A stretch of DNA of 64,000 nt. It comes from Vanrija pseudolonga. Taxonomy: Eukaryota > Basidiomycota > Tremellomycetes > Trichosporonales > Trichosporonaceae. Both the position numbers and the translations under genes were made by a program. The notes beneath the pieces are model-generated. The model was not told the origin of the DNA, ran no database searches, and worked only from the letters and a program-made list of their open reading frames with translations. The stretch is from the NCBI RefSeq assembly GCF_020906515.1, contig NC_085850.1, positions 3,348,001-3,412,000 of the forward strand, in the 5' to 3' direction. Positions 1 through 64,000 of the stretch are shown here, piece by piece. Each line of letters begins with the position of its first letter. Position 1 is the first letter of the stretch.

Positions 1-1302
1 CTCGGGCACCATCGTCGCCTTCTCAGCGATAGGCGTCGGCCCGACCAGGACGTGCTGCCGCACCTGCTGCCAGTGTTTCAGGCCTGGCGAGCCCGGCTCG
101 GGATCCTTGGGCCGCACAGGTTCCGGCAGGTCGGTGTTGATGCTCAGTCGCGAGCCCTTGCGCGGCTTCGGCGTGCCCGGGTCGGCCGGGAACGAGGGGA
201 GCGGGGAGAAGGTGTCGGGCGGTGATTGGGATATTGGCCTCGGCGTCGGCAGCGGCTGGATCGTCTCGGCTGGCGACGGCAGGGGCTGTGCCGAGTGTGA
301 TGGGAGGCTGTCGATCGCGCGCGCCGTCTCCTCGAGCCCAAAGATGGTCGCGACGGGGATCTCGGTTCTTCTCCGCGGCTCGGGGGTTGATGAGCTGTCG
401 AGAGTTTCGACGTGCTGTTGGTCGTACGGCGAGGCGTCTGCGGGGTGGGTCAGCATGGCTGCACAAGCAAGCTGGCACAACGCGGTGCATGTGCACCGAC
501 GCAAGGGGTAGAACACTGGCTGTGCTAGCTACGGCCCTCGCGTCCCAAGCACAAGCACACAGGCACACAGACGCGAGGGGGTTGGCCCCGGAGTGATCGT
601 CGCGGCCCGAGCTCATCATCACTCACTACTCCGCAAGTCGGCCAACAGGCTTCCGTCAATCAATTGATGCCGCCGGTTCCGCGACGCAGTCGGCGTAGGT
701 GTGAACATGCCGCCGTGGTCGACGATAGTGGACGCTGACGACGGCTCGGACGACGGCGCGGCAGACGGAGTGCTGAGATCCAAAGTTGACTCCCAGTTCT
801 CAATGGTGCTCGCGACGTCTGATTCGGCGGTCGTGTAGGTGGACGTTGCGTAGGGAGGTTCTGGGCCGTCGAGGGCGTCATCGCCCTCGCCTTCGAGGAG
901 GGCGAGGTACGTCGTTGCGGCAGTCATTGTCGCCCACGACCCGGAAGAGAGCGTCGACACGGCGCGCTCTCGTGGTCCGCCGGGCTTGAGTGTGTGCCGC
1001 CTTGAGTCTGGTGACGGTGGCGATGACGAGCCGTGCGCTGTTGCGCTTGGGCGAGGGTCGTCCTCTGTGGACAGTACCATGGGCTGGCGGCTGTTTTGTG
1101 CAGATGAGTTAAGGCATTCAAGAGCGGATCGCGTCGTGGATCGTGAATGAGCTACTGGCCCCTCGTCGTTTTGAGATCTTGGCACCTGGCGGGCTTGTTT
1201 CACCTCCACCGCTTCTACACGTGGCATGACGCGTGGTGGAGACGCTAACAAGCGGGTCCAGGCCTTGGCAACCAAGTGGCACCCAGTAACTCCAGTATCC
1301 AT
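1..1302 (-). CDS. Uncharacterised Ser/Thr/Pro-rich protein, 3' part beyond the left edge
   Basis: Two exons can be read on the minus strand. Exon 1 runs from 1302 (or from a later in-frame ATG at 1080, where composition becomes more gene-like) to 627. A GTGAGT intron spans 626-438 with a CCGCAG acceptor, and exon 2 runs from 437 off the edge. The phase-1 join gives an open frame of at least 370 residues. The product is low-complexity and rich in Ser, Thr and Pro, with the motif PGLKHWQQVRQHVL near the edge. That helix-like motif looks conserved in style, but I cannot assign it to a family. No signal peptide or membrane segment is visible in the part seen. The splice junction is well supported by phase; the start codon is uncertain. 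No function is assigned. Confidence 0.6.
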
Positions 1303-1401
1303 ACAAGATGCATGGTTTGTACGGTATACAACAGACTTAACCTGTACGATCTATACGCGACTAGATATCCGAGAGAGTTAGAGAGAGGGAGGGAGGGTAG
1401 T

Positions 1402-1545
1402 CCAAGAAGGACAAGGGACGAGACCGGGACGAGACTAGGACATTTGGTGTGCCCCGCCCGCCTCCAGTTCAAGAAGGACAAGGGCGGGCCTGGGATCGTG
1501 GCTTTGCCCCACACGCCTTGAGATCAAGAAGGACAAGGGACGTGA
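1402..1545. repeat. Three imperfect direct repeats downstream of the forkhead gene
   Basis: The core CAAGAAGGACAAGGG occurs three times, beginning near 1403, 1469 and 1525, so spaced about 66 and 55 bp. The last two copies are preceded by variants of GCCCCGCCCGCCT, and a further GCCCCGCCCGCCTCGAGG at 1562-1579 is the coding end of the forkhead gene. The array lies between the 3' end of that minus-strand gene and the start of the left-edge gene. It may derive from tandem duplication of the gene's terminus plus 3' UTR. Confidence 0.6.
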
Positions 1546-1557
1546 ACATGACGGTGG

Positions 1558-4500
1558 CTATGCCCCGCCCGCCTCGAGGCGCGGCTTCTTGGCCTCGGGG
1601 GCGGCGGTGCCGGCGACCGGAGGTGGGGCTGCAGCCGTAGCAGCCGAGGGAGGAGCCGGGGTGGGTGTCGGCGCGGTGAGCGGCTGCGGAGGACGAGGCG
1701 GGGCCGGGGCAGTTGCCACAGGTGGCGGCGCGGCGGCGCCAGGTCCGTCGTCGAGTTTGCGCTTGAGCCCGTTGGCCTGCGCTGCGGCTGCGGCTTGAAC
1801 GGGCGCAGCGGCAGTAGCAGGCGTCGGAGCTGGTGCTGCGACTGCAGGAGCGGGTGCCGGCGGTCGAGGTGCGGCCACGCCAGCGGTGGCAGGCGCTACG
1901 GCAGGCGCCGGCGGACGAGGGACCGTCGCACCGGCGACTGGCACGGCCGCTGGAGGCCTCGGAGCAGTAGCAGCACCGGGTACACCAGCAGGTGCGGGCG
2001 GACGTACGCCAGCGACGCCTGGAGCGGCCACTGGCGGACGTACGCCTGCAACACCGGGAGCGGCCACCGGCGGTCGCACACCAGCAACACCAGGGGCGGC
2101 AACGGGCGGACGCACACCAGCAGCGGCTGGGACGCTGCCAGCGGGGCGAACAACGCCTGCAGCGGACACAGCACCGGGGACAGGTGGGCGGACTCCAGCA
2201 GCGGCAGCGCCGGGGACAGGTGGGCGGACTCCAGCAGCCGCTGCGCCAGGGACTGGCGGACGAACTCCAGCAACGCCTGGCACGCCAGGTGGGCGGACGG
2301 CGCCAGCCACACCGGGCACTGGAGGTCGAGCACCCGCAGCGGCTGGCACACCTGGACGGACGACGCCGGCGACAGACGGCCTGACACCGGCAGCTGCGGG
2401 CACGCCGGGCGGGCGGACACCTGGAACAGCTCCAGGTGGTCGTACGCCCGCGGCGGGCACGCCGGGAGGTCGCACACCTGCAGCGGCTGGCGTACCAGGC
2501 GGACGGACACCAGCCGCCACACCAGGAGGACGTACACCAGGGGTAGGAACGCCTGGAGGTCGAACGCCAGCGGCGGCGGGCGGTCGGGCAACGCCAGCCA
2601 CTGCACCAGGCGGCCGCACGGCGCCTGCGACTGGTGGCCGCACCGCGCCGGGAACACCGGGTCGGACAGCACCAGGTGTACCAGGAGCACCGGGACGGAC
2701 AGCGGCGCCGGGCACGCCAGGCTTCGCGGCGCCTGGGGCACCAGGAACGCCTGGCTTGCCATTGACGCCAACCTTCTTTGGCGGGAGGGGAGGGACAACA
2801 CCAGTGGCCCAGATTCGCTCGGCGACACGCAGGTCAATGTCGACACCGACGACGCGGATGTATCTCAGCAGGGCCGACGCGTTCGGGCCGACAGTGTTGA
2901 CGTCGCCGCGGGCGTTGGCGACCTCGGCAATCATGCCGATGACCTTGGTGAGGTTGGCGCCGGGCGGAGCAGGGCCAGGGAGCGGCTTGGTCGGCCCACC
3001 AGGAGCGCCTGGCTTTGCTGCTGCCGCCGCTGGTGTTGCCACGCCAGGCTTGGCCACTCCAGCAGCGGCCGGGGCTCCCGCAACAGCAGGCTTGGCGACG
3101 CCAGCTGCCGCCGGCGCAGGGGTGCCTGGAGGTCGTGCGACCGTTGCGACCCCTGGGCGGACAGCTCCAGCCAGACCTGGCTTGTTCACGCCAGCTGCGG
3201 CGGCAGCCTTGGCCTGTGCCGCCCTCGCTGCCTGAGTCTTGTTCTTGTTCACAACCCAGGCAGAGAGAACGTCCACCGCACCCGCAGCGCCGAGGAGCTG
3301 GAGCTTGTCGACAATGTCACCCGTCAGATGGCCAAACGTCTGCTGGTCAAGAACCAGAGTCGTGCCATCGCACACAAACGGCAGCGGGTTGCCAGCAGCG
3401 TCCGTCTTGTCGATGATCGACTTTGAGCGCATCACGGGCGTGACCGGTTGGATAACGACAATGATCTTGGCTTTCGGCTGGAGGACACCGCGGTTGGCAG
3501 ACTGAATCGTCGATGAGCTGGGGGCGGCGGCCTGGGGAACAGGCCTCGCCATGGGGCGGACGGGCATTGCGCGGCCCATCATGTGGCTCATGTGCGACCC
3601 GTGGAGCTGCTGGTGCTTGGCAGCATCGGCCATCTGCACCTCTCGCTCGCGCTGCTTGCGGGCTCTCTCCTCAGCCTTGAGTCGCTCCTTCATGCGCTTC
3701 TCCTCGGCGTTCTTGGCCTTGCCTTCCGACTTCAGGGCGTCGCGGCGCTGCTTCTCCTCGAAGATAGGGCCCTCTTCCGGGTCCAAAATCCAGACCGAAC
3801 CCTTGCTCTCGGGGTCATCCTCGGGGATACGGGGCACCTTCAAGAATGCCTTGTTGAGCGAGAGGTTGTGTCTGATCGAGTTCTGCCACCCAGCCTCGGG
3901 ATTCAAGCGGAACCACTCCCATTCACCAGCGACCCAGTTACACACCTCGCCGAGGGTACCACGACCGCGAGGGAGGTGGACCAGAGCTCGGTGGATGATG
4001 GTCGCGAACGTCGCTGTCGGTTTGAGAGGCGACGGGCCGATGAAGGGCAGGCCGTCGAGACCGAGCACCTGCTGGGGTGGAGGACGTGGGCCAGCGCCAG
4101 AAGGTGGAATGGGCACACTGCAGAGGATGTGGCCTGGGCGAGCAGGGTTGTCCTTGAGCTCGGAGATGAAGTAAGGCTTTGGCGGGCCTTCGGGGACAGG
4201 AGGAGGCACGCCACGCGCTGGGATGGGGGGACGGACCATAGGGTGGCCAGGTGGACGGACGCCGGGGTGAGGCATGCCAGGCCGAACGACGCCGGGGATC
4301 GCACCTGGTACACCTGGGACGCCTGGGACGCCAGGTGGCCGCACTTGGCCTGGAAGGGGGCCTGGGATGCCAGGTGGCCGAACAGCTCCAACAACACCTG
4401 GTACGCCCGGCACGCCTGGCATTGGTGGACGTACAACTCCTGGCACCGCTCCCGGCACGGCGCCTGGCACGGCACCTGTAGCGACACCTGGAGCAACACC

Positions 4501-7500
4501 TGGAACTGGCACAGGCGGCACAGCACCAGGGGCGCCCGGCGCTGTGGCAGCGACAGCGGCGGCAGCCATCGCAGCGGCAGTGGCGGGGTTGATAGCTGCG
4601 CCAGGAACGGCGGCGACGGGGGCCACTCCAGGGGCTGGGGGCGGGCGAACCGCAGGTACGGCGGTGGCAGCGGTCGGAGGAGCAGGTGTACCTGGCGCTG
4701 CCACAGCTGCTGGTGCTGGTGTCGCCGTCGGCGTGACAGCGATGGCAGCCGCTAATGTCGGCGCAGCGGGCGGTTGGGCAGGAACCGCTGCCAGCGTTGG
4801 TGGTGGTGCCGTAGCCGCAACAGCAGCAGCCAGCGTGTCGGGAGCAATGACAAGCGGAGCGTCGGGAAGAGCAGTGGCGGCGATGGCCGCAGCGACTAAG
4901 GCGGCAGCCTTGTCATCCGCGGCCTTCTTGTCCGCAGCAGCCTTGTCCGCGGCCGCCTTTTCAGCCGCCTTCTGCTTCTTCTTGGACTCTTTCTTGGGCT
5001 TCTCTGGCTTGTCTGTCTTGTCTGCCTCGTCCGCCTTGTCAGCCTTGTCAACCTTGGCCTTCGCCTTCTTGGGCTTGTCGGTCTTGGTCTTGTCCTTGGC
5101 CTTGTCCTTATCCTTCTCCGTCTTGTCCGCCTTGTCCTTGTCGGTCTTTTCTGTCTTGTCGGCAGTGTCGGTCGGCTCAGCCTTGACCTGCTTAGGCTCG
5201 GCTGATGTCTCGGCACCGTCCACAGGCTCAGTCTTGACTTCCTTGTCCTTGGCGGCCGCCTTCGACTTGTCCTTGCCCTCCTTCTTCTTCTTGGTGGGGC
5301 TAGTCAAAGTCGTGGCCGCTACAGCGGCGGCTAGGGTCGCCGGTGTGTCGCTGGCCTCCGTGTCCACAGTCTGCGCACGACTTGTAGGCTCCGAGTCGAC
5401 GTCCATGGCATCCTCGGCCTTGACCTTGACGGCCTTGTCTGCCTTCGCTTTGGCTGGCTTGTCTGCCTTGGCAGGCTTCTCGGGCTTATCTGCCTTGGCA
5501 GTCTTGTCCTCCTTGTCAGTCTTGTCCGCCTTCTCTGCCGCATCGGCAGTATCTGGCTTGTCGGCCTTCTTTTTCTTGGTCGACTTGCCAGCCGTCGTCG
5601 GCGTCGTCGTCGGCTCCCCGGGCTGCTGCATCGCCAAAGCAGGCGACTTGAAGCCCTTGCCCGCGACCTTGGGCAGTTTTGATAATCCCTTGCCTGCCGT
5701 TCGAGGTAGTGGTGCAGGGGGCGGATCTGGTGAGGCGGCCTTCTTGCGCCGCGGCGGCTCGTCCTCATCCTCAACGACGGCCTTGGACTTGGACGGCGGC
5801 GCAGGCTTATTCTTCTTCGCCGCCGCCGCTGCTTTCGCTGCTGCCTTTTTGGACCGTGGCGAGGGTTCTGGCTCTGGCTCGGATGATAATGACGATAACT
5901 CGGAGTCCTCGTCGACTGGAATTCGCCGTGCGCGTGCCTTGATCTTGATGACAGGCCGGCGGCGAACAGGCTGCTCGTCCTCATCGTCATCATCGTCATC
6001 CTCGTCCTCCTCGTCGCTGTCGTCGCTCTCATCGTCACCGTCACTGCCCGACTCCCAGTCGTCGGCCCACTCGTGGTCGGCAAAGTTTCCAGCGCCGTCC
6101 AAGAGACCATACCCGTCCGACGCCGCGAACGCGTTGAAGGCCGGTACTCGTGCTGCCATGGTCGCTGCCGACGCCGGCCCTGGTCCTGGCTCGCCATAGA
6201 ACTCGGCGTAGCCGACCTGCTCGGGAGGGAGGTTGTAAGGGTAGGGGAGGTTGTCGTAGGAATACGACTCTGCTGCCAGAGTCTGCTCGGCGAACGATGG
6301 CGACGAGTCTGGCGAGGGAGGGAGGATGAAGGAGAAGATGCGCGTTGCGATCTGGATCATCGACCTGGGGAGAGTCAGCATCACGTCTACAACCTGCCTT
6401 CTTACCCCTGGTGAAGCGGGACGATGGTGCCCTTGACGTAGTAGCGGTCGTCGACCCAGGCGCCGTTGCGGCCAAAGATCTCGAGGCAGAACTGGCCCAG
6501 CTCTACCCGGTACTCGATCTTGGCGTGGTTTCGGGACACTGATTTTAATGGTCCGAGATCGACGTCGACATGGTCGAGAGAGGATGATGCTTGTGGTGGT
6601 GGGGGAGGGGGAGGGGCGGAAGGGGAACCGTTTGCCTCAGCGTCTGGGCTCGGAGAGACGGCGTACATCTGCCCTGCGGGAGCAGCTGCAGCCGACTCGA
6701 GCTCGCCGAGGTCGACGCCGTCGAGGTCCAGAGCGTCAAGGTCAGGCTTGATGTCGGCGAGGGCATCGGCTGCGTCGGGTGCGGGTGTGGGCTCTTGTGC
6801 TGGCGCGTCGGCGTCAAGGGTCTCCGCGACAACGTCGGGTTTTGTCTCGTCGGCCATCTCGATGTCGCCTGCGGGATCGACATGGGCCGACGAGTCTGCG
6901 ACATCGCCGAGAGGGGCAGAGGAGTCTGCGACGGCGTCGACAGGGGCCGACAACTCTGCGCCATCTCCCTCCACGCCGCCCTCTGCACCCTCCACTGCCT
7001 CGCCGCTCGTGGCTTCAACAACAGCTCCTAGCGCCTCGACGTCGATCTCCTCGAGCGCCGCGTAGTCTGCTGCAGAGATGCCCTCCGCCTCGCCAACAAC
7101 GCCGGAACTCTCTCGCGCAGCTTCCCGCGCGAGTACCTCGGCGGCGGCAGCGGCCACGTCGTCGGCATTGGCGGAGGGGACGGTGGGCAGGACGAGCAGC
7201 GAGGGGTCGCCGAACGGAAAGTCGGGGACGGGCGGGGTTCCGAGCGCGCTGCTCGGCAATAATGGGTCAGGCGCGAAGGGGTTGTTCTCTTCTGCCGGGA
7301 CGTGCTCGAGCAAGGGCAGCGGCAGAGATGTCTGGTGTATTGGCCGCTCCTGTGATGTCAGTGCCGCGAGCCTCGAAGTTGTCCACTCACAACATTGCGC
7401 CCGATGACGACGGTGAGCGTGCGCACATAGTACGAGAAGCCCGTGACGTCGTCGCCAAACTGGAGCTTGTAGTATGCTGGCTTGGGGTCCGTCTTGCTCC

Positions 7501-7627
7501 TGTCGACGGGGAGCGCGGCGAGGCTCGGCGCCGGGGGGTGCCACGGGCCGACAACAGCAGCAGAGGGGCCGGCATCGTGCCCTGCCGCTGCAGCAGCGGC
7601 GCCGCCGACCGCCGGCGAGCCCGACAT
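1558..7627 (-). CDS. FHL1: Fhl1-type transcription factor: split FHA domain plus forkhead domain, about 1,989 aa
   Basis: Forkhead-like regulators of this type control ribosomal protein genes with Ifh1-type coactivators in yeast (family knowledge). Three exons read in phase: 7627-7391, 7331-6406 and 6364-1558; the introns are 59 nt (or 41 nt with the alternative acceptor at 7350) and 41 nt. The FHA domain starts at about residues 49-79 (ending VVIGRNV), is interrupted by about 255 acidic, Ala/Pro-rich residues, and resumes at about 335-405 with SRNHAKIEY and FGRNGAWVDD. The join of exons 2 and 3 restores the last FHA strands (MIQIATRIFSFILP). A Lys/Asp-rich region and a collagen-like PGVPG stretch follow. 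The forkhead domain lies at about 1170-1255 and has the recognition-helix signature WQNSIRHNLSLNKAF. The C-terminal third is GVRPPG-type repeats. Translation could start further upstream. Expected to be nuclear. Confidence 0.9.
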
Positions 7628-8361
7628 GCGTGGCGGGGGCTGGGCCGGCTGGGCTGGCGGGGCTATCGTTGCCCTGCCGCTGCCCGATGCGTGGTGCTCG
7701 GTGCTTTGGATGTGGAGGAGGCCGAGATAGGGGTGGGGCGCGAGGCCGGGGTCGCGGCCGTGGTCGTCGGTGTGGGCGCGGTCGTGGTGGATAGAGTGCG
7801 CGTGAAGTGCAGTGTAGTGCTGTCGAGTCTGTGCGTGCGGCCCGACGTGATGCCGATGCGGTTGTTGTTGTTGTTGATGATGATGATGCTCGAGCAAGGT
7901 GGAATGGTGGGGTACCAGTAGAACTCTGCGAGACACACACAAATCCAACTTCAACAACACAACCAGTGGGTGGTGAGTGGCACCCAGCCCAGGCAGGCAA
8001 GCAGTTACACCCACCTGGCCGGTTGCTCCCGTTCCACCACGCAACTTCCCTTAACATCTCCCCTCCCTGAAACCATTCTTGCAAAAAAATGCAGCAGCCC
8101 AGTCTATGCGCTGAGAAAATTTGATCCCGCTATCCCCCCACGCCCCCCCACAGCCCAGCCTAATCCGATTAGACAACGGCCGTGGCACGTTTTGAAACCC
8201 TGACAAAGGAGGTTTGATAGATGATATGCATGCCGCGGGGCAGGTGTACATGGTGTTACATACAACGTGGGGTCGTGACATGTGAGGGGTCTAACAGTCT
8301 AGGGCGGCGGGGCGATGTGTGTTGTGTGTGTGTACATGTGTTGTGGTGGCGCCGAGACAAC
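7628..8361. other. Intergenic: 5' side of the FHL1-type gene and 3' side of the RTC4-like gene
   Basis: No gene is supported here. The tract holds a (GTT)n(GAT)n microsatellite at about 7861-7889 and frames that stay open into the FHL1-type exon 1, so the 5' leader or a slightly longer N terminus may lie here. Confidence 0.5.
7861..7889. repeat. (GTT)n(GAT)n microsatellite
   Basis: Five GTT units are followed by GAT units in the leader region of the FHL1-type gene. Confidence 0.8.
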
Positions 8362-10714
8362 TTATCGTCGTGACGACTTTGCCGCCTTGTCTGTCGCCGC
8401 TGCCGCCAGCTCTAGGAAGTCGAGTTGGTCCCATGACTGGTCGTCGTATTCTTGAGAGCTGTGTGGCGTGGTTGTTTTGCGGCGGCGCGCCTTGGTTGGC
8501 GACTTCTTGACTGGAGATATAGGAATGGGGCTAGAGCGCTTGCCTGAGCGTCGTTTATCTTGCGACGAGGAAGATCGGGAGGCCTGCGACGCCGACTTGG
8601 AGGAGAGGGGGCTAGGTGGCTTGTCGTTCTTGGGTTGCCGGACTCGCTTTCGGGCAATGGGCGTTCGGTCGGGCGACGCGGGTCGCTTCTCGTCGTCGCC
8701 AGAGGCCGAAAAGTCGCTCGTACTGTGGGCCGAGCTCGGTACGTAGTAAATGTGCGCGTGGCCGTCCTTCTCCCGTCCAATCTCCTCCCGTATCCTCGTC
8801 TCATGGGCGTCGCGGTCCGCCTCCAGTCGGGCTCGCTTCGCATCCGCGTCCGTCTCTAGCTGGCGCAGCACCATCGGCCCAGCGCCTGACGTGGCGCGGA
8901 ACTTGGCCTGCCCGAACTCTCGGCTTTCAGTCCGGATCAAGTTGGCGACCTTGCGAGCCGCTTTCCACTCGGGGCCTTGGCACGCGTCGCTTGTCCAGCC
9001 TCTGTCTTGCATGATGAGCAGGATGGCCGCCTCGGGGACCAGGACGCTGACGAGAAAGTCCGTCACGGTGACTGGATGAACGTGGTCGGGCGTGAGCGAC
9101 ATATGGCCCCAGTTGACGAGCTGCTGGAAGTGCCGGATGATGACCTCCTGTCCGAGATCGCCATAGCTGCTGGGTCAGAATAGAACAAACTCGCTACGCA
9201 CTATCCCGTGGTGACTTTCTCCGCGAGCTGGGCCTGTTGCGCCGCATCCATCCACTTCGCGAGTCCGAGCGTTGAGATGCCGCGCTCGGCAACCAGGAAG
9301 AACTTGGACGAGCTCGGTTTTCTCACGATACGATGCAGGCGGGCGCGTACGAACCCCTCCTCCAGCCGCCGGTCAACGAGGCCAAAATCGATTGTGGACG
9401 GAAACCCGGCTTGCAGGCCGAGCGGGATGGTCCGCGTCTCGGCGCGGTGCTGCGAGCAGTACGAGGTGGTTTGCCGCCAGCTGGGCTTCATTCCGGACTC
9501 CCTCTGAGCCTCCCGCAGCGCCCTCCCCATTTCCTTCAGCTGAGTAGTGGCGGTTGCCGGCATCGGCTCTTTGCAGTACTGTCGTCAGCAGGCTGGCACC
9601 GGTATGCACTCACTGGGCAGGTGTCCGTGGCATGGCGGAACGGCTTGCAGATAGCCTCCTCCTCCTCGTCGTTGACTGGTGACGGGCTCGATGCTCGTGA
9701 CGTTGGCGCAAGGCTCGCGGCGTCAGAGTCCGCCGCCTCGAGCGCGGCAGTGACCTTCTCCAGGCGGCTGTGCACGCCCGGCGAGTCGACATTCGTGAGG
9801 AGGGACTCGAAGAACGCGTTGCCCTTGTGCGTGACCTTGTCCATCTCCTTGTGTCCGCGCAGCAGCCGCTCGCTCTCCTCGAGCTCCTTGCGCTCCTTCT
9901 CGGCGTTCTCGCGCGCCTGCTGGTCGATCGTCTCCTGGAGTTCCGGCGCGAGCTTGTTCTTCATCTCGTCGAAGAAGGCGTTGGCGTTGCGGTCGCGTTC
10001 TCTCTGCGGCGACAAGGCCGTAGGCTCGCCCTTCCTCTTGAATTTCATGTCGCGTAACACTGCCGATCTTCTCTCCTTCTCCGACAACTCGCTCGGTTGG
10101 TTGCCCGTGCCGGAAGGCGCGGTGTTGACTCTCCTCATGCCGAGGACAGGTGGGTGGGGGCGGGGCGTGCGGTTCTCCTCGTCGGAGTGGGGCTCTGGCG
10201 TTGTCGCTTTGCGAGCAGTGGTCCTGGACGGCTGGCCGTAGCAGGAAGATGGCGGTACGGCCCTCGTCGTCGCCTGCTTCGCCGTCCCACTCTTCATATC
10301 GCGTGCCGCCGGCCGAGACCCACCCCAACTCCGATCCAATCCCCCGGAAAACGAGCTCACGGGCGCCATCTTCTTCGTGGGCTTGGTAGGCGTCGCGCCG
10401 AAGCTGTCATCCCATCCCTCGAACGAGGAGTTGCCGTGCATGTCGTCGTCGTAGGCGGGGCTGGGAGCGGGCTTGTACTTGCTCGGCGCGGGCTTGCTCG
10501 TTGCTGGCTTGCTCTTTGCTGGCTTGCTCGCTGCGCTTGCGGCATCCCGCGACTGCTCCTCGGCGCGCTTGAACTGGTCGGCAGTGACAATGTTGCCTCT
10601 CACCCCGCGGTCGCCTCTGATCACCTTGATAGTGCGCCGCGTGTCGTCGCCAGCGGGCCGCTTGCCCCCTCTCGGCGGGGACGAGGACGGCGCGTGGACG
10701 CCTATCGCCTCCAT
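8362..10714 (-). CDS. RTC4-like domain protein, about 760 aa
   Basis: Three exons, 10714-9614, 9578-9202 and 9166-8362, are separated by two 35-nt introns. The splice choices are confirmed by family motifs that appear only after joining: TCPYCKEPMP across junction 1 and GYYGDLGQEVIIRHF across junction 2. Both match the C-terminal RTC4-like domain (CPYC pair, YYGELG block), followed by FLVSVLVPEAAILLIMQDRG. The domain covers about residues 350-540. The N-terminal region is disordered and rich in Ser, Pro and Lys, with a charged coiled-coil stretch around residues 230-310 (ELEESERLLRGHKEMDKV). The C terminus is basic and Ser-rich, possibly a nuclear localisation signal. Yeast Rtc4 is linked genetically to telomere capping but its mechanism is unknown. 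The start ATG at 10714 was chosen because the upstream open frame is low complexity. Confidence 0.85.
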
Positions 10715-11833
10715 CGTCGGGGTGGGTGCGCGTGTACGTGGTAATGTATTGTTGTATTGTCGAAACGTAGTAGAAAGTCGGTACAACGGGTTGTTGTTGC
10801 GGTTGACGAAGATGGCTAATGTGGGGGGAAGATGTGGGGGTGGAGGTCGGCCAGTGGTTTGGGGCGTTGTTGTTGTCGCTGTGTGCCATGTTTCGTTCTC
10901 ATCAACAGCAACAACGCCCAGCGCGCAGCAACAAGACGGCAGGATGGAGATGAGGCGTGACACGACACGACACGCTGCGCCCCTCGCCCGCACACACACC
11001 GATCCGACACGGGCTTCACCACGCCTCGCCTCGGCGCCGCCGGCACTCCTCCTCACCGCGTCGTGACCGGTACGCCCTCGCCCCATGTGTGCCACTTACG
11101 CCGTGTGTGCTCCGCAGGGCGGGGCGCTGCACCGCCGCTAGCACTGGCGTGGGCGCGCCGCAGATGGTTCATGGATGGCGTGCCGGTATGGCCAGAGACT
11201 CGACGTTGACAGCAACGCTATCTCCATTTCTCGTTGTCTTCTCTCAACACCCACCACCCACCATTTCACCATCCACCACTCGTCAACCTCTACAGCCGAC
11301 ACAGCTTCATCTGCACTTCGGCATGCTCTGCAACCTGGTGGGGATGCAGGAAGCGTTCGTGCATGCGCCGACACCACCCGCTCACTCCACGACGGCTATA
11401 CCCACTTACCGACCGACCCACCAACCACCCAGACCACCACACCACTCGGCAGTCCGCCCACCCGTCCCACCCATCATCATCACGACACTCTCCCACCTCG
11501 CACTACCACCACCACTAGTGCCACCTCAACACCCCACCACCCCATGCATGCACTACGCACACCCCTCTGCGCCCTTCGACGCCCAACACACACACCTACA
11601 CACCACTCCCTCGCCCTCGGCACAGTGGCACAAGGCACCTGCGCCACCACCACACAATCACCGGCGACCATATGCACACACACGCACAGACACACAACGC
11701 CCTTGATCATCATCACCATGATCTACAGCATCACACCTCACCACAACCCACCTACCTACCTTAACAGGCAACTAACAACATGCAACAGAAGCGACGCCAA
11801 AAACTGTACGATATGTACGGAACTGAATCCGCC
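10715..11833. other. Intergenic: promoter of the RTC4-like gene
   Basis: CA-rich, simple-sequence DNA (long runs of ACC, CAC and CACA) with several overlapping short open frames on both strands. None has coding character. It is likely the upstream region of the minus-strand RTC4-like gene plus the tRNA 3' flank. Confidence 0.5.
11799..11803 (-). terminator. Oligo-T Pol III terminator of tRNA-Leu
   Basis: A run of five T on the minus strand lies about 32 nt past the tRNA 3' end. It is the nearest plausible RNA polymerase III stop. Confidence 0.5.
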
Positions 11834-11834
11834 T

Positions 11835-11929
11835 TGATGCGACTGGGGATCGAACCCAGGCCAATTACGACTGGTGTGCAGCTCAAGAATAACCTGAAAC
11901 CAGCTCCTTAACCACTCGGACATCGCACC
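11835..11929 (-). tRNA. tRNA-Leu (anticodon CAG) with a 16-nt intron
   Basis: A full cloverleaf can be folded. The acceptor arm is GGTGCGA with TCGCATC (one G-T pair) and discriminator A. The D arm is TCC-GAGTGGTTAA-GGA, which matches the A box. The anticodon stem CTGGT/ACCAG carries loop TT-CAG-G. The variable arm is long (class II), and the T arm is CTGGG-TTCGATC-CCCAG, the B box. The loop is interrupted after position 37 by an intron at about 11892-11877 that contains GCTG complementary to the anticodon region, as is usual for pre-tRNA introns. A class II tRNA with this anticodon decodes leucine CTG codons, so there is no sign of CTG reassignment. Confidence 0.9.
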
Positions 11930-12743
11930 ACAAAATCTGAGGATTTCCAGGGAAATCCGCGCATCGGAGTTTCCGCCGGGGGTTTTTGTACCCCCCCTCC
12001 CTCCTCCTCTCCCCTCCGTCCTGCTTCCCCGTCAATTCTGGCGTCTCGGCGAACAGGAGAGAGGCGCTCCGTTACCGCGGAGCGGGCAGAGCAAGCAACC
12101 CCATCTTGGCCGCGTCGCTGTGTTGCCGTGTCGGTGCTTGCGCCAACTCTCGCCGACTCGGCCCCACGCCGACTCTGCCCCACCCGCCCGCGCCGCCGCC
12201 TCCTTCCCAAGCCAGTGCCTGGTCAGCTGCCACTCTTGGCCCTTCTGTCCCCCCTCCGCCGCTGCCAGTTCCTGGCTAATTTAGTGGACGGCCAAGCCAC
12301 CCGGAGGTGCCCATTTGGAGACGGGTCCACATCACCCCGCCTTGTGTTTTCGCCTCGGCGCTCACTCTGGGAACATGTTGGTGCGTGCCAAGCCTAGTTT
12401 CCATGCCTCGACAGGAATGACCGCCGACTCCTAACGTCATGTATGCAGCAGCATGAGCCAGTACTAGCGAAACAGACCGGCTCCGAGCTCCCATTCCGGC
12501 GAACGGCACGGCTGTGTGCCGGGAGACGAGCACCAGGAGACTTCCCGCCTCAAAGACACAGCGCCTCGCTCGCCCACCTCGTCATCTGTACACAAATCTC
12601 ATACATATCCATGAGTGATGCGCCAAGCCAATGCCATGACTTTTTATCCGCGACGCATCATACAGATCCTAATACAGAGTGCAGGCGAGAGCTGCAAAAA
12701 ACAACCCAAAAGCAAAAACAAGACTGATATCCTCCTCTCCTAC
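11930..12743. other. Intergenic: tRNA 5' flank and 3' side of the PSAP/PPAY membrane protein gene
   Basis: No gene seen. The tract contains a pyrimidine-rich run near 11988-12035 and AT-richer DNA (about 12590-12730) just past the stop of the minus-strand gene, probably its 3' UTR. Confidence 0.5.
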
Positions 12744-15106
12744 TCATGGCTCGTAAACGGGTAGGTACCGTACCCCGTTGACGCCCAGGCTCTCGTTGAC
12801 GTGACCGGTGCCGGTGGAGCTCTCCCCATCAGCTTGCTCCTCGTGAGCATGCTCCGCTTCCTCGTGCTCGTCATGATCGACGTCGAGCGGTGGGGCCGAA
12901 GGGTGGTGACCCTGTTCGTCCTCTGCCTCGAGGTCGGGTAGAGGTGGTGCCGAAGGAGCGCTCGCCTCTATCTCCAGAGGTGGCGCGGAAGGCAGGCTAT
13001 CCGACGTTTCGACTGGCGGCGCGGAGGGAAGCAGGTGCAGCGTGTCGTCAACATCATCGTCTGCGGGGAGCGAGCGCTGCTGGGTCCTTTGCGGTGGTGC
13101 GGGCAATCCGAGAGGAGCGCTTGGCCGAGCAACAGGAGGGGCACTTGGGCCGTCCTCTCCTGCCTCGAGCGGCAGCGTTTCGAACCCATTCTCGTCAACG
13201 TCAAAGCTCGGCGCGGATGGGCCAGCCCCATCGTCGTCGACCCGCGTAACCGGAGGTGCAGATGCGCCGTGGCGCAAGCGTTCAAGCTCGCGCTTGTCGT
13301 CTGTCGCCACATGGCGCATGGCCTGCTCGCGCCGCTCCTCCTCGTCGGGCGGGACAACAATGGGCGCCTTTGCGTCTGCACGGTGTGCCACCGCCTGGGC
13401 GGCCTCGGCATCCGCTGTAGCCGGTGCGGGGTAGTATCCAGCTGCTGCCACCTTTTCTGGCGACAGGACGTTTGGAGGGTTCTCGTCTGGAGGTGCGCGC
13501 GACGTGGACGGGCCGCTGGATGAACCAATCTGCACACTGCGAACGGAAGCAGGTCGGTAAGCGGGGGGCAGGTGGCCGCCCGTTGGGTTGGCGGGTGGGT
13601 CGTGGGCGCTAGTTTCGGGAGACGACTGAGGGTCTGTGCGAGGAGACTGGTGCTCTGAAGACGATGAAGATTCGGGAGGGCAGTCCGAGTTGTTGGCGTC
13701 CGAGACGTGGGCATCGCTGGCCTCTGTTGGGAGCGTCGGCGGAGAGTGCGACGGAGTTGTGTCGTCGTGGTCGAGCGAGTGGCGCCTGCTGGGAGGTGAT
13801 GAGGTGGCAGTGGTAGCCAACGAGGTCGTTGACTGTGTGGTCATGGACCCAGCAGAGCGCTCGCGGCCGAGATCGTGTCCAGAAGTGTAGGCCACCCCAT
13901 CCTTCTCCCCCGCACGGTCGCCGTTCCTTGTACCCCGGTGCCGCACACCCCTGTGCCAGACCCGCACCTTTGTTCGCACATACGACGAGTTATGGCGTCC
14001 GCCTCGTCGCTTGGCCTTGTGAGCCTTCTCAAACTCGGCGAGCCGCTGAGAGAACTGGACGTGGACCTCGGACGTGGCGTCCTGCATCGCGTCCTCGGTC
14101 AAACCAGCTGCTGCAAGCGCTTTGCGACGCATTCTTGCTTCATGGCGCTTGCGTCGTCGTGTCGTCTTTCGTCGTTGCAACGCAACGCTGACTGTTAGCT
14201 TGGCTATCGCAAAATCACTCACAAAATGATGGCAATCACAATCAAGACGGCCAGGATGACACTGCAACTGACGATCAGAGGAGTCTTGTAAAAGGACAGT
14301 CGGGGGTTGGCCGAGCCCCATCCATTCGGGAGGGACGCCGAGACGGCGTACGATGGCAACGGTGTTGACGTTGGGGAAGCCGAGTTCGAGGCCGTATCGG
14401 TAGTGTTGGGCTGCTGGGCATCAGCCAGGAGGCCGCCGGGCTTGTCGCTGTTGCCTGAACTCACGCCTTCGACGGCTCGTCCATACAACATCCATGCGTT
14501 TTCCACCTTGTACCAGTACCCATCTGACGACTGGGTAAGGTAGAAGGGGAGTGCTGTGGAGGGAAGCGTCGTCACTGGTGGTGACGAGATGGTGTCGGGT
14601 GAGGTATACAGTGGGTCTGAAGCGAGTCTTCTCGGATCGTACTGGACTGGTGATGGCGCAGGAGTGGGGGTCGTTAAAACACCAGAGGATGCCTCGACTG
14701 TGGCTGTAGGCGGCGGTGGTATTGGCAATGGTCCGGCTGCTGCGAGTAATGGATTTAGGGTGAGGGAAAAGGCGAGGGCCGTGGTGAGGATGCGGCCAGG
14801 GGATGAGAGTCGAGCTCGTGGTGGTGGTTGTGATTGTGGTGGTTGTGGTGGCCTCGCTTCTCTCCGCAGCGGCGGGTGAGGGCGAGGGACCTGCGCCAGA
14901 GAGGATTCGGATGCCTCTGGCGCCATAGATGGCTCGGGGCGGTATGGTGGCCGTGAAGGAAGAGCGTCGGCGTCGATGCGGAATGGTAACCGCGACGGGC
15001 CGGCGTCGATGCCGTCCTCACCAAAGTCGGTGATGGGCCCTCCTACGGCCCACCGCCATGCTGATGATGGCGGTGGTATGCTTGGTGCGCGTCGCCTTCG
15101 CTTCAT
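12744..15106 (-). CDS. Membrane protein with one PPAY and seven PSAP motifs, about 775 aa
   Basis: Two exons, 15106-14223 and 14187-12744, are joined across a 35-nt intron. The join completes the transmembrane helix (LIVSCSVILAVLIVIAIIF) at about residues 276-296, followed by a strongly basic stop-transfer segment RRKTTRRRKRHEARMRRK. The N-terminal side is Ser/Thr/Pro-rich with a second hydrophobic stretch (ILTTALAFSLTLNPLLAAAG, about residues 106-125) that could be an internal signal anchor. The C-terminal, probably cytosolic, region holds LPPAY, a WW-domain (Rsp5/Nedd4) ligand, and seven copies of PSAP, the motif known to bind the UEV domain of ESCRT-I Vps23/TSG101, in an acidic background. 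The topology and an ESCRT or ubiquitin-adaptor role are inferences. I do not recognise an orthologue. The start could be a later Met (about residue 61). Confidence 0.75.
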
Positions 15107-18100
15107 TCCAACATCTGTTCAGATGATGGGCACGGTGTTGAGAGCAGGGGTGTTGTGCGCGAGGGCGCGCGTTTGGCGCTCACGCCGCCACCTCGTTCCT
15201 GCTGCTGCTGCTGCGAAGGGGCGAGATGTCTAAGGCTCAGTCTTACTCCGAGGAGACAAGCTGCGCAAAGTCGACTGAACTGGTATTTTTAGCAAGCCAG
15301 TCGACCAATATTGGTGTGGGGCGTCAAAGACGTGTGACAAGACTGTTCACACTGCAGGATGGTGACAACGAGTTTGGGTTGCAAGCAGTTGGCAATGTAG
15401 CGGTGAACAACGGGGTGATCACTGGCGGCGGACGCGGACCTCGCTTAACTGTTGTCGGGGCACGCGAATCGGGGTCGGGCCGGGCGATGCGGTCCAGACG
15501 ATGGTCAACGCAGACAAAGAAGCGATGGCGACGGGGATGGGGGTAGTGGGCGTCGGCCGGCGATGGTCGTGGGGACAATGTCGGCGTAAGAGCGGGTCGA
15601 TGCGGTGAGAGGAGTCACGCGGCGGCGGATGGGGGGGGAGGGGGGAAGGTGGATTGTGTGATGGGCCCAGCGATGTCGTGAGTGATGTGCTCGTGTCGAG
15701 GGCGATGCGTCGTTTGCACAGAGTCGCCTTTGCTTTGAGGCGAGTGGTCTGGCGGCGTCAAAGTCGAAAGCGGTGATGTGTGTGTGTGTTCGGGGGGTAT
15801 AAAATGAGACTTGCGAAGTGTATGTTGGTGTGGAATGTGGTTGATGTGCGAGCGTTGTGATGAGTATGGTGGTTGTGTGGTGGTAGGACGGGGGGGCGCA
15901 GGTGGGTGGGTGGGTAAGCGCCAGGCCGCGGCGGCGACGGCGGGGGTGTAGTTGGGTGGTAAGTGTTGGTAGTGGTGGGTTGTAGGCCCTTCGGTCAGGC
16001 AGGAGGAAGGCGGTCAGGTCAAGTCGTGCCAGGTGGGCGCGGGGCGGTCAAGGTTGTAGGAAGGGGGGGAAGGAAGGGGGGAGGGGAGGCAGGGGGGGCA
16101 CTCTGGCGTGGTGGTTCGGTTGGGTGGACGGTGGATCGGTGGGTGGGTGGGTGTAGCGCGCCGGACGGCGGCGGCGCGGGGGGGGGGGGGGTGAATATCG
16201 AGCGGCCTGTAAACCCGGCCGGGGCATAAGCAGTGTTACCTGCACACTCAAACGGCGGTTCCAGGTAATAGTAGTGCTCAGGGCATGGAATCTGGCAGGC
16301 AGGCAGGCGGGCGGGCGGGGTACAGCGGCAAGGGCAGCAGGCAGCAGGCAAACCACCACTTTGTTGTGCGCAGTCGTTTTGTTGTTACCGTCACCACCCT
16401 TTTTGATCATCTCTAATCCATTTTGCCCTCCCAAGTCTATTTACCAATAACAATCTCACCCACTAATAGCCACATCGTCCGCGGCCGCCGCAAGGCGACC
16501 GACAACAAACGGCGCGGGGCACACGAGCAGAGGCGCGCACGGGCATCGTATTATTCCTAGGGGCTTGCTTGAGAGGGGGGGCGTACTCAGGGGCACAGCA
16601 ACAGTCTCTTTGGCCGAAAAATTATTCGACACGCCCGGGTGGGCTGAGGTCCGTCAAAGGTGGGTCGGGGCACGCGGGCAGAGGCGACTGGGGCAGGTCG
16701 CTGGCTGTACTGGGGCCAGCAGCGAGGGACAGACCCTGTATAACCCCGAAAGCCCTCAGGGCCCATCAACCAACCTGGCGCCGCCTCCCTGGGCCCTGTG
16801 CGCGCCCTTTGGCTCGTCTGCCCGGTGCGCAGTCGTGCCCAGCGCTAGTCATGGATCATCACGTGAAGGCCAGATCGCCATTATCGATATTTTTAGAGTC
16901 GAGGCTCTGCGCCGAGAATCGGGGCGGGGCTTGGGTCGTGGCCGCGTGCCGCCATCCACCACCAATGCCGGCGAGCCCAACATGACTCGTTTCCCCTCGT
17001 GCTCCAACTCTCGCTCCACACGCGCGCTGCTAAACATGTCGACGGCGCGCTCGATTCGGCGCGGTGCTGATGTCATAAAGAGTCTATCTGTAACATGCGG
17101 AGCAGGGGTACACCACACGGCGGCACGGAGACCCCCGACGACAACAGCTGTGGAGCGTCGAGCGTCATGCAGCAGTAGGCACATGTTACCGCTCATGTCG
17201 AGCACGCAGCCCTCTGAGGCGCGGCGCGGTGGCTGGAGCACGCGGCGTAGTTGGCCGATGAGAACCCCGCCGAACTTGCTCACAAACACGGGAAGCTCGC
17301 GCCACGGGTCGGGTCGGGCCTGCTGTGGTGGCTCTGTTGTTGCACCACCACCATGCAGCTGGCGTACTGCTATTTTCTCACTGCTAAGTATTCGCCGCCA
17401 AAATTAAGCCTGTGGCAAAGTTGGCTGCGGAAGGAGAGGGGCGGCGCCACGCCACTGCGCCACGCGGTCCGCCTCCACAACGTCCTGTGTTGTCGTTGTT
17501 AGTCGGCACGTACGCGCGTCGTTTGTCCGTCAAGCCCCGGTGGGTCGGCGGGTCGGCGATGCGTGCTGCTGCTGGGCTCAACGCTGGCTGCGTGCCTCCC
17601 GCCTCCGCCTCCGCCGCCGCCACAGTCTCGAGTCCGTGCGCACCCACACTAGCCCCGTCATATGTCTCTGGCCGTGTCTCGCCATCCCACTCCTAGTCTT
17701 GCACATGCACCGAAATGGCTACAGCACCGAGCTACTGTACGACTCGCCTTGCTTGCTCGGCGCGGACGCACACGGCCGGCAAGCAGCTGTTCGGCTCGGC
17801 CCGGCCAGGGAAGGGAAGGTGGCAAGGGTCCGTCGAGGGCCGGCCGACCGACCGCGCACTTGCGCCGGCGCCGGCGTCTGCTCTGCTCTGCCGCTGCGCG
17901 CCGCTGCGCCGAGGTTCGGCGTTTTGCAACGTGCGCGCCTCGCCGTCGGAACCACCACGGGCGGTGCGAGTGGCCGGCCGGCCGAGCTATCTCGGTGACG
18001 AGGCGAAGCGAGGGCCCAGGTTGAGCTCGAGATGCTTTGCCGTGGCCGTGCTGCAGCTGACGCTCCGACCACACGGCGACAGGGCTGGCGCGGCGTCGCG

Positions 18101-18506
18101 TGGTCGTGTGATACATAGTGCGCCTCGGTTACGTTAGCATGCAGCCAGCCAGGTTGGCGTGTGTCTGGGCCACAGTGGCGCTGGTTGGTGGCTGCTGTGG
18201 TGAGACTGGATGCGCATCAGCGACCTGTGCGGCCAGATCGCCAGAAGCGTCAAGATCTTGGATCTGCGCATGTGGCATGTGGCATGGCAGTCCGCTCGCG
18301 CCGCTCGACGCCAGCGCGCCAGCGCTTCCTCCACCACTGGATGCTCCGAGCGCGTCGTATTCGTCTCGCCCGCCTGCACCACTCAACCTCCCTCCGACCC
18401 ACCAAACGTCTTTTCAAGATCCATGACACTTCTACAACGGCGCCTACAGCGCCGCGACCTCCTCAACGACATAGTGCCGGCTCGACCTCTCTGCCACGCC
18501 GCTCAG
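15107..18506. other. 3.4-kb gene-poor tract, G-tract-rich
   Basis: No supported gene. The segment from about 15880 to 16340 is dense in G runs on the plus strand, including about 14 consecutive G near 16178-16191 and GGGTGGGTGGG repeats; on the minus strand this is a C/T-rich block upstream of the membrane protein gene. A TATAAAAT sits at 15798-15805 on the plus strand with no clear coding frame after it. Open frames such as 17289-16849 (minus) have no recognisable motif. Confidence 0.5.
15798..15805 (+). promoter_or_regulatory. TATA-box-like element without an assigned gene
   Basis: TATAAAAT in a GC-rich background on the plus strand. The nearest plus-strand sequence lacks a convincing coding region, so this may be fortuitous or drive a non-coding transcript. 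Confidence 0.25.
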
Positions 18507-19536
18507 CTACTGCTCGGCCTCGTCCCAGATGTTCTGCAGGAACTGACGGTAGAAGCGGCCCTTGCCTGCCTCGGCGATCTCGGCCACCTCGGCGTCGGTG
18601 AGGGCGCTGATCTTGGTGAAGGCCTCGACGTACTCCTTCTGGCGGGGGACGTTGCGCGAGGTGCTGGGGGTGGGTGTTAGTACACTTGCTCCGGGTTACG
18701 GCTCGCACGCGGCACTCACGTCACGACGGTGCCGCCGCCAAACTGCTGCGCCCACTTGAGGAGCACCTGCGCCTCGGTCGCCTTGTGCGCCTCGGCGATC
18801 TTCTTCACGACGGGGTCGACGGGTCCGCCGGGCGTGCGCGACAGGCTCGAGAGCGGGCCGTACGCCTGGAACTTGACGTCGTACTTCTTCTGCACGGCCG
18901 CGAGGCGCTCAATCTGCGCCGAGTGGTAAATGTAGGGCGAGTACTCGCTGCGCGTGTCAGTGGGGGGCCGCAACAGGCTCACGTACATCTGGTTGACGGC
19001 AGCGGGGATCTCCCACGTCTTGGCGAGCTCCTCAATCTTCTCAGCAGCAAAGTTGGACACGCCGATCGAGCGGGCGAGGCCGTCGCGCTTGATCTGCTCA
19101 AACACCTTCCACGTCTCGGCGAGCGGGCGGTCCGTCACCTTGGGGAAGTGGATGAGGTACAGGTCGACATAGTCGGTGCCGAGCTCCTTGAGGAGGCCCT
19201 CGAGCACCTTGCGGGGCTCGTTGACGTCCGAGCCGGGCTGCGACTTGCCCCACTTGGTGAGGATGTAGACGTCCTCGCGCTTGCCGCCCCACTGCTTGAG
19301 GGCGTCGCCGACGCTCTGCGTGTTGGCGTACACCTCGGCCGTGTCGAGCGAGACGAAGCCGCTCTCGAGCGCCGAGACGACAAGGTCGGTCGCGTCCTTC
19401 TGGTAGAGGGCGGAGCCGGTGCCTGTGAGTCGGGTCAGCTTGCTGGCACGGCGACATTGCTCTGAACCGACGCACCGAAGCCGACGACGGGGTACTTGTT
19501 GCCGTCGTTAAGGGTGACAGTAGGGAAGGCAGTCAT
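18507..19536 (-). CDS. Aldo-keto reductase, 306 aa
   Basis: An NADPH-dependent carbonyl reductase of the AKR superfamily, full length for the family. Exons are 19536-19476, 19422-18720 and 18663-18507, with introns of 53 and 56 nt. The first join yields GFGTGSALYQKD, and the second gives VVTTSRNVPRQKEYVEAF, the usual cofactor-binding end. The catalytic tetrad is complete: Asp47 and Tyr52 in DTAEVY, Lys77 in ILTK and His112 in LIHFP. It resembles yeast Gcy1/Ypr1 and S. pombe AKR3C-type enzymes, but substrate specificity cannot be read from sequence. The product should be cytosolic, with no targeting signal. The gene is divergent from the Mgr3-like gene, with about 610 bp of shared upstream DNA. 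Confidence 0.93.
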
Positions 19537-20148
19537 TGTTGAGCGGGCCTTTGTGGTGATGGTGGGATGAAAGAGTGAGATGGAAAGTGTGCAAGATGGC
19601 ACTTGGATGTTATATACCTTGTTGTGCACAAACGACGAGCAGCAGCGCAATGTCGCAAACGATGGTGATTGTAGTAGACCCGCACTGTCGCCATCCATCT
19701 GCTGTGGCCGGCGGTGGTGGGGTCATCTTCCGTCGCCTCGCTCGTCATCGCTTGGATGCCTTGGTTGGCTCAGCAGCACGCGATCGGCTACGTCCGTGTG
19801 GTGGCAGGTCGGCACAATCACCGCCGGCCGACAATGACGCCACTCGCAAATAACCTCGCTTTATCAGGCCCTTCGGCGTCCACAATGCAGTCCACCACGC
19901 ACCCGCCAGAAAACGCATCACAAGCGTCCACCTCGCGCCTCCTCGCACGCACCTTCGGCCACTCCACGCGTCCACTCTGTCGCCGACGTGGCTATATGCA
20001 TGTCCTTCGGCGCCGTGTCGCCGCTGAATAACCGCCCGATGGCTGCCGCCGGCCGAGCACTCTCCCACGGTCGCTAGTCTCCAAAGGAACGATCCGGCAC
20101 AGTCGTTGTCTCGGCCACCTCCACCTCAAAGTCTCCATCACATCGGCC
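19537..20148. other. Shared divergent upstream region of the AKR and Mgr3-like genes
   Basis: No coding frame is supported. TATATACC at 19611-19618 lies about 75 bp upstream of the AKR start and can serve the minus strand (GGTATATA). Confidence 0.5.
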
Positions 20149-21719
20149 ATGCTCGCGCGCAGAATATTGACCACCAGGGCAAGCTTGGCCAGCAGCACGC
20201 TGACGCCAGGACTCGCCCGCGTGCCGCTCGCGCGTCCACTCGCTCCTCCCCAGCTGTTGCGGACGCTCCACCTCTCCGCGTCGCCCCGTCCACTCGCCAC
20301 GCCGTCGTCGCCCCGCCAACCTCGCCGAGATGTTCGAACACCGCCAGCGCGCACCCTCGCCTCTGCTGCTGAGCCCGACACCACGAGCGGCGGCCTGCGC
20401 ATCTCGCATCTCTTCGGAGGTCTCGTCGTCCTCGGCCTCTTCGTGACCATCTACGGCCTGCTGGAATGGTACTACTCGCTGCAGCAGTTCCCCGAGCCCA
20501 TCCGCACGCCGCTCAAGAAAGCGCTCAAGGCAAAATACCAGGGCGAGCATGAGCGCGCCGACGGCTTCTTCCGTGAGGCGATCGCCGCCGCGCTGTCTGT
20601 TCCCCCGTCCGTGCTCAAGCCCAGCCCGCTCAACAAGCTCTCGGGCATCTACATCTCGCAGGCGGCCATGCTGGAAACTGCCGCAGGCAACCCGCTCAAG
20701 GCGTACGCTGTCCTCCGGGAGGCATTTGGCCAGTTCGGCCCTGCGCCGCTCGCGGCCAAGCCACCGCGCGTGACGACCTGGGCTGGGTCCGAGGAGGAGG
20801 CAGAGGGAGGCCACTTGCTCACCGAGGAGGAGGTGACCCGCGCTATTGGCCTCGCGCAGAAGCTCGGCCAGCTCGCGGCGCGCATGGGCGGCATGGCGTC
20901 GCCGCCACCTCTTCGCCGGACGAACGAGGACGGCACAGTCGCGTGGGGTGCTGACGCGTCCGCGCGCGGCGCCGAGTGGGACGAGGCGGCCGTTGCGTAC
21001 CTCGAGCCGGCGCTCGCCGCCATGCTCCGCCTCGGGCTGCAGCGCCAGGCGGACGCCCCGGGCCCCGTGGTTGTTGGGCGCGACGTCAAGCTCCCACACG
21101 ATGCCAGCCAGGCTAGCGACCCCGAGGACGCCGGCCGCGTGAACAAGCGCGGGTTGGGCATCACCATGGAGACGCTCGCAGAGGTGTACGCCCGCCAGGG
21201 CAAGTACGACCTCGCAGGCCACCTGCTCATCCAGGCGGTCAGCACGCTGCTTCCTCCCGGGGCCGAAAACCCGCCAGTACTCGATAGGTGTCAGGGTGAG
21301 TGTGGAGTGTGATACCGCTGCTGACGCCAGCGTCCCTCCTCATGACGACCATCTCGTCGCATGCGCTCGAGCCACGTACTGAGAAGGCAGTCAAAGCGTC
21401 CCGGTCGTGGTCGCTCCGCGCGCTCCAGATCATCGACGGTGCAGCGAAAGACGCAGGATGGGAGACTGGCTCGGCGCCCGCCGACGCCGCGGCGGCCGTG
21501 TGCGCCAACGCGAAGAGCGTAGCGCAGTACAACCTGGGCATGCTGGCCGAGATCGAGAAGCAGCCTGCCGACGCAGCGCGCCACTTTGCCGACGCGCTCG
21601 CGACCGCCCGCGACGCCGGCTTCCGCGAAGGCAAGCGCGAAGCAGGGGAGGCGCTGCGCCGCGTGCGTGTGGCCCTTGGGGAGCCCGCGAACCCGGAGCC
21701 CAAGCTGAGGAAGTTCTAG
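20149..21719 (+). CDS. MGR3: Mitochondrial TPR protein of the Mgr3 type, 511 aa
   Basis: Mgr3 is an inner-membrane adaptor of the i-AAA (Yme1) protease that presents unfolded substrates in yeast (family knowledge). Exons 20149-21295 and 21331-21719 are separated by a 35-nt intron. The N terminus is Arg/Ser/Leu-rich without acidic residues (MLARRILTTRASLASS), a mitochondrial presequence. One transmembrane segment (GGLVVLGLFVTIYGLLEW, about residues 88-106) is followed by TPR-like helices such as ALKAKYQGEHERADGFFREA and MLAEIEKQPADAARHFADAL. That order of presequence, single membrane helix and TPR domain is the Mgr3 layout. The orthology call rests on architecture and motif style, so a related mitochondrial TPR protein is possible. 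Confidence 0.75.
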
Positions 21720-22041
21720 CTAGACAGTCACCAGCAAGCCATAAGCCATAGCATCACTCAGTACCAATGCACACATGACCACGCCGAAGGCTCGGGGCCC
21801 TCCGGCCGCCTGTGCATGCCACCGGGGCCTCGGGTCGAGGTATAGCGGCGCCAAGATGTGCTCGGATGTAGCTGGATGCCTGGTCGGGGCGGGTTTGAGC
21901 CGAGATTGCGGGGTGCCGATATACCGGCGACGTCACGGAGGGAGGCCATCCGGCGCTCCAGGCCATATATCTCGCGCTTGTTGGGCCCCGATGCTTCCAT
22001 CACACGCTGTAGCCCAGCTGCACACTACGCACACCGACACC
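21720..22041. other. Intergenic: 3' end of the Mgr3-like gene and promoter of the mutarotase-like gene
   Basis: No gene seen in this 322-bp gap between two same-strand genes. Confidence 0.5.
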
Positions 22042-22623
22042 ATGACCCTCCCCAGCCTGCCGCGCACGAACGAGGGCCAGCGTATCTGCCAGGTAGTCAA
22101 GCTCAAGCCCGAGCACGCGGAGGAGTACATCCGGGTGGGTGGCCGTCGGTGGGCGACGGGGCGTTGTTGACAACAACCATTCCAGATACACGCCGACGTG
22201 TGGCCTGCCGTGCTCGAGTCGCTGCGCAAGGCCAACTTTGTTGGTAAGTGCCGAGGAGCCGGGCTTGCAGGAGGGTGAGGCGGTCAAGGATAGGAGAGCT
22301 GACGCCCCGCCAAGACTACTCGGTGCACTACTTCGCCGAACTCAACCTGCTGATCGCCCACATGCGATACCTTGGGTCCGACCTCGAAGCCGACGCCGCG
22401 GGGGTGCGCGAGAGCGAGGAGACGCGGCGGTGGTGGAAGGTGAGTGGGGGTGGCACGTGGGGTAGACGACCCCGGCCCGCTACGACAAGCTCACGCACAC
22501 GCTCACGCCCCACGCCAGATCACCGACGCGATGCAGGAGACGTTCGTCCAAGGCTCGACAGGCAGCACGTCGCCCCTTGGGTGGTGGCTCAACGTGCCAG
22601 AGGTGTTCCGGATGGAGCAGTAG
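22042..22623 (+). CDS. L-rhamnose mutarotase family protein, 126 aa
   Basis: Members of this small ferredoxin-like family interconvert anomers of L-rhamnose. Four exons, 22042-22134, 22186-22243, 22315-22439 and 22519-22623, splice through introns of 51, 71 and 79 nt to a protein slightly longer than the usual 105-115 residues. The joined product shows the family blocks in order: CQVVKLKPEHAEEYIR, IHADVWPAVLESLRKAN, DYSVHYFAELNLLIAHMRYL, then RRWWKITDAMQETF and the terminal GWWLNVPEVFRMEQ. The IHADVW histidine and the paired tryptophans are the family's conserved positions. No rhamnose catabolic genes are adjacent, so pathway context is lacking here. Confidence 0.93.
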
Positions 22624-23394
22624 GGGGCTGCGGGGTTGTACTGTAAGGGAACAAGAACAAGAAGATCGATCTCGGGCGGCGCCGCGCCGCGCCGGCGTGT
22701 GGCGTCGCGTCGCGCGTCGCCGACCGAGCGGTGGCGCCGCCGCTGTCGCCGCCACCTGGAGCTCGCAGTCATTGTTCGCGGTATGGATATGAAGGTATGC
22801 AGTTCTGTTCTGTAGCGGGGTGAGCCGGACAAGGCGGGCATGGACGAGACGGGAATGGCCGTTGTTTGGTGCGGTGCGCCCCGGATGGCGAGGGGACGGC
22901 GAAGGGACATGTGACGGCCGCCGTTGTCGCTCGCGAGTGTCACCTCCACGGCCTTGTTTGTGCTTCGAACTCGGTGTGCTATGCCTGATGTTAAAAGACT
23001 GGCATAGCCGCTGCTGCTGCTGCTGCTGTACATCAAGACGACCTGCACAAGCCTGTTGTTGTCGCCGCCGCCTCTGCTGTTGCCACCGCCGCCTCTTTCA
23101 TTTTGCATTTTACGTCTAGGCTTGGATTGGTGCTGGTCTGTGCGCGTCTGCGGCGTCGCGGTTTGTGCTGCCCCCTTCTCCCCTCTGCCCTCCCCAATGG
23201 CCCATACAAAGATCGGCCCATGAGAGAACGAGGGGAGGGGAGGGAGGGAGCAGCAGCCTGCAGCCAGTCGCTGCTGTCACGGACCCCAAGCAGCAACCAG
23301 GAAACAGCCCAGGCATGCCGCAACCTCCTCCCTCCCCTTGACACATCCTTTCTCCCACTCACACTTACACCACTCTCACATCACACCCAGTACC
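22624..23394. other. Intergenic: promoter of the HECT_2 gene
   Basis: No gene seen. A CTG/CTT-type simple repeat occurs near 23012-23028, and a pyrimidine-rich stretch just before the next ATG is typical of a leader. Confidence 0.5.
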
Positions 23395-26300
23395 ATGGCA
23401 CTCGTGTTACAGCAGCAGCACTACAAGCCGCCGCCGAGCCTGCACTCGGTGCTGGAAGAAGCCGAGGCCGCCGAGTACGAAGAAGAAGACGACCAGGTCG
23501 ACGAGCTCCCGCCCCCGCCTTCTCCCTTTCCTCAGAGCTTCCAGGCGCTTTCCGAGGCCTCAGCCCCCTCGGTAGAAGGAGAAGGCGACGAGGAGGCGAC
23601 CGTGCGTGTGGTTTGCAATGTGTCCCTTCCCACTGACAAACGTGTAGGAAACGACCGACGCGTCCGACTTTGGTCTCCTCCAGTCGTCTGCACCCGAGAT
23701 CGAGCTCGACCTCGTCGGCCTGCAGCGCTCATGTGTCGACGCGCTCGAGGCCCTCCTGCCGCACAGCGCAACCGAGTCGATCCACGAGGATGATCGTCGG
23801 CTGGCTGCGGCGCTCAGCGAGCTCCTCGAAGCAAGTTACGAGTTCGAGGCCTTCCACGCCGAAGACGCCATCCTTTCCCCGACTCCCTCGTGCGACACGA
23901 GCTTTGTCGCCGAGTCGCCGTTCATCGCGCTCGTCAAGGTGCTGCTCACGGTGCAGATGGCGGCCGAGGCGAGAACACCAAGGGCGCCGACCGCGCCGGA
24001 GGAGGACGTGACCACGCCCGAGGCACTGGCGCTTGCGCGCGAAGACGTCGCGTGGGCCCGGCTCCAGAGCTTGAGCCAGGCGATCGTCGCCCTCGTCCAC
24101 GAGCGTGACCCGCCGACGCCGACGGCACCGCATGTCCTCCCGCCGGGGTACACGACCGACTTGTCATCAGAGGCGGGTGAGTCCGAGTCCCTGCCCTCAT
24201 ACCACGGCCACCAAGGTGAAGCTGGCAGATCGTCGGGAAGCCACGAAGAGGCCTACAAGCTCGCGGGGGACAAGGCCAAGGTCGACCTCAAGAGCGGCGA
24301 TGAGACGGTGCGCGCGCGGCACTCGCGCGCGACGATCGGCGTGTTGAACGACATTGACACGGTCACGAACGCGATCGAACGCCTGCAGACTGTTGCGCCT
24401 CAGATGCAGAAACAGCGCGTCGAGCTGCGTTCCGGCAAGATGGCCCGCAGGATACAACACTCACCGATGACGTCTGAGGCGGATCCAGTCGCCGCCGAGT
24501 ATGTCAAGATGCGCGAGCTGGAGGATATCTGGGACAAGATTGAGAGAACACAGGGCCCGGGGAGGTCACGGGGAGGCGACGACCAGAGAGTAGATGGGAA
24601 TGCGTGGGCTGCGCGCCAACAGGCGAGGGTGAGTGGGGGTCACGAAAGTGAGTCTGACCGGGCAGAGACAGTTGTTACAGGGCGCTATTCAGCAGTCGAA
24701 CCAGACGTCTTTGGAAGACGCGTTGCCCGACTCCCCAGAAGCGAGTCTACAGCGGGCGAGACAGCTGCGAGAGGTAGGACTGGTGTGATGGGCGTCGCTC
24801 ACACTGCAGCGTGATACCCTTCTCAAGCGACTGTCCAACTCACACGAGAAGCGTCTGTCCAATCAGGATATGGGTCTCCGTACCGGTCAAGAACAGGTGG
24901 GTTTGAGACAACCGACTACCCACTAACATCCAGCGCAACTCATTTATCCAGGGCATCGTAGAAAAGTCACGCGATGGCCGGCTCAGCGATCAAGAGGCGC
25001 CACCACCGACTCCGAAGTCCAGCAAGTTCTCTTTACGGTCAGCGTCTATCCGCAGTCGGCTCACAGACGAACGCCGGAGTGTGAAGTCCATTGAGGCGTT
25101 CGAAGTCGACACTGCCGACACCGACGACGACAAGGACGGCACCGAGTACGAGGACGAAGACGACGAGTTTGACGAAGACGCCATTATCGCCGACTACACT
25201 TTTCCGCGCACCCCTCGCAGCCACCAGCGCAGCCCGCACGAGCTCGAGGAAGAGGCCATGGACCAGGTCCTCCAACGCATGCCGTCTCGTCTCAGCCAGC
25301 AGGACTGCCCGCCCCCGACGCCCATGTCGTTCCAGGACAAGCAGCACGGCTTTTACGAGGCACTCGCGGCCTCGTCCCGTGTTGGACGCTTGCACAACCA
25401 GGACACTCTCCCTCCCACACCACGCTCCCCTGCACGCACATCCTTTGGTCCTGGCACTCCCCGCTCGCCTGCACGGTCAACATTCGCAGCGACTGGGACG
25501 CCGAGATCCCCAGCCCGCTCGACATTTGCCGATTCGCCACAGTTCACCGAGAGACCAGGTTTCAGTCGCCGAAGTTCTTTGGCCCCCACCATTAAGGAAC
25601 CGCACTCGAGGTCAACATCTACGACGACCATCAGGTCCTCAGTTCCCAACAACACCTCTAATAACCCCAGCGGCATCCGAAAGATCTCGCAAATTGTCAA
25701 GCGGGGGAGCATGGCCCTCAGCCTGCGGCAGCGCGCCGACCCACAGCCCACTCACCACGAGTTTGATGCTGCTGATGTCGGGTACATTATTGAGCACCAG
25801 GAGGCGCTGCGGATCGTCATCGTCACGATCTACGGCATCAACCTCGACTCGGCGCCGTACCTCCAGCTCGAGGTGACTTCGGCCAACGACGCCCTCCTCA
25901 CGTGCAAGCGGGACGCGAGCCTGCGCGTGGCCATATCGCTCCCGACAGCAGTGGTGCAGGGGCAGGTCGTGCCGATTGTCAAGGCCGGCGACGTCTACTT
26001 TGAGGCCAAGCTCGCCGCGATGCCAACGCAGCTCCTTACCCTGTCGCTGAACACGACGATTGCTCACCCGCTATCAGCGCCGAACCTCCGCTCGCTCGCT
26101 CCCCGGAGCCTGTGCTGCACGTCGTGCGACCGCGAGATTGCCCGCTTCCCAACAGGCGTAAACTTCAAGGACCTCCCGTCTGAGCACTGGGCCGAGATGC
26201 TCGAGGTGTGGATGTGCCATGCCGACCCGGCATTCACGGCCCATCTTGCGCGCCACACCAGAGACGGCTTCTGGCCCACGGACGGCACGGTGCTGGTCGG

Positions 26301-27408
26301 TGGAAGCTACCTGCTGATCGCGAGCGAGCACATCTGCGAGGGTACTCTGAGCGTGACCGAGTCTGCAGAGGTGAGTCGTGGTTTCGTTTCCTAGCCTGTC
26401 CCCCTCCCCAGCCGGGCTATAAGAAGGCCGTCGTCATACACCTACTGGCGGCTGCGCGGACACCTGGACTCGCCAAACTCTGAAGCTCTTGCAAGTTTCA
26501 TTCGATGGCCCCAGTCATGTCCCGCAGCAGGGAAACCTATGGTCGATACACAAGCCCCAGAACAACACACACAGCCGCATGTCCCGCGGCGAACCAGACA
26601 AACAATCCATCGGTCCTAGAGTGTCACGGGCCGGTGGCTACTACTGGTGCTACAGTCGTTTAGTGCTTAACAAAGGTCATGTCACTGACACTCGCCAGCC
26701 CGACGACTGGCACATTGTCTCGTGCCCTTGCGGAGAGGTGCTCGGCAAAGAGAGACCAAAGAACGGCCGTCCAGGCGAGGGCACCGTACGGCTCTCCAAG
26801 TGGGCGATCGCTTTGTTACGTGGCAAAGGCGCGGGCGAGGTCGAGTGAGTGATGGTAGAGTCTTGCACCTGACGCATCACTTACACCCCAGGCCTGTGCG
26901 CTTCCCTGTGTCCACCTTTGTTGTGTCCGACATGCTGGAGCTGGCGCAGGCTCACGCCGCGCACCGGTTCATCATCTCAGACGAGCAGACGGGCGACCGG
27001 AGACTAGCCGTGTGGCTCTTCAACCCGTCCATACGGGTGAGCTACCGGCGTCCAGCCAACTCGTTCCCTCTCAGCCCGAGCCACCACGGGCCATCAAAGG
27101 GGCGGAACAAGCTGCGCCGATTCTCAAACAGCTCCAAGGCGCCGAGAAAACTCTCTGCCGAGGGCCTGCCGTTCGGCCGCGCATTCAGAGCCGCAAAGAT
27201 CATGTACAAGGTGCTCGAGCCGTTCTCGCCCGACGAGCCGTACGAGCACCTGCCCGGCTTTGGCCCGCTGGGTCAGGTCGAGCAGCTGCGCTACTCGCGC
27301 AAGGTATGCGTCACGCTCATTGAATCGCTGCGCGCCAGCTCGAGCCTGTACCCCGAGCCCAGGCGAACCATGGGGTCGTTTGACATTGGCTTTTTGGAGC
27401 GGGCGTAG
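23395..27408 (+). CDS. Large protein with C-terminal HECT_2 (E2-binding, UBE3D-like) domain
   Basis: Exons: 23395-23601, 23648-24628, 24666-24773, 24810-24896, 24934-26370, then 26699-26844 and 26892-27408; the first four introns are 36-46 nt. The first five exons encode 940 residues in one frame: an acidic N terminus, a helical region with ARHSRATIGVLNDIDTVTN, and low-complexity Ser/Pro repeats. The HECT-like E2-binding domain begins near residue 755: CCTSCDREIARFP (zinc-type Cys pair), LPSEHWAEMLEVWMCH, GTVLVGGSYLLIASEHI, then HIVSCPCGEVLG, STFVVSDMLEL, VWLFNPSIRVSYRR and AAKIMYKVLEPF. UBE3D-type proteins bind ubiquitin-conjugating enzymes. The 26371-26698 segment is unresolved: the phases of the flanking exons match a single 328-nt intron, but a cryptic exon there is possible. 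Confidence 0.8.
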
Positions 27409-27864
27409 GGAAGGGAGGCGGCTTGTACTACAATACAACATAGTGCCGAGGAGGCAGGCAGTCACGTGTGCATGGTATATAATCAGTACGACAATGCTCG
27501 GGACGAACATTCCAGCACCAGTGCACGCACGCAGTAGCCGCTATCAGCGCCGACCTCCGAGCCGGGGCGTGCTTTCAAACTTCCAACCAGAGCATATCTT
27601 TAGCAGGTCTCGGCGACTCCGTGAGGATCAGACAGGGCCGCCACCGGCGTGCCGAATACGGCCGCGCGATGTAGTCAGGAACGCGACGTCATGTGTTATG
27701 TTCGGTGTCGACTCCACCCAAAAGGTCCCAAAGGTTCGGTTGGGACGCGAGCGACATTGAAAGCAAGGCAATCCACGGGTGAGATGGACGCACGAGGACG
27801 GCAGGGGGTGATTTGTCGTGCTGCGGCTGACTTTTTCTCTTACTCATTACTTCTCACTCACAGC
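27409..27864. other. Intergenic: HECT_2 3' end and MFS promoter
   Basis: No gene seen in this 456-bp gap. A GTATATAATC at 27475-27484 could be the HECT_2 3' region or an MFS upstream element. Confidence 0.45.
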
Positions 27865-29406
27865 ATGACGACGCGCACAGAGACAAAGGCAGACGAGATC
27901 GAACTGGGCGTCTACGGCGAGCCGCAGGCTGGCCCGTCGGTCCCCACCACACCAGGTAATGGCTCGACAACGACCCTCGACGCAGCGACAGCGACGGGAC
28001 GCGAGGTCGCCTCCCTCCCTCCTGTGAACGGCGGGCGCGCGGCGTGGTCCTTCCTCATCGCGGCGACCGTCATCGAGACGGTCATCTTCGGCATCCCGTT
28101 CTCCATTGGCGTGCTGCACAATTACTGGGCGACGCACATGTTCCCCGGGGACGAGGCGACGCTTACCTTGGCGGCGACGCTGCAGACGGGGTTGATTTAC
28201 ATGACTATTGCGATCCTTGGGCCGTGAGTTTCTTCCACGCTTCCGAGACAAGCTCACTCACGCTCCACGTTAGCATCCTCACAGCCTTCCCACACCTAGG
28301 CCGCGCGTCCCAGATCCTCGGCCTCATAGTCTCCACGCTCGGCTTTATCGCGTCCGCGTTCGTGACCTCGGCGCCACAGCTGATCGGCACCATGGGCGTC
28401 ATGTTCCCGTTCGCGAGCGCGCTGTACCTCCCCTGCGCGACGCTGCTCTTCGAGTGGTTCCACAAGCGGCGCGGCATGGCCGGCGGCATCCTGTACTCTG
28501 GCACCGGGCTCGGCGGGACCATCATGCCGTTCATCATGGACGCGCTGCTCACGCGGTTCGGGTACAAGGCGACGATGATCTCTGTCGGCGTGGCATACTT
28601 TGTCCTCAACGCCATCGGGCTGCTCTTCGTCCGCCGCCGTATTCCTTTGCCATCGCGCCGCGGGGCTGTCCGCCCGGCCCGCCAGCGCATCGACTGGCAG
28701 GTCGCGCGCTCGTGGGCCTTCTGGTCGGGCTTTCTCGTCCTGTTCCTGTCGTCCCTGGGAAACTTCAACCCCACGCTCTGGATGCCGAGTGAGTTTGCGT
28801 TGGCGAGTGGCTCCTGACGCACCCCCAGCATTCGCCGATACTGTCGGCGCCACGAAGCCGGGCGGTGTGGCCCTCGTGTCCATCATGAATGGTGAGCTAG
28901 CCCCTACTGAATGACAAGCTCACGGCAGCCGCCTCCGTCCCCGGCCTCCTCATCACAGGCTGGCTCTCAGACCGCTTCCCAGCCAAGGTCATCGTCTTTT
29001 TCAACTGTCTCATCGGCGCACTCGCCGCCCTCCTCCCCTGGGGGCTGGGCACGTCCTCGGCGCCGCTCATCGTCTTCTCCATCGTGTGGGGCCTCACTGC
29101 GCTGTCCTTCTCCTCGCTCTGGACGCCGCTCATCACGCGGATCTGTCAGGACGACCCCGCGCTCCCCGGCGTCATCTTCGCAGTGTTTGCCTTCCTCCGC
29201 GGCATTGGCAACTTCACCTCCGGCCCCGTGTCCACCCAGCTGCTTAAGAGCGGTGGCTTCAAGGGCGCTGTTGGCGCGTACGGCTCGACAAACTTTGTGA
29301 GTACCGCCCTGTGAAGGCCACGCTGACGAGATAGGGGCCAGTTTTGGTCTACACCGCTGTGACAGTGTTCGCGGCTGCTATCGCCGGCGCCTTCTTCCCA
29401 GCTTAG
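27865..29406 (+). CDS. MFS transporter, monocarboxylate-transporter-like, 458 aa
   Basis: Exons are 27865-28223, 28274-28788, 28829-28891, 28929-29296 and 29335-29406, with introns of 37-50 nt, all phase-consistent. The cytosolic N terminus is about 60 polar residues. Then come about 12 hydrophobic helices: WSFLIAATVIETVIFGIPF, TLAATLQTGLIYMTIAILGP, ILGLIVSTLGFIASAFV and others. The motif FEWFHKRRGMAGGILYSGTG is the MFS loop 4-5 pattern seen in fungal monocarboxylate (Mch/SLC16-like) permeases. Halves 1 and 2 are joined by a basic loop (VRRRIPLPSRRGAVRPARQR). Substrate is unknown; yeast Mch proteins do not all move monocarboxylates. The gene converges with the secreted-protein cluster, with 108 bp between stop codons. 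Confidence 0.9.
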
Positions 29407-29514
29407 GTCACTCTACAGGCATGCATCATCTCAGGGGTGCCCTCACGCATCTGTCCACAGCACACCGCTTCATCTCGGAGCTGACTGTACAATTACCTGG
29501 CCTTCTGCAAAACC

Positions 29515-29831
29515 TCACGCCTGCTCACTCTCCTTGACCTGTACAAGGTCAGCGTGCCCCTACTACCACATGCACCCACCTCCACGGGGCCAGCACCAAC
29601 AGCGCGCGCGATAGAGCAGCAACAGCTCACACGCCCGGCGCCGCAGGAGTAAACGGTCGACACGTACTGCCCGTAATACTTGCACGAAACGTAGCACGAG
29701 GCCGTCGAGCAGGGGATGTAGCGATCACACGCGCGCTTTTCGAGAGCGTCGGCGTCGTCGGCTGGCGTGGGTGCGGCGGACGCGGTGGCGGTGATGATGA
29801 GGAGGACGGTGGCGGCGGCGACGAACTTCAT
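29515..29831 (-). CDS. Small secreted 8-Cys protein, cluster member 1, 91 aa
   Basis: Starts at MKFVAAATVLLIITATASA, a clear signal peptide. A short acidic propeptide (PTPADDADALEKR) ends in a Kex2-type KR, giving a predicted mature chain starting ACDRYIPC. The cysteine pattern is C-x5-C-x4-C-x3-C-x12-C-x6-CCC. A 41-nt intron (29579-29539, GTGGGT...GCTGACC...ACAG) near the C terminus follows GAGPVE and leads to a seven-residue last exon. Reading through without splicing instead gives a longer, Arg-rich tail ending at 29493. The spliced form is preferred because member 2 has an equivalent intron at the same place. No known family recognised. It is probably secreted; function is unknown. Confidence 0.8.
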
Positions 29832-30172
29832 TGTGGCGGTGGGCGTTAGGGTAGTTGATGGGCTGGAAGAATACCGCCAGCTGCGCTGATATGCTGCGAG
29901 ATGCTGTGCCAAGACACGGCGCATCAAGACCGTCCTTCACCCAGTCAGCAGGACCCCCGTCCCGAACCTGATCACATGCCGACTTGGTGGATTGTGAACA
30001 TGGCGAATCAATCTGCCAAGCCGTCAACGGTCATCCGTTCGGGAGGTCCAAACCGTATCTGCCCGTCTTGTGGAGCGCCACGCTCCTATCTCGCCGTCCC
30101 AGTTGGAATGCATGGCGTTTGCTTGCGCTACAGCATTCGTGGACCCGCGCAAACCAATACATACACGCCGCC
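29832..30172. other. Spacer between cluster members 1 and 2
   Basis: Upstream region of member 1, with a TATA-like CATATCA on the minus strand at about 29895-29889. No further cysteine-rich frame was found. Confidence 0.5.
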
Positions 30173-30488
30173 TTATTCCCTCGCGCACATCTAGGTGTTC
30201 TAGCTCTCGTCAGCCCATTCGGTTGATGCCACCCACCTCGCCCGGAGGCCCAGCATACGACATGGGCGAGCAGCAGCAAGTGAACTTCCCATTGGAGCAC
30301 GCCCAAGACACCCCGCTCCACCCGGGCTTGTTGCACAACTTGATGCATTCTTGGTTCGAGGCCGCAGCGCATATCTTCATGTAGGGGCAGACTTGGCGCC
30401 GGTCGGGGTGGGGGTCGATGGTCTCCCCAACGGGGGCGGCGGCTGTTGCGCCAATGAGCAGAGTGGCGACGAGGACGGCGAGCTTCAT
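30173..30488 (-). CDS. Small secreted 8-Cys protein, cluster member 2, 89 aa (spliced)
   Basis: The signal peptide is MKLAVLVATLLIGATAAA. A propeptide ending PDRR places a Kex2-type site just before QVCPYMKIC. Pattern C-x5-C-x7-C-x3-C-x11-C-x6-CCC, followed by AGPPGE. A GTGGGT donor directly after GPPGE (30236) pairs with CTAG at 30191 (46 nt, GCTGAC branch) and gives a five-residue last exon ending at 30173. The coding part before the intron is 252 nt, identical in length to that of member 1. Without splicing the frame ends at 30210 (92 aa). The conserved intron position supports common descent by tandem duplication. Confidence 0.8.
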
Positions 30489-30887
30489 GGCTGCGTTATG
30501 GGGGCATATGCATAGAGCGCGGTGCTGGCTCTTATACCGTGCGAGTCTGCTTCAGTCTTGACGACGCAGTGCCTCGGCGGCCACACGCTTGGCATAAAGT
30601 GCCCGTTGAGACGTCACGAGACGGCACGTTCGCCACTGTCTTGGGCGCCCGCCCCTCATCGTTCCTTGCGTGTGAGATGCAGCGAAAGACCCCATGTATC
30701 TGCTGTCTTCTCGAAGCCCAGATCCCTCCTATCTTGGCACGGAGTGGCGGCAACCTACACTTCCAGCAAGTGCATCCGCAAGATTCTACCATTCTACTGT
30801 GCCGCCCTTCGCTGCCTCTTCTGATTATTCTCCGCCGCCACATGTGCTATATGTACCCCTTCCAAGCCTCCCTAGATCGGCTACGCG
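30489..30887. other. Spacer between cluster members 2 and 3
   Basis: Contains the TATA-like element of member 2 (30538-30531) and the possible 3' exon of member 3. No additional gene seen. Confidence 0.5.
30531..30538 (-). promoter_or_regulatory. TATA-like element (GGTATAAG) of cluster member 2
   Basis: Lies about 43-50 nt upstream of the member 2 ATG. Members 3 and 4 have related elements at a similar distance. Confidence 0.5.
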
Positions 30888-31190
30888 TCAGTGCCCTTCA
30901 CCCATATCACCACGTACAGAAGGGATCCAAGGCCCAGCGCTATTCTTCTTGGTGCAGCAGCAGCTCCACTTGCCGTTCTCGCAGAGAGACGACATGCTGC
31001 CGTCCCAATTGGACGGGGAACAAAAGTCCCAGCACGCTTTGGCCGAGGCCATCCTGCACTCCTTGCCTGCGAGACAGTATTTGGGGAGGGCGCGGGCTTC
31101 GGCGTGGGCGTCGGCGTCGGCGTCGGGGCTGGGCATGGCCACCGTGGCGGTGGTGGCGGCGAGGGCGAGGGCGATGAGGCTGAGCTTCAT
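30888..31190 (-). CDS. Small secreted 8-Cys protein, cluster member 3, 100 aa
   Basis: Signal peptide MKLSLIALALAATTATVA, then an acidic alanine-dipeptide propeptide PSPDADADAHAEAR that resembles the dipeptide spacers trimmed by Ste13-type peptidases (analogy only). The mature region is C-x5-C-x7-C-x3-C-x12-C-x6-CCC followed by TKKNSAGPW, the same post-CCC GP as its neighbours. The frame ends at 30888 without splicing. A GTACGT donor after WIPS (30917) with CTAG at 30872 could replace the last residues, as in members 1 and 2, but that is less clear. No family recognised. Confidence 0.8.
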   Translation of the reverse strand: MKLSLIALALAATTATVAMPSPDADADAHAEARALPKYCLAGKECRMASAKACWDFCSPSNWDGSMSSLCENGKWSCCCTKKNSAGPWIPSVRGDMGEGH

Positions 31191-31241
31191 GGTGGTGCGG
31201 GTGGGTGGGAGGTGCTCCAACACATCCATGTCACCTCGTCT

Positions 31242-31248
31242 CTTATGG
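31242..31248 (-). promoter_or_regulatory. TATA-like element (CCATAAG) of cluster member 3
   Basis: About 52-58 nt upstream of the member 3 ATG. It is a degenerate match to the GTATAAG of members 2 and 4. Confidence 0.35.
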
Positions 31249-31485
31249 CCAGTCGCGTCACCGTCACATCCCCACCGCCCGCTGCCACACTTGACGACCA
31301 ACCTAAAACCCACCCACCGCACCCACTTGTCCGTGCCACCGCGATCGACGGCATAGTAGCAAAGTATATCTGTCCGTCACACTATCACCGTCGGGACGCT
31401 GTGCATGTGAACGCGGAGAGCGACAACGTAGGCTATGAAGGCCGCCGTCGACCTGAAACACACAGTTGCGCCCACCGCCGGCCAC

Positions 31486-31794
31486 TCACAACGGCCCCTT
31501 CGGCCCAGGCCCCACCCTGGTCTGCGTACAACAGCAGTAGTTGCCCGGGCCGTCGGGACACACGCGCAGGCTCCCATTATCAAACATGTGCAGGCTGCTG
31601 CACCAGTTCTTGCACCTGATGGCCAAGTGGCTCCCGCAGTACGAGTAGCGCTGGCACGGGCGCCCGTTGATGCGCGGGTGGAGGCGGGTGTCCTCGATGG
31701 GTTCGGCGTCCGCGTTGGCGTCGGGGCTGGGTACGGCGCCGGTCGCGGCGGCTAGGAGCGTGAGGACGAGGGTGAGGTCGAGGGCGAGCTTCAT
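31486..31794 (-). CDS. Small secreted 8-Cys protein, cluster member 4, 102 aa
   Basis: Signal peptide MKLALDLTLVLTLLAAATGA, then VPSPDANADAEPIED, a propeptide close to that of member 3. The cysteine region is C-x5-C-x7-C-x3-C-x13-C-x7-CCC, followed by TQTRVGPGPKGPL. It is the most divergent member but keeps all eight cysteines and the GP after CCC. A GTGAGT overlaps the stop codon (31487), so a terminal intron (acceptor TTTCAG near 31450) is possible, as in members 1 and 2. No family recognised; predicted secreted. Confidence 0.8.
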   Translation of the reverse strand: MKLALDLTLVLTLLAAATGAVPSPDANADAEPIEDTRLHPRINGRPCQRYSYCGSHLAIRCKNWCSSLHMFDNGSLRVCPDGPGNYCCCTQTRVGPGPKGPL

Positions 31795-32469
31795 GGCGAG
31801 TGGGATCGGATTGTGGCCGGTCGAAGGTCGACGGCGCCAGACTGCCTGTCTTATACAGTTGCGTGGGCCTCGGGTCGTTGTGGCACCCACCACCTTCCGC
31901 CCCCATCGCCTCTAACCGACGACGATGTCCTTGCGTGAACAGTTGGGTTTGCAGCTGCTCCGCACTCGGTCGGCGGGAAAGTCAAGCACTCTAGATAGAT
32001 CGAGAGCATGTCGAACCCACTTTACGTGACGTGCGGGGTGCCAAGAGTTGACGAGATACCTTTATCCCTCACCAGCACCAGCTTGGTCGATCGCAGGCGA
32101 ACATGTGATTACTGATTGCTGGAGGCATCCCGACCCACCACAACACTGGCTTTACACGACTTCGTTGCATCGCTGGCTTTCCACTAGCGTCCTTGCGACG
32201 ACCCGTGTCAAGTGGTCGTCAACCTGTGGCCGCGACTCGGGCCCCACCTACATATCTCCTTCAAAGTTTGGGATATCGTGGCCAGCGTCATATCCCACAC
32301 GCAGTCAGTTGCCATCAGGATTCACACTGTGTACCCACATCCCACCATCACAATCTCCGCCCACTCCGCCCGCGAGAGGTAAAATTACATTGACAGGTGA
32401 TCAAGCCACCAGCGTACAACACATGCCCAAAGATCGTCGCAAGAGATCAATCATCGAGTTGATGTTTTT
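31795..32469. other. Intergenic: upstream of cluster member 4, 3' side of the permease gene
   Basis: No fifth cysteine-rich frame found. Contains the TATA-like element of member 4 at 31856-31850. Confidence 0.5.
31850..31856 (-). promoter_or_regulatory. TATA-like element (GTATAAG) of cluster member 4
   Basis: About 56-62 nt upstream of the ATG; same core as in member 2. Confidence 0.5.
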
Positions 32470-35291
32470 TCACGGCTTTGCCCTGCCGCCGCCACTACTC
32501 ACGTCGCCCCAGCTCACGCTGTGCGACGCCTCGATCCCATCCTCAATCACGTCGTCGTCGTCGTCGTCGGGAGGCGGTGCGCCAACCGTAACGCTCCGCG
32601 TAGGGTTGGCAGCCGCCTGGGCCGTGGCCGCCGCCTCGCCCTCCGAATCCTCAGCTACCCGTCCCATTCCGCCGCCGAGCCCGTGACGCGACGTGCGGGC
32701 AAAGGTCACGCTCGACTCGGTACCCGAGCCGCCGTTGCCTGATCCTCGTCGGCCCGAGCTTGACCCAGAGCCCCAGTTCGAGCCGTTCCAGCCAGACTCG
32801 TCTGTCGTGAAGCTCTGCTGTGCCCACTCGCCGTTCCCGGGCATGGTCTCAACAGTGCGTGCTGACCCCACTGTGACAGTATGAACTGCACTCTCGTACA
32901 GCGGGGTTGGGAGAATCTTGAATGACCCATCCGAGCGGGACGGGTCGTTTGCTCGGTTTGTCGACGCGTGGAGCGTCGAGTCGAGGTCGATTTCAACACC
33001 AGTTTGCCATTTGGTCAGAGCACGGATGGGGCCAGAGTAGTGCTTTGCGCCGTAGAGCTTCCAGGTGATAAAGCAGAGGATCAGGACGCAGGTGATAACG
33101 ACAGGTTGCCAGCTCATGTTGGCTGTGGCTTGTTAGCATAGACTTGGCAGCCAAACGGTGAGCCACTCACAAGCCCTGACGGGACTCTTTGGCGGGATGA
33201 CCTGGACGATGATGACGACAAAGCAGAACACGGCGCCAATGAAGGCAAAAGGCTTGCTCATCTTGCGCATCGACCAAGACGAGCGTCCCTCATTCTGCAA
33301 GTCCATGCCCGAGATGAGGTAGAGGAAGACTGGCACAAAGTATCCCAGCATGCTGAGTGATGCCGCTGCCGTCGTGACGACCGAGTACATGACCTGGTAG
33401 TTGCCGACAAACAGCAGGCATGAAAAAGGTGCCCACATGGCGACAACGACCCAGTTGGCAAAGGCAGGGTTCTTGCTCGAGTTTGTGCGCTGGATGCGGT
33501 CCGAGAAGGGCACGGCGCGGTCACGGGCGAGGGCGAACATGAATCGTGACGAGGCTTGGAGTTGCGCCTGCATCTGCAGACACAATGCGACGATCAGTAA
33601 AACACAGATGCCGATTGCGCCGTCCATAGAGATGGCCTTTGCGAGAATGTGGCCAACGGGGAAGGATTGTCCCGAGATGTACTGTGCGTCATCGGGATTG
33701 ACCGAGATGAACAGCAGGATAATCGAGATGTAGGCCAGCACGTAGGTGAGGATAACCGACACGGTCATGGCGTTGGGCACGTTACGCGACGGGCGCTGTG
33801 TTTCCTCGGACATGTGGGCCGACGCATCCGAACCGCTCGCAATAGTCGTGTACTGCCACCCCAGGATGTAAACGAGGCCCCTTGAGTTCCAGCCCGTCGA
33901 GTTGTAAAACTTTGTGGAAATCGGCGGCGAGTAGTTGCTGCCAAGAGTGTCAGAGGTATACCCGGTGCCGGGGCCCGTGCATCAACTCACCGTCTGCTGA
34001 CACCAGTTGCAAGAAGCGAGACGCAGAGCACAACCCACACCGATAACCCGTAGCCGAACGCTACCAGCCAGTAGCGGGGGCTACGACCCATGGTTGTTGC
34101 TCCGACCGAGCCCACGACCAGCACGAGCGCGAGGAAGAACAGAACCCCTTGCCATGGCTTTGGAGTAAACTCAAAGGCCAAGCCCATGGTGCCTTCAATA
34201 ACATTGACCGTCTCCCACGCAAGGAGGATGAGCTTAAACGGGAGTGAGCTTGCGGTGACTTTGGTGGTGATGGGGGTCGGCTGACCCGATCGAAACTCAC
34301 GTTTGCAATATGTCCGCCAAGAACGATACCACCCATTGCCCATCCCCAGTAGCGTTCGCCGCCGACGCCACCGCGAGCGAGCTTCCATGACCAAGAGGCC
34401 ATGGCGCCGGCGACGGGGTAGGCGGATGCTAGTTCCGAGAGGGTGAAGACGAGGCAGACGCTGAGGACACCGGATATGGGCCAGGCGACGAGCTAACGGC
34501 GTTAAGCAAAATCCCTTTTCCGGACACGTACCATCATTGCTGGTCCACCGTAGCGATAAGAACCTGGGACGGCGAAGATTGTCCCCTGCAGCCGTCAGCG
34601 ACCAAACACCGTCGTCTTGCCTTGTACTCACCTGTAAACAGCCTATATTAAGCCATGAGATAGCCAAACTAGACCAGAAAGTGTAGTCTCTTCCAAGAAC
34701 AGCGTCGTATCCTAACTGCTGGAGCCGCTGCGTATCCCGATCGACCTCTTTCGGGGGCTGCGCAGAGCCGCGCCTGAACCGGGAAGTCAGGCGATTCGTA
34801 CTGCTGGTCGTAGCGTCTGAGATGTAATGTGCCGAGCTCGGCGTTGAGATGATGGATGTGAGGCCCAGGTCCGTGCCTTCACGGGAGAATGTAGAGGAGA
34901 TGGCAGCGGGTGGTGCGGGGACGGGGCGGTCGCTGCGGGGGATGTAGTCTCCAGTCGACGTCTTGGAGTAGGGTAGGAGACGAATGCGGGACGGGGTCGC
35001 CGACTGCTCGGACGTGAGCCCGTCGGCGATTGACGACGGGCGGCGTCGCGACGATGCAGGAGACAGCGTGGGGCCGATGCTGATGTCTGCGTCGTTTCCT
35101 GGCTCGTAGAGAATCTCAGCGTCAGACACAGACGCCGACGACATGCCGATGTCGTGATCGGCGCCGTAGCCCGTCGTGGTGCCGCCGACGCGCGACGCCG
35201 TGTCGTACGCCGACGGGTCGCACATGGTGTTGTAGGGTGTCGGCGCGCCCATGAAGCTCGCCGTCGACGAGACGGTGGAAGCCTGGGTCAT
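32470..35291 (-). CDS. APC-family amino-acid permease with long cytosolic tails, 855 aa
   Basis: Six exons: 35291-34632, 34585-34532, 34492-34301, 34232-33991, 33937-33171 and 33122-32470, with introns of 39-68 nt, all phase-consistent. The polar N terminus is about 190 residues. The transporter core begins at GYDAVLGRDYTFWSSLAISW and includes GTIFAVPGSYRYGGP (the APC helix-1 unwound region), VFTLSELASAYPVAGAM, GGIVLGGHIANLILLAWE, and the family signature GSDASAHMSEETQRPSRNVP spanning helix 6 to the next loop. About 12 helices are expected. The C-terminal tail is about 190 residues, polar, Ser/Gly-rich and acidic. It is closest in style to fungal GABA/choline/polyamine (Uga4/Hnm1-like) permeases; the substrate is uncertain. 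Frames upstream of 35291 would need unsupported splicing, so this ATG was chosen. Confidence 0.9.
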
Positions 35292-37348
35292 GGTTCCGCC
35301 GCTGGATGTGGACGATGTCGACACTGGCGAGATTAGCACGCAACTGGGAGAGCGAGAGCGGTGGGTGGGTGGCTTGCGCCTGGGCCTCCTGTGGGTGCCG
35401 AATACCCGAAACCAAAACTCACCCTGCTGCTGTAACTGCTGCTGTGTCGACCTGCTGCTCGCAAGGCCGGATGGGGGCGCGGCCCCCGGCGGCGACGGCA
35501 TGAGAGATGCGGTCGTGTGCGAGCGCTCGAGTGAGATAGCGGGGGTTTGGTGGTGGTGACTGATTGATCCGGCGCAAGCCGCTATGTGCTCATCGAGGCG
35601 GGATGGATGGGGAAAAGGATGGGATGCGAGCTCTCGGTGATCACTCGAGGCGGCTCAAGTAGGTGGCTGCCGAGGGGGTAGCTTGCGATAGCGACGGCGG
35701 AAGGGTGGATCGTTAGTCGTGCTTGGCAAGGGATGATGTCTTGGCGGAGTGGGGTGCGCGAGAGGGCCGAGATGGGCGGGGCGAGGCGAGGAGGGTGTGG
35801 GTGTGATGATGAAGCAAGGGTCCTGTCTGTAGGTGCCTTTGATGATGCGCGGGGCGGGTGTGATGTGCAGTGTGTGTGGGGGTGTAAATGGCTGATGTGA
35901 GCAAGAGATGGCGGTGGAAGTGGGGTCGAGTTGAAAGTGGAACAGAGGTCGCGCCGGTGCAGGAGGAGGAGGAGGAGGCAAATGAGCGACAAGCGATAGG
36001 GGGTTGTGGGGGTGGGTGGTGGATCGATTGCCTGTCAGTCAGCCTTGGTGGCCGAGAGAGAGAGGGACGGCGGGCGGTGCGGGCCGTGGCAAAATGTCGT
36101 CCAGTCAGGCCGTACAGTCAGGAGATTGTAGTCTCCGTTGGTCGCTGTCGTCTTCGAGATGGTGTCTGTCGAAAGGAATGATCAGACGATGACTTTGAAC
36201 TCTCCAGTGGCAACAGAGGAATGCAGCCTGCTCTAAAAAGTGCCTGGTCAAAAAAGCCCTCTCAATGATGCCATGCGTTTCTGTCTGTCTGTCTGCTTGC
36301 GTTGCGCGCTGCGCGTGCGTGCGTGCGCGCGAGAGCACGACGCTGGGCGGCGACAACGCGGCCGCGGGTGAGGCGGGAGCGGCCGGCGCCTAGCAGCAGC
36401 ACAGCAGGTGGTGGACTCACAAATTGCGGTCGGTGCGGCGTGGCGACAATGGCGTGCTGGCGGTGGTGGTGGTGGTGGTGCGGCGAGGAGAACAACAGCA
36501 GCGGCGACGAACACCCAGTTCATTTTGCCTCGTCGCAAAACCACCTCTGTCCATCTCGCTGCGAGACCTTGGCTTGGCGGACTGCGCGCGCAATGCATGG
36601 CATGCTCCGACCAGCGACCTCCCTCTGGCCCGTTCGCCATCGCCGCGCGCCGCCAGCGGCCAGTCGCCGCCGACCGCCGAGCCACAGCGCCGAGCGCACG
36701 CAGCCTCGGCGCGCGGTGCCCTAATATGTACACCCAACTACCCTGCGCGCTTGGTTGATTGCCTTCCTGACTCCGCCGACAAGCCCAGACATTGACGACG
36801 CCTAGGCCCCCTCTGCCGCCGCTCTTTGCCCTGCATGCTGCCTCCAGACCTCTGGCTCTCGCTCGTTGCCCACATTACAGTCTACTCATTGGTTCATGAC
36901 CCAAAGACATCCAAAGAGACGCTAGATGCTCGGCGGGCGCGCGGGCCGGCGTAGACTGTGCAAAATGCGGAGGCTAGAGCGAGCGCAGCGCAGCGCAGAC
37001 AGACAGACGTTGCTCCCCGCCAGAGCCGGCGCACGCACGTCAGCTGCCTGCCAGCGGCGCCCACGCCGCCGCGCCGCCGCCATCTCCTAGCCGAAGTTTG
37101 CCGACGCCGTCCCGACGCCATCGGCATTCGATCCACAGCCAGCCCTGTCGCCGCCGCTCACTCGCCCTCAATCACTATCAATGCATGGAGGCGTGACGAG
37201 TTCGGCCCCCGCGCCTGTCGCTCGCCGCCGGTTACGGTGCACACCCAGCCGAGAAAGCCTCCCGAGTGCTTATCAGTCGCCCGTTCGTCCGGCCGGTGCT
37301 ACGTCCCCCTCGGCCCCCGTCCAAGTCGCTCCCGCACGCAAGCTCTGT
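35292..37348. other. 2-kb gene-free tract: upstream of the permease gene, 3' side of the cyclin gene
   Basis: No gene is supported. The permease frame stays open upstream to about 35501 but looks like leader sequence. GGT-type simple repeats lie near 36460-36482. Confidence 0.5.
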
Positions 37349-39063
37349 CTACTGCTCAACCCCAACGACCCCTCCGTCCCCGCCGTGTGCCCACCTCCGC
37401 AGCATCGACGACGCCGACGACGACGGCACCGTGGTACTGCGCTCGTGCGGCAGCCCGGCTGTCGAGTGCTTTGGCTGGGGAGCAAAGCTGACGCCTGGTC
37501 GTCCTCGTGTCGTGCTGTTGGGAGCAGAAGCGGCGGACTGCTGCTGCTGGTCGCCCCCTCGCCTAGGCAACGACGCGGACCGGTGGAGGTGGTTGTGCGT
37601 CGATGGTGCTGGTGTCGTCGGGGCGGTGGATGAAGGCTGCTGTGGCGGGGCCGAGGTCGTCGAGTCGCGGGCCCTCGGCGCAGCCTCGTCCACGTCCATC
37701 GGTGTGTGCGTCGACGCCCGCTCGTTCTCACGTCGCTCCTTGGACTGGTGCCGCATGCGCTCGCGCTCACGCTCACGCTCCCGCTCGCGGTGCTCCCGCT
37801 CGGCCTGCCGAGCTCGGTGCTCTTCGCCAGGCAGGACCGAGTCGACGCCGGCTTCGTGCTCGCGTCCCTGCCAGTAGGCGAGCAGGCGGTCGCCGTAGCG
37901 CTGCATCTCCTCTGGGGGGATCATGAGCGTAAAGTTGTTGAGCAGGAGGAACTGCAGCTCGAGCTGGTTCAACTCGTGTGGTGGCAAGCCGCCGACCTTT
38001 GCGTAACGCGAGTTTGTGTAGAAGACGTCTGATATTGGTTAGTCACTGCCTAGCGTCGGGAGAACCTAAATGGTTCGCACTGGGTAACAGCCGAATGGCC
38101 ACTTCCGCACAAAAAATCACCGCCCCCGTGTCAGTACTCACCCGAGAAGAACTTGCTTGCGACGGTTACACCGGCGATGAGCAGACGATGCACGTTGTAC
38201 GAGTCGATGGCGAATCCCCTTGGCCCGACGGCGGCGCTGGTCCCGCCCACGCCGCTCGGGGTGCCGAGCTTGCTCATGCGGTCAAAGTAGACCAGGAGGC
38301 CGAGGAAGACCTCGTTGGTCGTGGGGCAGTACTTGAGGATACGCAGGAGGTACGCCTCGATCGAGATGGACGGAACGTGGCGCGCGTGAAAGCTGAGAAT
38401 CGACGACGGATGCGACAGCGACACCTTGCTCGCGGTGAACAGTCTGTCGCCCGCCGCGAGGTCGGGGGGCGGCTCGTCGTGGAACAGCGCCGTCGTCGGG
38501 GAGGGGTGCGCGATGCTCGAGCGCGACTGCGCGCTGCCCGTACCCGCCGTGGCCGTCGAGCTGATCTCGTCGTGTTCGTTGGCCGCCTGCGGCTGGGGCT
38601 GTGCGCTCTCCGCCGCCGCCGTCTTGTCCTCGCCCTCCTTGTCCTCCTCCTGCTCGGCGCGCAGCTGGTCGTTGGCCGTAGCAATCTGCTGTAACAGGGC
38701 TGCGAGGAGGCGGAGCAGCGTCGGGGTCGGGTAGCTCGCGAGGTCGAGATGCGGGCTCGCCTCGCGCGGCGGTGAGCGCCGGTCGAGCGTGGTATCGGGT
38801 GAGTGGTTGCGCTGGCGCGGCGTCCGGCTACCGCTCCCGCTCGCGCTGGCACTGGCGTTCTCGCCTTCGCTGGGCCGCCGCTCAAATGCAGAGCGGTACC
38901 CCGCTGTCGACGGGCGCCGACGGCTGCTCGGACCGGCGTCAGCCTCGGCGCCGTTCGCTGCTGCTGCTTGTGCTGCGACTAATGATGGCGACGCGGCGGT
39001 GAAGACGCCCGTCGCTGCGACGGCAATGTCGGCGGCCAGCTCGGCTCTCGATGCTGACGACAT
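37349..39063 (-). CDS. Pho80-type cyclin, 533 aa
   Basis: A regulatory partner of Pho85-type cyclin-dependent kinases. Exons are 39063-38142 and 38028-37349; the 113-nt intron sits inside the cyclin box. The joined box is SSILSFHARHVPSISIEAYL, LRILKYCPTTNEVFLGLLVY, FDRMSKL, NVHRLLIAGVTVASKFFSD, VFYTNSRYAKVGGLPPHELN and QLELQFLLLNNFTLMIP, the canonical Pho80/Pcl block order. The N-terminal ~200 residues are disordered and Ala/Ser-rich. After the box comes a striking ER/RE dipeptide run and a Ser/Pro-rich tail. Yeast Pho80 acts in phosphate sensing, but other Pcl cyclins share the fold, so the pathway is not fixed by sequence. Confidence 0.92.
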
Positions 39064-39684
39064 GTGAGGGATGCCTGGGTCTAGAGTCTAGTAACGACGA
39101 GGCTGGGGACTTGCGAAAGGAACCCCGGGAACGGCGGGTGAAGGCGCGAGCGATAGCGTGTTTGATGTCTAGGAGGTGCTACAGTTGGACAGAGTGAGCG
39201 AGTGCTGTCGCTGCGGGTAGTGCGTGTGTGCTTGCTTGTGTGTGTGATGTGAGATGTGTGCGATGTGATGAGAGTGTGTGTGCTGTGCAGTATAGTTATT
39301 AACCAGAGTATAGGAGAGATGATGCGACTTGTAGATTGTCGATGCCGGATGGTGAAGCCGGTGGTGGTGGTGGTTGGGGGGCAGCAAGCCAGGGAAGGTG
39401 GTGCTGCATGGCAGTGTTGTGTTGCCGCCGCCGTCGCCGCTGCCTCGCCGCGCGCGCGCAGTGGCTCGCCAAGTCATGAACGTGTGTGTGTGGCCGTGTG
39501 GCCACCCAACAACGGGGTACCCGGAATCAAATTCCTTGTCTTCCCTGTCTTCCTTTTGACCCACCACATGCAGCATGGCATGCCATCCATCCACGAGCAG
39601 CCTAATCCTAATCAATAGATTCCAATGATGTCACTGAGAAGGAAAAAAATACAAAGCTAATCAACTCGCCGCCCAATGGCTGGC
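39064..39684. other. Intergenic: cyclin promoter and methyltransferase 3' region
   Basis: GTGTGT-type simple sequence near 39225-39285 and a GGT repeat near 39360. No gene seen. Confidence 0.5.
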
Positions 39685-40712
39685 CTATGGCGACGCAATC
39701 CAACTCTCGCGCCCAGTCATGTCGGCCTCGGTGCGCGTACACGCCTGCCACACGAGCCACAGGTTGCCCTTGGGCATGTCGGCGCGCACGACCTCGTCAA
39801 AGCCCCACTTGTTGGCTAGCGCCGTCACAGAGTGCGGGGTGCGCAGCCCGAGCGAAGGGTGCGTCGCCTTGATGTGCTCGGCGTCAAACTGTGCCATGGC
39901 GTCAGCTGTGTTCAGGAGGTCGGTCGGGCGCGTAGGGCCACGATCGTCATGCCAATGCAGACACCGTGGCATCATTCGCATACCCTGCTGCACACAGCAT
40001 GCCGCCGGCTACCGCGCACAGACCCCGCCACAACACATCTACCCACCTTCTTGTCCGCCTCGGACCGGAAGCTGCCGTCGTCGTTGAGATATGCGCCGTA
40101 CGCCGCGATCCAGCCGCACGGCCCGAGGAGCTTGCGTCCGCCAGGAGTCAGAGGCGAGAGGTTACGGAACACGTCCTCTGCCGCGCCTTCAGGCATACAG
40201 TGGACGAGGTTGACTGGGAGTGGGTCAGCCAACGCCTTCCATCCTGCCGGGAAACTTACGCATCACGACGCCATCGTACCCCTCGCCCGTGTGACCACGG
40301 AGCAGCTCCCAGTCCTCGTCAACAGCGACGTCGAGCTGTGCCGGCCGTCTGAGATTCGGGGGAAAGTCCGCGCCCGACCCAACGCCAGCCGCCTCGGTCG
40401 CGTCGCGCACCGTGCCGGTAAACTCGACGTCGGGCCAAGTGGCCGCATACGCGCGGATGTGCTCGTAGGGGTACGACGCGAGCTCGAGCACGCGCCGCGC
40501 TGGTGTCGATGGCGGGAGGCAGGGGCGCGGGTTGGGCTGGTGCGGGGTCTCGGGGTCGGCTGCTGGGGCTGCAGCGGGCGGGGGCTTGATCAGCGGCGCG
40601 AGGGCTTCGAGGACGGGCTCGAGGTTGCGCGCGGCGGAGCCTGGGTGGGGTCAGCAAGTGTTGAAGAGAGGCCGCGCGTACCCTTCTGACTGATGACGGA
40701 GGGGTAGGACAT
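39685..40712 (-). CDS. UPF0585/DUF938 (METTL26-like) methyltransferase-fold protein, 260 aa
   Basis: Four exons, 40712-40682, 40640-40260, 40213-40047 and 39888-39685; introns 41, 46 and 158 nt. The first exon encodes only ten full codons (MSYPSVISQK). The joined product shows family blocks: SAARNLEPVLEALAP, VLELASYPYEHIRAYAATWP (motif I; the family usually has GTGQH after the LE-AS, here replaced by YPYEH), DGVVMLNLVHCMPEGAAEDV, LTPGGRKLLGPCGWIAAYGAY, FDAEHIKATHPSLGLR and VVRADMPKGNLWLVWQ. The phase-0 acceptor at 39889 was preferred because it yields FDAEHI in register. The enzyme activity of the family is unproven. The missing Gly-rich SAM signature makes catalysis here uncertain. Confidence 0.85.
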
Positions 40713-41348
40713 TGTGCTGGCCGCGTGGAGGCTGCGAAGTGGGAGATGAGTGAGTCGCTGAATTGTGTTGAGGTCGAGGTCGTGTGGTCGGTGTGTGAGG
40801 GGCGGGGGACAGGTGTTGGAAATTGTCTTGCGGGGGGAGGGCGATAGGCCAGACAGAGTGGTACTGCCCTCGCTGATGGGAACACGGAGTCCTTTTATCC
40901 TCGCGCCGCTGACGCCCACAGCAAGGACTCTTGGTCAATGAGATGAGGAACGCGGTATGAGATGTCGCCGAGGTTCGGGTGGGCGGCAACATTGACCGAC
41001 AGCATGTTGCGTCGTTGGGCCGTTACGTCACCGACAACAACTTGTCCAAGACCCGAAAGCGTGATTGTTGAACCCTCGACCCACCCAATCTCCGCAGTCG
41101 AATCAGCGTCCAAACTGCCTTGACGGCCGTACAGGCAACATCTAGGGACGGGTTCGGGCCACAGAGTATCTTGACCCTGGTCCACTGCGGCCGTACACCA
41201 CAACCGGCCCGAACGCATCAGCAACAACAACGACCGGTACACTGTGTGCACAGGGCCCGCCACACCCCGCGGCACACTCCGCGCGACACTTGCCGCTCTA
41301 TCACGTATGCATGCCAATCGTGAACATCCATCATCCATTCGTCTATGC
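40713..41348. other. Intergenic: methyltransferase promoter and VPS1 3' region
   Basis: No gene seen. CTTTTATCC at 40893-40901 may be part of a minus-strand promoter (GGATAAAAG, about 180 nt from the ATG). Confidence 0.45.
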
Positions 41349-43730
41349 TTACACGGCCGCGACAATCGCCTCGGCAGAGTTGAGCGCCGCAACCATCTTG
41401 ACACACTCTCGCCTCCGGGCAACGACATCGGGCGACTCCTTGAGCAGCTCGTCCAGAACATCGGGCTTGTACAGCTGCTCGAGCAGCTCCCGTTGGAGGT
41501 TCTCCTTGGCAAAGTTGACCAGGTTGAGGGTGATTGCCTTGGGGACCATGTCGATGAGGGTGATCTTTGTAATGCTCATGTACGAGTTGATGAGCAGCTT
41601 GATCACCTCGGTCTCCATCAGCTCGCGGTCGCTCAGCTGAGCCACGGGCTTGATCATCGAGGGAGGCGCCTCCATTGCCGCGGCACCCTTGCGCTTTGGC
41701 GCCTTGTCCTTGGCAAAAAACGAGCCAAAGAAGCTCTCCTGGTTGTTCTTGGTCTCAAAGTCGAGGTCCTTGTGAGCCTGAGGGGGCTTCTTGGGGTCAA
41801 TCTTCTCGGGAGGCTTGTTGGCGTTGAGGCGCTCCTGGACAATGGCCATGGCCTTGTGGCCGTTGAGGAAGTCGGGGTGTGTCGTGTTGATGTAGCATGC
41901 CTCCATCGAGACCATGTCAGACACGAGCTTGTTGGTGGGCGTCATGCAGCTCTTGAAGAAGTTGATGACGACGAGGTTAAAGCGGTCCTTGAGCTCGGGG
42001 TAGCGCTTGAAGGTGGAGGTCTTGGTGAGCAGCTGGCCGAGAATGCGAATCAGCTCGTCGTAGACGAGGGCGACACAGCGGAGCGAGGGGTCCTCGAGAC
42101 GGCGGATCTGCTGCTTGACAATGATCTCAAAGGCACCAGTGCCGACGAACAGCGAGGGGGTCGAACCCGACGAGTTGTACAGAATCGTGCGAATGTCACC
42201 GTCCTTGACCTGGTCGAAGGGGTCGATGCTCTTGACACCGTTGTTGTACAGCTCGTGGAAGACGAACGAGATACGGGCACCGCCGGACAGCTCGTTGAGA
42301 GAGACGTCGTTGTTGTTACCGTCAATCGACGAGCGGAACTCGTTGCAGAACTCGGTGATGGTCGACAGGACAACGCTGCCGGGGTTGGTCTCGCCGAGCG
42401 CACCACCAAGCGACGCCAGCTCGGTCTGGTACTTGATGAGCTGCTGGCTGATACGCGCCTTGATGTCGGGGAGCGTGTTGCGAATGTGGTGCATGAGGAT
42501 GATGTTGAGCTTGCGAGCGAGCCAAGGGGTACCACAGTACTGGGCCTTGCTGGCGTAGCTGGGGTGGTTCTCAAAGAACTTCTTCTCGTTCTCGAGGGCC
42601 GAGGCGATCGACTTTGACTGGTCAATGTCGCGCTGACCACGGTTGACGACGGGGACGTAGCCGAGGCGGAGGGGAATGACACGGCCAGCAAGAATGTCGA
42701 CAACGTCGGTTCCCTGGTCCATCAAGTCGACCTTGGTGAGGACACCAATGGTGCGCGTTCCCTCAGGGTCGACCTCGCGGGCGAGCTTGAGACCGTCCGA
42801 GTTGGCCAAGTCGGTGTTGGCGGCGGTAACGGCGAGGATGATGGCGTTGGGCTTGGAGATGTAGCGGAAGAGCATGTCGCGGATCTGCTTCTCAATGTCA
42901 CGGGGCTGGTCGCCAACGGGCACCTTGGTCAGACCGGGCAAGTCGACCAGGGTGAGGGTGAGGACGTTGGGCGAGAAGATGCGGAGGTTGATGGGGTTGG
43001 GCGAGATGCCTGCGGGGGTTAGCGACTGCGCAAGTTCACGCCCTCATCACCACTCACCAGCGTTCTTGCCGGTCATCTTCTCAGTGTCCCTCACAATCTC
43101 GTCGCGGATCTTACCAAAGTCGTGGAACTTTTGGCCGGGGAGATGGAGGAACTCTCCCCACTCGTCGGGGTTGTTCTCATTGATCCTAAGCTTAGAAAGG
43201 GCCTCCTCTGGGTATGGGTCAGTCTCGCTGGAGTCGGTGATGCTCACCCGGCTTGTCGCCGTCTTTCTTTGTCTCACTATCATCCTTCTTCTCTCCCTCC
43301 TTGTTGTCGCCGTTGGCCGCCCTGGACGTCGCGGGGCGGTTGATCAGTTGGAGAACCTGCGCGTGTGAGTAAGTTGATCGATGAAAGTTCGGTCGTAGCT
43401 CACCAATGGACGACGGGTGACGATACCGGTACCACGGGGCAGGAAGTCGCGGCCGACAATGTTCTATGACGTTAGCTGTGATGACTGGGCGGCGCTCACC
43501 TCGAGAACGGACGACTTGCCACTCGACTGCGAGCCGATGACAGTGATCTGAGGCAGATCCTGTAGATGGTTAGAATCTGCTTGCACACCTTGCCTCCCAT
43601 CAACCTACGATGTTGTTCTGGACACCGATCGACGCAAAGACGTCCTGGAGCTGTGCAAGGTGTCAGCTGAGCTCCGCTTCGGCGCCGCGGCACAGACCTT
43701 GTTGACAAGGTTGATGAGTTGCTGGTCCAT
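41349..43730 (-). CDS. VPS1: Dynamin-related GTPase Vps1, 704 aa
   Basis: A membrane-remodelling GTPase acting in vacuolar sorting, endocytosis and peroxisome fission in yeast. Seven exons: 43730-43698, 43650-43609, 43559-43500, 43463-43404, 43356-43248, 43207-43058 and 43009-41349; introns of 36-49 nt crowd the 5' end. GTPase motifs are G1 GSQSSGKS (34-41), G3 DLPG (174-177) and G4 TKVD (243-246), followed by the dynamin stalk and a C-terminal GED ([20 protein letters not shown]). There is no PH or proline-rich domain, as expected for Vps1. The spliced length of 704 residues equals that of yeast Vps1. A Lys/Asp-rich insert ([20 protein letters not shown]) after strand 1 is typical of fungal Vps1. 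Confidence 0.97.
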
Positions 43731-44231
43731 CTTGGGCGGTCTAGCTGTCCCGTACTGCTCGTGATGTTGCTGGAGGGTTGTCAGCACTAGTTGCGTGGAA
43801 TGTCGTGGGGTGTGACGATATGAAGGGGGTCGTGCGCTCGGCGATGGGGGTGGGGCTCGGAGTGCAGCTCTCAAGCAGACGTACTAAGGGTATAGGGCCG
43901 TCAAGCTGTCGTTGATTGCGTTGTTGGCTGTATTAAATGGAGCAAGGTTGTGGTTGATGAGCCGGTTGATGGGTCGAGAAGGAAGTTGAGCGATGGAGTA
44001 GAGCTGGCAACGTCGAAACGACCATGGCCCTTGTCGCCGTGGACACGCCGCCGCCACCCACGACGCGCAACTCTGGTGACCTGACGGAACAAATTACTAC
44101 AAGTGGAAATTCCTCCACCAACCAGCGTCATGGTCTGGTCGTCCACCGTGGAGGCGACACCAGCAACCTCCACTTGCATTTCCACCTTCCTCGACACCAC
44201 CGACTTGCAACACAAACACCCACCCCGCACC
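43731..44231. other. Divergent upstream region of VPS1 and the next plus-strand gene
   Basis: No gene seen. A TATTAAAT at 43930-43937 is the only AT-rich core. Confidence 0.45.
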
Positions 44232-45336
44232 ATGCCCTACATCTCCACCGAGGCGCTCGTCGGCGCCGCGCTGGTGGTGGTCCTCGCCTTTGGGTACCAG
44301 CTCATGCCCAAGGCGACCGACGCAGCAGGCGGCAGCGCCAGCGGCAGCGGCAAGAAGAAGAACAAAAAGTCGAAAAGGAAGGCGGCGGGTAAGAGCGGTG
44401 CAGGCAACGGCAACAGTGACGACGCGCCCTCGGCAGCCATTAGCGAGGTCGAGTCGGACGCGCCAGCCAAGCCGAAGAAGGGCAAAAGCAAGGGTGCAGC
44501 GGCGAAGGCCACGCCAGCGCCGGTGACGGCGCCGGCGCCAGCTGCCGTGGCCGTCGACAGCGCACGCGACCAGCCCAAGGCTGCCCCCGCGTCCTTTGCC
44601 GCCGCGGCTGGCGGCTCCAGTACCCCGTCGACGCCGGTCAAGCCCAAGACGCTCGCTGAGAAGCTCGTGCCCAAGCCGCGCAAGACCAAGGTCGACGAGT
44701 GAGTGGAGCGCTGTGAGCCGAACTAACGATGACAGCATGCTCGAGCCCGAGGACCGCGCTCCGCAGCTCGCGCGCGTGATGAAGATCACGTCGGCGTCGT
44801 CCCCGGCGGCCAGGCCGGAGCCGGTGCGCCGCCTGTCTGCGGCGGAGAAGGTGCCGAACTTTGAGGAGGACTACACCGAGTCGACGAGCGACTCGGACGA
44901 CGAGGCGCCGGCGCCGCGTGTGCAGGAGGACGCGTGGAACGTCGTCGCGTCGAAGAAGAGTACGCCGGTGTGTTGGGTTGTGTTCTGACGTCCCGCCAGA
45001 GCCGGTCTCGGTGTCGATTGGCGGCGCACCCAAGGTGTACAAGCACAGCGCGGACACGTCGGACGGGCTCACCAAGATCCAGCGCAAGAATGCCAAGAAG
45101 GCCGACGCGAAGAAGGTGCAAAAGGCCGCCGAGGAGGCCGACCGTCTCCGCCGCCTCGCGCAGCACAAGAAGACGCTCGAGCGGTGAGTAGTAGCACCGA
45201 GGGGTCAGCTGACGGTGAAAGCGAGCGCATCAACGAGATTTACCAGATTAACAAGAAGGTCGAGCGTACGAACGGCAAGGTGTTGTCTGGCGGGCAGAAG
45301 GCGACGATTGAGAACGGTGCGCTGGTGTGGGATTAG
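44232..45336 (+). CDS. N-terminally anchored Lys/Ala-rich protein of unknown function, 329 aa
   Basis: Four exons, 44232-44698, 44736-44959, 45000-45183 and 45222-45336; introns 37, 40 and 38 nt. An N-terminal hydrophobic helix (ALVGAALVVVLAFGYQLMP) is followed immediately by a strongly basic stretch GSGKKKNKKSKRKAAGK, so the protein is probably anchored with its bulk in the cytosol. Then come Ala/Pro-rich low complexity and an acidic patch (NFEEDYTESTSDSDDE). The C-terminal third is a helical, Lys-rich segment (TKIQRKNAKKADAKKVQKAA) ending in VLSGGQKATIENGALVWD. The tail WNVVASKK and the terminal block look conserved, but I do not recognise the family. Confidence 0.75.
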
Positions 45337-45338
45337 TC

Positions 45339-45378
45339 GCGGAGGCGGCGGTGGCGGCGGTGGCGGTGGTGGCGGTGA
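45339..45378. repeat. GGCGGT microsatellite in a 3' flank
   Basis: GGCGGT/GGTGGC units begin directly after the stop codon of the preceding gene. Confidence 0.8.
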
Positions 45379-45576
45379 ACGACCGAGTAATAGTCACCGA
45401 ACACGTAGCAGTAGTAGCAGCAGCATAGCAAGCCCCACATCCATGTAGAATGCATTGTGATCACGATTCGGTCGAAGAGTTGGTGCCAAGGCGGCCTTGG
45501 GGCGGCAAGTGACGGCATAGCCGGCCTCCACATGAGCAGCAACATCATCTCACTATCTCACTCCTCTCCATCGATA

Positions 45577-46322
45577 ATGACAGCAGCAACACCAGCGCTC
45601 TCCCTCAGCGCAGCACAGGAAGGCCACCTGCGGACGCATCTCGACGCCGAGCTGGCGCATCTGGAGCGAGACGGCAAGAAGCAGTGCGTTGTGCTCCCCC
45701 TCCCTCCCTCTCTCCTTCCTCCTCTTCCCCCGGCCCCCGCTCACACCACAGCGCGCTCCACTCCCTCACGGCGACGCTGGACCGCCTCAACCCCCTCCTC
45801 GAAGGCATCCTCTCCATCCCCGCCCCGGACCCGTGGGGGTCCATGCGCACGAGCTACCTGCTCAACCTGACGCCCGCCGCGGTGGGGTATCTCATCTCGC
45901 TACCGCTCATCCCGCTTGCCGGCGAGCCGGGCGTGAGCGACGAGGACGCCGCGGCGTGCGCTATGCGCTGTCTGCTCGACTTTGTCGCGCTGCTCGAGAG
46001 GGGATGGGTCGCGGCGCTGCGCGGCGAAGGCTGGGCCGAGGGCGGCGGAGGCGTGGCTGTCGAGGGAGGTGCAGTCCCGGACCAGACGGCGCGCGTGCGC
46101 CTCCGCAGCATTGTAGGGTTGGGCAGGGAGAAAATGCTCGCCTGGGCCAGGCCGTACGGCGAGTTCCGCGGCCTCGTCCTCGGCCCCGAGGGCGTCGAGG
46201 GCGAGTTCATCCCCGAGGAAGAGGAGAGCGGGTGGGAGGCAGAGGTTGTGCACATGTGGGACAAGATCATCGCCGCCCTCGACGCGCTCGCGGGCGACGA
46301 GGTCGGCACACCATATGAATAG
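45577..46322 (+). CDS. Uncharacterised helical protein, 225 aa
   Basis: Two exons, 45577-45683 and 45752-46322, with a 68-nt pyrimidine-rich intron. The product is mostly helical: HLRTHLDAELAHLERDGKK, then SLTATLDRLNPLLEGIL, SYLLNLTPAAVGYLISLPL and CAMRCLLDFVALLERGWVAA, then a Gly-rich loop and MLAWARPYGEFRGLVLG. No signal peptide and no definite membrane helix; the amphipathic leucine pattern suggests a complex subunit. I do not recognise the family. Its stop codon lies 28 bp from the stop codon of the convergent Kar9-like gene. Confidence 0.7.
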
Positions 46323-46350
46323 ATACATGCTGCTGCTGCTAGCCAAGCTA

Positions 46351-48563
46351 CTAGAACACATCGTCGTCCAGCGCCGCGCGCTCCTCCTTCTTGCGCTGCA
46401 GGTACGCCCCGAGGTCGAGCCATGCGCCTCCGGCGCGTACCATGCTCTTGATCTTCTTGCCTCCCGAGCGCGAGGCGAGCTCGAGCAGCTTTACGCTCGT
46501 GGTACGCTCGCCTGCGCCAAACAGGAACTCACCGGTCCACGGCTCGTCCTTGTTTTTCAGTTGTCCGCGCCGCAGCGGCTGGTCGATGCGCGCGACAATG
46601 ATCCCCGGCTGCACGGCGTCGAGCACCTTCTGCACCTCCTGGTCCAGGAGGTCGTACTTGCTCGGCACGAACGGGCGGTACGTTGCTCCCGACACGCTGT
46701 GCGAGCCATTCGAATGCTGTGACAGGCGCGACGAGGGGCGTGTGGGCGTTGGCGCCGGTGAGGCATTCCGGAAGGCCGAGGGGGGTGGCGCCCGGCCCAA
46801 GCTCGCGCCGAGCGATGGCCGTGGGGCTGAAACGGACCGCACAGACCCGGGCATGGCGGGTACAGGCGGTGGCGCCGGCATGCTCTTGCGCGGCGTCTTG
46901 AACTCGGGTGACGAGACCCACGGGCTTACAGGCCTGCGCACTGACGGTACCGGCGGTACCGACCCTTGCGAGCTGCTGCTCGGGCGCCGGATGGTGGGCG
47001 GAGGGGTCTGATGTGGGGGAATGTTGAACGGCCGTGTGGACATGTTCCATCGCGGGCGTTCGGGTGGAGACATTGTGTTCAGCGACGAGCCCAACGACGG
47101 CCGCGATTGACTGCGCCGCAAAGTCTTGGCCGCGCTGGGCGTGATGGATCCAGGCCGGGACGCGGACGGTGGGCCGAGCCTCGACGAGCCGTGATACCCC
47201 GGCGCAGGGGATGATGCGCCCGCGCTGAGCACCCGCTGCAGTGGAACACCCATGCCCACGTTCATCTTGGGCGGCTCCAACTTGGCCACCGGAGTCATCT
47301 TTGGTGAGGTGAGGAACAAATGGTCGTCGTCGAGCTCCTCCAGTTGCTCATGGTGCTGCTCGTCGTGGTCGTGCTGCGACAAGCACAGTGCCACCTTGGC
47401 GTCGAGCTGCACGAGTTGCTTTTGCAGCGTCGCCCATCTCGTCGTCATGTCGTTCAATCGCCGCAGGGCCTCGCCGTTCTTGACCGACCGATCGGCAACA
47501 CTCTTCTCCATCATCCTGAGAATCTTGTTGACACTCGGGACGTAGGTTCTGCGGCGGCGTCAGCGAGCGACTCTAAGCCGCCATGACCACCACGTACGAC
47601 TTCAGCCGACCATGCGCCACGGCCATGCTTCGCAACCGCTCCATGCTCAGCCGGTCGTCCGCCGCATTCTGGGGCACGATGCCCAAGCTCGAGAAGATGC
47701 GACCGACGTATGACTTGAGAGTCAGCGCACGCCAAGCAAGAGCACATACTGTGAGGTCGACCAGACTTGTCTGCAGAGGATCCATCATACCTTCGGCCTG
47801 CTCGGCCGTACTAGCGGAACCTGTCAGCGTGTGCCTTGCCGTAGACTACCCGCATGTCGTAACTTACGTCCTGAAACGGACCAGCCATGGGTCCTCTTGC
47901 AGCTCTTGCTTAACGAGGTAGTGCTGCGCGGTGGCCTTTGCCCAGTCGGCGCGAAGAGCAGTGAGTAGGTCGGGAACCTCTGCATCGCTGCCGATGAGAT
48001 CCACGGCGGCGATTCTGGGCGTGAGATTGTCCACAGCGGCGTCAGCTTCGGACAGAAGCGTGTCGAGGCGTGCCGCGTGTGCCGAGCGTGCAGACGGCGA
48101 ATGGCGCAGCTCCTCAATCTCTGCTCTTGTCAGCGGTCGTCCGCCGCCTAGCATTTACCATAGATCTTGTCCAGCAGCGTTGCCACCTCGGCCTGGAGGT
48201 TGTCGATCTCGAGCATCAGAGTCCTGGTCCGTGTGAGCGCTGCTCGGGCCACACATGAACCTACGTAAACTCCAGTGTACCTCGTGGGCGGCTTCCCGAG
48301 CCTTCTCGGCTGCGCCGGAGTGGGGAGCGAGGCGGCCGGTTAGGCGTCGTCGAGGAAGAGCCTTCAGACTGGATCAGGGACGCGACCGAGGAGATCGAGG
48401 CGTGGCTTGTGTGCTGCCGGGGCGGTGCGGGCGGCGGCGAGGACGTCGACGACGTGTCGGTGAGGATGGCGAGCTTGGCTGACATGGGGGAGCGCTTGAG
48501 CTCGTCGTCGTCGAGCGACAGGTTGATGACCTGCTCCGCGAGCGCCGCGGTCGGCGCAGCCAT
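46351..48563 (-). CDS. Kar9-like microtubule-associated protein with C-terminal GAS2/GAR domain, 663 aa
   Basis: Six exons, 48563-48281, 48239-48159, 48120-47868, 47810-47750, 47713-47598 and 47548-46351; introns 36-57 nt, all in phase. The N-terminal half is helical, spectrin-like (LMLEIDNLQAEVATLLDKIY, ALRADWAKATAQHYLVKQEL, TYVPSVNKILRMMEKSVADR), in the manner of fungal Kar9. A long Ser/Pro/Arg-rich linker follows. The C-terminal block (about residues 545-650) has VQKVLDAVQPGIIVARIDQP, WTGEFLFGAGERTTSVKLLE and MVRAGGAWLDLGAYLQ, the GAR domain pattern that binds microtubules in Gas2/spectraplakins. A role in spindle or nuclear positioning is inferred. Confidence 0.82.
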
Positions 48564-50186
48564 GGTGGAGCGCGGCAAGGGGAAGGCTTAGCGAAGGGCG
48601 GCGCGGTAGGATCGTTGCCGCTGAACCGGGTGGCAGTGGTGCGGTGTTGAGGGGCAATTCACGCGGTTCGCGTCCGCATTCGCCGACCTTTTGTGGAGCT
48701 GTCAAGTCTTTGCTCTGTCGTCGTTGTCGTTGAGAGGAAGGAGTAAGAGACGCGCGCAAAAGATATTGAGGAAGTAGGATTGTTGGCAAGGGTTGATCCT
48801 TCACCCGTGAGTTCGAACACAGGGGCTTGTTAGTTGGGACAAGGGACCGGCACTCAGGCACGGTAAACAGGGATTTGGCGGCGGTGGTCTGGTCTAGACG
48901 CGTCAAACCTAGTTGGAGAGTATAGGTGGGTGGTAGAGCATGATGAGTTTGAACGCGAAGACGCCAAAGTCGAGCAAGAGACGAAATGAGTGGAAGTGAG
49001 CTGCGAGATGTGTCTCTTATGGAAGATCAACTTGTACATTGCTGCTGCGGCTTGTCGTCTGCGGCTGTTCATGATACACACGCGCCGCCGCCGCCTGAAA
49101 TCCACAGCCGCCCTCACCACACACCGCGCAGGCTGCGCGCCGCACGTCGGACGCCGTGCAACAACAGCAAGCCAGTCGGGCTAGGTCGAGTCACGTGATG
49201 TGCAATTACGTGGATTTGTCATACCCCCAAGTCGTAGCCTGATTAATATAGCCCCGAGGCTCAGCCATGGCTTGTCGCGGAACCAAATCTGACCGCCAGG
49301 GGGTCAGCCAAGGCCAATGACGCGAAGATGCACAAGCGGCGCACTGCGGCACTGACGCCACGGCACGCAGGAGCATCAGCCAGGCGGCAGGCAGCGGCGA
49401 CGGCGGCGGCCTAGCATCTGGCTGGTGGCCTGGTGGCCCACTGTACGCGCTGGCTGGCTTGCTTGCAGTTGCAGCCAAGGAAGGCACACACCAGGTGCTA
49501 CCACTTGTAGCAGTCCTGCGCCAAAAGTCAACCTACCCCTGCCGCCCCCGCTCTCCTCCCCCCCCGCCCGGCCCGCCTGCCTTCCCCCCCCCTCCCCACC
49601 CACCCCCCTTGCTGCAAGCGGCGGCATCCCCATCGTCACCAGGATCATCCATCGTCACTGGCTGCTGGGCTGGGCCGGCTGCCGCCTTGTGCCCCCCTCT
49701 CACATCCACCTCCTGAATGCATCCACCTCCTCCTAGGTCACACCCACACTCCATCATCACATCTCTCTCACCTCCCCTTCTCCACAGACAATCAGTCGGG
49801 CTGCACAACCGCCTAACCCACAGATCGTCGCACACGCTCTACCGGGCCACTTTGCCGACACCCCCACCGGCAGTCCCAATCTTCGTCCTCCCCCCCCCCT
49901 CCCACACTTGCGACTCCGCCCACCGCCATCTCGCGGCGCTCGCTCAATTGTAACCCATCGCCCAACCCCTCCTTCCTCGTCTTCCTTCCTTTGCCAGCCC
50001 TAGACAGCTTCTAGGCCAGCACATCTCTCGCACGCCACAACCAGTCTGAATTGGAACCCACGTTACCCTAGCTAGCCAGCCAGTCCTGCTTCACCCAAAG
50101 CTAGCTGGCACTGCGACGAATACCCGGAATCCACTTCATCGTCACATCTCACCCGCCCACCCTCAACCTCTCTCATCCTAGCAACC
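48564..50186. other. 1.6-kb divergent upstream region of the Kar9-like and PKA-R genes
   Basis: No gene is supported. A strong plus-strand C/T-rich tract (about 49535-49620 and 49700-49920) lies upstream of the PKA-R gene, as is common in basidiomycete leaders. Confidence 0.5.
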
Positions 50187-51926
50187 ATGTCTGCTGGATC
50201 AAACCCACAGTACAACTCGATCCTCAACGACCTCAACCGCGACGTATCGCGCGAAAGTCCAAAGGACATTCTTCAGTTCTGCGCAGACTGGTTCCAAGAT
50301 CGCCTCCGGGAAGAGGTGGGTGGTCATCTAGCCGGTCCTAGCCGCACACGTCACTGACACGCTCTCTCAGAGGTCTGGTTCAAAGAACCAGGCTACCTCG
50401 CCATCATCGAAGGGCCCTGGCAAGCTCGACACTACGGGCGCATCGTCATCGTTCGGCCAGTGGCAGTCGTCGGGAGAGCTGTCGCCCGGTGAGCGCGGCC
50501 CAGATGACCGTTCGCCCTTCGGCGGGCCAAAGGCCGGAGCAGCTCTAGCTGCTGGCGCTGGTGGCGCTGCGGCGGTTGGTGCCGCTTCTCTCTTCTCGTC
50601 GTCGTTTGGTGGTTCGGCTAGGAACGCTCCCCCGCCTACAGATGACGCCGACCCCTTCGACACGAGCGCCCCCGCTCCCGCCTCGGGTGGACCCTTTGGC
50701 AACTCTGCGTTCGGCGCTTCGCCCTTCGGTGCTCCTTCGAACTCTCACGTGGGCAACAACACGTCTCACGACGATGAGGATGACCAGGACGAGCCCGAGC
50801 CTGTGATCCCCTCATACGCGCTCGGCCGTCGTACCTCGGTCTCTGCCGAGTCGCTTCAGCCCAAGACCCGCTCGTTTGACCCCAGCGCCAACGCGTTCAT
50901 CTCTGAGGAGGACGAGGAGACCCCAGACGCCAACAACAATGACATGCCTGTCTTCCCCAAGACCGAGGAGCAGCTGAGACGTATCCGCGGCGCCATCAAG
51001 CCCAACTTCCTGTTCAGGAACCTCGATGAGGAGCAGGAGGCTGACGTCCTCGCCGCCATGAAGGAGGTTACCGTTGCGCCTGGCGAGACTGTCATTGAGC
51101 AGGGCGCTTCTGGTGACTACTTCTACGTCGTCGAGTCGGGCGAGCTGGACATTTTCGTCAAGCGCGACGGCCAGGTGCTCGAGCCTGAGAAGGGCGACCG
51201 TGCCGACCTCGGCAAGAAGGTCGCTACCAGCAAGGAGGGTGGCTCGTTTGGTGAACTCGCCCTCATGCACAAGTGAGTGGGGTGGGGCGGACTTGACAGC
51301 ATAGCATCTGTTCTAGCTCTGCCCTCATGCCGCGAGCCTCCACGTTACTGACATTCCCAGCGCCCCTCGTGCCGCCTCGATCGTGGCCATCTCGCCTAGC
51401 ACCCTCTGGGCCCTTGACCGTGTGTCGTTCCGCACCATTCTGCTCGACCACACTTCGCGCAAGCGCAGACTGTATGAGTCGTTCCTGTCGACTGTCGCCA
51501 TCCTCACTTCGCTCCAGCCTTCGGAGAGAGCCAAGATTGCCGATGTCCTCGAGTCGCGTACCTTTGAGGCTGGCCAGGACATCATCAAGGAGGGCGAGGC
51601 TGGTGATGACTTCTTCCTCATCGAGAGCGGCTCGGCCGTTGCCATCAAGAACATCGATGGCAAGGAGACTGTCGTCAAGAAGTATGCCAAGGGCGACTAC
51701 TTTGGAGGTGGGTGTCCCTACAATGCCGCAGGTGATCGCAGCCACTAACCCTCGCGCAGAGTTGGCGCTCCTCAACCGCCAGGCCCGTGCCGCAACTGTC
51801 CGCGCCTCGGAGAAGCTGCGTGTTGCCGCCCTAGGCGAGCAGGCATTCACCCGTCTCCTCGGCCCCGCCAAGGACATCATGGCACGCAGCGCCGGCGAGC
51901 GTTACGGCTATGCCGTGGGCCGATAA
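50187..51926 (+). CDS. PKR1: cAMP-dependent protein kinase regulatory subunit, 514 aa
   Basis: Inhibits PKA until cAMP binds. Exons are 50187-50315, 50371-51272, 51361-51707 and 51760-51926. The N-terminal docking/dimerisation helix (residues 1-43, ILNDLNRDV, PKDILQFCADWFQDRL) is exactly exon 1. A long Gly/Ala/Ser-rich linker leads to the inhibitor site GRRTSVSAE (about residue 194), which has a Ser at the P-site and so is a phosphorylatable, type II-like substrate. Two cyclic-nucleotide-binding domains follow. Their phosphate-binding cassettes are FGELALMHNAPRAA (completed by the exon 2-3 join) and FGELALLNRQARAATV (completed by the exon 3-4 join), both with the essential Glu and Arg. The gene is single and full length. 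Confidence 0.96.
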
Positions 51927-52201
51927 GGGTAGATTCAAAGGCAGTGTAGTAGGATTACACTTAAGGGAAACATTCTCTTCGGAGCAGCAGTTGGAAGAAG
52001 AAGCATGTAACAATGAAACCTGCAGCGCGGCGTGGTGGGCGAGAGGCTGCTGTTGATGAAGAGACTCGTCGCACGATCAATGAGCGTCATGTCCAACCAA
52101 ATGCTCCCGCTGCGGGGCCCGATTCTCAACGTCTCGCGACGTGCCAGCTATTCTAACGCGTCCGCAACGCAACCGTTCCCATCATCCCACAATAATACAA
52201 C

Positions 52202-54797
52202 ATGTACTCGCTCCTCAAAGGCCTACACGACTACCTGACAAGGAAGGACGAGTACTCGGTGGTCATCATCGGGCTGGACAATGTGGGTAGTGCGGCGCGG
52301 GATGTATCTGACGGACGTGCAGGCAGGGAAGACGGTGCGTGCAGCGACGATTGGGGGTATTGCCATGGTGACGTGGGGCCAAGGGCCACTGACACACGCC
52401 TAGACGGCACTGGAGAAGATCAAGACGCTGTACAACCCCACTCCTGGGCTACCGCCTGACCGTATCGGCCCGACGATTGGACAGAACAGTGAGTCGGGAG
52501 CGGGTTGGAGGGCGCACAGGACCGAAGGAGACGGAGCGGCCGAGGTCCCACCGGCAAGCTGCAGGACGACATACATGATATCTCCAGCGCGCTTTTCTTG
52601 GACAGGAAGAGCCAGCTTTCTTGTAAGCCTGCGATCTGGCAGGACTCGTTTGATCCAGGGCAGCGGCAGCAGCGGCTTGCCCTTCCCCTGGATGGAGCTC
52701 GCCTGGGCCGTGGATGGTGGCCACGAAGCCGAACCAGCCTGCTGGAAGCCGTTGAAGCTGCTCGTCTCGCTGAGGTGGAGGAACGATGCTGGCAGAGGGA
52801 AAGGAGAGGCTAAAGGAAGGGAGCGCGAGTGCGAGGGGGAGGGAGAGACGTCTGGCAGAGCAAGCCCTACTGAGCCCAGGCCATAACGAAGCAGCTGACA
52901 CTAACCACACCCCTCGCAGTCGGCAAAATCTCCCTCCCCTCAACCACACTCCACTTCTTCGACCTCGGCGGGCAGCGCGACATCCGGTCCATCTGGCCAA
53001 AGTACTACGACGAGTGCCATGCCGTCGTGTTTGTGCTCGACGCTTCGGACCAGGCTCGGTTGAGCGAGACGTGGGAGGTGTTTGGTGAGTGGCCTGGTGT
53101 GGTGGTTAGGTTTTGGTCTGGTGTGGGGTTTGGGGTCTGGTGTGGGTTTGGATCTGGTGTGGAGCTTGGGTCTGGGTCTGGAGAGGGGCGGTGAACGGAG
53201 GAAAGGAGGGACACGATGGAGCAGGCAGCGGGGCGGAAGACGCCGTGAGCGACAGTTTGCAAGCTGCTTTGCCATCATTTTCGGCCTCCGCTTCGCCCGA
53301 CGCCGACACTGGGGTTGTTAGTCTGTCGCTTGACGCGCTTTGTCTGGCGTCAAGCAACAAGCTGGAGAACGACGCGGCAGGCTGGAGAACGACGCAGCAG
53401 GTGGAGAAGACTCGACAAGTTCGAGAAGAGGCAGCCTGCTGGAGGAGCGGGATGGAAAGTGGGAGGGCGAAAGCGGCTCCCCGTGTCGCTTTCTGCACCT
53501 ACGGAAGAGAGCCGCTTTCGCCCCCGTATCGCTTTCTGCACCTACAGGGGCCGGCTCGGGGAGTTGGCGGCGCGAACGGACCGCCTCTCTCTTGGTGTCT
53601 GCGTATAGGAGCCGGTTGGGGGAGGTGATGGGGCGAAGGGGCCGTCTGCCTCTTGCCGTCTGCGTCTGGAGGAGCCGGTTGGGGGGTTGGCGGGGCCAAG
53701 GGGCCGTCTGCCTCTCGCCGTCTGCGCCTTGTGACGGCCGCCTACGTTGATGGCGAGTAGTAGATTCCTCTACTTCCGCCTCGTTCAAGCTCTACGAGAC
53801 TGGATTCAAGCGGCAACTGGACGACGAGACGCGACAGTCTCCCGCGCGCCGTTTGGCCCTGCTTGCATTGATGATGCCTGGTGCCACACGATCGCTCTAC
53901 TTCTGCTCGTTCAGGCCCCACTGGTTGTGGTGCAAGCAGTAGAACGGAGGGCGTTGTGGCAGGCGGGATAGCAACTGGTGAAGAAGCGGCGGTCGCCGCC
54001 GAATGCGCGGGGCGACCTGAACAGAGGCAATTTGATTGCCTCTCGCTGGAGTTGAGAGCTTCCACTTTCGTTGCTTGCTTTTGTTGATCGGGCTCTCCTT
54101 GTGTGCTGCTGTTACCTCGGGCTCGAGAAGGACACCTCGCCGGATCCACTCAATGCGCAGACCCACTCAATGCGCAGAGCCTTAGCCGGCTGCTGGACTG
54201 TTTGTCCGGTTGCCGCCCCTCAATTTAGTCATGATTTGTTCATTGACTGAGGGTGTCAATACAGTCCTGCCGTGTTATGCCGTGGCAGAGCACCGACGGG
54301 ACTGACTTTTTGAGTCGCGTTGGTATCCGCCATGCGCCACGCGCGGCATCATCACGACACTTCCCACTGATAACCTCCGACATCATCCCGCTGACTGTCG
54401 GTCCAGACGAAGTCATCAACTCGCCGCGTCTACTGCACTTGCCCTTGCTCCTTCTCGCCAACAAGCAGGACAAGACGTCGTCTCTCTCCGTCGCCGAGAT
54501 CCGAGAGTCGTTTGACGCGTGGCAGCGATCACGACCACAGGCAGAAGAGGAGGCTGAACCAGAGTCCCCCACCGACGAGACAGGTGGAAGCCGCTTCGTC
54601 GCTGCTGGGATCGACGCCGAGGCCAAGGCGGAGCGGATGGCCAGCCTTGACGTCATGGGCGTGTCGGCACTAGAAGGGTTAGTGTCGCGCAAGTGACAGC
54701 AGGATCTCAATTGAAACGCTGACCGGCTTGTAGCACGGGAATACGGGAAGCTGTCAATTGGCTATACATCCGGGTTCAGAACTCTCGTCAAGTGTGA
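52202..54797 (+). CDS. ARL3: Arl3/ARFRP1-type small GTPase, 225 aa, with a 12-nt microexon
   Basis: A Golgi/TGN Arf-like GTPase; yeast Arl3 recruits Arl1 and golgins. Exons are 52202-52282, 52323-52334, 52404-52488, 52920-53084, 54407-54677 and 54734-54797. Exon 2 is only 12 nt (AGKT) and is required to build the P-loop GLDNAGKTTALEKIK. Other motifs: switch I PPDRIGPTIGQN, switch II FFDLGGQRDIRSIWPKYYDE, G4 LLLLANKQDK and the C-terminal end GTGIREAVNWLYIRV. The N terminus MYSLLKG starts with Met-Tyr, not Met-Gly, so it lacks an N-myristoylation site, like yeast Arl3, which is N-acetylated. An acidic insert (ESFDAWQRSRPQAEEEAEPE) enlarges the protein. Introns 3 (431 nt) and 4 (1,322 nt) are far longer than elsewhere in the window. 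Confidence 0.93.
53100..53185. repeat. GGTCTGGTGTGGGTTT-type tandem repeat inside ARL3 intron 4
   Basis: About five imperfect units of 14-18 bp (TTTGGTCTGGTGTGGGG and variants) begin just after the donor site. Confidence 0.7.
53487..53730. repeat. About 62-bp minisatellite inside ARL3 intron 4
   Basis: Roughly four units, each starting CTGC and containing GGAGCCGGTTGGGGG and GGGGCCGTCTGCCTCT. The last two units are the closest match. A shorter repeat (GCTGGAGAACGACGC twice, near 53362-53396) precedes it. Confidence 0.75.
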
Positions 54798-57700
54798 GTT
54801 GGTGTGGTTACGGCGGGGCCGAACTCGCTCGGGAGGTCTCTGGTCGCCCCAGTTGGCTCCCAGCATACCTCGTTAGCTGATAATCTCGGCAGAAACGACC
54901 GATTCTAGGCGATATAGACGGACTGGTGATTGTTGTAGAACAAAACCGTGACGAGACAATAGTTTAATCACCGCGTCGTGTGTTCTAAGATGCCGCTGCG
55001 TGGTCGATGTGATGGGCCGCCAAGCGGACGGGATGCAGTCTGCATCGACGTGAGCCGGCGGCGGGTTCAGGAAAAAGGAGGACGACAGGGGCCAAAGGCA
55101 TGGGTGCTGCCGTACGCGAGGCGGCGACGAGGGTGGCAACAGACAAGACGAGCCCTGCGAATCGGTCGTCAGGTTGGGTGGCGGGCGGCGCCGCTGGTAG
55201 TGAGCATTCCGACGTCTTTTGCACTGCCTCTCCCCGTCTGTCAAAGTTCCGGATCGGTGCATGGCGACTGGCGCGCTGGTAGTGGCGGCGGCTTGTCTCT
55301 TGTTCAAAGAGTGTTCGACACATCCAGCCAGCCTGCTTGTCAACGGTCCCGGTGCCACTTTTACCAGCCTCGCCCAATATAAAAAAAAAGTGCCGGGGCA
55401 TCCCCAACCGACACTCACAATGCTGTGCCCAGAGGCGTGGAAACGGCGTCGGTGTGTCATGGATACCGAGCCGAAAACGGTACGACTTGTGGCATAGGCA
55501 CGCGCGGCTCGGCGGCTCGGCGGCTCGACGACGGCGGGGAGGGCATTGGAGGTGTTGGCGCGCCGTCTCTGCACAAAGGTGACATAAGTGCCCGGCTGAT
55601 CGGTGCCCGGCGGTGGCGGGTTGTGCAAAGAAAGCACAGAACGCTCTCTTTGCCCAACCCAACTGGCGTGTTGGACGACAAGGAAGCGCCGGCACGGGTG
55701 TGCCCAGGGCCGCGCATCGGCCGGCGCTACGAAAGTGGATAAACGCACAGGTACGGCGCAACATCTCGCCGCTGCTGTAATAATGTGGCCCGTCACCGCG
55801 CCAGAGTTTGGCGGGACCCACGTCTGTGGGTCGCGGACATGGTGGGCCCGCAGGGCGTAGGGCGGCCGACATGCATGTTGTCGCCGATGAGAGGCACGAC
55901 GACGCTGTGGCGAGGGCCGACGGGGCAGGCAGCGGGGGCGGGGATGCAAGGACGGGAGCGAGAAGAGAAGCGAGAGACGACGAGGAGCTCGACAACCTTC
56001 GGCGGCATGCTTGCTTGTTGACCGAGATGCAAGATGTTCCAGCCACGGCGGACTGCGCGCTGCGCACTGGCACCCCCACTACTCAGATGCACGCAACGAC
56101 CAAGATATCTGGGGCACGCCGTCCCGTCTTCTCGCGTCACCTCACAGTCGTGACTCTTCTCTGGCTCACACCACTGCTCACGCCCTGGCGCGCCGAGCCA
56201 GGGCCACGGTCCCCACCAACCTAAACGAATGTCGTAACGTGAGCGAGGGACGCAGCATATCTCGTCTCGTCGGTCGCGCTGCCTCTCCCTCTCTGACCTC
56301 TCCCTCCTTCCCGGTACAAGCACTTGTGGCGTGTAATATGCATTGTCATTCTCGGGGGATTCGGTCGCTGATACCCCCGGCGCCACCGAGAAACTAGGAC
56401 AGACTATGGCCCATGGCCCCCCCCCCTCAACCCCCGCGCGTCGTAGGTGCGCGGCTGGAACCCACTGCGATTCCGGCGCACGCGCGCACTGGGAGGGGGA
56501 GGGCGGGCTGACTGGCGGATGTGAGCGAGGCAGAGCCAGAGCCAGAGCCAGAGCCAAAGAGAGCGTCGCGGACCTGGAATGGCAATGTCCTGGGTGGGCC
56601 GGCCGTCTTCCGTCATCGGGAGCAAGGACGACGCATCACGCTCACCACTGCAAAGCACTAGCTAGACTCGTGTTTGCTGCATCGACAATGATAACAACAT
56701 CATCATCATCTTCGTCATCACATTGACTGCTGCTACTGCATCGACAACTTTTTTTACTAGTCACGCTACTCGAGCCGGTCGATCTCTCCCCCTCCCTCTT
56801 CCAGCCCAGCGCCGCCGCCCCCCTTGGACTGAAGCGGGGTACCTTCAGCCTTGTTGATCCTTCACTCGCGCGACTCTCTGCCCGCATCGCCCCTACAGCC
56901 CCCCCTCTTCCGCCCCCTCATCTCGCCCTCGCGGCAATCACTCTGCAATCGACCCCATTCCATTTCCCGACACTTTGCATCGTGTGCCCTTTGTGCGACA
57001 ACATCAACGATTCCAGCATCCATCACTTCGGCCACTGGACTCAGTTGTTGCTGTCACTTGCACGTGCAGCCCAGCAACAGCCTCTGCGACTCCCAGCTCT
57101 CACCACCTCTAGCATTCATTTCCTCTCGAAGGAGGCCAGCTGGTAAACCTGAGCCCACTGGTGGACGAGACGACGACCACAAAGGACGACGACACACGCA
57201 CGCTCATCCCGCTGACCCAGAATCAAAAGAGGTACACACAACCTTGGGGCAGGTCAGGTCGCGGTACTCCGGCCGGCGAGGAACGACACGCGCACCGCGG
57301 CGACGGGTCGAATCCCTGACTACCATCACTCTCCACCCGTGTGCATCTCTGGAAACACGACCGGGGCCGCATACGCTTTACTTTTTTTTATTATTACTCG
57401 ACTCGTGCACGCCTTTTCAACCCCGGCATCTGGCGCGCTACCGCTAGAAGACCACCCGACGTGCAGAAACCCGCCGCCGCCAAGGTCGTTGTTGGTTCCA
57501 GAAGTTGGACGTTGCGACGCCATCTACGCCATTCCACGTGCACCGCAGGGTCTTGGACATTGCGAAGTGAGTAGCCTTGTTAAACGCTTTGAGGTTTGAG
57601 GGAAACGAGCCGCCCGATAGGCTACCGCGGGGAAATGTACCGCCGCTGCAATGGGTGGGCCGGGTGGGCGACCCGAGGGTCCCAAATTACCGCCTGGTAC

Positions 57701-58417
57701 CTGTTTCTGCCTGGTCCAGTTGGGCCAGCTCGCTCGTGGCATGACCCGATTAAGGTTCGGGAGCAGTGGCCGTGTCTACAGGACAGGTCGGTCGGTTGGG
57801 AGCGCTGTCGAGGACGGGTGCGTGACTAGACAAGCTCCCGGTCTTGCGTGATGTCCTGTCCTGAGCGGCGCGCTCGCCGGCTCCTGGCTCCTGGTCGTCG
57901 GCGGGCGTGCTGCGCCCCAGGCCGCAAGTTTCATTTCCGAGACCTTGTGGGTTTTGCTGTGCACCTGAGGTGTGGGGTGACCCGAAACAATGTGTCGAAA
58001 GACCGGCCGGCGGAAGGAGCGTCAAAGGTGGCAGGAGGAGGCAGAGCACACTCCCTCTATAGCAAGTGGGCTATGTGCACACGCCATATTGAGGAGCCGG
58101 GTCGCCGCTGCCATCACCGTTGCCGGCTGCTGCTGGTCCTGGTGCCGTTGCCTTGTCGCGCCGCCGGCCGCACACGCTCCCCCGCCTCGTCCTTGACCTC
58201 GCTCGTCCCTCCCAGCATCCCTCCCGGAGGATGACGACTCCCGCGGAAAGGGTGTTTTTCGTTCCAGGGACCGGGCTGGCGATCCAGGGTTGAGCCCTAA
58301 GGGTTACTCAACGGCACGCCAGCAGCACGGCAGTCGGCCAGCCCAGCAAAGCACCACAACACCCATCCGTAAGCCAACATTAGGTGCTCGGTGGTGGGTG
58401 TGGGTGGGGACCGACCA

Positions 58418-58450
58418 CTGCTGCCGCTGCTGCTGCTGCTGCTGCCGCCG
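58418..58450. repeat. CTG-type trinucleotide repeat
   Basis: CTGCTGCCGCTGCTG and further CTG units in non-coding DNA upstream of the velvet gene. Confidence 0.8.
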
Positions 58451-58835
58451 GTGAGCGGCCGCACAAGGCAGCGTCAAGCATTCTGCGACACAGCCAGCAC
58501 CGACACCAGCCTGCTCCTCCCTGTCTAGACCAGCTCTCGCGCTCCCTTGTCGCGTACCTCAGCAACCAGCTCCAACCCGCAAGGATGGACGGGCCAAGGT
58601 CCAAACCCACCTCCTCACCCCACCTGCTTCTACCTCACTGTCTTGTCGTGCCACGCACGCATCGGCAGCCGAGCCCCACCCACCTTGGTGCATAGCATGT
58701 CGACCGCTGGATGTTGCAGGCCCCACCCGTCCAGTGTAACGTGCTTAGGCTAAACTGGCCCTCACCGGTGGCGGTGGCTTTGAATGATCAGCAGCAGCCT
58801 AAATGGCTGACGCTGGTCATGCAATCTACGGTAAA

Positions 58836-58915
58836 GGCTGGCTGTTTGGCTGGTTGGCTGGCTGGCTGGCCGACCGGCTGGTAGGCTGGCTGGCTGGTTG
58901 ACATGCCAGCCAGCC
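58836..58915. repeat. GGCT array ending in a perfect 10-bp hairpin
   Basis: GGCTGGCTGGCTGG-type units run from about 58836. The last copy GGCTGGCTGG (58888-58897) faces its exact inverse CCAGCCAGCC (58906-58915) across an 8-nt loop. Confidence 0.7.
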
Positions 58916-59596
58916 CTGCCGGCTAGGCTCATACCGTCTAGGCCATTGGAATTCCAAAAGGCCAAGCATCCCATCGCTCCACTGCTGCTATGCACCCTGG
59001 GCACGCACTCTTGCGCATACACGCGATTTTACCGGGCAACCCACACGCACTCCCTCTGCAGTCTGCTCTCCCTCTTGCCTCTCGTCTCTCTCTCGTCTTG
59101 CTCCTTCTGCCCGTCATCCCCTCCTCTCCTATTGTTTCAATCCCCCAACCCAACTTTTTTTTCTGTCCCTTCCACCCTCTGCTTGTGCCCGGTGAGATCA
59201 CTGGTTCTTCCCCCCTGGTTAGAACTAGCATCTCGGAATATAGCAAAACGCCCTTAGACTCTTCCCTAGCGATCTTCCCTTCTTTGGATTATTGTTGTTC
59301 CAGCCGCCCGCACGCAACCCACCGCTAACAAGCCCTCTCCGCCATTTCTCAACCACTTGTCAACTCGCGCGTGAACATCCTCCACGACCTCGCGCCAACA
59401 CCGATCAACCCACACTCCATGTCACGACTTGACATTACACACACACATTCACTGCATCCACACGTCTCCAGCTTGAACATTTTGTTATCTATCCAACATC
59501 CGGCCGGCGCCGCAGCCCCGTCTCGTAACTGAGCCCCCCCGTGTGGGCGTGATCACGCCGACGGCGGCTGGGCGCACAAACATCTAGACACTTCCA

Positions 59597-61716
59597 ATGT
59601 CGGCCGCCAGTGGCTCTCCCAGCCACGAAGAGCCGGAACCAAGCACATCAACCCGGGAGCCCGGCGCACGCTCACCAGCCGCAACAAGCGAGCGACATGC
59701 GTCGCCCCCGACTCCAGCACAACGCAAGTCGGGAGCCGCCCAATGGACTGTTGACAAGTCGGCACCGCCAAATTCGTCTGGAGGTGACGAAATAAAACGT
59801 CCCCCGCCAATGGATGATTACTCGGACCAGTCCAGCAATGACAGTGACGAGGACAGCGACGAGCTGGACGACGCTGGCGATGAGCACGACCGAGATCGTG
59901 AACTCTCCGACGGCGCCCGGGGTGGCGACCCAGAAGACTTGACAGATAAGGAGCTGTGCGTATTGTTTTTTATTCCCCGCACTACTTGTGGCTCTAATGC
60001 GGTAGGGTTTATGTGCTGGAGGTCATCCAACAACCACAACGTGCAAGGGCTTGTGGATTTGGAGACAAGGTGAGTGGGCAGTGCCTCCTGCGATCGACTA
60101 TTGGACCCACTAATGTGCCTCACAGGATCGGCGCCCGTTGTCTCCACCACCAATAATCCAACTCAGGATATTCGACAAGATGGGCAAGCCCATCTCACCA
60201 CAGTACGTAAATGCACCATACCCGTCGATCTTTTGTGGAGCTGCCGCGGCTAACTGCTGGCCCAGCTCTGTTGACTTTCATCGATTTGTCTTGATGGTTG
60301 ACCTTTGGAACGGCGACCAGTCTCAACAACGGAGCATCGTTATGCACCCTGGAGCTCGCCAGGACCAGTATGCGTTGTTCACTCACACCACGTCACGTCC
60401 ATCGTCATCACATCCATATGACTCGGTGCCTCCTGCCTTTGGTCGTGCGCCCCTTGGTTCAGGTTCTGGGGCTTCAAGCGTACCACCAGTCGGCTGGCCA
60501 GGCTCTGAATGGCCAATGTATGGTGAGTAGAAATTCGCCAACTCACCACCCAATTTGCATCGTGCTCACAGTTCGCAGGTCGCCAGCAAAGCTACCCTTC
60601 TCCATCACATTCTTACCCCCACGGACATGGCTTTGCCTACGGTGGGCCCCCTCCGCCACCACCCCCAGTGTCAGGGTGGCCTCCAGCGGGGCCAGAGCAC
60701 GGTGGCCGGACAGGCTCTCTTCCTCCTCACATCACCTCTTCTCCCGCACCAATAGGATACAACTTGCCGCCAGATGCCAGGTACGACGACGTCCGGCCTG
60801 GCTCGTCCTCAGCAAGGTTTTCTGCCGAGCCTCAACACATCGGCCCCACCCGACCTTCACATTCTCCGCATGATACGGCCCGAGGCTGGACCCCGGAAAC
60901 CCCACATATGGAGTATGGCGCAGATCGTTCATTTCGTCCTGCTACAAGTGGCGGCGCTGAAGGTGGTTGGCGTCGCGAGGCAGTTTACCCAGGTTCGGCG
61001 GACTCTGGTCGACCACATACTGCCACGTATAGCGGCGACTGGGATCGCATGTACCCAGGCGGTTCGATCACGTCCTCACGCCCGTGGTCGTCAGCAGGAG
61101 AATCAGACCGGCGGCAGAACTCTTTATACCAGCATTCGCGGCCACCAGTCACCCCACAATCATCCATGCCATTAACCGCCTCCCCAGTGGGAACCTCGGC
61201 GAGCCTTTACCCCGATGCCTACGCAGAACGGGCAACCCCCACCTCCCACTATAGCAGGGTGCTCGTCGGATCCATGGGGGCCGTGTGCCAACGGTTAAAA
61301 GGCCTGAATGGCGACTACGGCCTCTTTTTCTTTGCTCACGACCTCGGTATCCGAACCGAGGGCACATTTTCACTGCGCTTTACCCTCGTTGACATTACAA
61401 CGTGAGCACTTTGCTAAACCAGCTTGCAAAGGACGAGTTGCTGATGTTATCCGAGTAGGTTATCGGTCGGCAGTGCCGTGAAAGACGATTCGGCCCCAAT
61501 CCTAGCTAGAATATTTAGCAAGTCTTTCACCGTCTAGTGAGCATTTTTAAGCCTCGTCTTGATGTGTAGGCTGACGATCGCAGTTCTGCAAAGCGCTTCC
61601 CGGGTGTCCTGCCAACAACAGACCTCACCCAATGCTTTGCTGATCAAAGTGTGCGCCTTCCAACGAGGCAGAAGCGCGCCCACAATGGGAGTAACAGCGG
61701 CAAGAGGAAAAAGTGA
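59597..61716 (+). CDS. Velvet-domain regulator, VelB-like, 617 aa
   Basis: Velvet factors are NF-kB-fold DNA-binding regulators of fungal development and secondary metabolism. Six exons, 59597-59955, 60006-60069, 60126-60522, 60579-61401, 61459-61536 and 61584-61716; introns 47-57 nt. The acidic/Ser-rich N terminus is about 118 residues. First half of the velvet domain: VLEVIQQPQRARACGFGDKD, RRPLSPPPIIQLRIFDKMG, FHRFVLMVDLWNGDQ. After a Pro/Ser/Gly-rich insert of about 275 residues, the second half: GTFSLRFTLVDITT (junction 4-5) and FTVYSAKRFPGVLPTTDLTQ (junction 5-6), then CFADQSVRLPTRQKR and a basic KRKK end that may be an NLS. A long disordered insert between the halves is typical of VelB, so VelB-like is favoured over VosA. 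Confidence 0.92.
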
Positions 61717-62328
61717 GCTCGAGCGGTGCCCTCGAGGAGGTGTAGAGGAGCCCGAACACAGCCGACTCATTCGGTGTGAATGCCTCTCCTCCCGTAGATA
61801 TAAAGTCACTACATATCCCTTTCCTTTTTATCATCTGCTGGCCCCAGAACAATATACATGCCTATAACTACTGCCTCAATGACATAGCCACGCCAACAAT
61901 ATCGACGACATTGCACATTGTCATACCTCAACAATATGTATCCCAATGAGCCAGAAGAGCGGATCGTGTGCACTGGCCCAGACCGTTACCACCCGACCTC
62001 TACCTGTCTTCCTCGTCAAGCACGTCCTGTTGCCATTCCTTTGGTGCTGCTATGTGGGCTGGGAAAAATTGCTGCGTGGACAAAATGTGATGGGGCTGGG
62101 TGGTGCCGTCACACACCATGCGTGGCACATTTAGGATCAACATGGTGCCCACGGCCATACACCATATGGAGCCACCAATCGCGACATCGGTTCCAGGAAC
62201 ACATTACGTAAACCATATATCGGACCCAATTTCCGGCCACCCACCCACTCAAAAGACAACAACAACAACACCCGAGGACAAACGTGAAATCATTCACGTT
62301 CATCCATCACCACTGCACACAACACACA
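61717..62328. other. Intergenic: velvet 3' region and promoter of the coiled-coil gene
   Basis: AT-richer than its surroundings. No gene or repeat of note. Confidence 0.5.
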
Positions 62329-64000
62329 ATGTCGGCAACACCACCGAAGCGTGTAGCACGAAGGGAGCGTGTCGGGGGTTACAGCTCGCCGTCAGCTGCG
62401 GTCGAAGACGAGGCGCCGGGAACACCAGGGCCGACGCGGGCGCGCATCAACCACCTCGAGAACCAGGTGCGCGAGCTCGTTCGCAAGACACACGCTGCAG
62501 AGGTGAGCTGCCTCTAGTGTGTGGATAGTTTAAGCTCATACATGACAGAGGAAGCACCGAGCCGAGATGACAACCCTCGAGAGCAAGCTCGCCGACCGGG
62601 ACACGCACCTCGCTACTGTCGCTCGTCGAGCGGACGAGGAGACACGCAAGAGCGCCAAGCTAGCTGGCGAGCTCGAGCGGTGCAAGACTGAGGGTGTGGG
62701 AATGCGTCAGGAGGTGGGTAGTGCGCTTGAGAAGACGCTGACGGTCAGTTGAACCTCTACTCGCTGGTACAGCAGCAGAAGGCCGTGCTCGCGCTCGCGG
62801 ACGAGCAGCTCCAGATCGTCGAGCTCGAGCAGCGGCTCCTCAAGGCGGAGAGTGAGCGCGTGATGCGCGACCACAAGCTCGTACTTTTCCAGTCGCGCGA
62901 GGACGATATGCTCGCGGAAGTGGAGGACAAGGCATCGCGGATCGCCGAACTCGAGGTGGGTGAGAGAGCAAGGACGACGAGCTGATGAGCAGGAGGCGCT
63001 GCAGTCGGCCAACACATCGCTGGCACACCAGCGTGCAGCGGAGCGCAAGGCTGCAGCCGTGGAGTGGACCTCGAAGAAGGACGAGTCGCGCGCCGAAGCC
63101 GAGGCCCTGCAGGCCAAGCTCGCCGCTCTGGAGGAGGAGCACGCGCAAGTGTGCACTGTGAACAGCAAGAACGTGGACAAGTACCAGAAGCTCAAGGAGA
63201 GGGAGAAGGAGGCCCAGGCGGAAATCAAGCGCCTGCTCAGCGAGGAGCGGCCCGACCCGGCAGCCGACTCGGACAAGGCTGAGCTTAAAGCGCAGCTTCG
63301 TGCCGCCAAGGTCGAGGCGGCGAAGCGGACAGAGGAGGCGTCTGATCTCGCCGAGGAACTCTCGGTACTCAAGGAGACGAGCAAGGAGAGGGAAAAGGCG
63401 CTCAAGGCAAAGTACCGCGAGGCGCAGGAAGAGCGGAACCGGCTCGCGGCGGTCGAGGTGGGTAGATGGTATGGCTCGTCCTGACCCATACAGGTGGAGC
63501 TGGAGGCCCTCAAGGCGGCGAATGCAAAGGCCGCCAAGGTCAAGAAGGAACCAGTCAAGAAGAAGGCTGCGTCGCGACCTGCTTCGCCGGTAGCGAAGGG
63601 CAAGGCGAGAAAGGTGAGAGACTACCACAAGATATGTGTTGCTGACAGCCCAGACGAGCCCTACAAGTGATTCAGACGACGAACCTCCCAAGAAGAAGGC
63701 TCCCAAGGCCAGTACACGCGCGAAATCTGTACTGGCGGACAGCGATTCGGAGAATACTCCACCAAAGGACGCGGACTCGGACGCGGGTAACAAGTCGACT
63801 GCCTCGATCCCCGACAAGAAGAAGAAGCGCAAGCTCTTTGGCGTGCAGACTGCATTCCAGTGGGATCCCGTCTTAAACGTGCGTTTTTAATGGAGGTGCA
63901 GCAGAGCTGAACAACGCAGAGCGGCGACGGTGTCATCCCTACGTTCCTCTCGCCCGTCAGACCGGCCGGAGCGAGTGGAACAATCCCCAGAGCGGGACTC
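62329..64000 (+). CDS. Long coiled-coil protein, C terminus beyond the right edge
   Basis: Seven exons seen: 62329-62502, 62549-62713, 62749-62955, 62993-63457, 63494-63613, 63654-63878 and 63920 to the edge; introns 35-46 nt, every junction in phase 0. Residues 35-385 are nearly continuous coiled coil (ELVRKTHAAERKHRAEMTTL, LELEALKAANAKAAKVKK), with no proline. A basic, Ser-rich linker follows, then the apparently conserved block KKKRKLFGVQTAFQWDPVLN and SGDGVIPTFLSPVRP. The KKKKRK stretch could be an NLS. The layout suggests a structural protein of the spindle, kinetochore or nucleus, but I do not recognise the family. Confidence 0.8.

Follow-up and report, generated by a model that had tools for sequence, protein, structure and literature searches.

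Results

Four tandem genes for small eight-cysteine precursors

The window analysed here is a stretch of 64,000 nucleotides from Vanrija pseudolonga (C2:3348001-3412000; assembly 24.9 Mb, nine contigs), and it carries a tandem cluster of four minus-strand genes, g1 to g4, whose putatively defensin-like precursors look secreted and hold eight cysteines, the last three adjacent (CCC). Gene g1 (31486..31794) encodes 102 aa, with the cysteine core at 31528-31656. The 93 aa of g2 (30872..31190) are split over exon 1 (30918-31190) and exon 2 (30872-30880) by an intron at 30881-30917, and its core lies at 30954-31076 (structure model m5c67232652fb). In g3 (30191..30488), exon 1 (30237-30488, 84 aa; core 30270-30389) is followed by a proposed intron (30200-30236) and exon 2 (30191-30199), both placed by eye. 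Gene g4 (29515..29831) encodes 91 aa in exon 1 (29580-29831; core 29616-29729) and exon 2 (29515-29538), separated by an intron at 29539-29579. The cysteines follow the order Ca-x5-Cb ... Cc-x3-Cd ... Ce ... Cf-Cg-Ch, with gaps of 5,7,3,13,7,0,0 in g1, 5,7,3,12,6,0,0 in g2, 5,7,3,11,6,0,0 in g3 and 5,4,3,12,6,0,0 in g4. All four frames were thus found at the place and on the strand given by the earlier note, and the computed gaps match exactly the pattern that it had described, C-x5-C-x(4,7)-C-x3-C-x(11-13)-C-x(6,7)-CCC; the Gly-Pro that it had placed within 10 residues after CCC is present in 4/4.

A strict form of the CCC pattern gave four matches in the window and a looser form five, the fifth being a low-complexity stretch (22955-23083, plus strand); as controls, 40 dinucleotide-shuffled copies and the window reversed gave no match to either form. 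The N-termini of g1 to g4, aligned across precursors and judged by eye, are signal-like, with MKL or MKF followed by a hydrophobic stretch. Behind them lie propeptides with a net charge of -1 or -2 and a basic end near the first cysteine, dibasic in two of the four (RR, KR) and a single residue in the other two (K, R). The earlier description of these proteins as secreted holds by eye. On one flank of the cluster the plus strand bears an MFS-type gene, for which one of two scanned pieces exceeded the PF07690 cut-off; the other flank is occupied by a permease-like gene on the minus strand at 33-34.5 kb, recognised by eye.

Probable short second exons and database gene models

Genes g2, g3 and g4 probably finish in a short second exon, after an intron of 37-41 bases behind Gly-Pro. 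A GT donor follows Gly-Pro in all three, and CTGAC branch-like sites and nearby acceptors were seen by eye. The g2 splice is identical in database model P0001 (LOC62_02G003059), which yields the same protein, ending ...WIPSPI. For g4, the acceptor is that of database model P0004 (LOC62_02G003058) and the donor was inferred here; the spliced frame stops at 29515, the boundary set in the earlier note. The donor of P0004 sits earlier, in front of CCC, which is thereby removed, and database model P0002 of g1 (LOC62_02G003060) splices inside CCC and so keeps two of its three cysteines. Judging from sequence, we consider both models wrong at CCC, because 17/17 family genes have the motif, as do P0003, P0007 and P0009 from outside the genome. 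No database model of g3 occurs among the protein-search matches listed, and its flanking genes bear consecutive locus numbers with none free between them (LOC62_02G003058 and 003059). On contig C3, database model P0006 is a fusion of two adjacent paralogs.

The family occupies four genomic places

Searches of the V. pseudolonga genome with one pattern and ten protein queries, after which the fetched stretches were read, gave at least 15 eight-cysteine genes and two divergent variants at four places (these counts are lower bounds). The window cluster of four tandem genes on C2 is one of these four places: C2 bears a second place at 1616.3-1617.3 kb with one gene and divergent C2f, and C3 bears a cluster of seven same-direction genes with divergent C3g at 233.9-240.0 kb and a group of three genes on both strands at 291.0-292.9 kb. 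The further clusters on C3 agree with the proposal of expansion by tandem duplication. In variant C3g (L016:1921-2268, plus strand), Ce is absent and additional cysteines (GCAWCRTC) precede C-x3-C. Gly-Pro after CCC was found in the window members and C2f, and 7/10 eight-cysteine genes on C3 stop within 4 residues of CCC. Among the 15 eight-cysteine paralogs, mean pairwise identity was 38% over the first 18 residues vs 15% in the mature core outside the shared cysteines, as expected from the fast divergence suggested earlier. One of 15 inner branches of the gene tree is starred (C3i with P0007), and therefore no duplication order is claimed.

Weak genome matches at C4:998080, C7:1744412, C1:3909859, C7:8378 and C2:4346989, read or pattern-scanned, had no full frame and were rejected; a weak match at C1:1368793 was also left out of the family count, and loose matches in L017 near 6913 and L019 near 7703 were discarded for lack of CCC. 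The short open piece at C2:4346989-4347066 (L024) holds PACCCMW and shares 54% identity over 26 residues with the end of C2f; it has no N-terminal part and is perhaps a gene remnant. Inside the C3 cluster, L015:8349-8679 (plus strand) encodes a secreted-looking protein with two QPPIDTWVxCGxGxCE repeats, whose cysteine pattern is unrelated to that of the adjacent CCC genes.

Of the 17 upstream regions, 9 have TATA-like boxes and 5 contain the 8-mer GTGCCACA, for which 0.21 were expected. We do not take GTGCCACA as a shared regulatory element, because 5601 8-mers were compared and the tandem copies are related; both it and the boxes may be shared by descent.

Relatives outside the genome

Protein searches covered 5.8 billion proteins with at most 100 five-residue words per query. 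The significant relatives listed were V. pseudolonga proteins and three outside proteins, P0003, P0007 and P0009. P0003 has 67% identity to mature g2, and the gene tree pairs it with g3, yet its identity is highest to g2. P0007 has 86% identity to mature C3i, and P0009 groups with C3e in the tree with unstarred support of 90/79. Because the three fall with different paralogs, several CCC lineages seem, from sequence comparison, to predate the split from their source organisms. The earlier view of a lineage-specific family is consistent with this narrow set of significant relatives, but absence elsewhere is weak evidence, because each search was limited to 100 five-residue words. A secreted-looking protein of 80 aa from Podospora fimiseda (P0010, QBC38DRAFT_459883; E 0.16, not significant) carries the opening half of the cysteine frame (C-x5-C-x7-C-x3-C, CEKYC) and no CCC; it may be an ascomycete relative that is truncated or mis-spliced. 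A search with P0010 found no more relatives among five candidates.

A probable defensin frame with a cysteine inside its C-x-C motif

As read from the residues, C-x3-C together with a C-x-C whose x is cysteine reproduces the frame of cysteine-stabilised alpha-beta (CSab) defensins, enlarged by one cysteine pair. The two motifs occur in the correct order in 15/15 eight-cysteine paralogs, and the divergent C2f and C3g fail a six-cysteine CSab regular expression. The X of C-x-C is cysteine in 17/17 genes, against the consensus in PMC5234102, where X is not Cys; 0/15 have the glycine of GXC, a common though not invariable residue at -2 of the fourth frame cysteine (Ce), and this counts against the canonical cysteine assignment. 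The CCC motif itself has been published as that of group 2 DEFL (PMC6329339), and so the earlier view that the pattern belongs to no nameable family is not supported. With moderate confidence, we propose that each of g1 to g4 codes for the pre-pro-form of a CCC-type CSab defensin-like peptide with a putative antimicrobial or antagonistic role, a variant of the defensins that serve plants, insects and other fungi as antimicrobial peptides.

Peptides of the same CSab fold could act as effectors or signals in mating, development or contact with other organisms, as suggested for most Zymoseptoria defensin-like peptides, and the family is large and fast-diverging, as such a role would have it. A synthetic Zymoseptoria member had the fold and no activity (PMC5234102). 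A basic residue in the Ce-Cf loop, tied to activity in the same paper, is nevertheless kept in 13/15 paralogs and missing from g1 and C2e, while net charge is positive in 12/14 with a usable mature start (C3f offered no start that could be located, and the one assigned to C3d is doubtful) and 0 in C3e and C2e; moreover, Vanrija is grouped among saprotrophs in PMC12820176. We judge an effector or signal role unlikely, though it is the strongest of the alternatives.

Whether the fold is CSab at all was weighed on structure models and profile searches. AlphaFold2 models of two diverged members (pLDDT 88 and 72), which share one alignment and are not independent, place C-x3-C on a helix and CCC on the final strand, and the first strand of the C3i model has two residues only. 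Structural matches of the models were weak and non-significant, largely to plant defensins and scorpion toxins. With Pfam, the four window precursors had no match at E<=10; paralogs reached CSab-type profiles below threshold (11-12.6 bits vs cut-offs of 21.5-27), the best E over 18 members was 0.02, and the sub-threshold names were exclusively CSab families. A PDB search with the precursor profile gave weak CSab matches; no PDB hit came from profiles A6 and A7, built on the mature sequences, or from three mature peptides searched singly. Three NCBIfam matches over the 18 members were regarded as chance. A convergent disulfide-rich fold, in which the C-x3-C/CCC spacing is coincidental, would fit the lack of a significant sequence or structure match, the missing Gly at -2 of Ce and the middle Cys inside C-x-C; the CSab-like helix and strands of the models, the names of the Pfam profiles and the classing of the identical cereal motif as defensin-like in PMC6329339 speak against it, and we hold it quite improbable.

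A hydrophobin or another cysteine-rich surface protein of fungi, such as chitin-binding type 2, is scarcely credible: small size, eight cysteines, a secreted look, the UniRef name of P0002 (chitin-binding type 2) and one phmmer match of g3 to a hydrophobin (E 1.2) point that way, but the computed gaps do not give the order C-CC-C-C-CC-C, as the earlier note had also concluded, and no Pfam match to such families appeared at E<=10 in 18 members scanned. That phmmer match was one of three PDB hits of g3 (hydrophobin, antibacterial peptide, designed coiled coil; E 1.2-3.4), all taken as chance.

Proposed precursor processing and fourth staple

Under the CSab defensin-like reading, the signal would be removed and a Kex2-type protease would then cut at the basic site, releasing a mature peptide of 50-60 residues that would fold strand-helix-strand-strand. 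The helix would carry C-x3-C (Cc, Cd) and the last strand C-x-C (Cf, Ch); the pairs Cc-Cf and Cd-Ch and a bond from one N-terminal cysteine to Ce would make up the three classical CSab bonds, and Cg, the middle of CCC, would join whichever N-terminal cysteine is left, giving a fourth staple from first to last strand. C2f lacks both the first N-terminal cysteine and Ce, with six cysteines left in its core, and this joint loss is suggestive, at the level of sequence, of Ce being paired with one of the N-terminal cysteines (CSab C1-C4). C3g is ambiguous: Ce is missing, and the second N-terminal cysteine has been either substituted or shifted by an insertion. That these peptides form a basidiomycete CSab branch, with a fourth disulfide from an outward-facing middle Cys of CCC to the first strand, is a tentative proposal, to which we give slightly less than even weight. 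Our confidence in both the CSab and the fourth-staple readings is lowered because the first strand of C3i spans two residues, Pfam matched none of the window proteins and the C3g cysteines are ambiguous.

Discussion

PMC6329339 describes the CCC motif in group 2 DEFL of wheat and Leymus and in one Fusarium oxysporum protein, a type thus present in plants and fungi. Compared by motif alone, the Vanrija peptides resemble the members from Triticum kiharae, Leymus arenarius and F. oxysporum f. sp. melonis (EXK23984.1): the published motif, CX{3,21}CX{2,12}CX{3,4}CX{3,15}CX{4,23}CCC, fits 4/4 window proteins and 13/15 eight-cysteine paralogs, C3h and C3i exceeding one gap by 2 and 1 residues, and it fits P0003 and P0009 and not P0007. 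The cereal and Fusarium sequences were absent among the protein-search matches listed. The wheat group 2 DEFL, four in number, are neutral and close relatives of one another; the window peptides carry a net positive charge, and their mature parts are far diverged. The Vanrija genes are many, lie in clusters and encode an acidic propeptide, and the window members have a Gly-Pro tail, with a proposed intron behind it in 3/4. Two plant papers (PMC7407236, PMC8838067) gave no CCC motif under the terms searched in their available text.

Fungal defensins fDEF1-8 (plectasin, micasin, malpisins) offer a second comparison (PMC4165938, PMC5234102). Basidiomycete members are known from Agaricus and Malassezia, and one Mortierella alpina strain has 14 malpisins, 11 of them on two contigs. 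They share with the Vanrija genes the C-x3-C/C-x-C frame, tandem clusters and propeptides that are partly acidic with basic residues at the end, and their signal peptides and mostly 3' introns have counterparts in the signal-like N-termini and probable introns of the Vanrija genes. In contrast to the six-cysteine consensus of PMC5234102, the Vanrija peptides have eight cysteines with CCC and no Gly of GXC. In the ten-cysteine array of PMC5116183, the additional bond of four-bonded CSab peptides is C1-C10 in plant defensins and drosomycin, C5-C10 in nematode and mollusc peptides and C1-C7 in macins. The proposed fourth disulfide on a CSab core is a likeness, and it is chiefly plant defensins that the models resemble in structure, but the extra Vanrija cysteine falls between array C8 and C9, a position used by none of these three types in the available text.

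The literature matches listed, which leave aside supplements and most subscription journals, hold no report of the CCC family in Vanrija or other Tremellomycetes. It is probably a new, tandem and fast-diverging family of an already known kind, made up of putative antimicrobial or antagonistic peptides. Duplication would diversify such peptides against competing microbes while the cysteine frame is kept.

An unnamed cysteine pattern becomes a testable peptide class: the genome of a basidiomycete yeast has clustered genes for no fewer than 15 CCC peptides of eight cysteines, some of these genes being mis-spliced, fused or without a model in the database entries consulted. CCC poses the question of how a CSab fold accommodates cysteine at the central position of its key motif. 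If the proposed pairing is true, the staple falls outside the C1-C10, C5-C10 and C1-C7 types as set out in the available text of PMC5116183, and the sharing of CCC between cereals and fungi would then mean either an ancient class of defensins that had escaped notice or more than one independent origin. If active, the peptides would offer new stable antimicrobial scaffolds.
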